This document shows, piece by piece, positions 1-64,000 of a stretch of 64,000 nt of DNA. Origin of the DNA: Gammaproteobacteria bacterium (GTDB taxonomy: Bacteria > Pseudomonadota > Gammaproteobacteria > SZUA-229); contig JAOULX010000001.1 of assembly GCA_029881795.1 (NCBI GenBank), positions 248,001 to 312,000 on the forward strand, read 5' to 3'. Within the stretch, counting starts at the first letter, position 1. Each line of letters begins with the position of its first letter. The position numbers and the translations under genes were made by a program. The notes beneath the pieces were generated by a model. It was not told the origin of the DNA. It was given only the letters and a program-made list of their open reading frames with translations, and did not search any database.

Positions 1-275
1 CTGTATAATAGTGGTTGTTATTTAATACTAGCGGTCAGGGTTTAGCTTGCTTTAGCTGTTTTTAAACTTTAATAATTTATAGATCATAATTATTCTTGAT
101 AGTGTGACGTATCTGAGGCTGAACCAGCTGGGTTAATTTAACGTATAGGAATATCGTAATTTTATAGAATAGTAAATTATATCCATACGGATAGTAGGGT
201 TGATTTGGATCAATGCACAAGTCATTTCTTTATTTTAACCTTTGGCTACTTTAACAGAAGCGAAGGAGTAAAATA

Positions 276-374
276 ATGGATGATCAACAGACAATAAAAA
301 ATCTTGGCGTTACCGCTATGGTGTTTGTGTTTATAGCACTAGTGTTAGTGTTGGTAGCAAATATTGTTGGTTAA
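276..374 (+). CDS. 32-residue single-pass membrane peptide
   Basis: Small ORF with a good ribosome binding site (GAAGGAG about 8 bases before the ATG), followed at once by a strong terminator, so it looks like a complete one-gene unit. The product has a short polar N-terminus (MDDQQTIKNLG) and then about 20 hydrophobic residues from roughly T13 to V31, which is one transmembrane helix with almost no C-terminal tail. The form resembles small subunits of respiratory complexes, but no family is recognised and no function is assigned. The calling evidence is the site, the composition and the terminator. Confidence 0.55.
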   Translation: MDDQQTIKNLGVTAMVFVFIALVLVLVANIVG

Positions 375-393
375 CCCGATAAAATAAAAACAT

Positions 394-417
394 AGCCGGC
401 CATGCCGGCTTTTTTTT
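394..417 (+). terminator. Rho-independent terminator
   Basis: Perfect 7-bp stem AGCCGGC/GCCGGCT around a CAT loop, followed by seven T. It ends the small membrane-peptide gene and abuts the stop codon of the convergent PilZ gene. On the minus strand the same stem is followed by a less pure T-rich run, so it may serve both genes. Confidence 0.9.
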
Positions 418-796
418 ATTTAAGATGTTTGATCAGTTTTTTCCAGTCGGTGAGATCGGTCGGTGTGCCGTGTCTTTGTTTTAACTGAATACCAACGGTA
501 TGAGCAATACCGATTGTTGGCTTACACCATTTTACATTACCGGTAAGTGTATACGTGCGGTCGCTGTCTTTAATGCGGATACTCAGATCGAGCACGCTTT
601 TGACAGCCAGCGGGTCGCTTGAGGTGATTTGTAAACCATTTTTCGAGACATCTACAGCGGCGCAGGTAAAAATTTTTCCTAATGCTTTAGGGTTGTCTGA
701 TGTAAATAAGATTTTAACCTGAAAATTATCATCTACCAGATATCTGGGGTCGCGACGATTGTCGAAGGTCTCTAAAGCTAGTGCAGATGCTGTCAT
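416..796 (-). CDS. PilZ domain protein (c-di-GMP receptor)
   Basis: Stand-alone PilZ domain of 126 residues. Both c-di-GMP signatures are present: RxxxR at R14-R18 (RRDPR) and the D/NxSxxG motif as DVSKNG near residue 50. The rest is a beta-barrel pattern ending in a C-terminal helix. With no output domain fused, it probably acts by binding a partner protein when loaded with c-di-GMP. The start is supported by AAAGGA upstream. It is convergent with the small membrane-peptide gene. Two further PilZ proteins lie near 45 kb. Confidence 0.9.
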   Translation of the reverse strand: MTASALALETFDNRRDPRYLVDDNFQVKILFTSDNPKALGKIFTCAAVDVSKNGLQITSSDPLAVKSVLDLSIRIKDSDRTYTLTGNVKWCKPTIGIAHTVGIQLKQRHGTPTDLTDWKKLIKHLK

Positions 797-909
797 TATT
801 TTTCCTTTGAATAATGCTTCAGTGTTGTTGAGTCATTGTTATTGTTACAAAAGGATTTAACATTTATAAGAGTAGAGTGTAATACAAGGTAAAAAATGTT
901 TACTTCCGT

Positions 910-1635
910 TTATCTGTGTTTTATGGCCATATAGGCTTTGCGTTTAGTGGTTGGCAGTTTTTCAATTGCATAACGTAGCATTGTTCTCGGCATATCGCTG
1001 GCATGCTGATCTAAAAAATCTTCTTCGACGGCCGTGTTGCGTTTACCAATTTCACGTAGCATCCAGCCGCAGGCTTTATGAATCAGGTCTTCTGGATCAT
1101 TCAGTAACAGCCTGCATATTTCAAGGCAATCTGTAAAATCATCAGCTCTTATAAAATAGAAAGTGGCGATGACCGCAATGCGACGCTGCCAGATGTTTTC
1201 AGACCGTGCCAGTTGATATAAAACAGCCCGGTCAGCTGAGCTCAGGTGATCGCCAACAATAGTGACTGCTGAAGTGTCAACGAGATCCCAGTTGTTAACG
1301 TAATGGGTGCTGTTCAGGTAAAAATTAAATATCTCGTTGCGGGTATTGGAAGAGGATTTTTTGTAGCAATTGACCAGCATGATTAAAGCCAGTAGACGTT
1401 GTTCGTGATATTCCGATGCGAGTAATGACTGAATGTGTTGTAGTGGCAGTGATTTATAACGCTTAGCGAGTTCTCTTAAAACCGGAACGCGAATACCCAG
1501 AAAGATATCGCCTTCTGCGTACTGACCTTTTGCGGTTTTAAAATAACGCTGAGAACTGGCAGCAATGCCGGTATCTGCAAGAGTGTGTAGCTGCTGTTTA
1601 ATCTCGTTTAATGTCGTAGTTGACGTCCCTGACAT
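910..1635 (-). CDS. DNA alkylation repair protein, AlkD-like
   Basis: 241-residue protein of the AlkD/AlkC HEAT-repeat family, whose members excise bulky or cationic alkylated bases (3-methyladenine, 7-methylguanine). The typical N-terminal segment YAEGDIFLGIRVPVLRELAKRY and a series of paired helices through the whole chain are visible. The length fits the family. It follows the phosphodiesterase gene by 18 bases on the same strand and probably shares its transcript. Substrate choice cannot be read from the sequence, and some relatives of this subfamily have no proven glycosylase activity. Confidence 0.85.
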   Translation of the reverse strand: MSGTSTTTLNEIKQQLHTLADTGIAASSQRYFKTAKGQYAEGDIFLGIRVPVLRELAKRYKSLPLQHIQSLLASEYHEQRLLALIMLVNCYKKSSSNTRNEIFNFYLNSTHYVNNWDLVDTSAVTIVGDHLSSADRAVLYQLARSENIWQRRIAVIATFYFIRADDFTDCLEICRLLLNDPEDLIHKACGWMLREIGKRNTAVEEDFLDQHASDMPRTMLRYAIEKLPTTKRKAYMAIKHR

Positions 1636-1653
1636 GATATAGGTATTGCAGAT

Positions 1654-2199
1654 TTATGCAGCGCGATCACTAAAACGTAAGGCTTCGACCGTCCATTGCT
1701 GGCTATCAGAGACAGTCAGTACTAGGCAGGCCGGGCCGCCGCGGGTTCGGGTTGCCCCGGCTGCTCCGGGATTAATAACCCAAGGTAATTCGTCCTTGTC
1801 ACAGACCTGGCTGTGGGTGTGACCATAGACAATAACGCGGGCATTAGGGTGTGTTTTTCTGAGCGAGCTGTGACTCGGCTTATGGTGGCCATGAGTGTGG
1901 CCATGCTCAACAACCAGTAGGCCACCAGGGAGCTGGATTTCTGCTACATCAGGCAATGACTCTACAATATCTTTCTGATTAGAGGGCCAGACGCTGTGAT
2001 GGTCGTTGTTGCCGGTAACTGCAAAGACATGACCCAGCTTCGGGTGCATTTTTTCTAGCACCGAGCCACAACATATATCACCGGCATGAATGGCTATGTC
2101 AGACTGGCTGATAATATTTTCAATGCGTTGATCTAAAACACTGTGTGTATCGGAGATAATTGCGATGCGTAAAGATTTATGCTGGCTCAGGTCACTCAT
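1654..2199 (-). CDS. Metallophosphoesterase, YfcE/MJ0936 type
   Basis: 181-residue calcineurin-like phosphoesterase. The metal ligands of the fold are all visible in order: SDTH near residue 17, GD near 41, GNND near 64, EHGHTHG near 98 and YGHTHS near 125. Small stand-alone members hydrolyse phosphodiesters in vitro; the cell substrate is usually unknown. It is the first gene of a probable two-gene unit with the AlkD-like gene, and GAAGAG lies upstream of the ATG. A His-rich stretch near residues 98-108 is part of the metal site and the loop after it. Confidence 0.87.
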   Translation of the reverse strand: MSDLSQHKSLRIAIISDTHSVLDQRIENIISQSDIAIHAGDICCGSVLEKMHPKLGHVFAVTGNNDHHSVWPSNQKDIVESLPDVAEIQLPGGLLVVEHGHTHGHHKPSHSSLRKTHPNARVIVYGHTHSQVCDKDELPWVINPGAAGATRTRGGPACLVLTVSDSQQWTVEALRFSDRAA

Positions 2200-2686
2200 T
2201 GTTACAGCTCTTCTTTTTTAATGTTGTAATAAATTTATCAAACGGATCATTTTTGTTACATGCTGTCGATAAGTCGGCAGACGAATTTTAATGACTACGT
2301 GCAGTTATTCAATGCATATTTATAAGCCGTATTAAGTTCGGTTACGGCTGGGTAGGTCGGCAAACCTGTTGGGCTGCTCATAATACAAGCCTGTTAATGC
2401 ATAGTAACATTTAATATCAGTTGACGTAGTTATGAATATGGCAGAAATTTTTTTACAGCAAGGTTTGTTTAAAGATCGCTGGTGGGAGTCGTTGTACTTA
2501 AGGAGTGAGCATTGTGTCTGGGCTAAAATCAGTAAATAGACAATCCGGCTATACAATCTGGCTGTACAATAATAAGATATTTAGTTGCTCGGCCTAAGCG
2601 CTACTGCGCCAATAGGCTGATAAGTTAACTATCTTAAACGCAAGATCAATAATATTTCATTAATAGACCCATGAGGACTTCTGGCA
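2200..2686. other. Gene-poor interval upstream of the YCII gene
   Basis: No convincing gene. Several ORFs of 35-74 codons exist on both strands but have no good ribosome binding site or family signal. A nested hairpin lies at 2592-2617 (GCCTA/TAGGC outside, GCGC/GCGC inside with a TACT loop), about 70 bases before the YCII gene, and could belong to its leader. Confidence 0.4.
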
Positions 2687-3013
2687 ATGCCGCAATATAT
2701 TTTCGTTTACTTAGGGGGCGAACACCCTTCCGATCCTGAGCAAGGGCAAAAGCATTTCGCTAAATATCAAGAATGGCTGTCTTCGTTAGGCGATGCGGTT
2801 CTCAGTCCTGCTATTCCCTTCAAAGATACGCATACCGTGCACCCTGACAGGACCACTGAGCCCGGAACCACGTCAGCAATGTCAGGCTTAAGTATTATCC
2901 AGGCAGAATCAATGGATGCCGCGTTGAAGATGGGGCAAAGCTGCCCGTTTCTGGAAATCAATGGCACGCTTGAGATTTCTGAGATGATAGAGATGTCGAA
3001 GAAAACCAATTAA
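2687..3013 (+). CDS. YCII-related domain protein
   Basis: 108-residue protein of the YciI/YCII (DGPF) family, a dimeric alpha-beta barrel fold. Visible family features are the N-terminal strand PQYIFVYLGG, a short linker rich in His and Asp, and the C-terminal part with EINGTLEISEM. A GAGGA site lies about 11 bases upstream of the ATG. Members are mostly of unknown function, and some sit beside ECF sigma factors; no sigma factor is seen here. No specific role is assigned. Confidence 0.75.
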   Translation: MPQYIFVYLGGEHPSDPEQGQKHFAKYQEWLSSLGDAVLSPAIPFKDTHTVHPDRTTEPGTTSAMSGLSIIQAESMDAALKMGQSCPFLEINGTLEISEMIEMSKKTN

Positions 3014-3501
3014 CCAACACGGTAGAGACTGGGGGCGAGGTGATCGGGTTGGGTTATATCAGCTAGAGGTGTGTTTATGTATCCGGGCGCATAAGGCTGA
3101 GATGATTCATCTGAATTGCGCCGTTTAAGCGTGGGTTACGGCGTAATGCTGATTTTATTTTTGCGGACTTGACTGTGTAGTCGAGTGTTGACTGGCATCA
3201 AAAAAGGCTGCAAATAAGTCTCTCATCCATGTTGTTTTTATATTGCTTGAGGCTAATCATTGCCAAGGCCTGATAATCATGGTTATATTCGAAATCTGGC
3301 CGCTACAAGCTCACTATGACAGAGTCTGAACTTAAAAGGTGGCGCAGGTGCGCTGGGTATAGAAAGGCATATATTTATATATTCTTATATAAGCATTTAT
3401 TTATATATATATTTATATATAGGGTGATAAATTTTCTATATTCGACGGTTAATAAATTTAAAGTATATACTCTGACAACAAAAAATATTTAGGGGAATCA
3501 A
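3014..3501. other. AT-rich leader and promoter region of aprMBA
   Basis: No gene. The stretch 3370-3421 is almost pure A/T with repeated TATATA and TTTATATAT steps, unlike the flanking DNA. TATACT at 3466-3471 could be a -10 element with a poor -35 (TTCGAC, 3441-3446, 19-base spacing). The aprM ribosome binding site AGGGGA lies just before the ATG at 3502. This is the natural place for control of the aprMBA operon. Confidence 0.5.
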
Positions 3502-4347
3502 ATGTTCGCGAACAATCCTTTTGACGCGCTTTCTGCGTTAATTTCAACAGATGTAATGCAGATGTATATCATCGTTATGGCCATATTAGTGGCTGGCGGC
3601 ACAATACTGGATATGATGCATAAGAAAAGTGCTCAGTACTTTTTTGAAAATGCAGAAAAAGCAAAAGCAAATGCTAAGCGCACAGTTAGTACTGGCGAAA
3701 AAATAAGCCTTGCTGTTAGCACAGTAGCGAGTGAAGTAATTACTTCTAGCGAGTTCTGCAATACCAAGCGTAGAATTTCGCATCTGCTAACCATGTATGG
3801 TTTCATTCTGTTCGTTGCATCAACGGCACTGATGATTTTTGGTAATAAGGCAGAAATCTTACCGCAGCTTTGGCACATTGGCGCCATCATGCTTTGTGTT
3901 GGTGGTTACTGGTTCTGGTTCTTCATCCGTGTTGATGTGAATTCAGAAGGTGCTAAATGGTACAAGCTAGTACGTGCAGATATCTTTATCGTATCTCTTT
4001 TCACTACAGCAACATTCGCTTTAATCTGGTCTTATCTGCAGTCTAAAGGTGGTGTTGTCGGTGATATGGGCTCAACAACTCTGTTCTTTGCTTTATTTAT
4101 CGTTTCAAACACAACGTTATTCGCAAGTGTGTTGTGGTCTAAGTTTGCGCACATGTTCTTCAAGCCTGCAGCTGCTTTCCAGAAGAAAACAACTGTAGCT
4201 GATGGTTCAAGAGAGAACTTACCAGGTGATTTCGATTTGGCTTCTGCTGAAGTACAGGCGAAATTCCCAGATATCCCTGAGTATATGGGTAAAAACCCAG
4301 AATACATGGGACATGGTATTAGACGTGAGCCACCAAACCATTACTAA
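3502..4347 (+). CDS. aprM: AprM, membrane anchor for APS reductase
   Basis: 281-residue integral membrane protein directly upstream of aprB and aprA. Predicted helices lie near residues 20-36, 95-115, 122-142, 160-178 and 190-210, the arrangement of the HdrE/DsrM-like membrane proteins. In gammaproteobacterial sulfur oxidisers AprM is the proposed quinone-linked partner that takes electrons from AprBA in place of the QmoABC complex. The C-terminus is a soluble tail of about 60 residues with two similar EYMG motifs near the end. A good site (AGGGGA) sets the start. No terminator separates it from aprB 42 bases downstream, so the three genes form one operon. Confidence 0.93.
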   Translation: MFANNPFDALSALISTDVMQMYIIVMAILVAGGTILDMMHKKSAQYFFENAEKAKANAKRTVSTGEKISLAVSTVASEVITSSEFCNTKRRISHLLTMYGFILFVASTALMIFGNKAEILPQLWHIGAIMLCVGGYWFWFFIRVDVNSEGAKWYKLVRADIFIVSLFTTATFALIWSYLQSKGGVVGDMGSTTLFFALFIVSNTTLFASVLWSKFAHMFFKPAAAFQKKTTVADGSRENLPGDFDLASAEVQAKFPDIPEYMGKNPEYMGHGIRREPPNHY

Positions 4348-4389
4348 TATTAATCTAATAACAATTATTTAAGAAAGAGAGAATATATT

Positions 4390-4881
4390 ATGCCAACTTT
4401 TGTATATATGACTCGATGTGATGGTTGTGGACAGTGTGTTGATATCTGCCCATCTGACATCATGCACATCGATAAAACACTGCGTCGTGCTTATAACCTT
4501 GAACCGAATATGTGTTGGGAATGTTATTCGTGCGTAAAAGCCTGCCCACATCACGCGATTGACGTGCGTGGTTATGCAGATTTCGCACCACTGGGTTCTT
4601 CAGTACGTGTACACCGTGACGAAGAAAAAGGAACGATCGCATGGCGCATCAAGTTCCGTAATGGCAAAAAAGACATGGAGTTATTGGCTCCAATCACAAC
4701 TAAGCCTTGGGGATCATGTATTCCAAAACTAGCTAATGAGTCTGCTCCTGATGATTCTATGCGTAACAGTCACCTGCTGTTTAATGAGCCTAAGTATATT
4801 CAGCTCGATAAAGATGGTAAGGATAGTTTACATACGCTTGAATCAAATGGCTTAGAAATTAAAGAAGGGGTTTACTACTAA
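4390..4881 (+). CDS. aprB: Adenylylsulfate reductase beta subunit
   Basis: 163-residue iron-sulfur subunit of APS reductase. Two [4Fe-4S] motifs are visible: C10-x2-C13-x2-C16-x3-C20 and C42-x2-C45-x2-C48-x3-C52. The following beta-rich segment and long C-terminal tail are typical of AprB, where the tail wraps round AprA. It carries electrons between the FAD of AprA and the membrane acceptor. AGAAAGAGAG lies before the ATG. Its stop codon overlaps the aprA start by one base (TAATG), which indicates translational coupling and equal amounts of the two subunits. Confidence 0.97.
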   Translation: MPTFVYMTRCDGCGQCVDICPSDIMHIDKTLRRAYNLEPNMCWECYSCVKACPHHAIDVRGYADFAPLGSSVRVHRDEEKGTIAWRIKFRNGKKDMELLAPITTKPWGSCIPKLANESAPDDSMRNSHLLFNEPKYIQLDKDGKDSLHTLESNGLEIKEGVYY

Positions 4882-6788
4882 TGGGCTACAAGACAATTAT
4901 TGAAGATGATATAGACATCTTAGTTGCAGGCGCGGGCCTTGGTGGTACCGGTGCTGCTTTCGAAGCCAGATATTGGGGTAAAGACAAGAAGATCGTTATT
5001 GCTGAAAAAGCAAACATCGATCGTTCAGGTGCGGTAGCACAGGGTCTTTATGCTATTAACTGTTACATGGGTACGCGTTTCGGCGAGAACAACCCTGAAG
5101 ATCACGTTCGTTATGCACGTATCGATTTAATGGGTATGGTTCGTGAAGATCTAGCGTTCGATATGGCGCGTCACGTTGACTCGGCTGTTCACCAGTTCGA
5201 AGAATGGGGTCTGCCTATCATGCGTAACACCAAGACGGGTGCTTACTTGCGTGAAGGTCGTTGGCAGATCATGATTCACGGTGAATCATACAAGCCAATT
5301 GTTGCAGAAGCTGCAAAGAACTCGGCTGATAAAGTTTTCAACCGTGTTTGTGTAACTCACCTGTTAATGGATGAGTCTAAAGAAAACCGTGTTGCGGGTG
5401 CTGTTGGTTTCAACGTACGTACCGGTAACTACCACGTATTTAAGTCTAAGACTGTAATCTGTGGTGCTGGTGGTGCTTCTAACATCTTTAAACCACGTTC
5501 AGTGGGTGAAGGTGCGGGTCGTGTTTGGTACGCTCCATGGTCATCGGGTTCTGCTTACGGTCTTATGATCGAAGCCGGCGCGAAAATGACGCAAATGGAA
5601 AACCGTATCGTATTAGCACGTTTCAAAGATGGTTACGGCCCTGTTGGCGCATACTTCTTACACCTTAAGACTTATACTCAAAATGCTTATGGTGATGAGT
5701 ACGAATCAAAATGGTTCCCATCTTTACAAGAAATGGTTGGTAAAGAGTATCTGGACCCAGAAGCGTCACACGCGACACATCGTCCAATCCCAACATGTTT
5801 ACGTAATCATGCAATCATCAATGAGGTGAATGCAGGTCGTGGTCCAATCCACATGGTTACAATGGAGGCCTTCCAGGATCCGCATTTAGAGGAAATTGGC
5901 TGGCACAACTTCTTAGGTATGACGGTTGGTCAAGCGGTACTTTGGGCTGCAACTGACGTTGATCCTAAATATGAAAACCCAGAATTAACAACTTCTGAGC
6001 CATACGTAATGGGTTCACATGCAACAGGTTGTGGTGCATGGTGTTCAGGTCCTGAGGATGTATCACCAGAAGAATATTTCTGGGGTTATAACCGTATGAC
6101 GACTATTGAAGGTCTGTTTGGTGCAGGTGATGCTGTAGGTGGTACACCACACGCATTCTCATCGGGTTCTTTCACTGAAGGTCGTCTGGCGGCAAAAGCT
6201 GCTTGTCAGTACATCGACGACGGTAAAGCTGAGGGTATCAGTGTTACTGATAGCCAAATCAGTCGCCGTAAAGAAGAAATCTACAAGCCGATGGAAACTT
6301 ACACTGTTGGCCGTAACGAAATTGTTGCTGGTTCTGTTAACCCTAACTACATTAACCCACGTCAGGGTCTGGATCGTTTACAGAAACTGATGGATGAGTA
6401 CTGTGGTGGTTTCGGTGTTAACTACATGACTAACGACAAGCTTCTGAACATTGGTCTTAAGAAGATGGCTATTCTGGGTGAAGATCTGGAAAAAGTGGCT
6501 GCTGAGGACATTCATGAGTTGCTTCGTGCATGGGAACTGAAGCATCGTTTCCTTACTTCTGAGTCAGTATTCCAGCACACGATGTTCCGTAAAGAAACTC
6601 GCTGGCCTGGTTACTACTACCGTGGTGATGCGATGAAACTGGATGATGCTAATTGGCATGTATTAACAGTTTCTCGCCGTGATCCTAAGACTGGTGAGTA
6701 CACGATGGAAAAAGCTCCTCTGTATCACCTGGTAGGTGACATCGAGGACAAAGACCTGGCTAAACTTAAAGCAGAAGGTCACCACTAA
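4881..6788 (+). CDS. aprA: Adenylylsulfate reductase alpha subunit
   Basis: 635-residue flavoprotein that, in sulfur oxidisers, forms APS from sulfite and AMP and passes two electrons to AprB. It belongs to the fumarate reductase/succinate dehydrogenase flavoprotein family. The N-terminal FAD motif GAGLGG is at residues 17-22. Further AprA-typical stretches are HRPIPTCLRNH near 300 and GSHATGCGAWCSG near 380, and a second FAD contact is FGAGDAVGG near 413-421. Codons are strongly biased (CGT for Arg, GGT for Gly), unlike the neighbouring regulators, as expected for a very highly expressed enzyme. It is the last gene of aprMBA and is followed by a terminator. Confidence 0.98.
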   Translation: MGYKTIIEDDIDILVAGAGLGGTGAAFEARYWGKDKKIVIAEKANIDRSGAVAQGLYAINCYMGTRFGENNPEDHVRYARIDLMGMVREDLAFDMARHVDSAVHQFEEWGLPIMRNTKTGAYLREGRWQIMIHGESYKPIVAEAAKNSADKVFNRVCVTHLLMDESKENRVAGAVGFNVRTGNYHVFKSKTVICGAGGASNIFKPRSVGEGAGRVWYAPWSSGSAYGLMIEAGAKMTQMENRIVLARFKDGYGPVGAYFLHLKTYTQNAYGDEYESKWFPSLQEMVGKEYLDPEASHATHRPIPTCLRNHAIINEVNAGRGPIHMVTMEAFQDPHLEEIGWHNFLGMTVGQAVLWAATDVDPKYENPELTTSEPYVMGSHATGCGAWCSGPEDVSPEEYFWGYNRMTTIEGLFGAGDAVGGTPHAFSSGSFTEGRLAAKAACQYIDDGKAEGISVTDSQISRRKEEIYKPMETYTVGRNEIVAGSVNPNYINPRQGLDRLQKLMDEYCGGFGVNYMTNDKLLNIGLKKMAILGEDLEKVAAEDIHELLRAWELKHRFLTSESVFQHTMFRKETRWPGYYYRGDAMKLDDANWHVLTVSRRDPKTGEYTMEKAPLYHLVGDIEDKDLAKLKAEGHH

Positions 6789-6842
6789 GCAAATAAAGGT
6801 CTGATTGGTTTTTGATCAGTCAGATCTTAAAAGTTGCGAAAT

Positions 6843-6880
6843 AAAAAAGGACTGGCATGTATAATGTTGGTCCTTTTTTT
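6843..6880 (+). terminator. Rho-independent terminator of aprMBA
   Basis: Ten-bp stem (AAAAAAGGAC pairing with GTCCTTTTTT) with a T run after the stem, 55 bases past the aprA stop. It separates the apr operon from the following small gene. Confidence 0.88.
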
Positions 6881-6951
6881 CTTGTGAGAGTGTATTGGTC
6901 TCAGGAGAGACAAATTTAAAGAACCTTTATATATTTTCGTGAGAGAGACAG

Positions 6952-7302
6952 ATGAATATTATTGAAAACACAGATGAAGAGATTTTAGAGCAGGCTCACC
7001 CAATGTGGGCGGATCTTGTTAAGTACTCAAATGAAGGTAATTACGGTGCGTTTACCCGTAACTTCTCGGCTTCGTTTATGAAAGGTGCGAATGAAGTTGA
7101 AATGGGTAAGCAGTTTGCCAGAAGTGATTTAGCCAAAAACCTGTCAAATGATTATTCCTATCTTGGCATGATACGCCGCGGTGAACATGTCACGGTTCTC
7201 TATAAAGTGATTCATAAAGAAACTAAAGCTGAGTGGTTGGGTCGATTAGTGCTCGGTTATGAAAAAGATAAAGTTAAGATTTTTGGTGCGACACTTTTTT
7301 AA
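6952..7302 (+). CDS. Small NTF2-like protein downstream of aprA
   Basis: 116-residue soluble protein without signal peptide or cysteine. The pattern (two N-terminal helices with a W, then FARSDLAKNL, then paired strands YLGMIRRGEHVTVLYKVIHK, WLGRLVLGYEKD and KVKIFGATLF) suggests a cone-shaped NTF2/SnoaL-like fold, but the family is not recognised with certainty. GAGAGAGACAG is the likely ribosome binding site. It follows the aprA terminator and precedes the SlyD-like gene by 97 bases without an intervening terminator. A role linked to APS reductase is possible only from position. Confidence 0.6.
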   Translation: MNIIENTDEEILEQAHPMWADLVKYSNEGNYGAFTRNFSASFMKGANEVEMGKQFARSDLAKNLSNDYSYLGMIRRGEHVTVLYKVIHKETKAEWLGRLVLGYEKDKVKIFGATLF

Positions 7303-7399
7303 AGTTTCAGGTTTAAAGCCGGATTTCTAAAATCAAGGTTATAGTTTTAGAGCTAGTAATCGTTTTACTCAGCGTTAACAAAGACAGGTTTTATTAGGT

Positions 7400-7909
7400 A
7401 TGTCAGATACAATCGAAGACGAAAAATTCGTCGAATTAAATTATAAGGTGGTCGATGACAAGACAGGTGATGTTCTCGTAACTGTGGATTACCCCATCGG
7501 CTATGTGCATGGCGTTAATGACGTAATGTCAGAAGAAGTGACTAAACATCTGTATGGTAAAAAAGTCGGCGATATTATTGATGTGCCGGTTGATACCAGG
7601 CTGCTGTATGGTGAGCGAGACGAGTCGCTGGTCTTTACTGACCGGATCGAAAATGTGCCGGAGGAATACCGTGAAATTGGTATGACCATCACCATGGAAA
7701 ATGAAAAGGGTGAGCCAAAGAGTTTTATCGTTACGCGCTTTGATGACAAAACGCTTACCGTTGATGGCAATAATCCATTATGTGGCCGAGATGTTACATT
7801 TGTACTGGAAGTGCTGTCTATCCGCGAAGCAACTGATGAAGAAGTAGATCTTGGTGGCGCTGTTGATGCCAACCCAGATTTAAATGACATATTAGAACGT
7901 GCCGAATGA
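7400..7909 (+). CDS. FKBP-type peptidyl-prolyl isomerase, SlyD-like
   Basis: 169-residue protein with SlyD architecture: an FKBP half-domain at residues 8-68, an inserted chaperone flap at about 70-115, and the return strand with DGNNPLCGRDVTFVLEVLSIREAT near 117-145. Usual SlyD features kept are YPIGYVHG in the N-terminal half and NPLCG for the usual NHxLAG. The His-rich nickel-binding tail of E. coli SlyD is absent; the tail here is acidic. SlyD-like proteins are folding helpers and metallochaperones. The stop overlaps the TPR gene by four bases (ATGA), so the two are probably made together. Confidence 0.85.
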   Translation: MSDTIEDEKFVELNYKVVDDKTGDVLVTVDYPIGYVHGVNDVMSEEVTKHLYGKKVGDIIDVPVDTRLLYGERDESLVFTDRIENVPEEYREIGMTITMENEKGEPKSFIVTRFDDKTLTVDGNNPLCGRDVTFVLEVLSIREATDEEVDLGGAVDANPDLNDILERAE

Positions 7910-8931
7910 AGTATTCAAATAACGCCGTGTTTTACCCGGAAAACCGGGCGCTTGAACAAGCTATAGATGCTTCACTTATTTTGCTGACGGATGACGTTGC
8001 TGCCCTTGCGGTACCGGATACCATGGCAACAGTGGCAGATAACTTTGTCCATACACGCGGTAATTTCGAACAGCAACGTTTTAGCAGCAATATACTTCAG
8101 CCATTGCGCGAAGTGCTCGAAGCTCAGCTGTCAGCGCAAGATCGTGAACAAGAGCCGGCTCTCTGGGCAGAGCTTCAAAATCGTCTGGGTAATATTCTTG
8201 CTGCGTTAGGCCAACAGCAAAGAGACGTCGCCTTATACGAACAATCGATAGCGTGTTTTAGCAGCGCGTTGGACGTCTTAAGTCAGCAAGATACGCCGCT
8301 GACCTGGGCTGCGACGCAAGCTAATCTGGCCACCGCATTACAGGCATTGGGGCGCCAAGAGTCTGATATAAAAGCCTTAAACAAGGCGGTTGATGGCTAT
8401 ACCAATGCGTTGCTGGTATGGAGCCGAAAAGAAACACCTGAAGAATGGGCTTTAACCATGCATCAGCTGGGGGCAACGTTTCATGCCTATGGTCGACTGC
8501 TCGAAGGTAACCGTACTTTTCAAAAGTCTGTGGTCTCCTATAAAAATGCACTGGCAGAGCTGGATGCGGATAATCACGCATTAGAGTTAGCCGCGACCCA
8601 CAATAATCGAGGTGCGGTATTGCATAATCTGGCTGAATCAGAAGAAAACCCACAGCGAATGGAAGAGGCAATTAAGTCCTATGAGACTGCTTTGACAGTG
8701 TGCATGGAGCAACAGTTACCAATTCATCATGCGGTATTATGCAGAGTTAATAAGTTTTCTGCTCAAAGTGTCATGGCCGAGCTGACTAACGACGCTGCGC
8801 TTGCTGATGAGGTGGCAGATGAGTTTGAAATCATTCTTGAGTGTTTTCCACATGCGCTGCAACCGCTTTGTGCAAAGTATTGTGAAGAGCGGATGAGCGG
8901 CTTGCGGGAAATGGCAGCCGCTTCGCAGTAA
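7906..8931 (+). CDS. Tetratricopeptide repeat protein
   Basis: 341-residue cytoplasmic protein with at least four consecutive TPR-like units between residues 85 and 270, recognised by repeats of AxxxxxLGxxLxxLGxxxxD followed by YxxAxxxY helices. Unit length is nearer 45-50 than the canonical 34 residues, as in the helical-repeat proteins of the Kinesin light chain/TPR_10-like type. No enzymatic domain is seen. The ATGA overlap with the FKBP gene suggests coupled translation and a joint job, for example holding a client protein during assembly. The client is unknown. Confidence 0.8.
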   Translation: MKYSNNAVFYPENRALEQAIDASLILLTDDVAALAVPDTMATVADNFVHTRGNFEQQRFSSNILQPLREVLEAQLSAQDREQEPALWAELQNRLGNILAALGQQQRDVALYEQSIACFSSALDVLSQQDTPLTWAATQANLATALQALGRQESDIKALNKAVDGYTNALLVWSRKETPEEWALTMHQLGATFHAYGRLLEGNRTFQKSVVSYKNALAELDADNHALELAATHNNRGAVLHNLAESEENPQRMEEAIKSYETALTVCMEQQLPIHHAVLCRVNKFSAQSVMAELTNDAALADEVADEFEIILECFPHALQPLCAKYCEERMSGLREMAAASQ

Positions 8932-8942
8932 AAGACGGCTGC

Positions 8943-8976
8943 CTGCCTTCTCCCTTGTTCTAGTGGGAGAAGGCAG
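8943..8976. terminator. Hairpin between convergent genes
   Basis: Perfect 12-bp stem (CTGCCTTCTCCC with its complement) and a 10-base loop between the TPR gene and the convergent DUF4279 gene. There is no T run on either side, so it may be a bidirectional terminator of weak type or a 3'-end protecting stem. Confidence 0.6.
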
Positions 8977-8981
8977 CGGGC

Positions 8982-9410
8982 TTAGATTCGTTCAGACAGC
9001 TCGTAATCTATATTAATAAAGGCGCCAATTTCGGCACAAAACCGGATCACGCGCGCACCAAAGCCGACATCGGGCTTGCTTTCATCCTTATCAATAGACA
9101 AGGTCAGGACGATGCCGATTCGTGGCGACAAATTATGGGCTTTACAGACTTCAATAATTTTATCTTTAGCAGGCTCGATTTTTTTCAGAATCTCGTCATC
9201 AATGAGTTTGTAAATATCCAGCTCTTGCAGCTCGGAAGTGATGGTTGGCGTTGAAAACTCCCATGAGCTGATCACCGGTTTGTCCAGGCTGCCTCGCATA
9301 CCGGCATTGTTGACCGATGTAGGCTCAAGACCAGTAAATTGTGTAACCACATCCGGATCGAAATGATAACCAGAGATGCCGAAATAAGCGCGCCCTTTAT
9401 TAGATGCCAC
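8982..9410 (-). CDS. DUF4279 domain protein
   Basis: 142-residue protein fitting the DUF4279 family: N-terminal strand RAYFGISGYHFDPDVVTQFTGLEP (family hallmark of a strand, FDPDxVTxxxGLEP and a bend), then SSWEF near residue 50, then a helical segment and a C-terminal strand. Members are small cytoplasmic proteins often found as immunity-like or orphan genes; the function is unknown. It stands alone on the minus strand between the apr-linked genes and the HIT gene. Confidence 0.75.
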   Translation of the reverse strand: MASNKGRAYFGISGYHFDPDVVTQFTGLEPTSVNNAGMRGSLDKPVISSWEFSTPTITSELQELDIYKLIDDEILKKIEPAKDKIIEVCKAHNLSPRIGIVLTLSIDKDESKPDVGFGARVIRFCAEIGAFINIDYELSERI

Positions 9411-9518
9411 GGCTGTTCCTCATTTTAAAAATAGCTGATAAGACGGCAAATTATAACGTGTAAGGAGATCATCTGCTGTATTAACTTTTTTTAGGGTGGG
9501 ATAACATAAATATTGATT

Positions 9519-9995
9519 ATGTTTTTCAGTAAAAGATGTGAAAATTACAATATCTGGAATAAAAACAAAGGTATTGGCGTTTTGTCAGCTGAAAAAGAAA
9601 AAGCAAAAAAGCGAGATCCCAATAATCCGTGTCTGTTTTGTACAGACCCGCAAGGCTTGTCGCTCGATAGTAAGCTTGCGTACAGTGCGCGTGATACCTA
9701 TGGCGTCAGTCCCGGGCACACCTTGGTTATTCCTAAGCGCCATGTCGCCAGCTTTTTTGAGCTGACAGCGGAAGAGGTGGCAGCCTGTATGGATCTTATT
9801 AATGATGAGAAAAAAAACATTGATGAGCAGTTTCATCCAGATGGTTATAATATTGGGGTTAATATCGGTCCGGCTGCCGGGCAGAGTATTTTTCATGTGC
9901 ACATCCATATCATTCCCCGCTACGAGGGCGATGTTGAGAACCCACAGGGTGGTGTGCGGCATGTGATAGCAAAAAAGGCGCATTATAAGCGCTAG
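9519..9995 (+). CDS. HIT family nucleotide hydrolase/transferase
   Basis: About 158 residues. The histidine triad HVHIHIIPR lies near the C-terminus (FHVHIHIIPR), with the upstream HIT features CLFCT, PGHTLVIPKRH and NIGVNIGPAAGQ. HIT proteins cleave or transfer nucleoside monophosphates from phosphoanhydrides and related bonds; Fhit-type members are known to act on APS in vitro. The start is uncertain: an upstream TTG at 9513, the ATG at 9519, and a TTG at 9582 with AAAGG ten bases before it are all possible; the 9582 start would remove an unusual 21-residue extension. Its place between aprBA and APAT-sat suggests a role in adenylylsulfate or dinucleotide metabolism, but this is inference. 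Confidence 0.85.
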   Translation: MFFSKRCENYNIWNKNKGIGVLSAEKEKAKKRDPNNPCLFCTDPQGLSLDSKLAYSARDTYGVSPGHTLVIPKRHVASFFELTAEEVAACMDLINDEKKNIDEQFHPDGYNIGVNIGPAAGQSIFHVHIHIIPRYEGDVENPQGGVRHVIAKKAHYKR

Positions 9996-10088
9996 AAGAG
10001 TATACTTTAGTCAGTTTAAGTGGGAGGGGCTGGCAGAACTGTTTTTTCCTCCCGTTAATATAAATAAAATAGTTGAGGAGTTTAGATT

Positions 10089-10247
10089 ATGGCTGAATTT
10101 TGCAGACCTAAGGTACCAACAGGCAAAACAGATTATGTGACAACAACCCAGAAAGAAGTTGTTCCTGGTCAGTTTGTTATTGGTTACACGACTGAATGGA
10201 TAAGCTTCCAAAAAGAAGTTCCATACCAGACACCTAAAAAGCCTTAA
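10089..10247 (+). CDS. 52-residue conserved-looking small protein
   Basis: Encodes 52 residues starting MAEFCRPKVP and ending YQTPKKP. Evidence for a real gene is a near-perfect ribosome binding site (GAGGAG, eight bases before the ATG) and a structured 3' end closed by a strong terminator. The protein is soluble and has one Cys at residue 5, several Thr and aromatic residues and a Lys-Pro-rich tail; no known family is recognised. It sits alone on its transcript between the HIT gene and the APAT-sat pair. The function is unknown. Confidence 0.7.
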   Translation: MAEFCRPKVPTGKTDYVTTTQKEVVPGQFVIGYTTEWISFQKEVPYQTPKKP

Positions 10248-10308
10248 GGCTAATTGCTGTAATAGCCTTTAACTTGGCTTTTGCGGCACCACTAAATCTA
10301 GATTTAGT
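10246..10308 (+). other. Structured 3' untranslated segment
   Basis: Two inverted repeats lie between the stop codon and the terminator of the 52-residue gene. The first is AAGGCTA (10246-10252) with TAGCCTT (10263-10269). The second is a perfect 18-bp palindrome, ACTAAATCTAGATTTAGT, at 10291-10308. Neither is followed by a T run, so they are not simple terminators. Confidence 0.6.
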
Positions 10309-10312
10309 TTAG

Positions 10313-10344
10313 AAAGGCACGCTTGCTATAGCGTGCCTTTTTTT
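10313..10344 (+). terminator. Rho-independent terminator of the 52-residue gene
   Basis: Perfect 10-bp stem AAAGGCACGC/GCGTGCCTTT with an eight-base loop and a run of T. It ends the small-protein transcript before the minus-strand hypothetical gene. Confidence 0.9.
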
Positions 10345-10471
10345 GTGCCATTGAAAAGAATAGTAGCTGTGCGGCACAATATATGACGGTTTAATGGCCT
10401 AGATAGGCTGTATGCCAGAGGCTGGGTTAAAAGCTCGCCATTTAGCCCTGATTAATGAGTCTGAGCCCGCT

Positions 10472-10732
10472 TTAATCTCTGTCACCAAAAATATCATCAG
10501 GAATCAGGGTATAGAAAAATGGAAGATAAGTTAAAACAGTGCCCTGATAGACGCCAAGATTTCTCCATGTTTCAATTAATTGTGCCAGCAGCGATTCGTT
10601 GTTTATATCCTGTTTTAAGTCCTCTAATATCGCTATCAGAGACTGTAAAGCCGGTTCATTGGCGTATTTTGTTAAGGTAGATATCGAGTCTTCAATATTG
10701 GCGACGTTTAAGTTGTCGGTAGCATTGTGCAT
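10472..10732 (-). CDS. 86-residue hypothetical protein
   Basis: Small acidic, largely helical protein with a C-terminal aromatic segment (YLPFFYTLIPDDIFGDRD). No signal peptide, cysteine or recognised domain. The ribosome binding site is weak; an ATG two codons further in is an alternative. The composition is ordinary for the genome and no gene lies opposite, which favours coding. It separates the 52-residue gene from the APAT candidate. The function is unknown. Confidence 0.5.
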   Translation of the reverse strand: MHNATDNLNVANIEDSISTLTKYANEPALQSLIAILEDLKQDINNESLLAQLIETWRNLGVYQGTVLTYLPFFYTLIPDDIFGDRD

Positions 10733-11011
10733 ATTGGGTTTGTCCGTTGTTATTCAGGGCTAAAGAAAAGCTTATTATTGCAGAAAATAGACCAGCGCGT
10801 ATCTGGTATGACGCCAGTCTGTCATATCACTTTTAGTATATTATTATCTTGTTAATAGCTAATAGTGTAATGAGTTTGTAATAAAGCGCTCAGTTTAACA
10901 GAGTAATTTTATCCCTGAATAAGCATTTTTATTTATTAACGTCAGGCATAGTCCTGTAAATTGAATAGTTCAGGTGAATTAGAAAGTTTTCTCATTTTCA
11001 GGGTGGATAGC

Positions 11012-12088
11012 ATGGCTGATGATAGCGTCAGAGAGATAAGAATAAACCCAATAGTACCGAGCGAATCGGTGCTGGTGGCAACCGCTCGTGGTATGCGGCC
11101 TCGTAAACAAGAAGCAGTTGTGGCCCGTGATACCCGTGAGCATGTTGAAACCTGCCCGTTTTGTAAGGGTAATGAAGATAAAACACCGGCAACCATTGCG
11201 GCTTTCCCAAATGAAAATAACTGGCAAGTTCGGATTGTAGAAAATCTGTTTCCTATTCTCGGTGATGACAGTGAAGAAGCGGCGATAAACTTTGGCCTGC
11301 AGCAGGCGATTAATGGTTATGGTCGCCACGAAGTCATTATTGATCATCATCAACACGGCATTTCGGTTTACGAAATGTCTGAAGAGCACCTACAGATGCT
11401 GTTCGGTGCTTACCGCCAGCGTATGACCGAGCTCTACGAATCAGACTCACGATTGAAATACGTACTGGTATTTAAGAACTTTGGACCGGCAGCAGGGGCC
11501 AGTATTCCGCACACGCATAGTCAGATTATTGCGATGCCGGTAGTGCCTGAAAATGTGATTAATGAGGTTGAGCACTCACGGGTATACTTCAGAAAGCATA
11601 ATCATTGTGTGTTTTGTAGTTTGATCGATGAGGCATTAACTTATGAGGCGACTATTTATGATCGCGAATCAGGTGAGGTGCGTCGTAAAATCAGCGTCGG
11701 TCAGTATGTTGTGGAACGTGGCGAGCGTTTTGTTGCGATCAAGCCGTTTGCTAGTCGCTATGAGTGGGAAGTGCACATCATGCCATTAAAACATGAAAGT
11801 GATTTTACCAAAGTAACAGATGAAGACCTGCAAGACCTGTCACGTGTGGTTAAGCGAACTATGAAGCGCCTGGAAAAAACCATTGGTGGTGCGCAGTACA
11901 ATTTCTTTTTGCATTCCGTTCCGCGTGCCGAAGAATACAGTGATTGTAAAGACAGTTATCACTGGCATCTGGAAATTTGCCCAAGAACCAGTATTCCTAC
12001 CGGGTTTGAGCTTGGTTCCGGCCTGTTTGTGAGTACGATAAGTCCGGAGGATGCGGCTCAACAGCTCAGAGAAGTTGATATAGACTAG
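11012..12088 (+). CDS. GalT-like nucleotidyltransferase, probable adenylylsulfate:phosphate adenylyltransferase (APAT)
   Basis: 358 residues from the ATG at 11012, chosen because AGGGTGG lies five bases upstream; an upstream TTG would add 17 residues without support. GalT-family landmarks are seen: a zinc-type CPFCKGN with C48 and C51, the active-site motif GASIPHTHSQ with H167 and H169, a second C-x2-C (HCVFC) near residue 200 and an HWHLEICPR motif in the C-terminal half-domain. Automatic annotation would call it galactose-1-phosphate uridylyltransferase, but there is no galactose pathway here and sat follows 182 bases downstream. The APAT of Thiobacillus denitrificans belongs to this GalT-like family and converts APS + Pi to ADP + sulfate. 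That function is therefore the best inference. Confidence 0.8.
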   Translation: MADDSVREIRINPIVPSESVLVATARGMRPRKQEAVVARDTREHVETCPFCKGNEDKTPATIAAFPNENNWQVRIVENLFPILGDDSEEAAINFGLQQAINGYGRHEVIIDHHQHGISVYEMSEEHLQMLFGAYRQRMTELYESDSRLKYVLVFKNFGPAAGASIPHTHSQIIAMPVVPENVINEVEHSRVYFRKHNHCVFCSLIDEALTYEATIYDRESGEVRRKISVGQYVVERGERFVAIKPFASRYEWEVHIMPLKHESDFTKVTDEDLQDLSRVVKRTMKRLEKTIGGAQYNFFLHSVPRAEEYSDCKDSYHWHLEICPRTSIPTGFELGSGLFVSTISPEDAAQQLREVDID

Positions 12089-12270
12089 TTTATTAGCATT
12101 TTAGAATATAAAAATAACTCATCCCTGCCTTAATGATATGAATAAGCCAATGCTGCTTAATGCATTATGATAGGGCCACTAAAAATTTATGGTTTTTTCG
12201 CAGAGCATGCGGCAGAGCCGAATAACTATTGAAAGCAATAAAAATAGACAGAAAATCTTAGGAGAAACAC

Positions 12271-13461
12271 ATGATTAAGCCACACGGTTCTGACCAACTG
12301 AATCCACTATTTGTTTACGATTCTGCTGAAAATGAAGCATTACAAAAAGAAGCAGAAGGTCTGGCTTCGATTGTTGTCAGTTCTGCAGCAGCAGCTAATG
12401 CGGTTATGTTAGGTGGTGGTTACTTCAACCCATTAACAGGATACATGAACAAGGCAGATGCCTTATCTGTTGCAACGGATATGAAAACATCTTCTGGTCT
12501 GTTCTGGCCGACACCGGTACTGAACCTGGTGGATGATGCTGGCAGCATAAAAGCCGGTGATCGGATAGCGCTTAAAGATCCTAACGTAGACGGCAATCCT
12601 GTCGTTGCAGTCATGGATGTTGAAGCGGTTGAGACACTATCTGCTGATGAAAAAAAATTAATTTCAGATAAGGTTTACGCGGCAAGTCCCGATGAAGCGC
12701 ATCCGGGTGTTGATGCATTTAATGCACAAGGCAATGTTGTATTATCTGGCCCGATTAAAGTTTTAAACTTCTCATACTTCCAGACTGAGTTCCCGGATAC
12801 TTTCCGTACAGCAGTAGAAATTCGTAACGAAATTGCAGAGCGTGGCTGGAAAAAGGTTGTTGCTTTCCAGACCCGTAACCCGATGCATCTGGCGCACGAA
12901 GAACTGTGTCACATGGCAATGGATCGTTTAGGTTGTGATGGTCTGGTTATTCACATGTTGCTGGGTAAATTAAAAGCCGGAGATATTCCCGCTCCAACAC
13001 GTGATGCTGCGATTCGTAAAATGGTTGAGCTGTACTTCCCTGAAAACAGCGCGATGGTAACCGGTTACGGTTTTGATATGCTCTACGCTGGTCCTCGCGA
13101 AGCGGTATTGCATGCTGTGTTCCGTCAGAATATGGGTGCAACGCATTTCATTATTGGCCGCGACCATGCCGGTGTGGGTGATCATTACGGCGCATTTGAT
13201 GCACAGACTATTTTTGATGATCAGGTGCCTGCCGATGCTCTCGATATCGAAATCTTCCGTGCAGATCACACCGCTTACTCTAAGAAGTTAGATAAAGTGG
13301 TGATGATGTGTGAAGCACCTGATCATACCAAAGATGATTTTGTATTACTGTCAGGTACTAAGGTTCGTGAAATGTTAGGCAATGGTATTGCGCCACCTAA
13401 AGAATTTTCTCGTCCAGAAGTAGCACAGATTTTGATGGATTATTATCAGAGCATTAGTTAA
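12271..13461 (+). CDS. sat: Dissimilatory ATP sulfurylase
   Basis: 396-residue sulfate adenylyltransferase of the homo-oligomeric dissimilatory type. Active-site motifs are FQTRNPMHLAHE near residue 198, GRDHAGVG near 291 and LSGTKVREML near 364; no APS-kinase domain is fused. In sulfur oxidisers it runs APS + PPi to ATP + sulfate and makes substrate-level ATP. AGGAG lies eight bases before the ATG. Codon use is biased as in aprA, indicating high expression. It follows the APAT candidate on the same strand and ends at a strong terminator; the 182-base gap allows its own promoter. Confidence 0.97.
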   Translation: MIKPHGSDQLNPLFVYDSAENEALQKEAEGLASIVVSSAAAANAVMLGGGYFNPLTGYMNKADALSVATDMKTSSGLFWPTPVLNLVDDAGSIKAGDRIALKDPNVDGNPVVAVMDVEAVETLSADEKKLISDKVYAASPDEAHPGVDAFNAQGNVVLSGPIKVLNFSYFQTEFPDTFRTAVEIRNEIAERGWKKVVAFQTRNPMHLAHEELCHMAMDRLGCDGLVIHMLLGKLKAGDIPAPTRDAAIRKMVELYFPENSAMVTGYGFDMLYAGPREAVLHAVFRQNMGATHFIIGRDHAGVGDHYGAFDAQTIFDDQVPADALDIEIFRADHTAYSKKLDKVVMMCEAPDHTKDDFVLLSGTKVREMLGNGIAPPKEFSRPEVAQILMDYYQSIS

Positions 13462-13491
13462 ACACTAATAATGCATTAGGTGTTTCAAGAT

Positions 13492-13524
13492 AAAAAAAGG
13501 CGCTGCATTTGCAGCGCCTTTTTT
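13492..13524 (+). terminator. Rho-independent terminator of sat
   Basis: Stem GGCGCTGC/GCAGCGCC with an ATTT loop, flanked by A and T runs that extend the stem and give a T tail on both strands. It can also end the convergent lipoprotein gene. Confidence 0.92.
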
Positions 13525-13557
13525 ATTTAAAGCAAATAATTCGCTTCACGTTTTGAA

Positions 13558-14718
13558 TCAGTGAACGCGTGTCATGCTGAATCCCCAGTCGGTAAAGCTC
13601 AGGCTGTGACCATCGATATTAAAATTAATGGCCGTCGCAGGTATCTGGCAAGGGTCGGTGTCATTATCAAAACCGCCAACACCATTTTGAATGTGGCTGT
13701 TAATCGTTAGCTGGCCATTGATAGTGCCATCACCGGCATCGCTATAGCTGACGCTATAAGTGCCGATTTCAGCCAGTGGAGTAGAGGCATCGTTACAACC
13801 GGTAGTTCCGCTAGAGGGGTGTGACCACTGAAAATAGGTTCCATCGCTGTAAAAAACCAGTAGCTGAGAACTTGCCGGATCATAAGCTAAAGGAGTATTG
13901 TTAGCATCATCAATTAGCCAGGCACCGACAATCTGACTGCCTGCATCAATCACCTGAACAAAATCAATTGCACCAGTTGGGTCGCTAGGAATCGCTGTCA
14001 GCGAGTGCGCACCGGTTGTTGTATCGACCGCAGTTGAGGAGACATCAAATTGCAAACCGACAGGATCAAAACCGCCATCACCTTCAGTAATGTGGCTATT
14101 AATAGTATACGTAGCATCAGATTGAGTATAGGTACCTATCTCATAAGAGTCGCTGCTGCAGTTTCCATCGGTCGTATTGCACCACTGGAAATAAGTGTTA
14201 TTTGGGAAAAACACCAGTATATGATCATCAAAGTCAGCTGTGCCAGTGTCTAAAGCGCCGGTAAATGAAGTGCTCATGCGCTCGAATGTGAAGATGTTGT
14301 TATCGGGCGACGTCAGCGTTAGCAGGTTTGATACTAAAGTGTAACTCAAGCTGAAAGGGTTACCGTAATTATCAATACCGCCATCCTGTTGTAGTGAGGC
14401 ACCAATGTTGTCGGTGGTTACCGTGGTGACCAGCGTATCGGCTGTGTAGGAATAGCTACCGCTCTCTACACCATTGGGTAGTTCGCCATTGAGTTCAGTA
14501 TAGCTAAAGCTGGCATCACTATTAAAGGTAAAATAAATATCGTTTAAAGCAGCAGCCCCATCAACTTCCAGCAGCTTCCAGCTGCCAGTAAGATCGGGCA
14601 GCGAACTGTTGTTGTCAGGCGGGGTGGTGCCATTATCCGTAGAAGGTTCACTGTCGCAGCTCCATAAAAAAATGCTTAATAGCACGCTGCAAATACGCAC
14701 AAAGGATTGTAAAGTCAT
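13558..14718 (-). CDS. Repeat-containing lipoprotein
   Basis: 386 residues from the ATG at 14718, preferred over 14766 because GAGGAG lies six bases upstream and the next residues form a lipoprotein signal peptide (MTLQSFVRICSVLLSIFLWSC, lipobox FLWSC). The mature part starts with a low-complexity Asp/Asn/Pro linker and then has three related beta-rich units at about 45-145, 155-250 and 265-386. Each opens with a strand carrying GSW or GAW or a related form. Units two and three share YFQW, INSHI and GGFD. The layout suggests lipocalin-like small barrels facing the periplasm or cell surface. Ligand and function are unknown. Confidence 0.75.
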   Translation of the reverse strand: MTLQSFVRICSVLLSIFLWSCDSEPSTDNGTTPPDNNSSLPDLTGSWKLLEVDGAAALNDIYFTFNSDASFSYTELNGELPNGVESGSYSYTADTLVTTVTTDNIGASLQQDGGIDNYGNPFSLSYTLVSNLLTLTSPDNNIFTFERMSTSFTGALDTGTADFDDHILVFFPNNTYFQWCNTTDGNCSSDSYEIGTYTQSDATYTINSHITEGDGGFDPVGLQFDVSSTAVDTTTGAHSLTAIPSDPTGAIDFVQVIDAGSQIVGAWLIDDANNTPLAYDPASSQLLVFYSDGTYFQWSHPSSGTTGCNDASTPLAEIGTYSVSYSDAGDGTINGQLTINSHIQNGVGGFDNDTDPCQIPATAINFNIDGHSLSFTDWGFSMTRVH

Positions 14719-14810
14719 ACCAGACTCCTCAACAAAAAAATACAGGAAATGTGAGTTTGGCGGCAACTACAGAAGCTGTCATCACCCATATAGGTGATAT
14801 TGGAGATTAA

Positions 14811-16646
14811 TTAATCGTTATTCTGTGGCAGTGTGATGTAAACCGTCGTGCCTATATTGACGCTGCTGGTTAACCAAATATCGCCATTGAGTAGGCTGAT
14901 AATGCTTTTTGCAAGACTAAGACCGATGCCGAAGCCTTCAAATTGGCGGTTGTCTTTTTCTTCTACCTGTCTAAATTCATCAAAAATTATTTTTAATTTA
15001 TCATCAGGGATACCTATACCGGTATCCTTAATCGTAATTAAAATAAAGTTGCCAGCTGCAGCTTCGAGTCGGCCGGGTAACATAGTTCCTGCTTGCAGTG
15101 ATGAAACGTGGATGGAAATTTTACCCTGTGCCGTAAACTTAACAGCATTGTCTATGACGTAAAAAAATGCTTTTCGTAACAGCGGCATGTCAGAGCTGGT
15201 TTCAAGTGAATTACTGGTCTCTAAAACAGGCAATACGAGTGATGAAAATTCCTGAGAGTGAATCTCATCAATTATAGACTGAAGCAATAAATCCAGGTCG
15301 ATCAGTGATTGCTGTGTGCTTATCGTGTTGCTCTTGAGTTTACTGTATAGCATGATGTTTTCAATGTTATAGAGCAGGTCTTTACCGCTTTCTATAATGT
15401 TAGTGATATTGTCTGTCTGCATATCCGACAATGTTTCATTTTCAAGTAAGAGTAGTTGAGAGAATCCCAGTATTGAATTGAGAGGTGTTTTCAGTTCGTG
15501 AGTCATGGTGGAAATAATGGCGCTTTTAAGAGCAGTGGTTTCAAGTGCCTTTGCAGATTCAGCGGCAAGCTGTTGAAGAGATATAGCCAGCTGGTTTTCG
15601 GTATTCTTCAGGTGGCTGATATCGGTGCGAATAGCAATGTACTGATAGGGTGTATCATTCTTGTCAAGAAAAGGTACGATGGTTGTTGCAACCCAGTAAT
15701 AGCTGCCGTCTTTTTTCTGGTTTCTGATTTCACCCTGCCAGGTTTCTCCGCTGCTGATGGTTGTCATCATGCTGCGGAAAAAAGCCCTGTTGTGGTAGTC
15801 AGAGTTAATGAGGCGGTGATTACTACCTAACAGCTCTTGTGCGGAGTACTGGCTGATATGACAAAATTTTTCATTAACATAAGTAATGTTGCCGCTAGTA
15901 TCTGTAATACTGACTATGGCATGCTCATCAAGCGCATGCTCGATATTTTGAGTAGTGCTGATGCTGTCTGTTAGCGCCTGATGAGCGTTTTGTAACTCTG
16001 TGATATTCCGTGTTAAGCGCTGGTAAATAAAGTAAGCAATAAGAATGCAGATCGCAATAACAATCGAGCCGGTAGTTAAAAGTATAATAAACAGAGAGTC
16101 TAAGCGGGACGTCAGTTTATCGATATCCTGTTTGATTTCAAAGTTTTGCAAAGTGACTATTTTATTCAGCAGTTTGGTATTGGCATGCTGTAATGGAAAT
16201 GCTTTTGTTGAAAATAAGTGATGCGCTTGTTCGCTGTTTTTTTGTAGTGTCAGTTCAATTACCTGGCGCTGAAAAAGGCTGATCTGGTTAGCATTACCTC
16301 TGTGCTGGTTAATAAGTGCTAACTCTTCCCGATCCAGATTTGATGCGATAAGTTGGTTTCTCCTTTTAAGAAAATTCTCGCCCAGTGTATAGAAGTCCTG
16401 AATCAGTTGATCTTGTACAAAAACATCGTTGGCGTGCATGATTTTAATCAGTGTTTCAGAGCGTGCATAAGTAATATGCTGTAAATCATTCGCCAGCGAT
16501 GTCTGCTCGGCTTCGTGTTTGATTGAGTCGTTTAGGGTTGTGTGGGTGATTTTTAACTGGTACAGGCTGATAGCCAGCAAAACCATTATCAGTATTATGA
16601 CCAAAGAAAAACCGCTGAGAATGATGGTGGTGGGTTTTGTCGTCAT
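14811..16646 (-). CDS. PAS-containing membrane sensor histidine kinase
   Basis: 611 residues. Order of domains: TM helix at about 8-28, a helical periplasmic sensor of about 150 residues, second TM at about 184-208, PAS at about 240-345, dimerisation domain with phospho-accepting H383 (MTHELKTPLN) and an ATPase domain with DNAVKFT, DTGIGIP and GFGIGLSLAK. No receiver domain is attached and no response regulator is adjacent, so it is an orphan kinase. The PAS domain is of the same subtype as that in the diguanylate cyclase at 19.7 kb (compare the N-[ST]-x-[YF]-HN and W-x-G-E-[IV] stretches). The signal sensed is unknown. Confidence 0.9.
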   Translation of the reverse strand: MTTKPTTIILSGFSLVIILIMVLLAISLYQLKITHTTLNDSIKHEAEQTSLANDLQHITYARSETLIKIMHANDVFVQDQLIQDFYTLGENFLKRRNQLIASNLDREELALINQHRGNANQISLFQRQVIELTLQKNSEQAHHLFSTKAFPLQHANTKLLNKIVTLQNFEIKQDIDKLTSRLDSLFIILLTTGSIVIAICILIAYFIYQRLTRNITELQNAHQALTDSISTTQNIEHALDEHAIVSITDTSGNITYVNEKFCHISQYSAQELLGSNHRLINSDYHNRAFFRSMMTTISSGETWQGEIRNQKKDGSYYWVATTIVPFLDKNDTPYQYIAIRTDISHLKNTENQLAISLQQLAAESAKALETTALKSAIISTMTHELKTPLNSILGFSQLLLLENETLSDMQTDNITNIIESGKDLLYNIENIMLYSKLKSNTISTQQSLIDLDLLLQSIIDEIHSQEFSSLVLPVLETSNSLETSSDMPLLRKAFFYVIDNAVKFTAQGKISIHVSSLQAGTMLPGRLEAAAGNFILITIKDTGIGIPDDKLKIIFDEFRQVEEKDNRQFEGFGIGLSLAKSIISLLNGDIWLTSSVNIGTTVYITLPQNND

Positions 16647-17009
16647 GTAAGTCTCGGTGCTCTATACTGCATGATTATCAGAACGATACTTTGCCGGCGA
16701 CAAACAGCGCTCCTGTTTTAATAGATCCAGTATAATCGATACGGCTGTATCAGGTAATAGGAAATTTGCGGTTAGATCTACTTTATGACGATTCGCGCTG
16801 ATATTGGTGGTGGTTTTAACGGGCTGTGTTACTGTACTGATGCATGACAGCTTGTGGCGTTATTAAACCTCAATTTCCAGAGCTGGTATGAGCGTGTTTT
16901 TCAGCGAACAATACGCGGATAAAAAGAATCGTTTTGTCAGTGTGAGGCTATCATTCTGCAAAACATATCATCTGAAAAATCGATCTAAGCTTTATTTAGG
17001 GGGCTAACT
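16647..17009. other. Interval between sensor kinase and small membrane peptide
   Basis: No gene seen. TATAAT at about 16731-16736 could be a -10 box reading toward the small membrane-peptide gene, without a clear -35. Otherwise nothing distinctive. Confidence 0.35.
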
Positions 17010-17186
17010 ATGAAAAATAAATATCACATTATCGGCATTGTCGGTGGGGCCTTCACTGGTGCATTGCTGGGCTACTTGTTGAAAGGCAATTCCGGTATCT
17101 TATTTGGTGTTATTTACGGTATTGTTTTCGGCGAAATAGTGGCGTTGTCTGTCGGTATCCGAAGTCAGCGCGGCTCTGACGAATGA
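17010..17186 (+). CDS. 58-residue glycine-rich membrane peptide
   Basis: Encodes 58 residues with two hydrophobic, glycine-rich segments (about residues 7-22 and 28-48) separated by LLKGN, so one hairpin of two helices is likely. The tail is polar (RSQRGSDE). A strong ribosome binding site (AGGGGG) precedes the ATG, and a terminator follows within ten bases, so this is a complete one-gene unit. The Gly pattern (GIVGGAFTGALLG) is of glycine-zipper type. It is convergent with the pyrophosphatase gene. Family and function are not recognised. Confidence 0.65.
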   Translation: MKNKYHIIGIVGGAFTGALLGYLLKGNSGILFGVIYGIVFGEIVALSVGIRSQRGSDE

Positions 17187-17193
17187 GCAGTCG

Positions 17194-17233
17194 AAAAAAA
17201 GGCGGATCAGTGACAAGCTGATCCGCCTTTTTT
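17194..17233. terminator. Bidirectional rho-independent terminator
   Basis: Ten-bp stem GGCGGATCAG/CTGATCCGCC with a seven-base loop, flanked by A and T runs so that both strands carry a T tail. It serves the small membrane-peptide gene and the convergent hppA. Confidence 0.93.
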
Positions 17234-17253
17234 AATTTTAAAACGGCTAAAAC

Positions 17254-19290
17254 CTAAAGCATAGGTACCAGCAATAATGCCACGATATTCATAATCTTAA
17301 TTAACGGATTAATCGCCGGGCCTGCAGTATCTTTGTACGGGTCGCCAACGGTGTCACCGGTTACCGCTGCTTTATGCGCATCGGAACCTTTACCACCGTG
17401 ATTACCGTCTTCGATATATTTCTTTGCGTTATCCCATGCACCACCACCGGTGGTCATTGAGATGGCAACAAACAAACCGGTCACGATAGTACCGATCAAC
17501 ACACCACCAAGCGCCTCAGCACCTAAGGTCAGTCCAACGATGATAGGTACGGCGACTGGTAATAAAGAAGGAATAATCATTTCCTTGATCGCGGCTTTTG
17601 TCAGCATATCAACGGCTTTTGAATAATCAGGCTTCTGGCTTTTATCCATGATGCCTGGCATTTCTTTAAACTGTCGACGCACTTCATTGACGATATCACC
17701 GGCAGCACGACCGACCGCTTCCATTGCCATCGCGCCAAACAGGTAAGGGATCAGGCCGCCAATAAACAGGCCGATAATCACCAGATGGTTAGATAAGTCA
17801 AATGACGTCACTTTGCCGGCAGCGCTTAAGCTGTGTGTAAAGTCGGCAAACAGAACCAGCGTTGCCAGTCCGGCAGAGCCGATCGCATAGCCTTTGGTCA
17901 CCGCTTTTGTGGTGTTGCCAACCGCATCAAGTGCATCGGTGGTCACCCTTACGTCTTCTGGTAGTTCGGACATTTCGGCAATACCACCAGCGTTATCGGT
18001 GATCGGGCCGTAAGCATCAAGTGCCACAATAATACCGGTCATAGAAAGCATAGAAGTAGCGGCGATCGCGATGCCGTATAAACCGGCTAAGTAATAAGCG
18101 CCCCAGATAGATGCACAGACTGATAATACCGGCAGAGCCGTGGACTTCATCGAAACACCGAGACCTGCGATAACATTGGTACCGTCACCGGTGGTAGAGG
18201 CCGCTGCAATGTTTTGTACCGGTGCATACTTTGTAGCGGTGTAATACTCGGTGATCACAATCATGGCAACAGTAAGAGCGAGGCCAATCAGCGCTGAGAA
18301 ATAGAACTCAGTCGCGCCAACAGTTTGTCCGCTGGCTATGGTCAGGCTGACATTGCCCATCATTTGATGCGTTACAAAGTAAAAAGCAACCGCTGAGAAT
18401 ACGGCGGCAACAATCGTGCCTTTGTATAGTGCGTTCATTATCTTTGTTGGATCGGATGTTTTTACAAAAAAAGTACCGATAATGGAACCGATGATCGACA
18501 CACCCCCGAGTACCAGCGGGTAGGTCACTGCCAGTTCACCGACATCTTTTAGTAATAGTCCACCGAGCAACATCGTGGCGATGATGGTAACAGCATAGGT
18601 TTCAAAAAGATCCGCCGCCATACCGGCGCAGTCACCGACATTATCACCAACATTGTCAGCAATACAGGCCGGGTTACGTAAATCATCTTCAGGGATACCG
18701 GCTTCGACTTTACCAACGATATCAGCACCGACATCAGCGCCTTTGGTAAAAATACCACCGCCCAGTCGTGCGAAGATAGAGATCAGCGAGCCACCAAACG
18801 CCAGCCCGACCATCGCGTGTAAGGCTTTGTCCTGAGAAATCCCCATATTGTTTAAGATAGCGTAATAACCGGCCACGCCTAACAGGCCTAAACCGACCAC
18901 TAACATACCGGTGATAGCACCACCTTTGAAGGCCACTTGTAAAGCCGGGTTGATGCCCTCTCTGGCGGCTTCAGCTGTACGTGAATTTGAGCGCACCGAA
19001 ACGTGCATACCAATATAGCCGGCGGCACCCGAAAGCACGGCGCCGATCGCAAAACCAATGGCGGATTCCCAGCCCAGTGTAAAACCCATGACGATAAATA
19101 GAACGACACCGACCATACCAATGGTGGTGTACTGGCGAGACAGATAGGCGATAGCACCTTCGCGGACAGCGGCTGAGATACGTTGCATCTCTTCGTTGCC
19201 CTCGGGTTTTTTCATGATGCTGAAAATGGAAATAATGCCGAACAGTATGGCAATAAAAGCACAGAGCAGACTGAAAGTCAGTGCGTTCAT
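17254..19290 (-). CDS. hppA: K+-independent H+-translocating pyrophosphatase
   Basis: 678-residue polytopic membrane protein with about 16 helices that couples PPi hydrolysis to proton export or runs in reverse as a PPi synthase. The pyrophosphate site is clear: GADIVGKVE near residue 190 and [20 protein letters not shown] near 213-232, with a matching DNAG region further on. The residue that distinguishes subclasses is Lys here ([13 protein letters not shown]462), the signature of the K+-independent, proton-pumping class; K+-dependent enzymes have Ala. A full-strength ribosome binding site (AAGGAGG) lies upstream. In this genome it can recover PPi energy or supply PPi to Sat. Confidence 0.96.
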
Positions 19291-19680
19291 TGTAGTCCTC
19301 CTTCATATTATTAGATTATGGGAATACAATGATTCTGTAGCCTGTCGGCTAACAGATTTTAGATTGTGCCCCCTGCAAGTAGATCTTTGTCACTTTTTTC
19401 TGTGCTTATCAAATTACACCGCCAGAGTAATAAAGGAAAGTTGTTTTCTAATGATTTTTTTTATGCGTGACAATGAAAATGTTATGTGGTTGTCACTAAG
19501 GTAAATGATGATGATGTATATCAAAAGATAATAATATTTCAGGTATCGAAATTGCTTATATTGAGGTATTCAGATGATCTTCTTATGGCAGTGTCATCGT
19601 GCTTAACCGGCATACAGGAGATAGTGTCAGGTATAACCTAGAGCGCATAAAAAAGGTATTTTAAACGGTGAAATGAATTA
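19291..19680. other. Upstream region of hppA
   Basis: No gene. A small stem (CTGTAGCC with GGCTAACAG, 19334-19355) lies about 45 bases before the hppA start and may be in its leader. A TTGTCA box on the minus strand could be a -35 but has no good -10. Confidence 0.35.
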
Positions 19681-20565
19681 CTAATTGCAGCAAAAAGTAT
19701 TGCGTCCTGCCTGCTTGGCTTGAAACATCGCGTTGTCCGCTACATGAATCAGCGATTGCAGGTTTCTGCTGTGCTGAGGGAAAATGCTGTAGCCTATGCT
19801 ACAGCCTATATTGATGCGCTGATTATCGATGTAAAAGGTCTTATTGATTTGTTCGATAATTTTTTCTGCCACTTGTTTGACATCGCCGGCTGATTTAATT
19901 TCTGAAAGAATAATAATAAATTCATCACCACCGAGTCGGGCAGCGGTATCTTCAGCACGTACAGATGCTTTAAGGCGGTTTGCTACTTGAATTAGAAGTT
20001 TATCGCCAACCCGGTGGCCGCAGCTGTCATTAATGTGTTTGAAACGATCCAGATCAATATAAAGGAGTCCGATTAAGCTTTCGTGTCTCTGCGCGTGGGC
20101 AATATCATGCTCCAGTCTTTTTTCGAATAGACGGCGGTTTGCCAAGCCGGTCAGTGCGTCATGGTTTGCCAGCCGTGTCATCGCAATCAGTTTACTGTGA
20201 TCGGTCATTAAGCCGAGATAAAAGATAATTTCATCTTTAATGTTTTTAATCGGTTTTATTTTAAGGTCGATCGGGCTGATTTCACCGCTACCTTTACGGT
20301 CCCAAACCTCACCTTGCCAGATACCTTTTTGTTTAATGCTTTGCCACATGTTTTTATAAAACTGGGCGTTGTGAAATCCAGACTGTATGATTTTTGGCGT
20401 GTTGCCGATCAGCTTGCTTTTAGCGTAGCCGGTCATTTTGCAAAAGGCGCGATTAACAGCGATGATATTTGAATTAATATCCGTCAGTACCATGCCTTCT
20501 TCAGAGTCTGCAAAAGCCGATTCCAGTAAGGATATTTGTTCATGGTGCGGATGATTTGAAAGCAT
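19681..20565 (-). CDS. PAS-GGDEF diguanylate cyclase
   Basis: 294 residues, no membrane segment. PAS domain at about 12-125 and GGDEF domain at about 130-292. The catalytic motif is intact (RLGGDEF) and the inhibitory site RxxD lies five residues before it (RAED), so it should make c-di-GMP from GTP with product feedback. It lies between hppA and adk on the same strand, with about 390 and 185 bases of spacer, so it probably has its own promoter. The PAS signal, perhaps redox or a small ligand, cannot be read. Confidence 0.92.
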   Translation of the reverse strand: MLSNHPHHEQISLLESAFADSEEGMVLTDINSNIIAVNRAFCKMTGYAKSKLIGNTPKIIQSGFHNAQFYKNMWQSIKQKGIWQGEVWDRKGSGEISPIDLKIKPIKNIKDEIIFYLGLMTDHSKLIAMTRLANHDALTGLANRRLFEKRLEHDIAHAQRHESLIGLLYIDLDRFKHINDSCGHRVGDKLLIQVANRLKASVRAEDTAARLGGDEFIIILSEIKSAGDVKQVAEKIIEQINKTFYIDNQRINIGCSIGYSIFPQHSRNLQSLIHVADNAMFQAKQAGRNTFCCN

Positions 20566-20718
20566 AACCTGCCTTTAAAATAATATGTTGAGCTTGGTAT
20601 TATTGTCAGGCTTATGTGTGTTTTGCACCATTAGGTACAACCCTATTTGGTGAAAGGTTATGTGGGGCAGTCAGTGAATAGCTAAGGGCTTACCCTAGTG
20701 TGGCGATTGAATGGTGTC

Positions 20719-20740
20719 TGCCCTGTCAGATGACAGGGCA
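20719..20740 (-). terminator. Hairpin after adk
   Basis: Perfect inverted repeat TGCCCTGTCA/TGACAGGGCA with only two bases between the arms, ten bases past the adk stop. No T run follows on the minus strand, so it is a stem that may protect or end the adk mRNA rather than a standard terminator. Confidence 0.5.
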
Positions 20741-20750
20741 AACTGGCCGA

Positions 20751-21410
<660 letters not shown>

Positions 21411-21412
21411 TC

Positions 21413-21444
21413 AAAAAAAATCAGACTGAGTTGTCTGATTTTTT
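21413..21444 (-). terminator. Rho-independent terminator of pfp
   Basis: Stem AAAAAATCAGAC/GTCTGATTTTTT with a six-base loop and, on the minus strand, a run of eight T. It lies 150 bases past the pfp stop and just before adk, so pfp and adk are separate transcripts. Confidence 0.88.
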
Positions 21445-21594
21445 ATTGTTTAGCTATTTTGTGAATGCACTCAAGAACCTGATGAGAGGTTTAATTTCCC
21501 TGTTTTTATCAAGTCCATAATCGCGAATGAGGCAGTTTATAAGCATATAAACCGGTTCATTCACTTTTTCGAGTGTCATTTAGCTGATAGCCTT

Positions 21595-22851
21595 TTAAAC
21601 TTCAAAAGTATCCAGCTTTTTAGCAACAGACTGTAATTTTAAGGTTACATAATCTGGTAAGCCATTAGCCTTATAATTCGGATACGCTTCGCCCTGAATT
21701 AACGGGTAGAGGTAATCTTTACAGGCCTGAGTAATACCAAAGCCATCGTCTGTGATGTAATCCATCGGCATCATTTTTTCAACGTTGGCAACATCAGCTA
21801 ATGGAGCCATACCGATTTCCCAGCTATAAGGGTTGTTGGATTTACGATCTACGGTAGGCATGATTGAATTATGGCCTTGCAGTGCAAATTCAACGGCTTT
21901 CTCACCCAGTGCATAAGCCTGTTCAACATCCGATTTGGACGCTAAATGACGTGCTGCACGTTGCAGGTAGTCAGCAACTGCCCAGTGAAACTTAAGTCCC
22001 AGCTTTTCTTTGATCATGTTAGCCACAACCGGTGCAGCGCCGCCCAGTTGAGCATGACCAAAATTATCACGGGTGCCTTGTTCGGCAAGGAATGTACCGT
22101 CAGGGTAATGGATACCTTCTGAGACAACGATGGTGCAATAACCGTATTCTTTAACTTTGGCATCAACCTGCGCCATGAATTTAGCTTCATCAAATTCCAC
22201 TTCAGGGAACAGAATAACAACAGGTATACCTTCGTCTTCAATCAAACCACCGGCAGCAGCAATCCAGCCTGCATGGCGACCCATAACTTCCAATACGAAA
22301 ATTTTAGTAGATGTTTTAGCCATTGAGCGTACATCAAATGATGCTTCTAAAGCAGAAACCGCGATGTATTTTGCAACTGAACCGAAACCTGGGCAGTTAT
22401 CAGTGATTGGCAGGTCGTTATCAACCGTTTTTGGAACGTGAATGGCCTGAACCGGGTAGCCCATTTTTTCAGACAGCTGAGACACTTTGTAACAAGTATC
22501 TGCCGAATCACCACCGCCGTTATAAAAGAAGTAACCGATGTTGTGTGCCTTGAATACTTCGATTAAACGCTCGTATTCTGCTTTGTTATCTTCAAGACTT
22601 TTTAGTTTAAAACGGCAAGAACCAAAGCCGCCGGAAGGTGTGTTTTTTAAGGCAGCGATGTCTTCAGCCGACTCCAGACTGGTGTCGATCAGGTCTTCTT
22701 CTAAAGCACCGATAATACCGTTGCGGCCGGCGTAAACAGTACCGATTTTGTCTTTGTTCTTGCGTGCTGTTTCAATCACACCACAGGCTGAGGCGTTAAT
22801 AACGGCAGTAACACCGCCAGATTGTGCATAAAATGCGTTTTTAATACTCAT
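21595..22851 (-). CDS. pfp: Pyrophosphate-dependent 6-phosphofructokinase
   Basis: 418 residues. Residues that set phosphoryl-donor choice point to PPi: Asp in GGGDS (D115) where ATP enzymes have Gly, and Lys in PKTVDND (K141) where ATP enzymes have Gly. MGRHAGW (sugar-phosphate site) is present. The reaction, fructose 6-phosphate + PPi to fructose 1,6-bisphosphate + Pi, is reversible, so in an autotroph it can replace fructose-bisphosphatase and give PPi. GGAG lies eight bases before the ATG. It lies in one region with adk and hppA on the same strand but is closed off by its own terminator. Confidence 0.95.
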   Translation of the reverse strand: MSIKNAFYAQSGGVTAVINASACGVIETARKNKDKIGTVYAGRNGIIGALEEDLIDTSLESAEDIAALKNTPSGGFGSCRFKLKSLEDNKAEYERLIEVFKAHNIGYFFYNGGGDSADTCYKVSQLSEKMGYPVQAIHVPKTVDNDLPITDNCPGFGSVAKYIAVSALEASFDVRSMAKTSTKIFVLEVMGRHAGWIAAAGGLIEDEGIPVVILFPEVEFDEAKFMAQVDAKVKEYGYCTIVVSEGIHYPDGTFLAEQGTRDNFGHAQLGGAAPVVANMIKEKLGLKFHWAVADYLQRAARHLASKSDVEQAYALGEKAVEFALQGHNSIMPTVDRKSNNPYSWEIGMAPLADVANVEKMMPMDYITDDGFGITQACKDYLYPLIQGEAYPNYKANGLPDYVTLKLQSVAKKLDTFEV

Positions 22852-23493
22852 CGTTAGACTCCATTGCTGTGCAGTTAAGACTGCTTAGTTTTTATTTTGG
22901 ACCGCGTTACTGGCGGCTGATATTTAAAACTGTTTAGGCACGATGGGGATGACACCGATGCCAAATCTTCAGGCCGATTTATAGCGACCTGTTTTTATTG
23001 TTATTTAAAATGCCACTCTGCTGCATCAACCAAAGGCGCTAAAGCAGGCATTTGTGTATTCCTGATTGCGTAAAGATGATGTGTCAGTCTGCAACTGTAA
23101 CAGCAAATCGCGCAGTCATCGATATCGGTACGGGGCAGATATCGGGCTATAAAACAGACCCATTATGGAAAACCGGAGCGGTAAAGGATAATTGAGATAT
23201 TTTATGAGGTTATAAGCGCCTGCTGATGCGCTGGCAGTGCATGCGATGCGTTTAAAGGCTGTAATATGATGGAAATAATGAATCGACTAACGTGGTTATT
23301 TAACATATTAGTTAATGCTAATTCAAGATACGGCCGGTGTTTATCTGAACTGCGCTTGTTCGGCTCAGTGCCAACAAGATAAACGGTGTGGTTCTGTGGT
23401 AAATCGGTGAATACCTTTAATATTGGCAGGTGTTAAGCGATAGATTATTTTGTATAATACAAAACTCTAATATACCGCTTCAGGAGCGTCGTT
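22852..23493. other. Long divergent intergenic region between pfp and the S24-like gene
   Basis: 642 bases without a well-supported gene. It must carry the pfp promoter and that of the S24-like gene, for which TATAAT at 23453-23458 with TGTTAA 16 bases upstream is a fair candidate. A long inverted repeat at about 23339-23384 (GTTTAT and CTTGTT pairing with AACAAG and ATAAAC) could fold as RNA. A 38-codon ORF at 23266-23382 has AAAGG upstream but no other support. Confidence 0.45.
23453..23458 (+). promoter_or_regulatory. Candidate -10 element of the S24-like gene
   Basis: Perfect TATAAT 35 bases before the start codon, with TGTTAA at 23431-23436 as a partial -35 at 16-base spacing. The -10 box sits in the small palindrome GTATAATAC. 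Confidence 0.45.
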
Positions 23494-23868
23494 ATGTCAG
23501 CATGTGGTACAGATGGTAGCAGTTCCGGTGATGTTTCTATGCAAGGCTGGCCAGAAGGTGAAGCCAGTGGCTGTAGTGCGGCCGCACCCTTTGCCTTGCA
23601 GGTGCTGGGCGACAGCATGGAGCCAGAATTCAAGCACGAATGCATTATAGTGATTGATCCTGAAGGGGTCGTGCGTGACGAATGTTATGTCATGGCTGAA
23701 GTGAATGGTGAAAACACTTTCAGGCAACTACGAATTCATCAGGAAAAAATCTACCTAGTACCACTGAACGAACTCTACGAGACCGTAGAAATAGAGGGCA
23801 TCAATGTAATCAAGGGTGTCATTGTGCAACAGGCAGGTCGTCGCCGCAAAGACCGAAAATTTTATTAA
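23494..23868 (+). CDS. S24/LexA-like protein without DNA-binding domain
   Basis: 124 residues carrying only the C-terminal peptidase-like beta fold of LexA/UmuD proteins. FALQVLGDSMEPEF matches the region of the catalytic Ser (S41). The strand that should hold the catalytic Lys (VKRL in LexA) reads FRQL, with Arg at position 77, so autocleavage is doubtful. There is no helix-turn-helix; the N-terminus is a short Gly/Ser/Cys-rich segment. The tail is basic (GRRRKDRKFY). CAGGAG is the ribosome binding site. It may be a scaffold or sensor derived from a self-cleaving regulator; the function is not known. Confidence 0.7.
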   Translation: MSACGTDGSSSGDVSMQGWPEGEASGCSAAAPFALQVLGDSMEPEFKHECIIVIDPEGVVRDECYVMAEVNGENTFRQLRIHQEKIYLVPLNELYETVEIEGINVIKGVIVQQAGRRRKDRKFY

Positions 23869-23962
23869 TAAAGTTCGCAGTTATCAGTGTTTAGTTGGTA
23901 GTAAAAGACCTAAATGTGTAATTAGCCAAGCATCGACAAAGAATAGAATTTTCTGCCCGCTG

Positions 23963-24370
23963 CTAATTATTAATATGTATCCCGCCACTTTTCCCTTCGA
24001 TGGCCAGTGCCTTTAAGTGGCTGGCAATCTCAAAAGCCTTGGCTTTCCAAGCTGAAGCCAATTCTGTTTCCAGTGTTTCAAATAAGGTCTGCTCAAAATG
24101 ACCGAGCCAGATAGTTAAATCTGATTCTTTAATGCCCAGTAATATGTGTTTGTTTATCATATCGAAAGACGGCACAGCTGCTGGCAGCTCTGCCGTCGTG
24201 CCGCCTAAAGCCAGCCACCAGAATGCGCTAATTTTTTCTTCATGAGAAGTGAAGTCATCGATATGATCAAAATAATGGCCGATGATCGGGTCATGCCGCG
24301 CTTTCAGGTAAAATTGCTGGGTCACACGACGTATATCGCTTAGATTTAATTGATCAGTTAACTGGCTCAT
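23963..24370 (-). CDS. Truncated haemoglobin, group III type
   Basis: 135 residues from the ATG at 24370; an upstream ATG at 24406 or 24502 would add a hydrophobic extension that overlaps the divergent gene. Globin features are IRRVTQQFYLKARHDPIIGHYF near the start, FWWLALGG near 60 and the proximal-histidine region NKHILLGI followed by a W-x2-HF helix. Group III truncated globins bind haem and are thought to handle oxygen or nitric oxide. The gene is divergent from the fructosamine-kinase gene with 63 bases between the starts. Confidence 0.75.
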   Translation of the reverse strand: MSQLTDQLNLSDIRRVTQQFYLKARHDPIIGHYFDHIDDFTSHEEKISAFWWLALGGTTAELPAAVPSFDMINKHILLGIKESDLTIWLGHFEQTLFETLETELASAWKAKAFEIASHLKALAIEGKSGGIHINN

Positions 24371-24433
24371 GCTTAGATGATAAGTTGCCAACAACAATAA
24401 AGCCATCTGCTGGTGATAAAAAAAGGAAACTGG

Positions 24434-25303
24434 ATGAGTCTGTGGTATCAGGTAGAAAAAAAAATTAAAGAACACGCTTTGTGTGATTATAAAATCACAC
24501 AACAGCAGGAGATTGGTGGTGGCTGTATCAACAGCGCCTATAAAATAAGCGATGGCAAAACCGATTATTTTGTAAAAACTAATAAAGCGACACTGATCGA
24601 TATGTATAATGCCGAAGCCGAGGCCTTAAATGAAATTTCGGCAAGTAATACAATACGCGTACCACGGGTGATCTGTTACGGCACAGTAGAAAAACACAGC
24701 TATCTAGTGTTGGAATTTTTGGAATTGACAGCTGCGGCCGATATGAAAAAATTTGCTCAGCAGCTGGCGGCAATGCACAGAATCAGCGCTGATAAATTTG
24801 GTTGGCATCGTCAAAATGTCATCGGCTCGACTACACAAATCAACCACCAATCAAATGACTGGGTGGCGTTCTGGCGGCAGCATCGGCTCGGCTTTCAGCT
24901 GGAACTGGCAGAAAAAAATGGCTGCGGCCGTGAATTGCTAAAACAGGGTGAACGCCTCAGTGACTGTCTGGATGAATTTTTTGAAACCTATCAGCCGCAA
25001 CCTTCAATGTTGCACGGCGATCTGTGGGGAGGGAATTTTGCTGCGCTAAAAAATAACAGCCCGGTGATATTTGATCCGGCGTTTTATTATGGCGACCGCG
25101 AAACCGACATAGCGATGACAAGGTTGTTTGGTGGTTTTGATGAGATATTTTATCAGGCCTACAACGACAGCTGGCCGCTAGATGCAGGCTATCAACAACG
25201 CCAAACACTTTATAACGTTTACCATATCATCAACCACTTTAATTTATTTGGTGGAGGCTATGAGTCACAGGCGGTGAGCATGATACAGCGGCTGTTAGCG
25301 TGA
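24434..25303 (+). CDS. Fructosamine kinase family protein
   Basis: 289 residues from the ATG at 24434, preferred over a GTG at 24413 because AAAGGA lies in between. It has the aminoglycoside-kinase-like fold of the FN3K/YniA group: GGGCINSAYKI glycine loop, YFVK (ATP Lys), EAEAL, LVLEFL hinge, catalytic MLHGDLWGGN and metal-binding FDPAFYYGDRE. Such enzymes phosphorylate ketoamines on glycated proteins so that they break down. It ends three bases before the convergent VanZ-like gene. Confidence 0.9.
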   Translation: MSLWYQVEKKIKEHALCDYKITQQQEIGGGCINSAYKISDGKTDYFVKTNKATLIDMYNAEAEALNEISASNTIRVPRVICYGTVEKHSYLVLEFLELTAAADMKKFAQQLAAMHRISADKFGWHRQNVIGSTTQINHQSNDWVAFWRQHRLGFQLELAEKNGCGRELLKQGERLSDCLDEFFETYQPQPSMLHGDLWGGNFAALKNNSPVIFDPAFYYGDRETDIAMTRLFGGFDEIFYQAYNDSWPLDAGYQQRQTLYNVYHIINHFNLFGGGYESQAVSMIQRLLA

Positions 25304-25306
25304 AAC

Positions 25307-26227
25307 TTACTTTAAGTGAATGTAATCCAGATACAAAGTGACTGGCTGTTGTTGCTTGTCGGTAAATAAGCTGATGGCTTTGAGTTTATGGGTATCCATT
25401 GAGCGGCGCTTCGGTGCTTCGATGATTTCGTTCAGCGGAATTTCGACACTGTTCCAGCCTGATGTAAACACAATTTCTTTATTAAACCGGTCGTTATAGC
25501 TTCGACCGGTGAGTGCGTGTTTCTGATCGTAAATTTTTAATTCAAAGCTGACAGGTTTGCTGCCAGGGTTGTATACATAAAAGGCGAGTGTTTTGAAGCC
25601 GGACCAATTACCTTTTAAATGTTCGATAGTAACTGCAGGGTAGCGACCCGGCAGGTAATCAATTTTTAATGAATGCTGACCTTGATAGCTGTGTTGTTTT
25701 ACGCGTTTTATAATAACATTTTTAGATTCCAGTCGGCTCATTTCCGACGCTATTTCAAAGTCTGCTATGACCGGGAAAGCCTGTTGCATTTTTATTTCAT
25801 CGAGCACGTCTTTTTCTAGTTGTCGTAAGCCAATGATGATTAAAACGATGGCGATAGCCAGTGCGATGATACGTTTTTTTAAGGCTACTTGGTGACCGAA
25901 TATAATCAGTCCGAGAAATCCAATATAGCCACCGATCAGGTCGTTGATAATGTCGTCGGTGGAAAAGTCACGATGAATAAAGATCTGAATGACTTCGATG
26001 GCTGTGCCAATCAGTAGGCAAAAGAGACTTGTGAACAGCAGTTTTTTTATGATGGAGCTTGAGGCTTTTGCGTAGTGACTGAAATACGAGTAAATCAGCG
26101 CGGCAAACAGGACCAGATGTCCGGCATCCCAGATATCTTTAATCAGGCGATGATGTTGCCGGCTTTCCCCGCCGACGAATAAAAAAATAATTAAAATAAA
26201 AATAAACAAGAAGAACGCCATTTGCAT
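25307..26227 (-). CDS. VanZ-like membrane protein with C-terminal beta domain
   Basis: 306 residues. The first 140 hold four or five membrane helices with the VanZ signature (DAGHLVLFAALIYSY, GTAIEVIQIFIHRDFSTDDIINDLIGG). Residues 155-306 form a soluble domain with jelly-roll features (FEIAS, HSLKIDYLPG, LAFYVYNPG, GWNSVEIPLNEI, LYLDYIHL) like carbohydrate-binding modules. The combination suggests a membrane protein that holds a glycan-binding domain outside. It lies 53 bases after hemH on the same strand. The function is unknown; VanZ itself is linked with glycopeptide tolerance by an unclear mechanism. Confidence 0.8.
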   Translation of the reverse strand: MQMAFFLFIFILIIFLFVGGESRQHHRLIKDIWDAGHLVLFAALIYSYFSHYAKASSSIIKKLLFTSLFCLLIGTAIEVIQIFIHRDFSTDDIINDLIGGYIGFLGLIIFGHQVALKKRIIALAIAIVLIIIGLRQLEKDVLDEIKMQQAFPVIADFEIASEMSRLESKNVIIKRVKQHSYQGQHSLKIDYLPGRYPAVTIEHLKGNWSGFKTLAFYVYNPGSKPVSFELKIYDQKHALTGRSYNDRFNKEIVFTSGWNSVEIPLNEIIEAPKRRSMDTHKLKAISLFTDKQQQPVTLYLDYIHLK

Positions 26228-26280
26228 CAGGCTGTCTTTATTCAGTCTGATCTGGATGTTGATGTTTATTTCGTTATTGT

Positions 26281-27387
26281 TTATTTTTCTGCTCCCAGTG
26301 CAATCGCGCGTTCACGGCTTTCTTTGGCCTCAACGGCTGCTTTGCCAGCATCATAACTTTGCAGGGTTTCGGGCCAGCCGAAGCTGTGTTGTGAAATCAG
26401 TGTGCATAAAGCCTGCATGTGTGACGGGTTGTCATTGAGTGCGGGGATGTAATTGAAGGACTGACCACCGGCTTGCATAAAAATTTCGCGGTTTTCCATG
26501 TTGATTTCTTCCAGCGTTTCAAGGCAATCGGTAGCAAATCCAGGGCAGATAATATCGATGCTTTTGCGCCCCAGTTTTGGCAGCTCGGCCAGTGTTTCTG
26601 AGCAATAGGGTTGCAGCCATTTTGTGCGGCCAAAACGTGACTGAAAAACCACTTGCCAGCGATGGTCGGGCAATTCAAGCTGGTCGGCCACCATCCGTGC
26701 GGTTTTGTGGCACTGACAAAAGTAGGGGTCGCCAAGCTCAAAGTTTCGTTGCGGGATACCGTGAAATGAAAACACCAGAATGTCGCCGGGTTTGTTGTCT
26801 TCCCAGTGCTTGCTGATGCTTTTTACCAGTGCATCGATATAGAGCTTGTGGTCATGGTACTGGTTGATGAAGCGAATTTCCGGTATCCGGCGCCATTTGC
26901 GTAAAACCCGGGTCACTTCATCAAACACCGCGGCGGTACTGGTTGCAGAATATTGCGGATAAAGTGGCAGCACCAGCAGGCGCTGGACACCGGCTTTTTG
27001 TAATTCTTCTAGCTCGGATTTAATGCTCGGGTTGCCATAACGCATGGCCATGCCGACGTTGATTGGGCCGTTGAATTTGTTGGTTAAGACTTTTTCGACA
27101 AACTGCGCCTGGCGACGACTATAGTGCATGAGTGGCGAGCCTTGTTCGGTCCAGATTTTTTTATACTTTTTTGCGCTTTCTTTGGGTCGAGTTAGTAATA
27201 TGAAGAAATACAGAATCGGCAGCCAGATCAGTTTGGGTATTTCAACCACGCGGCTGTCGGCCAGAAACTGAGCCAGATATTTACGCACAGCGCGTTTGCT
27301 GGGTTCATCCGGTGTGCCCAAATTGACCATAAGTATCCCCATGCGCTGCTGGATACCGTGTTTATGTAGTTGCTTTTTTTTGGCCAT
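26281..27387 (-). CDS. hemH: Ferrochelatase
   Basis: 368 residues, final enzyme of protohaem synthesis, inserting Fe2+ in protoporphyrin IX. Visible are the N-terminal GILMVNLGTPD, the catalytic His in FSFHGIPQR and the Glu in CPGFATDCLETLEEI. The N-terminal extension MAKKKQLHKHG is Lys-rich; an ATG at M12 or M17 could be the true start. Codons and strand match the VanZ-like gene downstream. Haem demand is plausible for the respiratory chain that accepts electrons from sulfur oxidation. Confidence 0.95.
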   Translation of the reverse strand: MAKKKQLHKHGIQQRMGILMVNLGTPDEPSKRAVRKYLAQFLADSRVVEIPKLIWLPILYFFILLTRPKESAKKYKKIWTEQGSPLMHYSRRQAQFVEKVLTNKFNGPINVGMAMRYGNPSIKSELEELQKAGVQRLLVLPLYPQYSATSTAAVFDEVTRVLRKWRRIPEIRFINQYHDHKLYIDALVKSISKHWEDNKPGDILVFSFHGIPQRNFELGDPYFCQCHKTARMVADQLELPDHRWQVVFQSRFGRTKWLQPYCSETLAELPKLGRKSIDIICPGFATDCLETLEEINMENREIFMQAGGQSFNYIPALNDNPSHMQALCTLISQHSFGWPETLQSYDAGKAAVEAKESRERAIALGAEK

Positions 27388-27810
27388 TGTTTAGTGTCGA
27401 TCTGCTAAGAGTCATTATTGTTATAAGCAAGTCAGTTTATCCGAAGGCAGGGGTATTTCAAGCGAAAACTCCAGAGAAATGGCGATTTACGCTGTTTCCG
27501 CATTCGCAGCTCTGATTACGCGCTTATTCCAGAGAAATTTATTGCGATCAGTGGGGTTTTTGAGGGCGAAACGGTCAGAAATTGTTGTTGCTTGCGCTAA
27601 ATAGTGAGATTCAATCAGGCTGATTTAATATTTTAATGGATTTTTGTTAAAAAGCGGCTCTTTTGGCTTTATATAAGCACTCTCTGTGTTCAAACAAGGC
27701 CGTTATTCCTGTAATATACGACCACATTTTCCGGGCTTCAGGCATTTTCCAATTGTTTGCAGATCAGGGTTACATTTTCACCAATACACTTCTATGAGTG
27801 GAGAATAATA
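27388..27810. other. Divergent intergenic region hemH-pntA
   Basis: No gene. An 11-base direct repeat TCCAGAGAAAT occurs at 27470-27480 and 27528-27538, 58 bases apart. TTGTTA (27644-27649) with TTTATA (27668-27673) is a weak promoter candidate for pntA. Confidence 0.35.
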
Positions 27811-28932
27811 ATGGCGATACGTTTGGCTGTGCCGAATGAGATTGTACCGGGTGAGCGCCGTATAGCGTTGGAACCTGGCGTAGCACAACGTCTGATTAAG
27901 ATGGGTGTCGAGATTTCAATGGAAAAAGGAGCGGCGATCAGCTCTCATTTTTCTGATGATCAGTTTGCAGATGTGAAGATTGTCGACAGTGTTGATGAGC
28001 TTTATAAAAATGCCGATATGATTTTTAAAGTCGCACCACCGACCTTAGAAGAGCTGGATAAAATGAATGACGGCGCGGTCATTGTTGGTTTTATGGCGCC
28101 GCATAAAAATGCTGAAATGATGCAAAAGATGAATCAGAAAAAGATAACGTCTTTTTCGATGGAACTGGTGCCACGTATTACCCGCGCCCAGTCGATGGAT
28201 GCATTATCGTCACAGGCAGCTATCTCCGGTTACAAAGGCGTTTTGATGGGTGCTGATATTGCCAGTGTCTTTTTCCCGATGTTAACCACAGCAGCCGGCA
28301 CTATTCGCCCGGCTAGAGTCGTGATTATTGGTGCCGGAGTTGCAGGCTTGCAGGCGATTGCAACGGCCAAACGTTTAGGCGCGATTGTTGAGGCTTACGA
28401 TGTGCGTTCTGCCACCAAAGAGCAATGCGAGTCATTAGGTGCGAAGTTTATTGACACCGGTGTCTCGGCTGATGGCGAAGGCGGTTATGCGCGTGAGCTG
28501 ACCGACGATGAAAAGCAGCAGCAACGCGACGTGCTGGCAAAACATCTCTCAATGGCGGATGTGGTCGTATCAACAGCGGCTATTCCGGGTCGTCCATCAC
28601 CTAAAATTATCGACCAGGATATGGTCGAGCATATGAAAGTAGGATCTGTGATTATTGATTTGGCAGCTGAAGGCGGCGGTAACTGTGTACTCAGTAAGCC
28701 GGGTGATGCGGTTAAATTCGAAGGCAAGGTCACGATTTATGCGCCGCTTAATGTACCGAGTCAGGTACCGGTGCACGCCAGCGAAATGTATTCAAAGAAT
28801 TTATTTAACCTGATATCTCCTTTCATCACAGAGGATGCCGAACTGGCGTTTAACTGGGAAGACGATGTTATTTCTAAATGTGTGCTGACCCATGACGGCG
28901 AGATTAAAGCCGACATGTACAAAGGCCAATAA
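27811..28932 (+). CDS. pntA: NAD(P) transhydrogenase subunit alpha, part 1
   Basis: 373 residues from the ATG at 27811; GGAGA lies upstream, and an in-frame start at 27757 would add 18 residues without homology. This is the NAD(H)-binding dI domain (RIALEPGVA, VIIGAGVAGLQAIATAKRLGA Rossmann fold, RPSPKIIDQDMVEHM). It lacks membrane helices, so this is the three-gene form of the proton-translocating transhydrogenase that makes NADPH from NADH. It is followed by the dII and dIII subunits in one operon. Confidence 0.95.
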   Translation: MAIRLAVPNEIVPGERRIALEPGVAQRLIKMGVEISMEKGAAISSHFSDDQFADVKIVDSVDELYKNADMIFKVAPPTLEELDKMNDGAVIVGFMAPHKNAEMMQKMNQKKITSFSMELVPRITRAQSMDALSSQAAISGYKGVLMGADIASVFFPMLTTAAGTIRPARVVIIGAGVAGLQAIATAKRLGAIVEAYDVRSATKEQCESLGAKFIDTGVSADGEGGYARELTDDEKQQQRDVLAKHLSMADVVVSTAAIPGRPSPKIIDQDMVEHMKVGSVIIDLAAEGGGNCVLSKPGDAVKFEGKVTIYAPLNVPSQVPVHASEMYSKNLFNLISPFITEDAELAFNWEDDVISKCVLTHDGEIKADMYKGQ

Positions 28933-28949
28933 AGAGGGGAATGTAAGTC

Positions 28950-29246
28950 ATGATCGAGGGCTTTACAGCACTTTATATTTTTATGTTAGCAGCATTCACC
29001 GGCTATGAAGTAATCAGCCGGGTACCTGTTATTTTGCATACACCGTTAATGTCTGGTTCAAACTTTATTCACGGTATCGTGGTAGTGGGAGCGATGGTGG
29101 CACTAGGACACGCTGAAACACCGGTCGAAATGGCGATTGGTTTTGTAGCGGTCTTTCTGGCTGCGGGTAATGCGGTTGGCGGTTATGTTGCCACCGTGCG
29201 TATGCTTGAAATGTTCCAGCCGAAGCAGAAGGAGACTAATTCGTGA
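28950..29246 (+). CDS. pntAB: NAD(P) transhydrogenase subunit alpha, part 2
   Basis: 98-residue membrane subunit with three helices (about 4-20, 44-62, 67-88) and the family stretch GYEVISRVPVILHTPLMSGSN near residues 19-39. It forms the alpha part of the proton channel. GAGGGGAA precedes the ATG. Its stop codon overlaps the GTG start of pntB by four bases. Confidence 0.95.
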   Translation: MIEGFTALYIFMLAAFTGYEVISRVPVILHTPLMSGSNFIHGIVVVGAMVALGHAETPVEMAIGFVAVFLAAGNAVGGYVATVRMLEMFQPKQKETNS

Positions 29247-30643
29247 GTATGTTAATCGAAATAGTTTACTTTATTGCGGCTGCTGTTTTTATTATCGGCC
29301 TGAAACAAATGAGTTCACCGGTGACGGCGCGTCAGGGTATCGTCTGGGCAGGTATTGCAATGGCGATCGCTACGCTGATTACCTTTGGTGATCCGGCGGT
29401 TTATGCACACGGCAGTATCAATATTATTCTGATTGTGGTGGCGATTGTAGCCGGCTCGATCATTGCGTACATCACGGCTAAGCGGGTTGAAATGACCGAT
29501 ATGCCGCAGATGATTGCGATCTATAACGGCATGGGTGGCGGTGCAGCCGCCGCTATCGCAGCAGTTGAGCTGGTTAAAGTCGCAGCTGGTGGTGAGGCGC
29601 CGAACACGACTGTGCTGACACTGGCTACGCTGGGTGCGATTATCGGTGCGGTATCCTTCTCAGGTTCTGCGATTGCCTTTGCCAAGCTGCAAGGTTTAAT
29701 TAATAAAACCCTGCGTTTGCCGATGCACATGATGATCAATCTGATTATCTTTGCAGCGATGCTGGTTCTGGGCGGCATGATGGCGTTCACGGGCCAAATT
29801 GATCCGACTATATTGCTGATTTTCTTTGTGCTGACGATTGTTTTCGGCATTATGTTTACGCTGCCAATCGGTGGTGCTGATATGCCGGTGGTGATATCGC
29901 TGTTTAATGCATTAACCGGTCTGGCAGTAGCATTCGAAGGTTTTGTTCTGCAAAACGCCGCAATGATTATTGCCGGTACCGTGGTGGGCTCATCCGGTAC
30001 ACTGCTGACACAGTTAATGGCAAAGGCAATGAATCGTCCTATCTCTAATGTTCTGTTCTCAAGCTTTGGTTCTGCCGACGGCAGTGCGGCCGATGAAGAA
30101 GTGGAAGGCAGCATGAAAGAAGTGCAGGCACCGGATGCTGCCATCATGATGGCTTATGCCAGCAAAGTGATCATTATTCCGGGTTACGGTATGGCGGTTG
30201 CACAGGCGCAACATAAACTGGCCGAGCTGACTAAAGTGCTGGAAGCTCGTGGTGTGGAAGTGAAATACGCGATTCACCCGGTAGCAGGTCGTATGCCAGG
30301 TCACATGAATGTGTTGCTGGCTGAGGCCGGTATTGATTATGACAAGATTTATGATCTTGAAGATATTAACCCGGAGTTCCCGACCTCTGAAGTGGCGTTG
30401 GTTATCGGTGCGAATGATGTGGTTAACCCGGTTGCACGTACTAATCCGGAAAGCCCGATTTATGGTATGCCGATTCTGGATGCAGACCGTGCTCAGAATT
30501 GCATCGTGATCAAGCGGGGGCGTGGTGCCGGTTTCTCTGGAATCGAAAATCACCTGTTCTATGCCAATAACACACAAATGTTATACGGCGACGGCCAGAA
30601 GATGGTTGGCGAGCTGGTTGCCGGTGTCAAAGAACTCGGTTAA
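29243..30643 (+). CDS. pntB: NAD(P) transhydrogenase subunit beta
   Basis: 466 residues, GTG start inside the pntAB stop (GTGA). Nine or so membrane helices fill residues 1-265 and carry the channel. The C-terminal dIII domain binds NADP(H): GYGMAVAQAQ near 314, HPVAGRMPGHMNVLLAEAG near 345 and GANDVVNPVAR near 392. With the two alpha parts it uses the proton gradient to reduce NADP+. In an autotroph this can feed NADPH to biosynthesis. Confidence 0.96.
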   Translation: MSMLIEIVYFIAAAVFIIGLKQMSSPVTARQGIVWAGIAMAIATLITFGDPAVYAHGSINIILIVVAIVAGSIIAYITAKRVEMTDMPQMIAIYNGMGGGAAAAIAAVELVKVAAGGEAPNTTVLTLATLGAIIGAVSFSGSAIAFAKLQGLINKTLRLPMHMMINLIIFAAMLVLGGMMAFTGQIDPTILLIFFVLTIVFGIMFTLPIGGADMPVVISLFNALTGLAVAFEGFVLQNAAMIIAGTVVGSSGTLLTQLMAKAMNRPISNVLFSSFGSADGSAADEEVEGSMKEVQAPDAAIMMAYASKVIIIPGYGMAVAQAQHKLAELTKVLEARGVEVKYAIHPVAGRMPGHMNVLLAEAGIDYDKIYDLEDINPEFPTSEVALVIGANDVVNPVARTNPESPIYGMPILDADRAQNCIVIKRGRGAGFSGIENHLFYANNTQMLYGDGQKMVGELVAGVKELG

Positions 30644-30694
30644 GCAGGCTGTATTGCAGTCTGTTATAGCAGACTGAAGCAGCAGCTTTAAGCT

Positions 30695-30725
30695 AAAAGG
30701 CGGTCCGCAAGGGCGGCCTTTTTTT
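30695..30725 (+). terminator. Terminator of the pnt operon
   Basis: GC-rich stem with an AAGG loop (CCGC/GCGG core, AAAGG/CCTTT base) and seven T. A second perfect stem CAGTCTG/CAGACTG at 30657-30676 precedes it right after the pntB stop. Confidence 0.82.
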
Positions 30726-30776
30726 ATGTTGACGGGTTTTGAGTTAATATGAGTTTTAAAATTTAGTGTGGTGATT

Positions 30777-31328
30777 ATGAATCCTGTTGAAGCGTGTAAA
30801 GCCTGGGTTGAACAGGTGGTGATTGGACAAAACTTTTGTCCCTTTGCCAAAAAGGAATTTGATCAGCAGCGGATTCACTTTCAGTTATGTGACGAAAGCG
30901 GTACTGATAAGGCATTGCAATGCCTTATCGATGAATGCCAGCGACTGGATCAGGATCCGAATATTGAAACCACGCTGATTATTTTCAGTAGCTTGTTGCA
31001 AGACTTCGATGAATTCTGGGGTTTTACCGAGATGGCAGAACAGCTTATGCAACTGCAGTCTTATGACGGTATATACCAGCTCGCGAGTTTTCATCCGGAA
31101 TATTGTTTTGATGGTGAAGATAAAAATGATGCCGCCAATTACACCAATCGCTCACCGTTGCCGATGTTACACCTGATCAGAGAACAATCGATGCAACAGG
31201 CATTGGCCAGTTACCCAGATCCGGCATCGATTCCAGATAATAATATTGTAAAAGCAAGGCAGCTGGGGACGGCGTATTTTTCAGCGCAACTGGCCGCCTG
31301 TAAAAAAGCCGGCAAGGAAAATGAATAA
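30777..31328 (+). CDS. DUF1415 family protein
   Basis: 183 residues from the ATG at 30777 (two GTG codons directly upstream are alternatives; no strong ribosome binding site decides). Family features: C-x-W-[VI]-x2-V[VI]-IGQNFCPFAK at the start, LLQDFDEFWGF near 80, FHPEYCF and NYTNRSPLPMLHLIRE in the second half. It is a conserved gammaproteobacterial and betaproteobacterial protein with no proven function. The conserved NFCPFA and His/Glu positions look like a small catalytic or binding site. Its stop overlaps the MOSC gene by one base. Confidence 0.85.
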   Translation: MNPVEACKAWVEQVVIGQNFCPFAKKEFDQQRIHFQLCDESGTDKALQCLIDECQRLDQDPNIETTLIIFSSLLQDFDEFWGFTEMAEQLMQLQSYDGIYQLASFHPEYCFDGEDKNDAANYTNRSPLPMLHLIREQSMQQALASYPDPASIPDNNIVKARQLGTAYFSAQLAACKKAGKENE

Positions 31329-32125
31329 TGAGCGGGCTTAGTGTCAGTGAGCTGTATATACACCCGGTTAAATCATTGGCATCGCTGCCTGTCGATTCGG
31401 CTATGGTGGATCAATTCGGGCTGACAAATGACCGGCGCTGGATGCTGGTGGATACCGATGGCGTGTTTATTACTCAGCGCTTTATTCCGTCGATGTGTCT
31501 GATAACAGCGCTGATCGAGCACAATCGCTTGCGGCTAACGGCCGCTAATATGCCGGCTATTTATATTGATGAAAAAGACCATGGCGCTGTCACCATGGTA
31601 ACAGTCTGGAATGACCGTTGTCAGGCACTGGACTGTGGTGATGCAGTGGCAGACTGGCTCAGCCGGTTTTTAAAAAAAGACTGCCGACTGGTGTATTTTC
31701 CGCAGCATGAAGTACGACAGGTCGATTTGGATTATGCCAAAGCGGGTGATAAAACCGGGTTTAGTGACGGCTTCCCGTTGTTGTTGATATCGCAGGCATC
31801 ACTTGATGATTTAAATAGTCGCTTAACACATGCAGTAGCAATGCCGCGTTTTCGTCCGAATATAGTCATCAGTGGCTGTGAGGCATTTGCAGAAGACCAG
31901 TGGCAAGCAATCCGCATCGGTGATCTCACATACCGGCTGGTAAAACCGTGCAGCCGCTGCAGTATTCCTGGAATAAATCCTTTGACAGCTCAGCGTGAGA
32001 CGGAGTTGCTACAAACCCTGCGAAGCTACCGGATGAAAGATAATAAAGTCTACTTTGGGCAGAATGTAATTGCTGATAATATAGGGCTGATAAAAAAAGG
32101 TATGGCAGTAGAGCTCATAGGATAG
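31328..32125 (+). CDS. MOSC domain protein
   Basis: 265 residues with the MOSC N-terminal beta barrel (VSELYIHPVKSLASLPVD at residues 5-22, DRRWMLVD near 35) and the C-terminal MOSC domain with the conserved Cys in KPCSRCSIPGINP. The family handles sulfur of the molybdenum cofactor or binds the cofactor for reductase reactions, as in mARC and YcbX. It lacks a ferredoxin domain, so it needs a partner for electrons. It is coupled to the DUF1415 gene by a TAATG overlap. The molybdate importer genes lie 5 kb away. Confidence 0.88.
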   Translation: MSGLSVSELYIHPVKSLASLPVDSAMVDQFGLTNDRRWMLVDTDGVFITQRFIPSMCLITALIEHNRLRLTAANMPAIYIDEKDHGAVTMVTVWNDRCQALDCGDAVADWLSRFLKKDCRLVYFPQHEVRQVDLDYAKAGDKTGFSDGFPLLLISQASLDDLNSRLTHAVAMPRFRPNIVISGCEAFAEDQWQAIRIGDLTYRLVKPCSRCSIPGINPLTAQRETELLQTLRSYRMKDNKVYFGQNVIADNIGLIKKGMAVELIG

Positions 32126-32189
32126 AACGGAGCCGGTATTATTTTCCGGCTATCAGTCAGTGATTAATGGATATTTTCTGGATTAGTGC

Positions 32190-33449
32190 GTGATTAGTTT
32201 TCATTTTACAGACCGGTTATACAGGTCGATTACGGTTTTGCTGTTTAAAACGGTTTTGTTATTGTCGTTGCTGAGTGTGCCGGCTTATGCCAAGCCGCCT
32301 CTGCATATTTTATCGTCAGATAATCCTGAGAGCCGGGCAAATAACTCATTTATTTTTATCCCGCAGGGTAAAAAAATCCCGCAAGGTATAAAGCGTGGCA
32401 GCAAAGAAAGTTTTCTGAAACCACAGGTTCCTTTTGTGGTTGATTTGCCGGTGGAGATCAAGCCGACTGCTTTATTGCAATGGCATATCATCACCAGCCG
32501 GGAAACTTATGGTGAGATAAATCTTTTATCCAAATATCATATGGAAAAAGTTAAATCTGAGGGCGAAGTTATCTGGAGCTCAGATATTTTGCGCAACGAT
32601 ACAGTCGACAGAACACGACTGGTTTTTAAACCGGATCAGTTAGTGCATTACCCGGCAATTTATAAGCGGGGTCGCGGATCGAATGGTAAACGTCGCTCAA
32701 AAGGCGGAGGTACGGTTGAGATCGACTTTAAGCGGTTTAATCCGAGAATTGCATACTATATTGAAGCGGTGGTGACGGATATTGAAAAACAGGAGTTGAT
32801 TCAGTACACCGGCAAGATTGCGATGGACAATAAAGACATGATCCGTCAGGAATACATTAATCATTATAATATTAACCGTTACGGGCGTGGTGAAAACGGA
32901 AATATTCCGGTGCCACTGCGCAGCGAAATCACTAAGACGCCTTCGGTTAATATCCATCTTCTGGGGAATTCCATATCCGAAAGCAGTTATGGCTTGATGA
33001 TTGACGATGGGGTGGCCAGTATTGCAGGCCTTATTGCTGATTTATATGAACAGTCTAAAAATAAACATTTTAAAACAAAACAGAAATTTTTAGATCTGAA
33101 TGGTCGTGAGCTTACGATACCTGATACAAAGTTATGGCTCAGCGGAGGCTGGAGAAATCCGGAAAGAAATGAATGGTTTAGTAATGCACTGAATGGTATT
33201 CATCAGCGAGGCGGTGCGATAGATATGGTGGCGAATGTTCCTCACAACGATAAACGTTCAGCGATTATTTACTGGTTTCTATGGAATATGCTGGAAAACC
33301 AGAATTATATAAAAGCCTTTTGGCAGCTGGAAACACATGGCCGGGCGATGACGACAAAAGAATATCAGGAAGATATTGAGCCCTTAAACGGGATTCCCGA
33401 TGCTTTCGATAAAGCAGATCATATACACATTAATATAAAGTATGACTGA
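32190..33449 (+). CDS. Secreted M15-like (DD-peptidase fold) protein
   Basis: 419 residues with a GTG start and a signal peptide (hydrophobic core about 14-30, cleavage after AYA). The N-terminal 250 residues are not recognised. The C-terminal part has the zinc pattern of the LAS/M15 group: H338-x6-D345 in GIHQRGGAIDMV, preceded by WLSGGWRN, and the closing H411-x-H413 in DHIHINI. That group cleaves D-Ala or related bonds in peptidoglycan, so a periplasmic wall-modifying enzyme is inferred. It lies two bases before the next gene and they form an operon. Family assignment rests on motif spacing only. Confidence 0.6.
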   Translation: MISFHFTDRLYRSITVLLFKTVLLLSLLSVPAYAKPPLHILSSDNPESRANNSFIFIPQGKKIPQGIKRGSKESFLKPQVPFVVDLPVEIKPTALLQWHIITSRETYGEINLLSKYHMEKVKSEGEVIWSSDILRNDTVDRTRLVFKPDQLVHYPAIYKRGRGSNGKRRSKGGGTVEIDFKRFNPRIAYYIEAVVTDIEKQELIQYTGKIAMDNKDMIRQEYINHYNINRYGRGENGNIPVPLRSEITKTPSVNIHLLGNSISESSYGLMIDDGVASIAGLIADLYEQSKNKHFKTKQKFLDLNGRELTIPDTKLWLSGGWRNPERNEWFSNALNGIHQRGGAIDMVANVPHNDKRSAIIYWFLWNMLENQNYIKAFWQLETHGRAMTTKEYQEDIEPLNGIPDAFDKADHIHINIKYD

Positions 33450-33451
33450 TT

Positions 33452-34291
33452 ATGAATAAATTATTATTGCTGATTATTTGTTTGCTGCCTGGTGTCACTT
33501 CGGCATCGGTATTTGATGATGCTTATAATATGCCTGCGCAGGGTTTTCTCCGGGAGGCTAGCCGGGTAGCGATTTATGCCAAAGAAAATGTCGGGCTGGA
33601 TATAAAGCAGCAGCTTACTGAGCTGCAGTATCTGAGTGGCAAACTACAGGCTTTCGAAACGCAGCAGATTAAAAATCCAGTGTACTGGTTTGTCAGAGGC
33701 CTGCACGCCAGAAATCTGGCGAGTTATTATCAGCAGATTGCGGATAAAAATCGCGTTGAAGAATATATTCAGGATAAAAATAGCTACTATCAGCGGGCGA
33801 TGGATCTGGATAAGGCCTCGTCTATAAAATTATCGGCAGCTGCTTATGCGGTGATGAAACCGGGTCTGCCAGATGTGCTGAAGCAACGGGCGATTGAGAC
33901 CGAATTAAATCTCGGCGGCAGCGGTGAAGATGATTCATATTACTGGTATTTGCACTGGAGCAATATCAATGCTTTGTCGCAGCAAAATCGTTTTGCAGAG
34001 GCGCAGCTGGCGCTTGATAAAATGCAGAAAGAGCTGCAAGAAAAAGGTATGTCTGACAGTGTTTATGTGAGTTTGCTAAATAAAGCCGAGGCTGAAGTGA
34101 CAGAGCAGAAGCGTCAGCTTGAGTCGGAGAAAAAGTCTACACAGAATCAGCCGGCTGTGACAAAAGATAACCCGCTGTCTGAGTTTGTCGAAGAATACCT
34201 TTATTTCCTGATCTGGTTTGCCAGTATTCTGTTGGTGTTGCTACTGGCGCTGCTTTTTTATCTGTACGAAAAAAAGCGCAAGTCGCGCTAA
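33452..34291 (+). CDS. Membrane-anchored periplasmic protein of unknown function
   Basis: 279 residues with a signal peptide (cleavage near residue 18, TSA) and a C-terminal helix (about 247-270) followed by a basic tail (YEKKRKSR), so the soluble part faces the periplasm. The middle is mostly alpha-helical with TPR-like spacing. No domain is recognised. It follows the M15-like gene by two bases and probably works with it, perhaps as a membrane-bound partner. Confidence 0.6.
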   Translation: MNKLLLLIICLLPGVTSASVFDDAYNMPAQGFLREASRVAIYAKENVGLDIKQQLTELQYLSGKLQAFETQQIKNPVYWFVRGLHARNLASYYQQIADKNRVEEYIQDKNSYYQRAMDLDKASSIKLSAAAYAVMKPGLPDVLKQRAIETELNLGGSGEDDSYYWYLHWSNINALSQQNRFAEAQLALDKMQKELQEKGMSDSVYVSLLNKAEAEVTEQKRQLESEKKSTQNQPAVTKDNPLSEFVEEYLYFLIWFASILLVLLLALLFYLYEKKRKSR

Positions 34292-34307
34292 GTGAGTGTT
34301 GCTCTCA

Positions 34308-35171
34308 TCATTGACTTGCTGTTTTTTGCTGTTCTTGTGCGGCCTGTTGGCGCAGGCTGTTTGTGACCTGCTTGATAACGACGGACTCGCTGTTGTCTGC
34401 ATAAACCATGTAGACCGGGATATTAAACTGTGGGCTCTGCGGTAGCTGGAATAATCGGCCGCTTTCAAGCAAGGGCTCGGCCATTCGCAGTGGTACAAAA
34501 CAAGAGCCGCCATTACTTAATATAATCTGTACCCCGAGCCAGCCGATATTGACTGTCTGGGCTGGCCGTTCGAGCTCAGGGTAATGACTGCTGTGCTGAG
34601 CATGGAAAGCTGGTCCCCAGTCGACATAGATATAATCCTGATCGGGCCAGGCCTTGTCGGGGTCGGTTGTCAGTAATACCAGTGTTTCGTCAAACAACTG
34701 TTCAATGCGCAGGCCGGGGCTGTGCTGAGGCGTGTACATCAGCGCGACGTCCATTGTGCCCTCTATCATGCGGCGCATCAGGTCTTCTTCAAAGCCAATT
34801 TCACTGCGAATTGAAATATCCGGTGAGCTGCGCCGCATTTCACCGACCCAGCGCGGTAAAAACACCTCCCACAAAGCTATTCGAGCACCGATTGTAATAC
34901 TGGCCCGATAGCGACTGGGTAGGCCGACATCATGCCGAGCCTGATCCAGCGTCAGTAAGATTGATTGCGCGTGATGCACCAGCCGTTTACCGGCTGCAGT
35001 CAGCTTAGCGCCTGAGCGGTTACGGATAAACAGGCTGACACCGAGGTCGTTTTCAAGAGTCTGAATACGGCTGCTGACAGTGGACTGGGTGACATAAAGA
35101 CGAGAAGCGGCTTGCAGAAAGCTGCCGTTGGCCACCACCGCAAGAAAGGTTTTTATCTGATCGGTATCCAT
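34308..35171 (-). CDS. LysR family transcriptional regulator
   Basis: 287 residues with the N-terminal winged helix-turn-helix (DTDQIKTFLAVVANGSFLQAASRLYVTQSTVSSRIQTLE) and a periplasmic-binding-protein-like effector domain from about 90 to 285. The effector is unknown. It is divergent from the DsrC-like fusion gene, and an inverted repeat lies immediately before its start codon, the usual setting for a LysR protein that controls both itself and its neighbour. Confidence 0.93.
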   Translation of the reverse strand: MDTDQIKTFLAVVANGSFLQAASRLYVTQSTVSSRIQTLENDLGVSLFIRNRSGAKLTAAGKRLVHHAQSILLTLDQARHDVGLPSRYRASITIGARIALWEVFLPRWVGEMRRSSPDISIRSEIGFEEDLMRRMIEGTMDVALMYTPQHSPGLRIEQLFDETLVLLTTDPDKAWPDQDYIYVDWGPAFHAQHSSHYPELERPAQTVNIGWLGVQIILSNGGSCFVPLRMAEPLLESGRLFQLPQSPQFNIPVYMVYADNSESVVIKQVTNSLRQQAAQEQQKTASQ

Positions 35172-35175
35172 CTAT

Positions 35176-35200
35176 TTAATATCGGATTAATCGATATTAA
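35176..35200. promoter_or_regulatory. Inverted repeat, likely LysR operator
   Basis: Perfect 9-bp arms TTAATATCG and CGATATTAA with a seven-base spacer, five bases before the LysR start codon. The direct repeat ATTAATCG at 35186-35193 and 35209-35216 is next to it. The position favours autoregulation and control of the divergent gene. Confidence 0.6.
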
Positions 35201-35316
35201 TGTCAATTATTAATCGTTTGTCTTATATATAACTTCGCTTATATAGTACCGTCTATGCAGTTGAACGACGTTGTCTTGACGATAACAGAGCTTTGAATTT
35301 AGAAAAGGTGGTAACA

Positions 35317-35952
35317 ATGATCTGTATCAGCGTAAAAATGAAATTTGGTAAGGAAGTGCTTAAACGGGTGCCAGTTGAACTGATTCTGGATAATCAGTGC
35401 CGCGTTGGGCCACAAGCTACTGATCGTGCAGGCATGGTTTGTTTTGATCAGCCGGTCAGTAGTGGCAAAGTTATGGTCGCTGGGGTGGAGCGTTATCAGG
35501 GTCGGCTTGAAGGCGATATAGATATTGAGCTGTGGAGTCTTGCAGAAACCGGCTTTAGTTCTGATGGCGCCACCACAACAACACGTGGCAGCAACGCCTA
35601 CCCGAATATGACAACCCGTACGGTGGAGGTTGCTGGTCGAGAAATTATGACAGACAGCGAGGGCTATCTGGTAGACCCGGCTGACTGGTCCGAAGAGTTT
35701 GTTCGCCAGCAAGCTGAGCAGGAAAGTTTGCAGCTGACCGCAGAGCATTGGGAAATGATCCGTTTTCAGCGCAGCTGGTTTGCCGATAACGGGCGCCAGG
35801 CAACGGTACGCGACATGATAAAGTATTTTCGCAAACACTGGGATGCAGAGCGTGGCAGTAATCGCTACCTGCACAAAATTTTCCCCTATGGTGGTCCGCA
35901 AAAACAGGGTAATCGTCTGGCCGGTTTGTTGCGTACTAAAGGCGAGCACTGA
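35317..35952 (+). CDS. DsrC/TusE-like protein without cysteines, fused to an N-terminal domain
   Basis: 211 residues from the ATG at 35317; AAGGTGG lies upstream, and the longer start at 35293 lacks support. Residues 103-211 match the DsrC/TusE/RspA fold (GYLVDPADWSEEF, LTAEHWEMIRF, YLHKIFPYGGPQKQG). Both sulfur-carrying cysteines of DsrC are gone: the KQGC position is Asn199 and the C-terminal GC position is Glu210. Residues 1-80 are a beta-rich domain of transthyretin-like pattern with VPVELILDNQC, then a Thr/Ser linker. It cannot carry persulfide at these sites, so a regulatory role of RspA type is inferred. The divergent LysR gene is the likely partner. Confidence 0.85.
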   Translation: MICISVKMKFGKEVLKRVPVELILDNQCRVGPQATDRAGMVCFDQPVSSGKVMVAGVERYQGRLEGDIDIELWSLAETGFSSDGATTTTRGSNAYPNMTTRTVEVAGREIMTDSEGYLVDPADWSEEFVRQQAEQESLQLTAEHWEMIRFQRSWFADNGRQATVRDMIKYFRKHWDAERGSNRYLHKIFPYGGPQKQGNRLAGLLRTKGEH

Positions 35953-36201
35953 TCGATCTGTGGGCGTTGTGATTGCGAAAGCTGTTCTGTGAACCCGGTG
36001 TATTGATTTAACCACTTGCTGGGATGACTACTTTCGGTTCGGCTTGAAGAAAAACCGGCTGAGAAATAACTCGCTTAATAATTTATGGGTGATTAGATTT
36101 GAGCGAAGACAGAACATCAGTAGCTGTTCGTTATCAGCTGACATCAAGTATTGCAGCAGGCTATGGTGTATAATTGTCATTTTATTAATGTCGGTCATAT
36201 T

Positions 36202-36591
36202 ATGTCGGGATTAACACTTTATTCGATTATTGAGACGCCTTTGCATCCGGATCTCTCGGCCGTCTATAAAGAATTTGCCATGACCGAGCTCAAATTTAAT
36301 TCGATGCGTAAGGCTATTGCCAGCCTGAAAAATCAGCTGCCAGATATTATTGTTGCTGATTTTATTTATGGTTATGGCAGCAATTATGCAGGTGCTAATG
36401 TCTCTAATCTTGATGTTTTTTTGCGCAGTCTTGAAGCCTACGGCAAGATGGCAAAAATAATTGTATTAGTGGATAAAGAAGAACAGGAGTTTGTTGTTAA
36501 ATTGCATGAACTATTCCCACTTTCTATGGCGCTGTTATATCCGGTCAGACCGGAGCATATGCAAACTGTGCTGAAAGAGCTGGGTTATTAG
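36202..36591 (+). CDS. Receiver-like hypothetical protein
   Basis: 129 residues from the ATG at 36202; an upstream start at 36151 adds 17 residues with no ribosome binding site, and 36202 has only a weak one. The alternation of strands and helices, DIIVADFIYG at the site of the third strand, KIIVLVDKEEQ at the fourth, and MALLYPVRPEH at the fifth, resembles a response-regulator receiver that has lost the usual Lys and Thr/Ser. No domain is recognised with certainty. It ends one base before yaiI, so the two are cotranscribed. Confidence 0.5.
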   Translation: MSGLTLYSIIETPLHPDLSAVYKEFAMTELKFNSMRKAIASLKNQLPDIIVADFIYGYGSNYAGANVSNLDVFLRSLEAYGKMAKIIVLVDKEEQEFVVKLHELFPLSMALLYPVRPEHMQTVLKELGY

Positions 36592-36592
36592 T

Positions 36593-37054
36593 ATGAAAAT
36601 CTGGGTTGATGCTGATGCCTGTCCGAATGTTATTAAAGAAATATTATTTCGCGTTGCGAAAAGAGCAAAGCTGAATATTACCTTTGTTGCAAACCAGTAT
36701 ATAAAAATTCCATCATCGCCGTTTCTGGCATCATTGCAGGTGTCGTCTGGCTTTGATGTTGCTGATGACGAAATTGTGCGGCTGCTGGCAGCCGGTGACC
36801 TAGTGATCAGTGCAGATATCCCGCTGGCAGATGAGGTCATTGAGAAAGGTGGTTTTGTACTCAGCCCCAGAGGTGAAATGCTGACAAAAGACAATATAAA
36901 ACCGAGGCTTCAGGTCAGAGACATGATGGAGGCGGTAAGAAACTCTGCGATTGAAATGGGTGGTGGGCAGCCAGCCTTTGGACAGAAAGATAAGCAGACC
37001 TTTGCTAATGCGCTGGATCGCTTTGTTGCCAGATATCACCGGCCGCTTGACTGA
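36593..37054 (+). CDS. yaiI: YaiI/YqxD family protein (DUF188)
   Basis: 153 residues. MKIWVDADACPNVIKE at the start and DLVISADIPLADEVIEKG near 70 are the acidic PIN-like motifs of the family; the C-terminal AFGQKDKQTFANALDRF is also typical. A PIN-like nuclease activity is suspected, but no substrate is known. It lies between the receiver-like gene and modA with spacers of one and three bases, which is an unusual operon partner. Confidence 0.92.
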   Translation: MKIWVDADACPNVIKEILFRVAKRAKLNITFVANQYIKIPSSPFLASLQVSSGFDVADDEIVRLLAAGDLVISADIPLADEVIEKGGFVLSPRGEMLTKDNIKPRLQVRDMMEAVRNSAIEMGGGQPAFGQKDKQTFANALDRFVARYHRPLD

Positions 37055-37057
37055 AAG

Positions 37058-37840
37058 ATGGCAGTGTCCGCTAAAATATTGTGGCTGATCAGTATGATAT
37101 CGCTGTGTCCTTTGTTGTTGCCTGATGCTAAGGCGCAGAGCAATGAACTAAGGCTGGCGGTCGCCAGTAATTTCGCTGCCACTTTAAAAGAGTTGCGGGA
37201 AGATTTCAAATTAAAAACACGGCGTAGTTTTTCAATAAGTCAGGCTTCTACCGGCAAGCTATATGCACAGATCGTTCATGGCGCACCTTATGATATTTTT
37301 ATGGCAGCCGATTCGAAGCGACCTGAATTACTGGCCGAGCAGGGGCTGGCTTTTGAACCTGTGGTATATGGCCGCGGACAGCTGACTTTGGTCATAAAAA
37401 AAACACCCAGCGTGAATTGTGCTGATCCTGTCTTGTCGGTACTGAATAAAAAAAATTTTAATAAACTGGCGGTTGCCAGTGCCAAAACGGCTCCCTATGG
37501 TGTCGCTGCCGAAGAGTTTATCAGAGCCGCTGATAAATGGAATGAGCTGGAGCCGAGTCTGGTCAGGGGTGAAAGCGTGCTGCAGGCATTTCATTATCTC
37601 GAATCCGCTAATGCCGATGCCGGTTTGATCGCCAGTTCATTACTGACTGAGTCAGATGGGCAGTTGTCCGGGCGATATTGTCAGTGGCAGATTCCATTGC
37701 AATCTTACCGGTCGCTGGAGCAGAAAATGGTGATTTTAAAAAACACCAACAAGCTTGCACTGGCGAGACTGTTTAGTGAGTATTTAAAATCTGAAGGCGC
37801 AAAAGCAATTATAAAAAGTAATGGTTATCTTGTTGATTAA
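37058..37840 (+). CDS. modA: Molybdate-binding periplasmic protein
   Basis: 260 residues with a signal peptide (cleavage near AKA, residue 26). The ModA fold is shown by LRLAVASNFAATLKEL, the ligand segment SQASTGKLYAQIVHGAPYDIFMAAD, and the later TAPYG. It binds molybdate or tungstate in the periplasm. It starts three bases after yaiI and is the first of modABC. No ModE site is visible, and the operon appears to start upstream of yaiI. Confidence 0.93.
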   Translation: MAVSAKILWLISMISLCPLLLPDAKAQSNELRLAVASNFAATLKELREDFKLKTRRSFSISQASTGKLYAQIVHGAPYDIFMAADSKRPELLAEQGLAFEPVVYGRGQLTLVIKKTPSVNCADPVLSVLNKKNFNKLAVASAKTAPYGVAAEEFIRAADKWNELEPSLVRGESVLQAFHYLESANADAGLIASSLLTESDGQLSGRYCQWQIPLQSYRSLEQKMVILKNTNKLALARLFSEYLKSEGAKAIIKSNGYLVD

Positions 37841-37857
37841 GCGAAGAGGTGTCGCGA

Positions 37858-38526
37858 GTGTTATTGCCTGATTTGGGGCCGTTGCTACTAACTGTCAAGC
37901 TGGCCTTTATTTCAACCTCGGTGTTGATTGTAATCGGTACGCCAGTAGCCTGGTGGCTGGCAACAACACGCTGTCGCATCAAACCATTCGCAGAGGCGAT
38001 AGTGGCATTACCAATTGTGCTGCCACCGACGGTGATGGGCTTTTATTTATTAATCTTATTCAGTCCGCAGGGCGCACTAGGCAGTTTCTGGTACGAGCTT
38101 AGTGGTCAAGCACTGACCTTTAATTTTTTTGGCCTGGTAGTGGCGTCGGTACTATACAGTTTGCCTTTTGTTGTTCAGCCTTTGCAGAGTGCATTTGAAT
38201 CGGTTGGAAAGGATTTGATGGAGGCAGCTTATACGCTGGGTGCAAAACCGCTGGATGCTTTTTTTAGTGTGGCAGTGCCGTTAGCTAAAAGAGGTTATCT
38301 GACGGCGATAGTGTTGGGCTTCTCTCATACCTTGGGTGAGTTTGGAGTGGTGTTAATGATCGGCGGTAATATACCTGGTGAAACACGACTGATATCGATA
38401 GCTATTTATGATCATGTTGAAAGTCTTGAATACGCTCAGGCACATACACTGTCTCTAATTTTGTTGGCGTTTGCTTTTGTCTCAATGCTGCTGATGTATC
38501 TGATTAACCAGCGGAGCAAAGCATAA
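37858..38526 (+). CDS. modB: Molybdate ABC transporter permease
   Basis: About 222 residues with five helices and the EAA loop (EAAYTLGAKPLDAFFSVAVPLAKRGYLTA, near 127-155). GTG start: 37858 lies eight bases after GAAGAGG and is preferred; 37849 would add three residues but would overlap that site. The last three codons are followed by a single base and then modC. It forms the membrane channel for molybdate. Confidence 0.93.
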   Translation: MLLPDLGPLLLTVKLAFISTSVLIVIGTPVAWWLATTRCRIKPFAEAIVALPIVLPPTVMGFYLLILFSPQGALGSFWYELSGQALTFNFFGLVVASVLYSLPFVVQPLQSAFESVGKDLMEAAYTLGAKPLDAFFSVAVPLAKRGYLTAIVLGFSHTLGEFGVVLMIGGNIPGETRLISIAIYDHVESLEYAQAHTLSLILLAFAFVSMLLMYLINQRSKA

Positions 38527-38527
38527 A

Positions 38528-39607
38528 ATGACGGCGGCTAATTATTGTTCTGTGCAACTTATTAAAGATGGCTTTGAATTAAACGCTGAGTTTGAAATTC
38601 CGCAGAAAGGCGTGCTGGGTATTTTTGGGCACTCAGGCTCTGGCAAGACAACATTATTACGTTGTCTTGCAGGGCTTGAAGATAAGGCGAGTGGACGAAT
38701 TATATTTAATGATTGCGAATGGCTGAATGATAAAAAAAGTCTGTCATCTCAACAAAGAAATATTGCTTACGTTTTTCAAGATAGCCGTTTGTTTCCACAC
38801 CTGACGGTTTTAAAAAATTTGCAGTATGGCGTCAAGCGCTCTGCTAGTGAGCTGCAATATAACTGGGATTCTTTATTGCAGCTTTTGAATATAGAAAACT
38901 TGCTGGAACGAAAACCCGAGACATTGTCCGGCGGAGAAAAACAACGGGTGGCTATCGCACGATCATTGCTGAAAAATCCGCAGTTGCTGTTGATGGATGA
39001 GCCAATGGCATCGCTGGATGCGGCGCATAAAAATGAAATCATCCCTTATTTAGAGACGCTGCATGAAACATTAAATATTCCACTTGTTTATGTTAGTCAT
39101 AGTCTGCAGGAAGTGTCACGTTTTTGCGATAGGGTGCTGGTGCTGGAATCTGGCAAAGTGATTTATAGTGATACTGTTTCAAAAGCTTTGAGTTCGGCAG
39201 ATTCACCATTGCTGAAGACGCAGAATGCGGTGGCGGTTTTTGATGCGGTGGTGTCTGAGCTGGATGCTGAGTTTTGTCTGTCTTCTCTGATAACAGATAA
39301 CGGGACTGTGTTGCAGGTAAAAGGTCTGCATGAAGCTGGAAGAAAACTTCGTTTGCGAATTAATGCCGCAGATGTCAGTCTCAGTAAGTCACGAGTTGTC
39401 GATAGCAGTATTTTAAATATTCTTTTGGCCAAGGTTGTGGCTGTTGTTGATGAAACCGACAGTGAAGTGCTGTTGCAGTTGTCGGTTAATGAGGATATTT
39501 TTCTTTCAAGAATTTCAAAAAAGTCGTTTAGTCTTTTAAATCTAACAATAGATTCTGATATATTTATTCAGATTAAGGGTGTGGTTCTGCAGTCGCTGCT
39601 GGATTAA
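38528..39607 (+). CDS. modC: Molybdate ABC transporter ATPase
   Basis: 359 residues. Walker A GHSGSGKTT near residue 33, signature LSGGEKQRVAIARSLL near 135, Walker B LLLMDEPMASLD near 157, and a C-terminal mop/TOBE domain from about 290 that binds molybdate. It drives ModB. It ends in a four-base overlap with the stop codon of the convergent HD-GYP gene, and no terminator is seen between them. Confidence 0.94.
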   Translation: MTAANYCSVQLIKDGFELNAEFEIPQKGVLGIFGHSGSGKTTLLRCLAGLEDKASGRIIFNDCEWLNDKKSLSSQQRNIAYVFQDSRLFPHLTVLKNLQYGVKRSASELQYNWDSLLQLLNIENLLERKPETLSGGEKQRVAIARSLLKNPQLLLMDEPMASLDAAHKNEIIPYLETLHETLNIPLVYVSHSLQEVSRFCDRVLVLESGKVIYSDTVSKALSSADSPLLKTQNAVAVFDAVVSELDAEFCLSSLITDNGTVLQVKGLHEAGRKLRLRINAADVSLSKSRVVDSSILNILLAKVVAVVDETDSEVLLQLSVNEDIFLSRISKKSFSLLNLTIDSDIFIQIKGVVLQSLLD

Positions 39608-40803
39608 TACAATGCTGCCATATTAATGGAATAAGTTTCCGCTGAAGCAGATTTAACAATACGGTCATCGGTTTTCCAGAGCTCAATGTCTTTGACCGTA
39701 ACCAGACCTTTTATGTGCTTGTTATAAACGATTCTGACTTTAGGGTTCAGTAAATCTTTCTCTCCCTGTTCGATCACAATCGCAATACTGCCTGAAGCCA
39801 ATTCAACCAGTGTCCCTATCGGATAGATACCAAGGCAACGAATAAATTGCTTAACCAGATCAGGATTAAAGTGATGATTGCTCCATTCAAGAAGTTTTTT
39901 CAGCGCCATATTCGGTTCCCAGGCACTTTTATAGACGCGTATCGAAGTCAGTGCGTCATAAACATCGACAATACTCGACATCTGTCCGACCTGTGATATC
40001 TCATCGCCTTTCAGCCCCAGAGGGTAGCCAGTGCCATCAACTCTTTCGTGATGCATAGCAGCTACATCGAGTGCGGCCTGAGTTATCCCCGGTTTGTCTT
40101 CGAGTAATTCCTTGGAATAGACAACGTGGGATTTCATAATGTTAAATTCATTTTCATCCAGCTTGTCAGGCTTGTTAAGAACATTGTCAGGCGTCATCAT
40201 TTTGCCAATATCATGCAGCATGCCACCGATTGCAATTTCTTTTATTTTGCCTATATCAAAACCCATAGCACGACTAAAGGTGATCATTAATCCGGCAACA
40301 CTGACTGAGTGCATAAAGGTGTAATGGTCTTTGTCTTTGAGCCTGCTTAAGCTGATGAGTGCATCTTTATTGCGAAAGACTGATTCAACTAACTGCTCAG
40401 AGATCGGCTCAACGCGTTCTATATCTACCTGTTTACCGAGCCGAATATCACTCATGAGGTCTTGCATGATATTGTGAGCATCTTTATAAATGCCACGGGC
40501 ACGTTCCAGTTCTTGCTGTACCGGTATCTGGTTCTCTAATGCATCGTTGTCACTGCCGACTTTAACTGTTTCCTTTGTCAGTGCGTTGTCTACTTCAATC
40601 ACGCTGGCTGCATCTTGTATATCAAGACCTTTGTTGGTATCGATATACATACCCTTGATGCCGGTGTTGTGGATTTTTTGTATCAGTTCATCACTAGTGA
40701 CAGCAAACTGGCTGGAGCTGAAGTTGTGTTCGAGGCAGCTGGCGTCCAGATTACTTATGTACATGCCAACTTGAAGTTGATCAGAATGGATCTTTTTTAT
40801 CAT
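39604..40803 (-). CDS. HD-GYP c-di-GMP phosphodiesterase
   Basis: 399 residues. N-terminal domain of DUF3391 type (MIKKIHSDQLQVGMYISNL) at 1-120, then HD-GYP: GGMLHDIGK near 195 (HD), MKSHVVYS near 220 and HHERVDGTGYP near 250 (GYP), all catalytic residues kept. It should hydrolyse c-di-GMP to GMP. No membrane segment. It is the only degrader seen here, against two cyclases and three PilZ receptors. Confidence 0.93.
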   Translation of the reverse strand: MIKKIHSDQLQVGMYISNLDASCLEHNFSSSQFAVTSDELIQKIHNTGIKGMYIDTNKGLDIQDAASVIEVDNALTKETVKVGSDNDALENQIPVQQELERARGIYKDAHNIMQDLMSDIRLGKQVDIERVEPISEQLVESVFRNKDALISLSRLKDKDHYTFMHSVSVAGLMITFSRAMGFDIGKIKEIAIGGMLHDIGKMMTPDNVLNKPDKLDENEFNIMKSHVVYSKELLEDKPGITQAALDVAAMHHERVDGTGYPLGLKGDEISQVGQMSSIVDVYDALTSIRVYKSAWEPNMALKKLLEWSNHHFNPDLVKQFIRCLGIYPIGTLVELASGSIAIVIEQGEKDLLNPKVRIVYNKHIKGLVTVKDIELWKTDDRIVKSASAETYSINMAALY

Positions 40804-40870
40804 TGCTAAGGTTTATCTGTAAAGGTAGCCAAAGTATAGTGGTTGAAATAATTATAGTGTGGATGAAATG

Positions 40871-41428
40871 TTACAGTTTTGTATCAGCTAGCTCGATGAT
40901 GCGATATTGTCCCGGTGCTATATCCTGTAGCTCCCAGCGGCCAATTTTATAGCGGATGAGTCGCAGTGTAGGAAAACCAACCGCCGCCGTCATGCGTCTG
41001 ACCTGACGGTTTTTGCCTTCACTGATGCTCAGTTGAAGCCAGCTGGTAGGGATGTTTTTACGCTCACGGATAGGTGGTGTACGTGGCCAGAGAGTATCTG
41101 GCTGAGGGATTTTTTTGGCTTGTGCCGGGCGGGTTTTGCCGTCTTTTAAGCTGACGCCTTTGCGCAGATTTATTAAAGCAGTATCATCAATCTCGCCTTC
41201 GACCTGTACCCAGTAGGTTTTTGCCTGTTTGAATTTAGGATCTGAAATTCGGTGTTGTAGTTTACCGTCATCGGTTAGCAGTAACAGGCCTTCACTGTCA
41301 CGATCCAGTCGTCCGGCAGCATAGACTCCGGGGATATCGATATAGTCTTTAAGTGTGCTGCGGCCATCATCGTCGGTAAACTGGCAAAGCACATCAAACG
41401 GTTTATTAAAAAGTATCAGTTTGCTCAT
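40871..41428 (-). CDS. rluE: rRNA pseudouridine synthase, RluE/RsuA family
   Basis: 185 residues from the ATG at 41428, chosen because the upstream codons overlap the exonuclease gene. No S4 domain, as in RluE. The catalytic Asp lies in [19 protein letters not shown] near residue 37. Later family motifs are [15 protein letters not shown] and RLIRYKIG. E. coli RluE modifies U2457 of 23S rRNA; this target is inferred. It begins one base after the exonuclease stop codon. Confidence 0.88.
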
Positions 41429-41429
41429 G

Positions 41430-42338
41430 TCAGATAGTAAGCCATTTCTTTCGGCGCATTTCCCCGGCATCAAGCTGATCAAATAACTGGTGGATCAGTT
41501 CCTGTTCGATACCCTGCCAGAGGATGTCCTGTTTGGGGCCTTGGAACTGCGCATCGATGACGATGGTGGTAAGTTTTTTGGTCATCGGTAGGATCTCCTG
41601 GTGCTCTTGCAGCAGATTTTGTACCCGGGCCGAGCCTCTGAACTTCATTTTTGAAATCTGATCGATGTTTTCAAGAATCTGTTCGACTGTCTGATACTTG
41701 TTGAGAATACGTGAAGCGAGCGTATAACCAATGCCGGGAATTCCCGGTATATTGTCGACCTTATCCCCCGACAGTGCCAGCATGTCAGCAATCTGATCTG
41801 GGCGGACACCAAATTGTTTTTCCACACCCTTTTGGTCAAGCATATTGTCACGGGCATAATCCCACCAGAAGTCATCTTCGCCGGCGACCAGTTGCGCGAG
41901 GTCTTTGTCGGCACTGATGATGGTGATGGCAAAGCCCTGTTGACGGAGGCGGTGTGCCAGAGTACCGATAATATCATCGGCTTCAAAACGATTGCTCGAG
42001 TAATCGGCAATACCGGCAGCGCGACAAAAATCGCGGCAATAACCAAACTGACGTTTCAGCTCTGCCGGAGCCGGTGGACGATTGGCCTTGTATTCAGCAT
42101 AGATTTCACGTCGATAAGAGTTAGTCTGACTGGCATCAAAGGCACAGGCAATATAACTGCTGCCGCTACTGGCACCAATTTTTTTGATCAGCTCAAACAA
42201 GAACTCTGAAAAACCGTAGACGGCATTGGCCGGATTGCCGTCGCTATCGCTAATATCGTCATCAAAAACATGCCAGGCTCGAAAAATATAGATACTGGAG
42301 TCGATCAGATAGGCGCGGGGTTTAGGCTTTGGGTTCAT
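41430..42338 (-). CDS. 5'-3' exonuclease, PolA-N/Xni type
   Basis: 302 residues related to the 5'-3' exonuclease domain of DNA polymerase I. Acidic metal-site stretches are [34 protein letters not shown] and [11 protein letters not shown]; the helix-hairpin-helix follows as [19 protein letters not shown]. No polymerase domain. It probably cuts flap or RNA primer ends. It forms a unit with rluE downstream (one-base gap). Confidence 0.9.
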
Positions 42339-42513
42339 GTGGCGTATTGTAATCGGCCTGCTGCCTTAGTGGAAATATTACTGTGGTTAGAGGTATTATG
42401 AGATAACCATCACTATTTTGTTGATTGGCTGGCTTGAGCGCTGAAATTGCAGGAACGTTATGCTAAATTATTACGTTATAATTATAAATAGTTATTGAGG
42501 TAATGGAGCAGCG

Positions 42514-43266
42514 ATGAAAACGGAATCATACCAGATAGATAACAGCACAGAATACCGTCGTGTTAAAAGGATTTTATCGAAAAAGACCCAACCCGGTAAA
42601 ATCATGCGTTTCCTGATGAATGCGTTTGAATCATATCGCCAGGCTCGTAAATTAGGCTGGTCCCGACCCTGGAATAAATACAATTTAACGGTATTTCAAA
42701 GTTTCAGACTTAATTTCTCTAAAGACTCCGTCATGCACGAGCAAGCCTCTCGCATTCTTCAAAATCATATCGCCATGCCGGCCTCAGCAAAGCATTTCAT
42801 TAAAGAACTTTTAGCGGATAACGAGCATTTAACCGGTTTTGTTTTTGTTCATGATTATCAGGACGGCGAACAGTTATACGAAGGCGTGACCTATAGTCTG
42901 GGCCGGGTTAAGGACAAAAAATACAGAGACCGGATTGATTTAATACTAGAGTCACCTGTTTATGCTGGAAAAAGTCAGGGATTGTCACGAATTCGGGTCT
43001 ATATCGATCCGTTTATGCTGGCTAAAGAACCGCTCTGGTCTAGTACGCATTCTGAGAATTTATCGCATGATGTGTATGAGTTATTTGATCAGCTAGCCAA
43101 TTGCTCATGGCAATGGCCCGCTGAAGCAGGCCGAAGTTGGAATCACTGGACGGCCGATTACATTAATTATTTCGGGCCACGTCAGAAAATGCTGGCAACG
43201 AGTTACTTTTATCAGGCCGATCGGCCCAAGACCAGGGTTCAGCGCCGGACTGAACAAGCGGCATAA
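42514..43266 (+). CDS. Hypothetical protein with conserved aromatic core
   Basis: 250 residues, soluble, no signal peptide. It has several Trp and Tyr clusters and the segment SRIRVYIDPFMLAKEPLW near 155-172. No family is recognised with confidence; VirK/YbjX-like was considered and not supported. It ends just before a strong terminator, so it forms a single-gene unit. The function is unknown. Confidence 0.65.
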   Translation: MKTESYQIDNSTEYRRVKRILSKKTQPGKIMRFLMNAFESYRQARKLGWSRPWNKYNLTVFQSFRLNFSKDSVMHEQASRILQNHIAMPASAKHFIKELLADNEHLTGFVFVHDYQDGEQLYEGVTYSLGRVKDKKYRDRIDLILESPVYAGKSQGLSRIRVYIDPFMLAKEPLWSSTHSENLSHDVYELFDQLANCSWQWPAEAGRSWNHWTADYINYFGPRQKMLATSYFYQADRPKTRVQRRTEQAA

Positions 43267-43290
43267 TGAATCCGCTGGTTCATAATCATC

Positions 43291-43315
43291 AGGCAGAGTT
43301 CGCTCTGCCTTTTTT
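43291..43315 (+). terminator. Rho-independent terminator
   Basis: Stem AGGCAGAG/CTCTGCCT with the stable TTCG loop and five T. The T run ends exactly where the ABC1 kinase ORF opens. Confidence 0.93.
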
Positions 43316-44884
43316 ATGCTGAAAATGGGCCGGAAGCTATGGCGTCTGCTTAACAGAAGTCGCTATCTGATTAAGCTTATTATTGGCTTCCGGGCTTTAA
43401 AAAGCGCCTCAGATATCCCAAAGCAGCAACGTGCCAGACGGGCGCTGTTACAACAATTCTCCGATGCCCGTGGCGTCACGATGAAAGTGGGGCAGTTGAT
43501 TGCTGCGGCCGCTGCACCTGACGATGAGCTGTCGGTGCTGACTAAATCGATTAGCCCTGTTCCGTTAAAACAGATCTTGCCAGCGATTGAGCAAGCACTG
43601 GGCTGTGGCTGGCAGCAAGTCTTTAAATCGATCGATCAATCCTTTGCGGCCGCATCACTGGGTCAGGTACATCATGCGGTGTTGCTCAACGGTGATGAGG
43701 TGGCTATTAAAGTACAGTATCCCGGAATTGACGAGGCGATCAGTGCGGAAATGAGTCTGCTGGGTTTACTACCAAAGGCCGGGCCAGTGAAGCAATGGCA
43801 GTTTGATCTGGATGCCTATCGGCAGGCATTAAAAGACAATATGCAAGCCGAGCTGGATTACCGACACGAAGCCGATACCCAGAGCTTTTTTCACAAACAT
43901 TTGATGTTGCCCGGGCTGGTTGTGCCTAAAGTGTATGCCGATTTAACGCGCCAAACACTGTTAGTGCAGAGTTGGGAAGAAGGCCAGTATATTGAATCGG
44001 TAGCAGGCTGGAGCCAGCCTGCGCGTGAAAAAGTAGCCAAAACACTGCTCGCACTGTTACTGAAAAGTCTGTTTCAGATCAGACGTTTACACGCCGACCC
44101 GCATATGGGTAATAGTTATTACCGCTTCAATGCTGAGCAGGGCGTAGAAATCGTGTTAATGGATTTTGGTTGTAGTATCGAGCTGACAGAGCAACAAAGT
44201 CTGGCCTTATTGAAACTGATTATTGCCAGCAAAGAGAAGTTGCCAATAGCACCGTTAAAGTATTTTCAGGCGATGGGTTTTGAGAGCCAGAAGCTACGGC
44301 ATATAGAGCCTTATTTACCCAAATTGTGTGAATATTTATTTCAGCCTTTTATCTGCACCAATAAATTTGCATTGCAGCAGTGGATGTTGGCAAAAAACAT
44401 CAGCGAATTATTAGCTGAGCAGCGCTGGTGGTTTCGCTCTGCCGGGCCAGCAGAGCTGATTTTTGTGATGCGTGCCTTTCAGGGACTGGCGCAACAGCTG
44501 CTTTTAGTAAAAGCCGATATTAACTGGTGGCAGGTTTTGCTTGAAAGTATTCCCGCAGAGTTACTGAACAGGGCGCGAAACTTCGAACCGACAGATATTG
44601 CGGTGACAAATGATTCTGGCGTTTTAACACTAAAAGCGATTGCCCGCAGTTTAAAAGTGAAGGTAAGTCATGCTGGGCTGACCAAAGTTGAAGTTGATTT
44701 GCCAGCAGAAGCAGTACTGGAGCTGGAAGCCTTTATTCCGCAAGATATTCAGCTAAAATTGAAGCAGACATCTGATATCAATCTGCAAAATATTCAGGAA
44801 AATGTCAGACGCAGCGGTCTCGCTGCGCAGTCGGTTTTTGACTTTGAAGAAGGTGAGTCGCGTTATCAGGTCTGGCTTGAATAG
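43316..44884 (+). CDS. ABC1/UbiB family atypical kinase
   Basis: 522 residues of the ABC1/AarF/UbiB group. The signature KxGQ is MKVGQL near residue 56, the Ala-rich loop is AAASLGQVH near 111, the ATP Lys is VAIKVQYPG, and HADPHMGN and MDFGCSIE hold the catalytic Asp residues near 259 and 283. Such proteins support ubiquinone synthesis or mitochondrial-type lipid functions as ATPases. The first ATG adjoins the T run of the upstream terminator, and ATG at 43325 is an alternative; no clear ribosome binding site is seen for either. The C-terminal helix of classical UbiB is not obvious, so this may be a divergent member. Confidence 0.85.
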   Translation: MLKMGRKLWRLLNRSRYLIKLIIGFRALKSASDIPKQQRARRALLQQFSDARGVTMKVGQLIAAAAAPDDELSVLTKSISPVPLKQILPAIEQALGCGWQQVFKSIDQSFAAASLGQVHHAVLLNGDEVAIKVQYPGIDEAISAEMSLLGLLPKAGPVKQWQFDLDAYRQALKDNMQAELDYRHEADTQSFFHKHLMLPGLVVPKVYADLTRQTLLVQSWEEGQYIESVAGWSQPAREKVAKTLLALLLKSLFQIRRLHADPHMGNSYYRFNAEQGVEIVLMDFGCSIELTEQQSLALLKLIIASKEKLPIAPLKYFQAMGFESQKLRHIEPYLPKLCEYLFQPFICTNKFALQQWMLAKNISELLAEQRWWFRSAGPAELIFVMRAFQGLAQQLLLVKADINWWQVLLESIPAELLNRARNFEPTDIAVTNDSGVLTLKAIARSLKVKVSHAGLTKVEVDLPAEAVLELEAFIPQDIQLKLKQTSDINLQNIQENVRRSGLAAQSVFDFEEGESRYQVWLE

Positions 44885-44906
44885 ATTAAGTAAGAGGCAG
44901 CGGTTA

Positions 44907-45269
44907 ATGATACAAAAAATGGGTGAACAGCGGAAAAGTAAGCGCTTTTCGTCGCAGGGGAATCTGCAGTCTGAAATCATTGTCTCTGTGGATTACCCGG
45001 AACTGGCTGGCAAGAACATAGCCTGTGAATCGGTAAATATTTCAGCTCAGGGCATCCAGATTATATTGAAGCAACATGTGCCGGTTGATACGGTACTCGA
45101 TTTGTGGATTTCAGTGGATAAAAACCAGCAAAAAAGTTTTCATTTGCAGGCAAAAGTTTGCTGGATTAAACGTACTCAGGATGAGCTGAATTATCAGGCA
45201 GGACTGGATATTTCAGTCACTGATAACAAAGAGCTGCAACAGTGGGCGGCGCTGGGGCTGGATACCTGA
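44907..45269 (+). CDS. PilZ domain protein
   Basis: 120 residues from the ATG at 44907, supported by GAGG upstream; the longer frame overlaps the ABC1 gene. RxxxR as RKSKR near residue 9 and NxSxxG as NISAQG near 44 give a complete c-di-GMP site. It lies 22 bases after the ABC1 kinase on the same strand. The product is short and without an output domain, so it likely acts on a partner protein. Confidence 0.88.
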   Translation: MIQKMGEQRKSKRFSSQGNLQSEIIVSVDYPELAGKNIACESVNISAQGIQIILKQHVPVDTVLDLWISVDKNQQKSFHLQAKVCWIKRTQDELNYQAGLDISVTDNKELQQWAALGLDT

Positions 45270-45428
45270 TCAGACCGCTGCTGTCTGATATACACCACTT
45301 GTCAGAGATATCTATATTTTTTTTAAATTATGATTAAACTATTGATGGCTATTCGCTTAATCTGTTTGAATTATTTCAAATAGCGGGATGGACAAGTAAT
45401 TTATCAGGATGATGAATAAGGAGATATT

Positions 45429-45833
45429 ATGTTAAAGCCATTCAATAATCGCAAAAATAACCGTTATGCCAGACAAGATCGTATAACTGCGCAAGTGCTG
45501 GCGTCGATGCAACCGGGGTACGGTGATAAAAACAGCTGGCCTGCTAAAACACTGGATATTTCCAGACGTGGTCTGCGTATTATGGGCGGTGACAGTCTGC
45601 CTGTCGGTTCGGTGCTGGATTTATGGGTTGAGATTGCCGGCCTGAAAGGAAAATTCCACCTCAATAGTGAAGTGCGTTGGTCCAGTATTGATGATCGTCT
45701 GGGTTATGTGATGGGCGTAGAGTTGCGGGAAGGTCTGGGTAGTGATATCGGTCACTGGGAACGTCTGTTTGAAAAAAAATCTTCCAACAGAACGCGGCAC
45801 GGTAAAACGGATGCCTGGGGTAATGCGATTTAA
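45429..45833 (+). CDS. PilZ domain protein
   Basis: 134 residues with RxxxR as RKNNR at residues 8-12 and DISRRG near 41. AAGGAG lies before the ATG. The spacing of 159 bases from the previous PilZ gene, and only distant similarity between the two, argue for an old duplication or independent origins. It is convergent with malate dehydrogenase, with a weak stem (AACCGGA/TCCGGTT, 45872-45900) between them. Confidence 0.9.
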   Translation: MLKPFNNRKNNRYARQDRITAQVLASMQPGYGDKNSWPAKTLDISRRGLRIMGGDSLPVGSVLDLWVEIAGLKGKFHLNSEVRWSSIDDRLGYVMGVELREGLGSDIGHWERLFEKKSSNRTRHGKTDAWGNAI

Positions 45834-45899
45834 TAACATGACAGAGACTGTTCGGTTAATCAGTATCTGATAACCGGATAATGTGAGCGCTTCTCCGGT

Positions 45900-46829
45900 T
45901 TATAATGCGGTTAGCGATGCGATGTCTTTTTTAACCATCTCAACCGAGCGATAGAATTCTTGTCGTTCGGCGTCATTAAGTTCAAGCTCAATTATTTTTT
46001 CAACACCGTGTTTTCCTAATACAGTCGGCACGCCTATTGCGATGTCATCACAGTCGTATTCGTTATTGAGGATGGCCACAGAAGGCAGGATGCGTTTTCG
46101 GTTATGCACAATGGCATCGACCATAGTCGCAACGGCAGCAGCAGGGGCGTCATAGGCACTGCTGTTTTGTCTTAAAGCGAGAATTTCCGCGCCGCCGTTT
46201 CGGGTGCGCTCAACTATTTCAGCAATGGTTTTTTCAGGCAGAAAATTAGCAACCGGTATGCCGGAGATGGTTGTGTATCGCATCATAGGTACCATTGAAT
46301 CACCATGACCTCCGAGTACCATGGCATCGATATCGAGTGATGAGTAGCCGCTTTCCATCGCTATAAAACTGGCCATCCGGGTGGCATCTAATACCCCGGC
46401 CTGACCAAACACCCGGTTACGTGGCCAGCCAGATGTTTTCCATGCCCGGTAGGTCAGAATATCGACCGGATTGGAAACAAAAAGTAGCATCGCATCGGCC
46501 GCATATTGCATGGCATGATTGACAATTTGATCGGTGATTTTTACGTTGGTTTCCAACACATCGGAGCGTGACATACCGGGTTTTCTGGGTATGCCGGCGG
46601 TAATAATAATTAAATCAGAGTCGGCCATCATCTCAGGTTTGCTGCTGCCTGTGACTTTGCAGTCAAAGCGAAACAGCGGAGCATCTTCCTGAATATCAAG
46701 TGCGGCGCCTTCGGCGGCACCTTCTCTGACGTCGATCAGTACCAGTTCCCGGCACATATCCCGGCTGGCCAAAAACTGAGCGGTTGATTCACCAACACGG
46801 CCAGCGCCGACAATACTGATCTTGTTCAT
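45900..46829 (-). CDS. mdh: Malate dehydrogenase
   Basis: 309 residues from the ATG at 46829, supported by GGAGAG; an upstream start would add eight residues. NAD motif VGAGRVGEST near residue 6, mobile loop GIPRKPGMSRSDVLETN with the two arginines of malate dehydrogenases, catalytic VLGGHGDSMVP with His near 175. It is the LDH-like MDH type. It lies 90 bases after malic enzyme on the same strand, and the pair links malate, oxaloacetate and pyruvate. Confidence 0.94.
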   Translation of the reverse strand: MNKISIVGAGRVGESTAQFLASRDMCRELVLIDVREGAAEGAALDIQEDAPLFRFDCKVTGSSKPEMMADSDLIIITAGIPRKPGMSRSDVLETNVKITDQIVNHAMQYAADAMLLFVSNPVDILTYRAWKTSGWPRNRVFGQAGVLDATRMASFIAMESGYSSLDIDAMVLGGHGDSMVPMMRYTTISGIPVANFLPEKTIAEIVERTRNGGAEILALRQNSSAYDAPAAAVATMVDAIVHNRKRILPSVAILNNEYDCDDIAIGVPTVLGKHGVEKIIELELNDAERQEFYRSVEMVKKDIASLTAL

Positions 46830-46919
46830 GATGCTCTCCCTATCTGCAAACACGGCATAACATTAGTGGTTACTTTAAGTGTAGCAGCAGATTTTGAAAG
46901 CGGGATTTAGCGCGCCTGA

Positions 46920-48152
46920 TTACTTAACCAGATCGAGCCGGGCAACACCGGATTCGATTGCAGCTTCAGCAACCGCTGCCGGAATGCGTTCAAGTAAGCG
47001 AGGGTCTGTTGGTTTCGGAATGATGTATTCCGGTCCGAATTCAAGGTTTTCTAATCCGTAGGCTTCGAGCACTTTTTTAGGTACTGGCTCATGCGCTAGA
47101 GCACTGATCGAATGGACACAGGCAATTAACATTTCTTGTGATATTTTGCTGGCGCGAACATCGAGAGCGCCGCGGAAAATATACGGGAAACCGAGTACAT
47201 TATTGATCTGGTTTGGATAGTCACTGCGTCCGGTTGCCATCACCAGGTCATCACGGGTTAAGTGTGCAAGCTCGGGTAGGATTTCAGGGTCAGGGTTTGA
47301 TAAAGCAAAGACGATTGGGCGCTCGGCCATCGATGCCAGCATATCTTTTGATAATAAGTCAGGGCCAGATACACCGATAAAGACATCGGCACCGTTGATT
47401 GCATCAGTCAGTGTGCGTAATTCTGTTTCCACTGCAAATTGTTGTTTGTATTTATTTAAGTCAGTGCGCTGAGAATGAATAATGCCATTTCGATCGACCA
47501 TAAAGAGATTTTCTTTGGGTGCTCCCAGTGCGTGGAGTAGCTTCATCGAGGCGATGCCGGCTGCTCCTGCGCCCAGACAGACTACCCGTACCTGATCGAT
47601 TTTCTTGTCCTGAAGTTTTAATGCGTTTTCAAGACCGGCAGCAATAATAACGGCCGTGCCATGCTGGTCATCGTGGAAGACCGGTATATCAAGCATGTCT
47701 TGCAGTTTTTCCTCGATTTCAAAACATTTAGGTGCGGTGATATCTTCCAGATTAATGCCGCCAAATGTCGGTGCAATCCGGGCTACAGTATCGATAAAGT
47801 CCTGTGGGTCATCGGCATCGACTTCGATATCAAACACATCGATATTGGCAAAGTGCTTGAATAAAACTGCCTTGCCTTCCATTACCGGTTTGCCTGCAAG
47901 TGAACCGACATTACCCAGGCCCAGTACAGCGCTGCCATCGGTGATGACGCCGACTAGGTTACCTTTAGCGGTGTACAGATAAGCATCTTCAGGGTGTTTT
48001 GCAATCGCTCGTACCGGCTCGGCCACACCGGGTGTATAAGCCAGTGATAAATCGCTCTGGGTTTCACAGGGCTTGCTGGTTTCTACGCTGATTTTCCCAG
48101 GTTTCGGGTTTTGGTGGTAATCAAGGGCGGCACGTTTGAATTCTGAAGACAT
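46920..48152 (-). CDS. maeB: NADP-dependent malic enzyme (short form)
   Basis: 410 residues from the ATG at 48152; a longer frame adds 17 unsupported residues. Malic-enzyme features: LAYTPGVAEPVRAI near 36, GNLVGVITDGSAVLGLGN near 60, metal site FDIEV, FHDDQHGTA near 160 and the NADP fold VVCLGAGAAGIAS near 190. It lacks the phosphotransacetylase-like C-terminal domain of the long MaeB. It converts malate to pyruvate and CO2, giving NADPH. It lies in front of mdh. Confidence 0.92.
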   Translation of the reverse strand: MSSEFKRAALDYHQNPKPGKISVETSKPCETQSDLSLAYTPGVAEPVRAIAKHPEDAYLYTAKGNLVGVITDGSAVLGLGNVGSLAGKPVMEGKAVLFKHFANIDVFDIEVDADDPQDFIDTVARIAPTFGGINLEDITAPKCFEIEEKLQDMLDIPVFHDDQHGTAVIIAAGLENALKLQDKKIDQVRVVCLGAGAAGIASMKLLHALGAPKENLFMVDRNGIIHSQRTDLNKYKQQFAVETELRTLTDAINGADVFIGVSGPDLLSKDMLASMAERPIVFALSNPDPEILPELAHLTRDDLVMATGRSDYPNQINNVLGFPYIFRGALDVRASKISQEMLIACVHSISALAHEPVPKKVLEAYGLENLEFGPEYIIPKPTDPRLLERIPAAVAEAAIESGVARLDLVK

Positions 48153-48281
48153 TAGGTGTTTATTCCGGTTATTAATCGGTGAGTACAAAAAAATTGTAAT
48201 CACGGCTAAGCTAAATTTGCTCAGATAAGTCTACCATTTGAGCAGCCAGTCTGACGACGTTTTTGTAAATATGTTTGGTAT

Positions 48282-49091
48282 TTATTGCGTTTCAATCGAA
48301 GTGGGGTGGCGCAATCTAAGCTGTGCTTTGTTGTGGTAGTGATGCAGCCAGCCACGCACTGTAACTTCTTTCTCCAGCAATTGTGCCAGTGGGGAAGTAA
48401 AATACGGTAAATCTGTTTTATCGATACGGGCAGAAAAATTGCCATAAAAATTAATCCACACCGCTTTTTTGCTTTCGCTGATCTGTCGCACTCTGCCTCT
48501 GATGCGGCGAAAGCCCCTGAGATCATCTGTGATTTCTGGGACAGGAGTGATGCGGTAGTGACTGTCTGCCCAGATATTTAACTGCTGAGCTTGGGCTTGC
48601 TGCTCATGTTTGCGGTAACAGGGACTGAGCCTGTGATTGGGTGGGGTAACATAGGCGACGGCAAGCCCGGCCTGAAGTAATCTGGCTTGTAATAAACTGC
48701 CATCTGACAGCTGAATATGAAATAACTGGCGGCCATAATGGTCGCTTGCTTCGATACCGGGCATCAGTTTGACATGCTGGCCATAGTGCCGGATTAAGTC
48801 GCGGGCATAATCACGCGCTGCGATAGCGAAGGGCTGATCAGCACTCGGCGTATCGCTGTTATTATTCCGTGATGCCAGCTCGGGACTGTCGATGCCGATC
48901 AGGCGTAATTTACGGTTGTCCTGTAGAAAAAGCGTGTCGCCGTCATGGATGTAGCGAACTACAGCGCTGGTGCTGGCAATGAAGCCAGCGCATTGCGGCT
49001 TGTTAGCGGCATGCGAGCTGTGAGTTAAAAAGGAGGCAATAAAAAAGGCGCTTGAGATAAGCGCCTTTTCAAATCTGTGAAATTTCAGCAC
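48282..49091 (-). CDS. Secreted thermonuclease-like (SNase) protein
   Basis: 269 residues with a signal peptide (cleavage near HAA, residue 28). SNase active-site residues are visible: IHDGDTLFL near 48, LRLIGIDSPE with the Arg, and DHYGRQL with the second Arg near 116. The C-terminal third has a further OB-like beta region. The 5' end of the gene contains the terminator-like stem of the upstream rpmE gene (49041-49069), so read-through from rpmE is likely blocked. A nuclease for the periplasm or outside is inferred. Confidence 0.85.
   Translation of the reverse strand: MLKFHRFEKALISSAFFIASFLTHSSHAANKPQCAGFIASTSAVVRYIHDGDTLFLQDNRKLRLIGIDSPELASRNNNSDTPSADQPFAIAARDYARDLIRHYGQHVKLMPGIEASDHYGRQLFHIQLSDGSLLQARLLQAGLAVAYVTPPNHRLSPCYRKHEQQAQAQQLNIWADSHYRITPVPEITDDLRGFRRIRGRVRQISESKKAVWINFYGNFSARIDKTDLPYFTSPLAQLLEKEVTVRGWLHHYHNKAQLRLRHPTSIETQ
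49041..49069 (-). terminator. Terminator of rpmE inside the nuclease signal sequence
   Basis: On the minus strand the stem GGCGCTT/AAGCGCC with a five-base loop is followed by six T. It lies 62 bases past the rpmE stop and overlaps codons 8-17 of the nuclease reading frame. Confidence 0.8.
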
Positions 49092-49130
49092 TGAATACTC
49101 AGCACTGAAGTTGCAGCAGGATCTGGAAAT

Positions 49131-49340
49131 CTATTTTTTACCACCGAAGCGACGGTTGAATTTATCAACCTGGCCAGCAGTATCAACGATTTTCTGTTTA
49201 CCGGTGTAAAAAGGGTGACACTGTGAACAAACATCAATGTGTAACTCTTCTTTTTCGTAAGTTGAGCCGGTAGCGAAACTGCTGCCACAACTGCAAGTCA
49301 CGGTAATTTCTTTGTAATTCGGGTGTATATCTGAGCGCAT
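49131..49340 (-). CDS. rpmE: Ribosomal protein L31, zinc form
   Basis: 69 residues. Zinc ligands of the C+ type are C16-x-C18 and C38-x2-C41. It begins MRSDIHPNY and has the usual FNRRFGGKK tail. L31 is a 50S protein at the central protuberance bridge. The zinc form is made when zinc is sufficient. It has its own terminator. Confidence 0.97.
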
Positions 49341-49569
49341 TTGATGAATCCTCAGAGCCTATTGCTTATGGAAAACGCGATATTTTAATGAGTTATGCCG
49401 ACAAGAGCAAGCCTGTTGACAGAAAATCTTATGCTTTTATCAGAATTGGCGGGAATAGTTGGCTCTGGCCGGGGGAAATCAGGCTGGCTCTACTATAAAT
49501 TGGGTTTGTATTTGGTATATCATTAATGAACTGGCATCAGTTGTGGATAGTTAAGATAAGGACTTATTT

Positions 49570-50118
49570 ATGAAAATGTCGATTTTTGGCATGTTGTTTA
49601 TTCTGCTTGCGCTGACCGTCGGGCCACTGGTTTATTTTAATGGCGGCGCGGCTTTTATGGATGACTGGTTTGCCCAGTCGAAAACTGCCTCTACGAGTCT
49701 GAAAGCAAAATTAAATACCGATGTGGTTTATGCGCCGGTAACCACTGATCAGAAAGTTAAAGTCTATAAATGGAAAGATCAGAATGGTATCTGGCAGTTT
49801 GGTAATGCGCCGCCACCGGGGCAGGCAGGGGTAGAGAGCATGACCTTGCAGCCAAATGTAAATATTATGAAAGCGCTTGATTTGCCCGAACAACAAGCTG
49901 ATGAGGTAAACAGTCGCTTTGGTGTGGTCAGTCTTAAAAATAGGGATGGCAAAAATAAACGAGACGATAAGGCCGATGAAGACAGTGTCGGCATTTCAAA
50001 AGAGTCGTTAGAAAATCCCTATGCTCCGGAGAGTATTTCTGAATTGCTGCAGAGCTCCAAGAACATTCAGAAACTGCTGGACAGTCGTCAGCAGCAGCAA
50101 AGTCAGGCCGTTAAATAA
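49570..50118 (+). CDS. DUF4124 domain protein
   Basis: 182 residues. An N-terminal helix at about 3-24 is an uncleaved anchor or signal. The DUF4124 motif VYKWKDQNGIWQFGNAPPPG lies near residues 65-84. The rest is low-complexity and acidic, then Gln-rich (QQQQS). Such proteins are common in gammaproteobacterial envelopes; the domain binds an unknown partner. It is convergent with hemW. Confidence 0.8.
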   Translation: MKMSIFGMLFILLALTVGPLVYFNGGAAFMDDWFAQSKTASTSLKAKLNTDVVYAPVTTDQKVKVYKWKDQNGIWQFGNAPPPGQAGVESMTLQPNVNIMKALDLPEQQADEVNSRFGVVSLKNRDGKNKRDDKADEDSVGISKESLENPYAPESISELLQSSKNIQKLLDSRQQQQSQAVK

Positions 50119-50146
50119 AATTCGCTGTAGTTTGAGTAACTGCAGT

Positions 50147-51325
50147 TTAATCGTTGAGAAAGATCAGCAGTAAATCATTTAAAAACAGAAAACCATGATC
50201 AGTTGGTTTGATAGTCTGCTGATCGATTTGTAGTAGGCCTTTTGATACGGCCAGCTCTAGCTTTTGTTTTATTTCTGACAGCGGCTGACCGGTCCGCTGC
50301 TGGTATAACTCACTGGCAAAACCCTCTTTTAGTCGCAATGCGTTGAGCATGAATTCAAAATCAATGTGCTCGTATGCCAGATCTGTTTGCTGATTGATGG
50401 CGGCAGCGCTGCCTGCGTGCTGCATATAGGCCTTGGGTTGTTTGAGCTTGCTGACGCGGTATATCTGCTGATTGTCGGCGCGACTAATTTTACCGTGAGC
50501 ACCGGCGCCGATGCCAAGGTAGTCACCAAACTGCCAGTAATTGAGATTGTGCTGGCTTTGTTTGCCGATTTTTGCATAAGCCGAAACTTCATATTGTGAA
50601 AAATGGTACTGGCTGAGAATATGCTGGCTTTGGTCCTGCATTTCCCAGATCAGATCATTATCGGGCAATTGTTGCGGCCTGTGACTATGGAAAAATGTGT
50701 TGGCCTCGATGGTCAGCTGATACTGAGAAAGGTGAGTTGGTCCCAGGCTTAACGCGGTACTCAAATCATTCACAACATCAGCTGTGCTCTGAGCCGGCAG
50801 CGCATACATCAGGTCCAGGTTAAAATTATCAAAGCCTGCCAGATCCGCCATCTCAACAGCACGCATGGCTTGCTGGCCGTCATGCACTCTACCCAGAGCC
50901 TGCAGGTATTGATCATTAAAACTTTGCACCCCGATAGAAAGTCGGTTAATACCTGCCTGTCGGTAATCTCTGAATTTGTTCTGTTCAAAGGTGCCGGGGT
51001 TGGCTTCCAGAGTGATTTCCATATCCGCTTTACACGGCAGTACCGCATGGACATGACTTAATAGACGATCAAAGGACTGTGCCGAGAATAAACTGGGGGT
51101 GCCGCCACCGATAAAAATACTGCTTAAGCGCCGGCCCCAGACATGGGGCAGCTCGGCGTTCAGATCGCGAATCAGTGCGTCGATATAAAGCGCTTCGGGA
51201 ATTGTATCTGGCGCTGCATGTGAATTGAAATCACAATACGGACATTTCTTGATGCACCATGGAATATGAATATACAGACTCAGAGGAGGCAGTAGATCAA
51301 AATGGCGCGCAGCCGCTTGAGTCAT
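50147..51325 (-). CDS. hemW: HemW-like radical SAM haem chaperone
   Basis: 392 residues. Radical SAM motif C24-x3-C28-x2-C31 in IPWCIKKCPYCDFNSHA, then FIGGGTPSLF near 70, LEANPGTFE and SIGVQSFND near 145. The extra Cys following the cluster motif and the C-terminal HemW domain are typical of HemW rather than HemN. HemW carries haem to respiratory proteins. It lies eight bases after the HDOD gene, in one operon. Confidence 0.92.
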   Translation of the reverse strand: MTQAAARHFDLLPPLSLYIHIPWCIKKCPYCDFNSHAAPDTIPEALYIDALIRDLNAELPHVWGRRLSSIFIGGGTPSLFSAQSFDRLLSHVHAVLPCKADMEITLEANPGTFEQNKFRDYRQAGINRLSIGVQSFNDQYLQALGRVHDGQQAMRAVEMADLAGFDNFNLDLMYALPAQSTADVVNDLSTALSLGPTHLSQYQLTIEANTFFHSHRPQQLPDNDLIWEMQDQSQHILSQYHFSQYEVSAYAKIGKQSQHNLNYWQFGDYLGIGAGAHGKISRADNQQIYRVSKLKQPKAYMQHAGSAAAINQQTDLAYEHIDFEFMLNALRLKEGFASELYQQRTGQPLSEIKQKLELAVSKGLLQIDQQTIKPTDHGFLFLNDLLLIFLND

Positions 51326-51333
51326 ATCGCAGG

Positions 51334-52170
51334 CTAAAAACCCTGATCTAAGATATCTTCAAACTCATCGATAATATCCTCAACTCTGCTCTGGCTGAGG
51401 TTTAACAGGACGGTCAGTGTCTCGATGCTCTCAGGCATGGTTTCGGTGACCCGTGTCTCGCCGTGAACCTGAGATTCCAGTTGGTGAGCCAGAGATAAAA
51501 TAGCCGAAACCTTGTCATCATCGGAGTGGATGGCAGTGAGCGCAGGACGCTGATGAAAATTGTGTATCAGTGCGGTCATTTCTTCAGGCAGCTTGAGCTT
51601 GCCCAGAGCTGCCGTTGAAATATCATTGTGACTGTAGCCAAGCGCGTTTATTTCTGCCTGATCAAGCGCTATGTCATTATCGATGGCGCTCTGGTAGATG
51701 CTGTCATAATTGCTTAGATTAACCGCCAGTGTCATCGCGCCAATATCATGAATGGTGGCGAGGAATTCAGCCTTGTCCTGTAGTGAGCGGTCGACGACTC
51801 GGGCAATTAAGCGAGTCAGTGCAGAGACACCAGTACAATGATTCCAGATTGCATCACTGGCAGAAGAGGGCGGGGTGCTAAAGCTGCGCATGGTGGCAAT
51901 CAGTATGATGGTCGCAACATTCCTGATGCCGAGTAAATTAACGGCCTTGTGTACCGATTTAATCTCAATGACGCGGCGATAAAGTGGCGAGTTTGCATAT
52001 TTCATGACCGTTGCAGACAGCACCGGATCCCGGCAGATCACATCGCTTAAAATAGACAGGTCAACATTGACTTCAGATAACATTTCCATGATCTGAAAAC
52101 CTTCCGGAGAAGGGCTAGGGAGTTTAAATTTTGAAATATCAGGTATCATAAAGCGTTGTATCGAATCCAT
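51334..52170 (-). CDS. HDOD domain protein
   Basis: 278 residues. HDOD output domain at about 15-215: LPSPSPEGFQIMEMLSE, ICRDPVLSATVMKYANSPLYRR, VNLLGIRNVATIILIATMRSF and the degenerate catalytic stretch FLATIHDIGAMTLAVN. HDOD proteins act as scaffolds in signalling or DNA-damage responses and are not proven enzymes. It is the first gene of an operon with hemW. A stem at 52202-52223 precedes it. Confidence 0.85.
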   Translation of the reverse strand: MDSIQRFMIPDISKFKLPSPSPEGFQIMEMLSEVNVDLSILSDVICRDPVLSATVMKYANSPLYRRVIEIKSVHKAVNLLGIRNVATIILIATMRSFSTPPSSASDAIWNHCTGVSALTRLIARVVDRSLQDKAEFLATIHDIGAMTLAVNLSNYDSIYQSAIDNDIALDQAEINALGYSHNDISTAALGKLKLPEEMTALIHNFHQRPALTAIHSDDDKVSAILSLAHQLESQVHGETRVTETMPESIETLTVLLNLSQSRVEDIIDEFEDILDQGF

Positions 52171-52201
52171 TAGACTGGCAAAGTCGACCAGTATAGCAAA
52201 C

Positions 52202-52223
52202 CTGAGCCCATCGGGGGGCTCAG
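52202..52223 (-). terminator. Hairpin after the DUF3570 gene
   Basis: Eight-bp stem CTGAGCCC/GGGCTCAG with a six-base loop, 27 bases past the DUF3570 stop. The following run on the minus strand is GTTTGCT, so it is a weak terminator. Confidence 0.5.
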
Positions 52224-52249
52224 AAACGTTAAATAACTGTTGCTTAAGA

Positions 52250-53527
52250 TTACCAGATAAATGAGTAGCTGAACTGAAGAATGATCGCGGTCAGGTCCGG
52301 GTATAAGTCCTGGTTGAGTTGTTCGCCAAAAGCATCGGCTGGCTGGCTGTTGCCAGACTGTTGCATGACTTCAAGGCGGCTACTGAAATGCCGGTTATTA
52401 CCAAGCTCGCGGCCGTATTTAAGGCCGATGGTAGTGCTATTGAATTCACCTAAACGGAAATCTGCGCTGGCGAAATCTGGCAAGGCAGAGGCCTCGCTGG
52501 CTAACAGGCTGTGGCGATAAAAGTCAGCAGCAGTTTGTGAGTAGAAACGGATATGCGGCTGTAAAAAACTCTTAGCAGATAATTCATAGCGGTATTTCAA
52601 ATCCGCGGTATGTGAAACTATCCCCCAGTCATCCTGATAGTAGCGGTAAGCGATATTAATCACATCGTCCGTAAAATGATGCGCGGTTTTCCAGTAAATA
52701 ATATGGCGCTGACGGTTATCCGGGCGCTTCTCGTAGAGATAATTGCCAGTTGGCAGTGCGCTTGTATCATCCAGCAGACTGAGAATTTTATACGGATCAT
52801 TATGGTAGCCATCAGACTGGCTGACACTGTAATTGAGCTGCGTGATGGTGCTGCGGTTCAGAACCTGGCTAATACCGGCAATAAAGTCGATGGTATTTCG
52901 GTCTTTTTTGCCGTCTTTGGGCTGGCTAAATCCCGGGGCTAGCATTTGTGCAAATTCAACCGGCGCACCACCAACTGGCGAAATCGCATCATAGGTCAGG
53001 CTCGCCCCGGTCATTACGGTGGTGTTTCGAAGGTTCAGGTCTTTGCTATAGGTATAGCCGGCCGAGAGCGAGTTCCAGTCATGTTCTGCAGACAGGGATA
53101 ATGAATAAATATTCTTCTGTAAACGGTCGATAGGGCTTTCAAGAGTAGCGGCCATTGCAAAGCGGCTGTCACGAAAGGTGCTGTCGAGAGGCAGTTCGTT
53201 GGCAGGGGTGGTGTATTCACCGACACCTGATGGCGAGGTAAAGGTTTGCGCCACATTCGAAGCTTGAGCGCCATTGGGAGAAGCACCGGTCAGTGCGTCA
53301 AAAACCAGTTGTACCGATAAGAACTGATCTTCTTTGAGTTCTGTTTTTAATTTTACAACCGGTTCGATCAGGCTCACCCGATTATCCGATTCACTGTAAA
53401 TCAGTACTGCAGAGTCGATGGAAACATCTCCAATCGGGGTGGCAGAGGCCTCAGGTGCAACCTGTAATAAGGAGCAGCAGGCCAGAGATAACGAATCACG
53501 GATTTTTTTTGAAGAAGAATAACTCAT
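52250..53527 (-). CDS. DUF3570 family outer-membrane-like protein
   Basis: 425 residues with a signal peptide (end near residue 30, SATP). The rest alternates in short amphipathic strands with aromatic residues, as in an outer membrane barrel. It matches the DUF3570 family by an N-terminal VSIDSAVLIYSESD and the strand-rich body ending with an aromatic (YSFIW). Members usually travel with a DUF4266 lipoprotein, a thioredoxin-like protein and an ApbE flavin transferase; here only DUF4266 is adjacent. The function is unknown. Confidence 0.82.
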   Translation of the reverse strand: MSYSSSKKIRDSLSLACCSLLQVAPEASATPIGDVSIDSAVLIYSESDNRVSLIEPVVKLKTELKEDQFLSVQLVFDALTGASPNGAQASNVAQTFTSPSGVGEYTTPANELPLDSTFRDSRFAMAATLESPIDRLQKNIYSLSLSAEHDWNSLSAGYTYSKDLNLRNTTVMTGASLTYDAISPVGGAPVEFAQMLAPGFSQPKDGKKDRNTIDFIAGISQVLNRSTITQLNYSVSQSDGYHNDPYKILSLLDDTSALPTGNYLYEKRPDNRQRHIIYWKTAHHFTDDVINIAYRYYQDDWGIVSHTADLKYRYELSAKSFLQPHIRFYSQTAADFYRHSLLASEASALPDFASADFRLGEFNSTTIGLKYGRELGNNRHFSSRLEVMQQSGNSQPADAFGEQLNQDLYPDLTAIILQFSYSFIW

Positions 53528-53545
53528 ACTCAGATGCTGTCCTGT

Positions 53546-53770
53546 TTAATTGCAGCCACAACCGCCGCCGCCAATACCTTGTCCGCCAGTTGAGGCTTCT
53601 TTGCTAAAATAAATGTGTTCATCCAGTGCATTCTCAACTTCGTCGGGAGTCAACTGCATGGAGGGTTTGGCCAGCGTGCCACGTTCCCAGGGTTTAACCG
53701 GCTGCATTTCGCAACCGCTGGTAATGAAAAGCAATAAAATAAAAAGGCCACTGAAATAGAGTTTAGTCAT
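53546..53770 (-). CDS. DUF4266 family small lipoprotein
   Basis: 74 residues with a lipoprotein signal (lipobox TSGC near residue 20). It has the DUF4266 core VKPWERGTLAKPSM, LTPDEVENALDEHIYFSKEAS and the very conserved Gly-Cys tail GGGGCGCN. The tail looks like a metal or cofactor site. It lies 18 bases before the DUF3570 gene. Confidence 0.85.
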   Translation of the reverse strand: MTKLYFSGLFILLLFITSGCEMQPVKPWERGTLAKPSMQLTPDEVENALDEHIYFSKEASTGGQGIGGGGCGCN

Positions 53771-53903
53771 AGTGAGTTAGTGTAAGATTAATTAATCTAT
53801 TATTGTATAGTATAGAGATTAAGAGTTTCTTAAAAGATTCAATATGTTGACTTAAAACAAGATAAAAAACTGCGCAGAATAAAAATTAAAACGAGGAATA
53901 ACG

Positions 53904-54563
53904 ATGCGTCTGTTACTGGTTGAAGATGACGACTTACTGGGTGAGGGTGTGGAGCTGGGTCTGCGAAAAGCAGGTTATGCCGTTGACTGGGTACGTGATG
54001 GTGAAGCAGCTTCAGCAGCACTGAGCTATGAAGATTACGATTTACTGGTGCTTGATCTGGGATTGCCGAAAAAAAGTGGGCTTGAAGTATTAAAAGACTT
54101 ACGTGATGCGGGAGATAAAATACCGGTGATGATTTTAACAGCTATGAGTTCCATCGATCACCGGGTGGCCGGCCTGGATGCAGGTGCTGATGATTATCTG
54201 ACCAAGCCCTTTGATTTGCCAGAACTGTATGCCCGATTGCGGGCTCTGGCGCGGCGTCATACCGGTAGAACTGAGGCGATAATCGAATACGCTGATATAC
54301 AACTTAATCCGGCTGCTTATGAGGTGCATAAGGCTGGTGAGAAAGTGGATGTTTCGCGGCGTGAATATGCCGTGCTGTTAAATCTTCTGGAAAACACTGG
54401 TCGTGTTATGTCACGTGAAATGCTGGAACAAACTATGTATGGCTGGGGCGAAGAAGTCGGCAGTAATGCGGTCGAGGTTTATGTTCATCACTTAAGAAAA
54501 AAGCTCGGTAATGATTTGATACGGACGATTCGTGGTATTGGTTATATGATTGAAAAAGAATAA
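53904..54563 (+). CDS. OmpR-family response regulator
   Basis: 219 residues. Receiver domain 1-115 with the phosphoacceptor D51 (LVLDLGLPKKSG), acidic pair at 8-10, and KPF near 101. The DNA-binding winged helix (OmpR/PhoB) occupies 125-219. A GAGGAA site precedes the ATG. Its stop adjoins the kinase gene directly, so the pair is one operon. Similarity is closest to QseB/PmrA-type regulators. Confidence 0.94.
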   Translation: MRLLLVEDDDLLGEGVELGLRKAGYAVDWVRDGEAASAALSYEDYDLLVLDLGLPKKSGLEVLKDLRDAGDKIPVMILTAMSSIDHRVAGLDAGADDYLTKPFDLPELYARLRALARRHTGRTEAIIEYADIQLNPAAYEVHKAGEKVDVSRREYAVLLNLLENTGRVMSREMLEQTMYGWGEEVGSNAVEVYVHHLRKKLGNDLIRTIRGIGYMIEKE

Positions 54564-54569
54564 GTGTTG

Positions 54570-55958
54570 ATGAAGGTGTCATTAAACAGCCGGCTTCTAA
54601 AGATACTGATGACCATGTTGCTTGTTTCAGGTGGAGTTACTATCTGGAGCAGTTATCTTGATGCCGAGGAAGAAATCCAGGAGCTGTTTGATGCAGAGCT
54701 GGCTCGTTCGGCGCGATTACTGTTGTCGTTGTCGCAAGCCGGTTTTGATAAGGTTAATCTGTCTGAGTTGCAGGGTTATTTGCAGGAGAATAAATTACAG
54801 GATGCATTGATAAGCGAGGGTGGTGAGTCATCTGCCGGGCACCTGTATGAAAAAAAAATATTGTTTCAGATTTTCAATGCAGATCAAAAAATAATATTGC
54901 GTTCAGACAATGCGCCACTGGTTGCGATAAGTGATAAATTAAACGGTTATGAAGATGTCGAATTAAATGATTCGGTCTGGCGGACTTTTTCAGTCTGGAA
55001 TCGTTTAATGGAGTACAAGGTAATTGTGGCTGAAAGCTCCGAAGTGCGATCAGAATTACTGGATAATATCATGCTGCGGTTAGTGGTTCCCTATTTGGTG
55101 TTGCTGCCGGTATTACTGATCCTTTTGCGCTGGGCAATTTCACATGGATTAAAGCCGATAAAACTGGTAACCGATGAGGTGTCGAAACTTGATGAAAGAC
55201 ACCTGACCGACTTGAATATTGAGTTTGTGCCGGAAGAGATAAAGCCATTGATTACCGCCCTTGATCGTTTGTTCGAAAGACTTCGCCTGAGTTTTGATAA
55301 AGAGCGGCGCTTTAGTGCCGATGCGGCGCATGAATTGCGTACACCACTGGCAGCGCTGAAAACGCATGTCCAGTTAATGAGGGCAGATGAGGATGCGAAA
55401 AAATTTACCAATTCATTAGATAAAATTATGCAAGCTTTAGACCGGGCCACGCATGTTGTCGATCAGCTAATGAATCTGGTTAAATATGATGAGGGTAGCA
55501 AGGTGCCGACGCTAGGCTTGCTGGATTTGCGTGAACTATCGGTGCAGATTTCTGCCGATCTGGTGCCTTTTGCGCTGGAAAAAAATATTGATTTGTCAGT
55601 TGCCGAAACCAGTGGGATGCAAGTGTATGGTGATGCGTCTGCTTTGGGAATGCTGATCAGAAATCTGATAGATAATGCCATACGTTATACCCAGTTTGGC
55701 GGTGAGATTGAAGTCTATTTTAGCCAGAGCGACAGCTCGGTGAGCCTGCACGTGTCTGATAACGGGCCGGGTATTAAAGATGATGAATATGCAAAAGTGT
55801 TTGAACGATTTCATCGTGGTGAGGGTCATGTGTTAAGCGGTTGCGGAATCGGGTTGGCGATTGTCGATGAAATTGCGCGCTTACATATGGCGCAGATACG
55901 AATGAGCAAGCCGGAACAGCATTCCGGTTTGCACGTGGAAGTGGTATTTAATGTCTGA
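54570..55958 (+). CDS. Sensor histidine kinase, QseC/PmrB-like
   Basis: 462 residues from the ATG at 54570 (a GTG at 54564 directly after the regulator stop is an alternative). TM helices near 12-30 and 163-187 frame a periplasmic loop, then HAMP, phosphoaccepting His254 in SADAAHELRTPLAAL, and the ATPase domain with NLIDNAIRYT, DNGPGI and GCGIGLAIVDEI. It works with the regulator just upstream. The ligand is unknown. Confidence 0.93.
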   Translation: MKVSLNSRLLKILMTMLLVSGGVTIWSSYLDAEEEIQELFDAELARSARLLLSLSQAGFDKVNLSELQGYLQENKLQDALISEGGESSAGHLYEKKILFQIFNADQKIILRSDNAPLVAISDKLNGYEDVELNDSVWRTFSVWNRLMEYKVIVAESSEVRSELLDNIMLRLVVPYLVLLPVLLILLRWAISHGLKPIKLVTDEVSKLDERHLTDLNIEFVPEEIKPLITALDRLFERLRLSFDKERRFSADAAHELRTPLAALKTHVQLMRADEDAKKFTNSLDKIMQALDRATHVVDQLMNLVKYDEGSKVPTLGLLDLRELSVQISADLVPFALEKNIDLSVAETSGMQVYGDASALGMLIRNLIDNAIRYTQFGGEIEVYFSQSDSSVSLHVSDNGPGIKDDEYAKVFERFHRGEGHVLSGCGIGLAIVDEIARLHMAQIRMSKPEQHSGLHVEVVFNV

Positions 55959-55960
55959 TC

Positions 55961-57226
55961 TTAGTCTGTAAAGGCGACAACTTTGTTGCGGCCTGTGTTT
56001 TTAGCTTCGTATAACGCATGGTCGGCATTGTTAATCATCTGATCCAGTGAGTCGACGATAGCTGAGGTGTAGCCAATGCTGATAGTGATCGGGATGGTGA
56101 GGTTTTCAAGCTGCAGAGGATTGTCTTCGATCGCTTGTCGGGCACGGTTAAATACCATCTCTGCACTTGCGGTATCAAGATTAATACAAAGAATACAAAA
56201 CTCTTCGCCGCCCATGCGGGATAAAATATCACCGTCGCGTAACTCTTTGCTCAAAATTTTCGATACATGTTTTAGTGCGAGGTCACCGATATGATGACCA
56301 TGTGTGTCATTGACTTTTTTAAAGTGATCTATATCGATCATTGCACTGGTTAGTTGTATGTTTTTTCTTTTTGCGTTATGGAATAGCTTGGTGCCGGTTT
56401 CAAAAATATATTTTCGGTTATAAAGCCCTGTCAGATAGTCTTTGATGGTGGCGTCGCGGAGTTTTTTGTAATTCGTGATGGCATCAATGTTTTGATTGAT
56501 GCGGCAGTTAAATTCTTCGTGAGCAAACGGGCGCGCAATAAAATCGTTAGCGCCGGATTTTAGTAACTTGACAGAAACCACGCTGTCATTGGTTGATGAA
56601 ATACCGATGACTGCAATTTCATCGCGACTGTGATCCTTGCGGATGTTATAGATCAGTTCTATTCCATCCATTTTTGGCATATTGTAGTCCGTCACAATCA
56701 GGCAGATATCTTTCTGGGTCTGCAGTAATTTTAAAGCCTGTACTCCGTTTATTGCCTCAAACACATTGAGGTTTTGTTTTTCCAGTAATGTAGTCAGTAA
56801 CATGCGTGAAACATCGGAGTCTTCAACCACCAGTACTTTTCGGTCAAAGTTTTCGTATAGTCGTTTTGCGGTATCAACGATATATTGAATTTCATTGAGA
56901 TTGGTTTTGTTTATAAAATCAATGACGCCTTTGTTGAGTACAGTGTTCTGGATATAATTATCCGTATTCGCAGTCAGTACAATGCTCGGAATCTGCTTTG
57001 CAAGCATGTAATCGACGATTTCTCCATCCGGAGCATCAGGCAGGTTCAGGTCAAGGATGGCTAAAAAGAATGACTGAGATGATTGTTCAACAATGATCTT
57101 GGCATCAGCCAGAGTTAATGCAGAGACAACTTCAATACCGATTTCGCTTTCAAGGCTGTTAACCAGCATTGAGTTAATTGCACGATTATCATCGACAACG
57201 AGTATTTTTTTAGACTTATCCGGCAT
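55961..57226 (-). CDS. Dual-receiver diguanylate cyclase, PleD-like
   Basis: 421 residues. First receiver with D59 (LAILDLNLPD), second with D180 (LIVTDYNMPKMDG), then GGDEF domain at about 265-420 with the active form SRMGGEEF and the I-site RDGD in front of it. Phosphorylation of one or both receivers should promote dimerisation and c-di-GMP synthesis. It is convergent with the kinase at 54.6 kb. No kinase is fused. Confidence 0.93.
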   Translation of the reverse strand: MPDKSKKILVVDDNRAINSMLVNSLESEIGIEVVSALTLADAKIIVEQSSQSFFLAILDLNLPDAPDGEIVDYMLAKQIPSIVLTANTDNYIQNTVLNKGVIDFINKTNLNEIQYIVDTAKRLYENFDRKVLVVEDSDVSRMLLTTLLEKQNLNVFEAINGVQALKLLQTQKDICLIVTDYNMPKMDGIELIYNIRKDHSRDEIAVIGISSTNDSVVSVKLLKSGANDFIARPFAHEEFNCRINQNIDAITNYKKLRDATIKDYLTGLYNRKYIFETGTKLFHNAKRKNIQLTSAMIDIDHFKKVNDTHGHHIGDLALKHVSKILSKELRDGDILSRMGGEEFCILCINLDTASAEMVFNRARQAIEDNPLQLENLTIPITISIGYTSAIVDSLDQMINNADHALYEAKNTGRNKVVAFTD

Positions 57227-57335
57227 TTTATTCTGTATAGCCTTTAGCTGGTGTTGTTATTACAGGCCTTAAATATGGTATCTATTTTATATAGTCAAGA
57301 AGCCGTGCATAGTCAAAGATAAGGCTAAAAATAAG

Positions 57336-57764
57336 TTATTGAGTCTGTTCTTCCTGTTCTTCCAGTGCATACCAGTCATTGGTTAAGAGCAGGGCCTTGG
57401 AAATAAAACCTTCAAAATAAGGCAGTAGTTCACCTGTATTTTCAGTTTCTGTGCCAAAGCGGAACTCAAAAACCAGACTTTTATTGTGTTTATCCTGAAA
57501 GGCTATGGAATAGATGATTGGCTGCCCGGCTTTGTCCGGGTGGTCATAAACGGTAGCAAACTTAAAAACCTCCTGGTCCAGATCGTCAATTAGCTGAAGA
57601 AAGATATTCGGGTCAATGTCGCTGCAGGCAACATAGTCTTTGGCTGGAAAGTTGCCGTTACCCTGACGCATCATTTCACCGATACGTGAAATCATAAGAG
57701 ATAACGCGCTGCTGCCTTCGCTTTGGATATCAATTCGAATTTTTTCTATGTCGGAGATTTGCAT
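57336..57764 (-). CDS. Hypothetical cytoplasmic protein
   Basis: 142 residues, acidic, no signal peptide. It has a central beta segment (IIYSIAFQDKHNKSLVFEFRFG) and a helical C-terminus rich in Glu/Gln. No family is recognised. It stands between the cyclase and the DUF6164 gene on the same strand, with spacers of 109 and 72 bases, so it may be transcribed with either. Confidence 0.55.
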   Translation of the reverse strand: MQISDIEKIRIDIQSEGSSALSLMISRIGEMMRQGNGNFPAKDYVACSDIDPNIFLQLIDDLDQEVFKFATVYDHPDKAGQPIIYSIAFQDKHNKSLVFEFRFGTETENTGELLPYFEGFISKALLLTNDWYALEEQEEQTQ

Positions 57765-57836
57765 AATAATTAGACCGCTGTTAGAGAGTTTGTAGTGCTT
57801 CAGGTTGAAATGTTTGGTGCCGATATTGCTGCAGAG

Positions 57837-58202
57837 CTAGTGACCAATTTCGATAAAAGGAATGATAGAAATATAGAGTATAAAAAGTATAAAGCCTGTG
57901 TAAATCAGATATTGCAATGGCTTGTTCAGAATGCTTTGTAGAAACGTTATCTGCTCGCCGCGATCCTTTTGTGCCTGAACTTCAGCTTTAATGCGCTTAG
58001 TTCTGTTTTGCTGGTATTGATCGATCAGACTTGTGGCTGTTGCAAATTGAGCATCATCATTGAGCCATAAGGCATGCAGGGAGATACCCCAGTTACCGGC
58101 TGGTGATTCATAAAAATCGATATTATTTTCTGTCAGTAGCTGACGGACTTCATCGGCTTCATCATCAAAGACATTTTTAAGTTTAAACAGTAATTTAGCC
58201 AT
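57837..58202 (-). CDS. Small membrane protein, DUF6164-like
   Basis: 121 residues. The N-terminal 60 form a soluble domain of DUF2007/DUF6164 type (VFDDEADEVRQLLTENNIDFYESPAGNWGIS), followed by a helical linker and one or two C-terminal membrane segments (about 95-118). Its start overlaps the AmpG stop by eight bases, so the two are translationally coupled. The function is unknown. Confidence 0.7.
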   Translation of the reverse strand: MAKLLFKLKNVFDDEADEVRQLLTENNIDFYESPAGNWGISLHALWLNDDAQFATATSLIDQYQQNRTKRIKAEVQAQKDRGEQITFLQSILNKPLQYLIYTGFILFILYISIIPFIEIGH

Positions 58203-59541
58203 GGTCGAGTGAGCTTTGTTTTCGTAGCAGGTGAATAGAAAGCAAAATGGCGGGAGTGCCTAACGCAGCCGCTATCAGAAAGAAACTAAAATACCCCTGA
58301 GTGTCGACGATGATACCGGAAAAGCCGCCGAGAAACTTGGCCGGCAAGGTCATTAGTGAGCTGAACAGGGCATATTGTGTTGCAGTGTATGCCGTATTGG
58401 TCAGGCTCGACAGGTAAGCGATGAAAACTGATGTGGCCAGACCGCCACTGAGGTTGTCCGCGCTGATGACAAAAGCCAGCAGGCTGATGTTAGGTTCTGT
58501 TAAAGCCAGCAAAGCAAACAGCAGGTTGGTTGACGCAATCATGACGGCACCCAGAATTAACGGTTTCATGATGCCGTATCGAATCACCATAACGCCACCT
58601 AAAGCAGCACCGGCAATAGTCATAAAAAAGCCAAATATTTTGGTGATGTTGGCAATTTCTATTTTGCTAAATCCCAGATCCAGATAAAAAGGATTGGCCA
58701 TCACGCCCATGGTGATGTCGCTGATTTTATAAACTGCAATCAAGGCCAGAATAGTTATAGCTGTTTTTCCATTGCGTTGAATAAAGTCAACAAACGGAGC
58801 GATGACCGCATAGGCAAACCATGCAGAGATTTTGCGTAAGATACCGCTGCTGCCAGTTATGCCTAATGTTTTTTCCAGTCGGGCTTCACGCTCAATAGTT
58901 GCGGGATCTTTTATCACAGTAGGTTCACGAATGATCAGCGTGGTCAGAATGCCTGTCAGCATTAAAGCTGCCATCGTAAGGTAGGCAAATGACCAGTTTT
59001 GATACGAGGCGACATAAAAAGCACCGGCGCCAGCAGCCAACAAGGCTAGGCGATATCCTAATACATAAGTGGTTGCCATCGCGCCCTGATAGATTTTATC
59101 CAATGCTTCTATGCGGTAAGCATCAATACTGATGTCCTGAGTGGCTGAGGAAAAGGCCACCAGTAAAGCAAACAAGGCGACTATCTGGATATGACTTGCG
59201 GGGTCGGTTACAGCCATGCCGATTAAGCCGGATGCAATACCCATTTGCGCCAGTAACATCCAGCTACGGCGTTTACCAATTTTGCGGGTTAAATAAGGAA
59301 TTGGCAGGCGATCGATAACCGGAGCCCAGAATACTTTAATAGAATAGGTAATGCCGACCCAGCTAAAAAAACCAATCACGCTGCGTTCAATGCCGACATC
59401 ATGCAGCCAGGCAGACAGAGTAGAAAACACCAGCAGGAAAGGCAATCCGGCTGAAAAGCCGAGAAATAGCATGGCAAATACGCGCGGGTTGGTATATACC
59501 CGGATCGCTTCTGACCAGCTTTTAACGGCCTGAGCGGGCAT
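58195..59541 (-). CDS. ampG: AmpG-like muropeptide permease
   Basis: 448 residues, 12-14 membrane helices of the major facilitator superfamily. AmpG features: FLGFSAGLPFLLVFSTLSAWL at the start, IKVFWAPVIDRLPIPYLTRKIGKRRSWMLLAQ near 68-100 and SSATQDISIDAYRIE near 130. AmpG imports anhydro-muropeptides for wall recycling. The start overlaps the xthA stop by one base (TGATG). Confidence 0.88.
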   Translation of the reverse strand: MPAQAVKSWSEAIRVYTNPRVFAMLFLGFSAGLPFLLVFSTLSAWLHDVGIERSVIGFFSWVGITYSIKVFWAPVIDRLPIPYLTRKIGKRRSWMLLAQMGIASGLIGMAVTDPASHIQIVALFALLVAFSSATQDISIDAYRIEALDKIYQGAMATTYVLGYRLALLAAGAGAFYVASYQNWSFAYLTMAALMLTGILTTLIIREPTVIKDPATIEREARLEKTLGITGSSGILRKISAWFAYAVIAPFVDFIQRNGKTAITILALIAVYKISDITMGVMANPFYLDLGFSKIEIANITKIFGFFMTIAGAALGGVMVIRYGIMKPLILGAVMIASTNLLFALLALTEPNISLLAFVISADNLSGGLATSVFIAYLSSLTNTAYTATQYALFSSLMTLPAKFLGGFSGIIVDTQGYFSFFLIAAALGTPAILLSIHLLRKQSSLDHG

Positions 59542-60341
59542 CAGGCTTTAATCTCATAATCGTAGTCAATGATCAGTGGTGCATGGTCCGAATACCACTC
59601 GTCTTTGAACACGCTGGCAGATTGAACGCTGCTTGTTAAATTAGGTGTGATGATCTGATAATCGATACGCCAGCCGACGTTGTTAGCACGGGCGTTACCG
59701 CGGTTTGACCACCAGGTGTACTGGTGCGGTTCCTGATTGACTTGACGAAAGGCATCAATATAGCCGAGCCCGTCTTTTTCGTGCTGGCCGGTGCTGAATA
59801 CATAATCCAGCCATTGCCGTTCCTCTGGCAGACAGCCGGAGTTTTTCTGGTTGCCTTTCCAGTTTTTTATATCAATTTCTTTATGCACAATATTCCAGTC
59901 ACCGCATATAATGTACTCACGCCGTTTTCGGCGCAGTGATTTCATGTAATCACCAAAACGCTGCATGAAGTCAAATTTAATGGTCTGACGTTCCTCGCTG
60001 GCCGAGCCGGAATGCATATATAACGAGATCACGCTGAGGCCGTCAAACTGGGCCTCGATATAGCGGCCTTCATTATCGATATCTGACCAGCCGATGCCTT
60101 TGATTATTTTTTTAGGTTGAATTCGGCTATAAATCGCGACGCCGCTATAGCCCTTTTTTTGCGCATCGTGGTAGTAGCAATGGTAGCCTGACGGGCAGAA
60201 CACGGGATCTTCGAGCTGGTTTTCCTGTGCTTTGGTTTCCTGAATGCACAAGACATCAATGTCCTGTCTGGCAAACCAGTCAAAAAAACCTTTGCGGGCG
60301 GCTGCACGGATGCCGTTTAAATTTGCACTGACAATTCTCAT
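59541..60341 (-). CDS. xthA: Exodeoxyribonuclease III
   Basis: 266 residues from the ATG at 60341 (AGGTCAG upstream); a longer start adds nine residues. Endonuclease/exonuclease/phosphatase fold: ANLNGIRAA near 5, CIQETKA with the metal Glu near 34, ICGDWNIVHKEID near 145, RIDYQIITPNL near 228 and SDHAPLIIDY near 256. It repairs abasic sites and trims 3' ends. It leads the operon xthA-ampG-DUF6164. Confidence 0.94.
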   Translation of the reverse strand: MRIVSANLNGIRAAARKGFFDWFARQDIDVLCIQETKAQENQLEDPVFCPSGYHCYYHDAQKKGYSGVAIYSRIQPKKIIKGIGWSDIDNEGRYIEAQFDGLSVISLYMHSGSASEERQTIKFDFMQRFGDYMKSLRRKRREYIICGDWNIVHKEIDIKNWKGNQKNSGCLPEERQWLDYVFSTGQHEKDGLGYIDAFRQVNQEPHQYTWWSNRGNARANNVGWRIDYQIITPNLTSSVQSASVFKDEWYSDHAPLIIDYDYEIKA

Positions 60342-60504
60342 AGTCTGACCTGTAATCACGTTGGCCATATGATACCTGAGAATGAATTTTTTTGAGGGCT
60401 AATTCTAGGCCGGTGATACTGGTATAATGGATGAGCCCATTTATTAAAACAGAGATAACCCGGGGCTGGGGTTGTTGTTCATAGCAGCGGTACCGTCTAA
60501 ACCA

Positions 60505-62244
60505 ATGAAATTTACTGAAATACTTACCAGCAGCCATGATTTTAGCGCCGAAGAGATACATCTTGTTTTTAAGTTTCGTATGCTTAATTACTTCATGTCG
60601 GTTGCGGCCGTGTTCGGTCTCTTAATTGCCTTTCTGGGCTTTCAGGAGATTATGCAGATCGGCACAGAGCAGTCTGTTGCCAACGTTCTTTTTGCATCGG
60701 TAAATGTGATTTTGTTGTGGTATTTGCGACAGAATAAAGCACACTATTATGTGGTGGCCTGGCTGGCGCTGATGGCCGCCTGGCTGGTATATATTTCTGC
60801 CCTGATTAATGTCGAAAGCGACAGCGCCCGTGTTGTCTGGTTTTATATCACGGTGTATATTTCCTATATGGTGCTGAGTGTCAGGGCAGGCATAGCCGTG
60901 ACGTTTATTTCAGTGCTGACTATAGCCGCTGCGCATACGCTGTTTAATCTACATATCAGTGATATCGCTATTGCGACCTTTTTGTTTGCGTTAATCGTGC
61001 TCAGTATTCTGGCGCGCGCACATGCACTGCATCTTGATGATTTTCAAGAACTCATCAAGCAAAAAAATCAGAAACTTGAAACTAATCTGCGGGCGATGGA
61101 TTTTTCGTTGTCTGTCGCCCAGGAAGCCAGTCAGGTAAAAAGCCTTTTCCTTGCCAATATGAGTCATGAAATCAGAACGCCTATGAACGGTGTGATGAGT
61201 ATGGTGCAGGTATTGGAGAACACACGGCTGGACGAACTTCAGCACAGTTACCTGAACTCGATTAAACGCTCAGGTGACTCCCTTTTGTTATTGATCGATG
61301 ATTTGCTGGATATTTCTAAAATAGAGTCCGGTACCTTTGATCTGAAACCGGTAAGTTTCAAAACCTGGGACATGATCGAAGATATCTTGAATCAGGCAGA
61401 ACCTTTATTCGATGAATCCAGTGCGCATTTCAGTACCAACATTCAGGACGATTTTCCGGATTATCTTTATGGTGATGTGATCAGGCTCAAACAGGTGGTG
61501 ATAAACCTGCTTGCAAATGCCGCCAAATTTACCCCCAATGGCGAGGTGGTGTTGAGTATTCAGGGCGAACATCTCGACCAGGCCTATCGCTTGCTGATTG
61601 ATGTTGATGATAACGGTATCGGTGTGCCCAAAGAAAAACAGGACAGTGTTTTTGAGGTGTTTCAGCAATTATCAGCTGACCGCATTTCGAATAAAGGTGT
61701 GGGTTTGGGTCTGGCAATCTGCCATAAAATTATCGAGAAAATGAACGGTGAGATCAGGCTGATTTCAAGCGAGGGGCAAGGCAGTTGTTTCAGTGTCAAT
61801 CTGGTATTGGCGTTGGCAGACAATGCCTATGAGGTAGCCGAACAACCGGCGGCCGGGCAAAGCGTGGCTGCGGCACTGAAGAACCTGAGTTTGCTGGTTG
61901 TTGAAGATGATAATATCAGCCGTGTGGCTATTCGTGCGTTACTCGAAGGCCATGGGCATCACGTAATCGTCGCAGAAAACGGCAGCCAGGGCGTGGATTA
62001 TCTGCGCCGTGAAAACGTCGATGTGATTTTGATGGATATACACATGCCGGTTATGAACGGCGTTGCAGCGACCCGGTTGATCAAGCAACAGGCTTTGTCG
62101 AGTGCGCCGGTGATTGGGATGACGGCCAGTGTTATGAATGATGAAAAAGCCAGTTATTTTCAGGCCGGTATGGATGCGTTGGTAGAAAAACCGATAATGT
62201 TTGATCATCTGCTGGGTGTTATTGAAAAACAGCTGAAAAAATAG
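60505..62244 (+). CDS. Hybrid sensor histidine kinase
   Basis: 579 residues from the ATG at 60505; a TTG at 60472 is possible. Five or six membrane helices at about 30-180 form the sensor, then a coiled coil, HisKA with MSHEIRTPMNGV near 222, ATPase domain with NLLANAAKFT, DDNGIGVP and GLGLAICHKI, and a C-terminal receiver with D near 515 (VILMDIHMPVMNG). Without a phosphotransfer domain, the phosphate must go on to a separate protein. It is divergent from xthA and convergent with comF. Confidence 0.92.
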   Translation: MKFTEILTSSHDFSAEEIHLVFKFRMLNYFMSVAAVFGLLIAFLGFQEIMQIGTEQSVANVLFASVNVILLWYLRQNKAHYYVVAWLALMAAWLVYISALINVESDSARVVWFYITVYISYMVLSVRAGIAVTFISVLTIAAAHTLFNLHISDIAIATFLFALIVLSILARAHALHLDDFQELIKQKNQKLETNLRAMDFSLSVAQEASQVKSLFLANMSHEIRTPMNGVMSMVQVLENTRLDELQHSYLNSIKRSGDSLLLLIDDLLDISKIESGTFDLKPVSFKTWDMIEDILNQAEPLFDESSAHFSTNIQDDFPDYLYGDVIRLKQVVINLLANAAKFTPNGEVVLSIQGEHLDQAYRLLIDVDDNGIGVPKEKQDSVFEVFQQLSADRISNKGVGLGLAICHKIIEKMNGEIRLISSEGQGSCFSVNLVLALADNAYEVAEQPAAGQSVAAALKNLSLLVVEDDNISRVAIRALLEGHGHHVIVAENGSQGVDYLRRENVDVILMDIHMPVMNGVAATRLIKQQALSSAPVIGMTASVMNDEKASYFQAGMDALVEKPIMFDHLLGVIEKQLKK

Positions 62245-62289
62245 CTGCATATTGGGCGGAGAAAACCCATTAATCCAGCCGGTTACCCT

Positions 62290-63018
62290 TTAGTCATGGC
62301 TGGCTCTTGCCAGCACCCAGACATCAACCTTTTTAATACCTGTTTTTTTCAGCAGTCGGGCCAGCTCATTGACAGTGCTGCCGGTTGACATGACGTCGTC
62401 GACCACTGCGATATGCTGATACTGTTTGTGTTGTCTGTTGGTAACTCTGAAAATGCCTTTTACATTTTTTTTCCGTTGCCGGGCACTGAGTCCGCTTTGT
62501 TGCGGGCTGTTGATCCGGCGTTCGATATACTGAGTGTCGAGAAAGCAGTCAAGTTGCCTAGCAATCAGTCGGGCGAGTTCTTCCGACTGATTAAAGCCGC
62601 GCTGATAGCGACGTTTATAGTGCAGCGGTACAGGGATAATGGCTTCGGGTAGCGGCAGTCGGTGCTGAGTCTGATGCAACAGAAGCTGTTCGGCGAATAA
62701 CTGTGCCAGCAGGCGAGCAAATAACATTTTATTGTTAAATTTCATTTGTTGTATCAGCCACACCAGCGGGTTTTGATAATGGTAGATGCTGATCGCGTGG
62801 TCGAAATAAGGGGGCTTTTGCAAACACTGCCCGCACAATTGCTTATCTGATGCGTGTGCCAATGGGATGCCGCATTGATAGCAGCTGTGATCGATCAGTG
62901 GCAGCGTTTGCTGACAATCCACACAGAGTTCCTGTGTTTTATGAGAACCCGGGTGCAGTGCTGACAGACAGAGAACGCAGTGATGCGGGTAGATAAGCCT
63001 TAAAATCCGTTTCAACAT
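62290..63018 (-). CDS. comF: ComF family protein
   Basis: 242 residues from the ATG at 63018; the longer start adds nine. Four-Cys zinc region: HCVLC, ELCVDC, SCYQCG, LCGQC. The phosphoribosyltransferase-like domain has IPVPLHYKRRYQRGFNQSEELAR and the PRPP motif IAVVDDVMSTGSTV near 203. ComF is needed for DNA uptake in naturally competent bacteria and also occurs widely without competence. It lies beside bioB as in many gammaproteobacteria. Confidence 0.9.
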   Translation of the reverse strand: MLKRILRLIYPHHCVLCLSALHPGSHKTQELCVDCQQTLPLIDHSCYQCGIPLAHASDKQLCGQCLQKPPYFDHAISIYHYQNPLVWLIQQMKFNNKMLFARLLAQLFAEQLLLHQTQHRLPLPEAIIPVPLHYKRRYQRGFNQSEELARLIARQLDCFLDTQYIERRINSPQQSGLSARQRKKNVKGIFRVTNRQHKQYQHIAVVDDVMSTGSTVNELARLLKKTGIKKVDVWVLARASHD

Positions 63019-63132
63019 ATCTTTGATTTTCCATGAAAGAAGCAAGCTTGCATGGCATAATAGCGGTGCTTAGCTGTTCAGGCCATATTATGGGTGCAGA
63101 TGGCTTACGATTAACTGATATTTAATACCCCA

Positions 63133-63558
63133 GTGGATACTTTCGTGGAAAAAATCACCTATACCAAAACCATAACCGCTGCGCAGTCACGACGTACTGC
63201 CGCTCAGTTTAACTGGGGTAATATTGTGGCGATATTAATTCCCTTTCCGCTGATGATTTTCTGGTTTGGTGCATCGATGGTTATTTATGCGATGAACCGG
63301 CATCACCCGGTAGACAAAGTCGGCGACTATACGCAGTGGGCGGCCTATCGCTTTTATTTTATTACCGGTTTTCTGGTTATTATAGGCTCACTCATTCCCG
63401 GTGGTCGAGAAAGCCTCTGGTATTATGCGTATTTATGGCTGGCAGGCATTGTTATTATGCTACCGTGGACATTATATGATTTGCATCGCATTCGCCGGGA
63501 TGACTGGCAGGATGTGGATATCACTGTTGAAGAATACGTAGGAAATGAAGATGACTGA
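63133..63558 (+). CDS. Membrane protein of unknown function upstream of bioB
   Basis: 141 residues, GTG start. Three membrane helices (about 30-52, 72-88, 96-114) and a polar C-terminal tail with LHRIRRDDW. No domain recognised. Its last codons overlap the bioB start by eight bases, so it is coupled to bioB; a link with biotin is not shown. Confidence 0.65.
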
Positions 63559-64000
63559 TTCATCGATTCGCCATAACTGGCAACTGGCTGAAATTTCGGC
63601 CTTGCTGGAAATGCCGTTTAATGATTTATTATTTAAAGCCCAAAGCATACACCGGCAGAATTTCAATCCTAATGAAGTTCAGATCAGTACCTTGCTGAGT
63701 ATAAAAACCGGTGCCTGTCCCGAAGATTGCGGTTATTGTTCACAGAGTTCGAAATACGATACCAGTCTTGAAAAAGAGCGCTTATTACCGATTCAGGACG
63801 TGATAGAGCAGGCGGCTGAGGCGAAAGCCAATGGTTCTTCTCGTTTTTGCATGGGCGCGGCTTGGCGTAACCCGACCGACAAGAATCTGGACGTCGTTAT
63901 CGATATGGTGAAAGCGGTAAAAGCACTGGGCATGGAAACCTGTGTAACTCTGGGTATGCTGACCGCTGAACAAACGCGACGAATGAAAGAAGCGGGGCTG
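63551..64000 (+). CDS. bioB: Biotin synthase, truncated at the window end
   Basis: First 150 codons of biotin synthase. Radical SAM motif C56-x3-C60-x2-C63 ([14 protein letters not shown]), then [10 protein letters not shown] near 97 and ETCVTLGML near 135, all typical. It inserts sulfur in dethiobiotin. The ATG at 63551 is preferred because AGGA lies seven bases upstream; ATG at 63545 is possible. The reading frame is open to the last base, so the gene continues outside the window. Confidence 0.96.

Follow-up and report, generated by a model that had tools for sequence, protein, structure and literature searches.

The proteins with which the product of the locus considered here can best be compared are DsrC, TusE and RspA. 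DsrC docks its flexible C-terminal arm, which bears two cysteines, into DsrAB, and TusE, which belongs to the 2-thiouridine sulfur relay, requires a cysteine in the penultimate position. Proteins of the DsrC superfamily that lack these cysteines were reportedly named RspA, as sulfur-related, by Venceslau et al. in 2014, and proposed to be regulatory. The DsrC family is routinely annotated as a sulfur relay and used as a marker of the sulfur cycle, and to our knowledge no DsrC architecture with an added transthyretin-like domain is known.

The locus lies in a stretch of 64,000 nucleotides of gammaproteobacterial DNA (contig JAOULX010000001.1), which is referred to below as the window, and encodes a two-domain member of the DsrC family that is devoid of both arm cysteines and belongs to a clade marked by a KGEH tail. 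That this redox-silent protein is tied to the metabolism of nitrate and nitrite, and not to sulfur transfer, is given about an even chance. The features of the locus are the following:

35317..35952, + strand: coding sequence, 211 aa, N-terminal beta-sandwich plus Cys-less DsrC domain (open reading frame, ribosome-binding site, orthologue alignment)
35317..35556, + strand: N-terminal domain, residues 1-80, modelled as a seven-stranded transthyretin/CnaB-like sandwich (AF2 model, structural matches with Z of about 8-10)
35557..35610, + strand: flexible linker, residues 81-98, pLDDT down to 48 (AF2 model)
35611..35949, + strand: DsrC-fold domain, residues 99-211 (PF04358 E=1.5e-29; Z 16.2 to 1yx3)
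35890..35949, + strand: C-terminal arm GGPQKQGNRLAGLLRTKGEH, residues 192-211, with Asn199 and Glu210 at both DsrC cysteine positions (alignments, tail variant counts)
34308..35171, - strand: divergent LysR-type regulator, 287 aa (HTH_1 and LysR_substrate; LysR 48-78% identical at or near orthologues)
35176..35200, no strand: palindrome TTAATATCG-N7-CGATATTAA with an ATC-N9-GAT core, probable LysR operator (conservation, simulation, promoter scan)
35212..35247, + strand: second conserved block, AATCGTTTGTCTTATAT ... CTTATATA, including the promoter-like site of the DsrC-like gene (conserved in nine loci; consensus promoter scan)
35303..35311, + strand: Shine-Dalgarno-like AAAAGGTGG (sequence)

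The gene extends from the ATG at 35317 to the stop at 35952. The initial annotation had placed its beginning at 35176, but the frame contains two stops ahead of the coding part, which rules out a start there. A Shine-Dalgarno-like AAAAGGTGG precedes the ATG, and the two-domain orthologues align from Met1 through to His211.

Residues 104-206 match the Pfam DsrC family (PF04358) with 103 bits against a cut-off of 24.9, and the protein also exceeds the threshold of TIGR03342 (87.4 versus 53.5). The closest solved structure by sequence is that of DsrC from A. vinosum (1yx3), to which residues 99-211 of the AF2 model are matched with a Z of 16.2 and an rmsd of 2.1 over 112 residues at 38% identity, so that the DsrC/TusE fold initially claimed for the C-terminal part is borne out by both the profile and the model. 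The TusE model PRK11508 is matched with an E of 3.5e-23, yet below its cut-off (81.8 versus 191 bits). Alignments likewise uphold the earlier observation that both cysteine positions are replaced: all 58 aligned two-domain proteins have Asn199 and Glu210, the two arm cysteines of DsrC are absent from the window protein and from all aligned orthologues, and the penultimate position, at which TusE requires its cysteine, is held by Glu210. The protein further departs from DsrC in its C-terminal His, in its extra N-terminal domain and in the position of its gene outside any dsr operon. The loss of both cysteines excludes sulfur carriage of the DsrC/TusE type. An alternative thiol in the N-terminal domain was considered and ruled out, since Cys3, Cys28 and Cys42 are unconserved, being missing from many orthologues, and no conserved thiol chemistry is thus left. 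The arm that stands in place of the cysteines is almost invariant, with GGPQKQGNRL, Gly203, Leu204 and KGE unchanged throughout the alignment of 58, which points to binding and not to decay.

The AF2 model of the whole chain, built on the 58 sequences (mean pLDDT 88, pTM 0.81), places N-terminal strands at residues 2-8, 19-24, 29-34, 40-43, 48-54, 57-64 and 66-72, followed by a disordered linker, after which the DsrC fold sets in at about residue 100; the C-terminus is loose. The beta-rich, transthyretin-like N-terminal domain that had been proposed from the sequence thus reappears in the model as a sandwich with matches to CnaB, transthyretin and carboxypeptidase D at a Z of about 8-9 over 70-79 residues. 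The structural matches comprise SleC (Z 10.0), a Bacteroides transglutaminase-family fragment (9.4), CnaB2 (8.8), carboxypeptidase D (8.5) and transthyretin (about 8), and span Z values of 7.6-10 over 69-81 residues at 7-21% identity, where a Z near 8 can reflect a common arrangement; sharing of the predicted fold at such values says little about the function of the domain. When folded alone without an alignment, the domain gave a poor model (pLDDT 63). Unlike the transthyretin and CnaB domains, that of the window protein is fused to DsrC and has no match to a sequence family, Pfam returning bMG3 only, at an E of 0.095. No signal peptide was seen by inspection, and Foldseek against the PDB showed no other DsrC fusion among the matches listed. 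That the domain is a common mobile module was ruled out by a profile search over 369 genomes of the class, in which strong matches fell in the fused gene only. The same profile gave four weak matches (E 7e-6 to 2e-4), to two proteins that look exported and to two standalone proteins of 72 aa (L212:6627-6845, E 7e-6, and L215:7047-7265, E 2e-4), which may be free-standing relatives of the domain. In genome G341 the gene is apparently split over two contigs, its N-terminal half lying at L206 and its C-terminal half at L145.

When one genome from each GTDB species was scanned, 361 loci were returned with relatives bearing GGPQKQGN and G-x-x-x-x-KGEH, and the almost invariant tail GGPQKQGN...KGEH defines the Cys-less branch. 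The full two-domain architecture is present in about 70 of the best 80 of these loci. Its carriers are mostly sulfur bacteria and nearly all gammaproteobacteria, many of them purple sulfur bacteria; they include Thiocystis, Thiocapsa, Thiorhodococcus, Allochromatium, Thiohalocapsa, Thiogranum, Thiohalobacter and Thiotrichaceae, together with gammaproteobacterial MAGs and one MAG labelled Desulfobulbaceae. The same KGEH tail is also seen in shorter proteins of about 114-125 aa. In a class-wide pattern search the motif was found in 21 of 369 genomes, one copy in each, and in the window genome its only exact copy is the gene under study; some Chromatiaceae have two two-domain copies. Within the bacterial family of the window, single- and two-domain forms occur in 9 and 15 of 54 genomes, respectively, with zero overlap, and the P of about 0.04 is too weak for mutual exclusion to be relied upon.

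Maximum-likelihood analysis separates the KGEH members, as a single group, from the canonical DsrC sequences (support 100/98); nested in this group, the two-domain proteins constitute a single clade (96/88). That clade is sister to the nas-operon form found in the window's own genus (G001-G003) and in Chromatiales MAGs (99/84). When the tree was rebuilt with two rows added, the two-domain group received 99/85 and the same sister relation recurred more weakly (94/76); the alignment offers few columns (about 120).

The surroundings of the single-domain members are the main evidence for a link to nitrate. Up to 8 kb on either side was read for the 21 class-wide motif loci, where the contig allowed, and 13 of the 14 genes that are single-domain lie in nitrate-reduction operons, usually adjoining the nitrate-reduction genes on the same strand. 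Seven follow narI of narGHJI immediately or nearly so, six are found in nirB-nirD-molybdopterin-DmsBC or NasA clusters (one of these, L134, is near a contig edge and shows only the DmsBC-like part), and one, L146, lies elsewhere. With curated models, narI, nirB and nirD score above cut-off, and the molybdopterin subunits resemble NasC/NasA below cut-off. Among 17 canonical DsrC genes used as controls, none has NarG, NarI, NarJ, NirB, NirD or NasA within 6 kb; apparent NarH/DmsBC matches at these loci were rejected as DsrO-like ferredoxins of about 250 aa with 35-40% identity. Eight loci of the window's family (L152-L156, L158, L159 and L164) again show nas-type contexts, and a sub-branch (L157, L160-L163) has a different neighbourhood. 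The presence or absence of nirB was also set against that of KGEH genes, and proved uninformative because nirB is almost universal in the family. A phylum-wide sample added two members, of which L220 lies behind narI and L219 within a dsr operon. The latter, a KGEH-tailed Cys-less DsrC-like gene (L219:7915-8268) between dsrN-like and dsrR-like genes, is the only member of the clade in a clear sulfur context, and is early-branching on a long branch; its position makes a sulfur origin of the clade plausible. The neighbours of two other early-branching members, L108 and L109, resemble ubiU/ubiV when judged by eye.

Neighbour markers within 6 kb were scored for 73 two-domain loci. A LysR gene is found in 33 and is immediately divergent in 23, which counters the possibility, raised in the initial annotation, that the LysR gene is not conserved beside its partner. 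The other neighbours comprise NnrS and HPP (14 loci each), CBS (8), Rrf2 (6) and MoaB/MoeA (5), and nitrate or nitrite reductase, NarK or PP2C-type genes occur at 4 of the 73. At least one non-LysR marker (N/Mo/HPP/CBS/NnrS/Rrf2) is present at 35 loci, with none within 6 kb at over half. For HPP, CBS, NnrS and Rrf2 the sole comparison set is the 17 DsrC control loci, none of which has any of them. Among curated models, that of NsrR comes nearest to the Rrf2 neighbour, which stays below its cut-off. The HPP-family protein AtNITR2;1 has been reported as a candidate nitrite transporter (PMC4137279), and regulons responsive to NO/nitrite include NnrS as a conserved member (PMC1274295); comparable roles in the present bacteria would be an extrapolation from these cases. 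At L101, L102 and L106/L145 the two-domain gene is flanked by a NarK-like transporter and/or a fusion of a PP2C phosphatase with a Ser/Thr kinase, a neighbourhood that suggests phospho-signalling in nitrate uptake.

At the window locus itself no nitrate gene adjoins the two-domain gene, and no dsr or other sulfur genes were seen near it; among the relatives read, dsr genes occur only at L219. The window genome does have a nirB-nirD-molybdopterin-DmsBC cluster (L211), which, unlike those of its congeners, is not followed by a KGEH gene. Genes that read by sequence as modABC (37058-39607) begin about 1.1 kb downstream of the two-domain gene, and a MOSC-domain protein is encoded at 31328-32125; neither linkage was seen in relatives.

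The window LysR (HTH_1 E 9e-21, LysR_substrate E 2.5e-19) resembles the HdfR equivalog below cut-off (152.3 bits against 240), and the LysR proteins near orthologues are 48-78% identical to it. The perfect inverted repeat that had been noted at its start does exist, with perfect 9-bp arms. When sequences with the composition of the intergenic region were simulated by a first-order Markov model, 2.3% had arms of at least 9 bp, and by itself the palindrome is only moderately unusual; its significance is settled by its conservation in related LysR loci. Nine loci keep TTAATATCG-N7-CGATA(T/C)TAA-TGTC...ATCGTTTGTC...CTTATATA with minor changes, the divergent gene being DsrC-like in five and HPP in four, where HPP is followed by CBS (where called) and then by the DsrC-like gene. 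A promoter scan, based on consensus matching only, locates the LysR -10 within the palindrome; for the DsrC-like gene it gives a promoter-like site in the second block, with the -35 at 35218 and the -10 at 35242-35247. A wider regulon was sought and rejected: no second intergenic copy with up to two mismatches was found in the window's own genome, and the four other sites at this threshold all fall within coding regions, so the LysR looks dedicated to the window locus.

The reading to which about half of our confidence goes is that a branch of the DsrC family left sulfur chemistry and took on a non-catalytic role, now standard, as partner or regulator of the respiratory Nar and assimilatory Nas systems that reduce nitrate and nitrite, with the window protein as a LysR-controlled version equipped with a transthyretin-like module. 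The two-domain form would have arisen once, from an ancestor of the nas-operon type, by gain of the N-terminal transthyretin/CnaB-like domain, and would then have come under its own LysR regulator, which would recognize the ATC-N9-GAT palindrome, repress its own gene and control the gene divergent from it or, in relatives, the divergent HPP-CBS-DsrC-like set. Membership in operons with nitrate reductases suggests reuse of the DsrC docking surface; the protein would act through docking and not through chemistry, with the DsrC fold and the KGEH arm binding a nitrate- or nitrite-reduction partner, and the N-terminal sandwich may add an oligomerization or ligand surface.

This has to be weighed against three other readings. 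The sulfur-state sensor with its LysR regulator, as originally suggested, would suit the DsrC fold, the abundance of sulfur bacteria among the carriers and the L219 member in its dsr operon; as sulfur genes are missing at the window locus and at nearly all relatives, as the single-domain genes of the class-wide sample sit in nar/nas contexts in 13 of 14 cases, and as conserved thiol chemistry is lacking, it is not the best reading and is held to be improbable. A DNA-binding transcriptional regulator after the RspA idea, in which the helical, basic C-terminal half would bind nitrate or sulfur promoters and the sandwich would sense a ligand, must be taken more seriously, though it is doubtful. 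It would be independent of cysteines, the regulatory role reportedly proposed for RspA agrees with it, and residues 156-211 are net basic (12 K/R versus 5 D/E). However, profile searches gave zero DNA-binding matches in the protein, the locus already has a dedicated LysR, and the genes occupy terminal or internal positions in enzyme operons, as is usual for subunits and accessory proteins. Nitrate reductases need molybdenum, and the molybdenum cofactor is the common denominator of Nar, Nas and the moaB/moeA/moaD neighbours. A NarJ-like factor for maturation or assembly of molybdoenzymes, which would hold apo-nitrate reductase or aid cofactor insertion, would account for this and for modABC in the window, but NarJ is already present in the same nar operons as the single-domain genes, the HPP, CBS, NnrS and NsrR-like neighbours are not molybdenum genes, and the sub-branch with the different neighbourhood (L157, L160-L163) is near neither group, so that this role appears unlikely.

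If the nitrate/nitrite partner reading is right, a protein shape regarded as one of sulfur metabolism has seemingly been reused for that of nitrogen. The window protein shares with RspA the lack of conserved cysteines and differs from it, RspA having been named as sulfur-related, in the nitrate link of its clade and in its added domain. Cys-less DsrC-like proteins were reportedly described before, as RspA; the literature searched, to which the 2014 DsrC review did not belong, contained neither the clade of the nitrate operons nor the fusion with a transthyretin-like domain nor the pair of LysR and operator. A nitrate-linked Cys-less branch implies that annotation as a sulfur relay can be wrong, TIGR03342 and PF04358 both matching the window protein, and gives Cys-less DsrC-like proteins a concrete, testable role. 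The LysR-operator pair is open to genetics in culturable purple sulfur bacteria (Thiocystis, Thiocapsa, Thiorhodococcus).

Further DsrC-like arrangements were observed in the course of the analysis. At L085, L090 and L097 a second, shorter DsrC-like ORF (110-133 aa) lies beside the two-domain gene or its LysR, that of L090 reading as another DsrC-family sequence. In the same bacterial family as the window, two loci (L165:8014-8760 and L166:4397-5227) encode tandem DsrC-DsrC fusions of about 250-276 aa, with two PF04358 stretches in the case of L165, in which the first unit is without the terminal cysteine and the second retains it.
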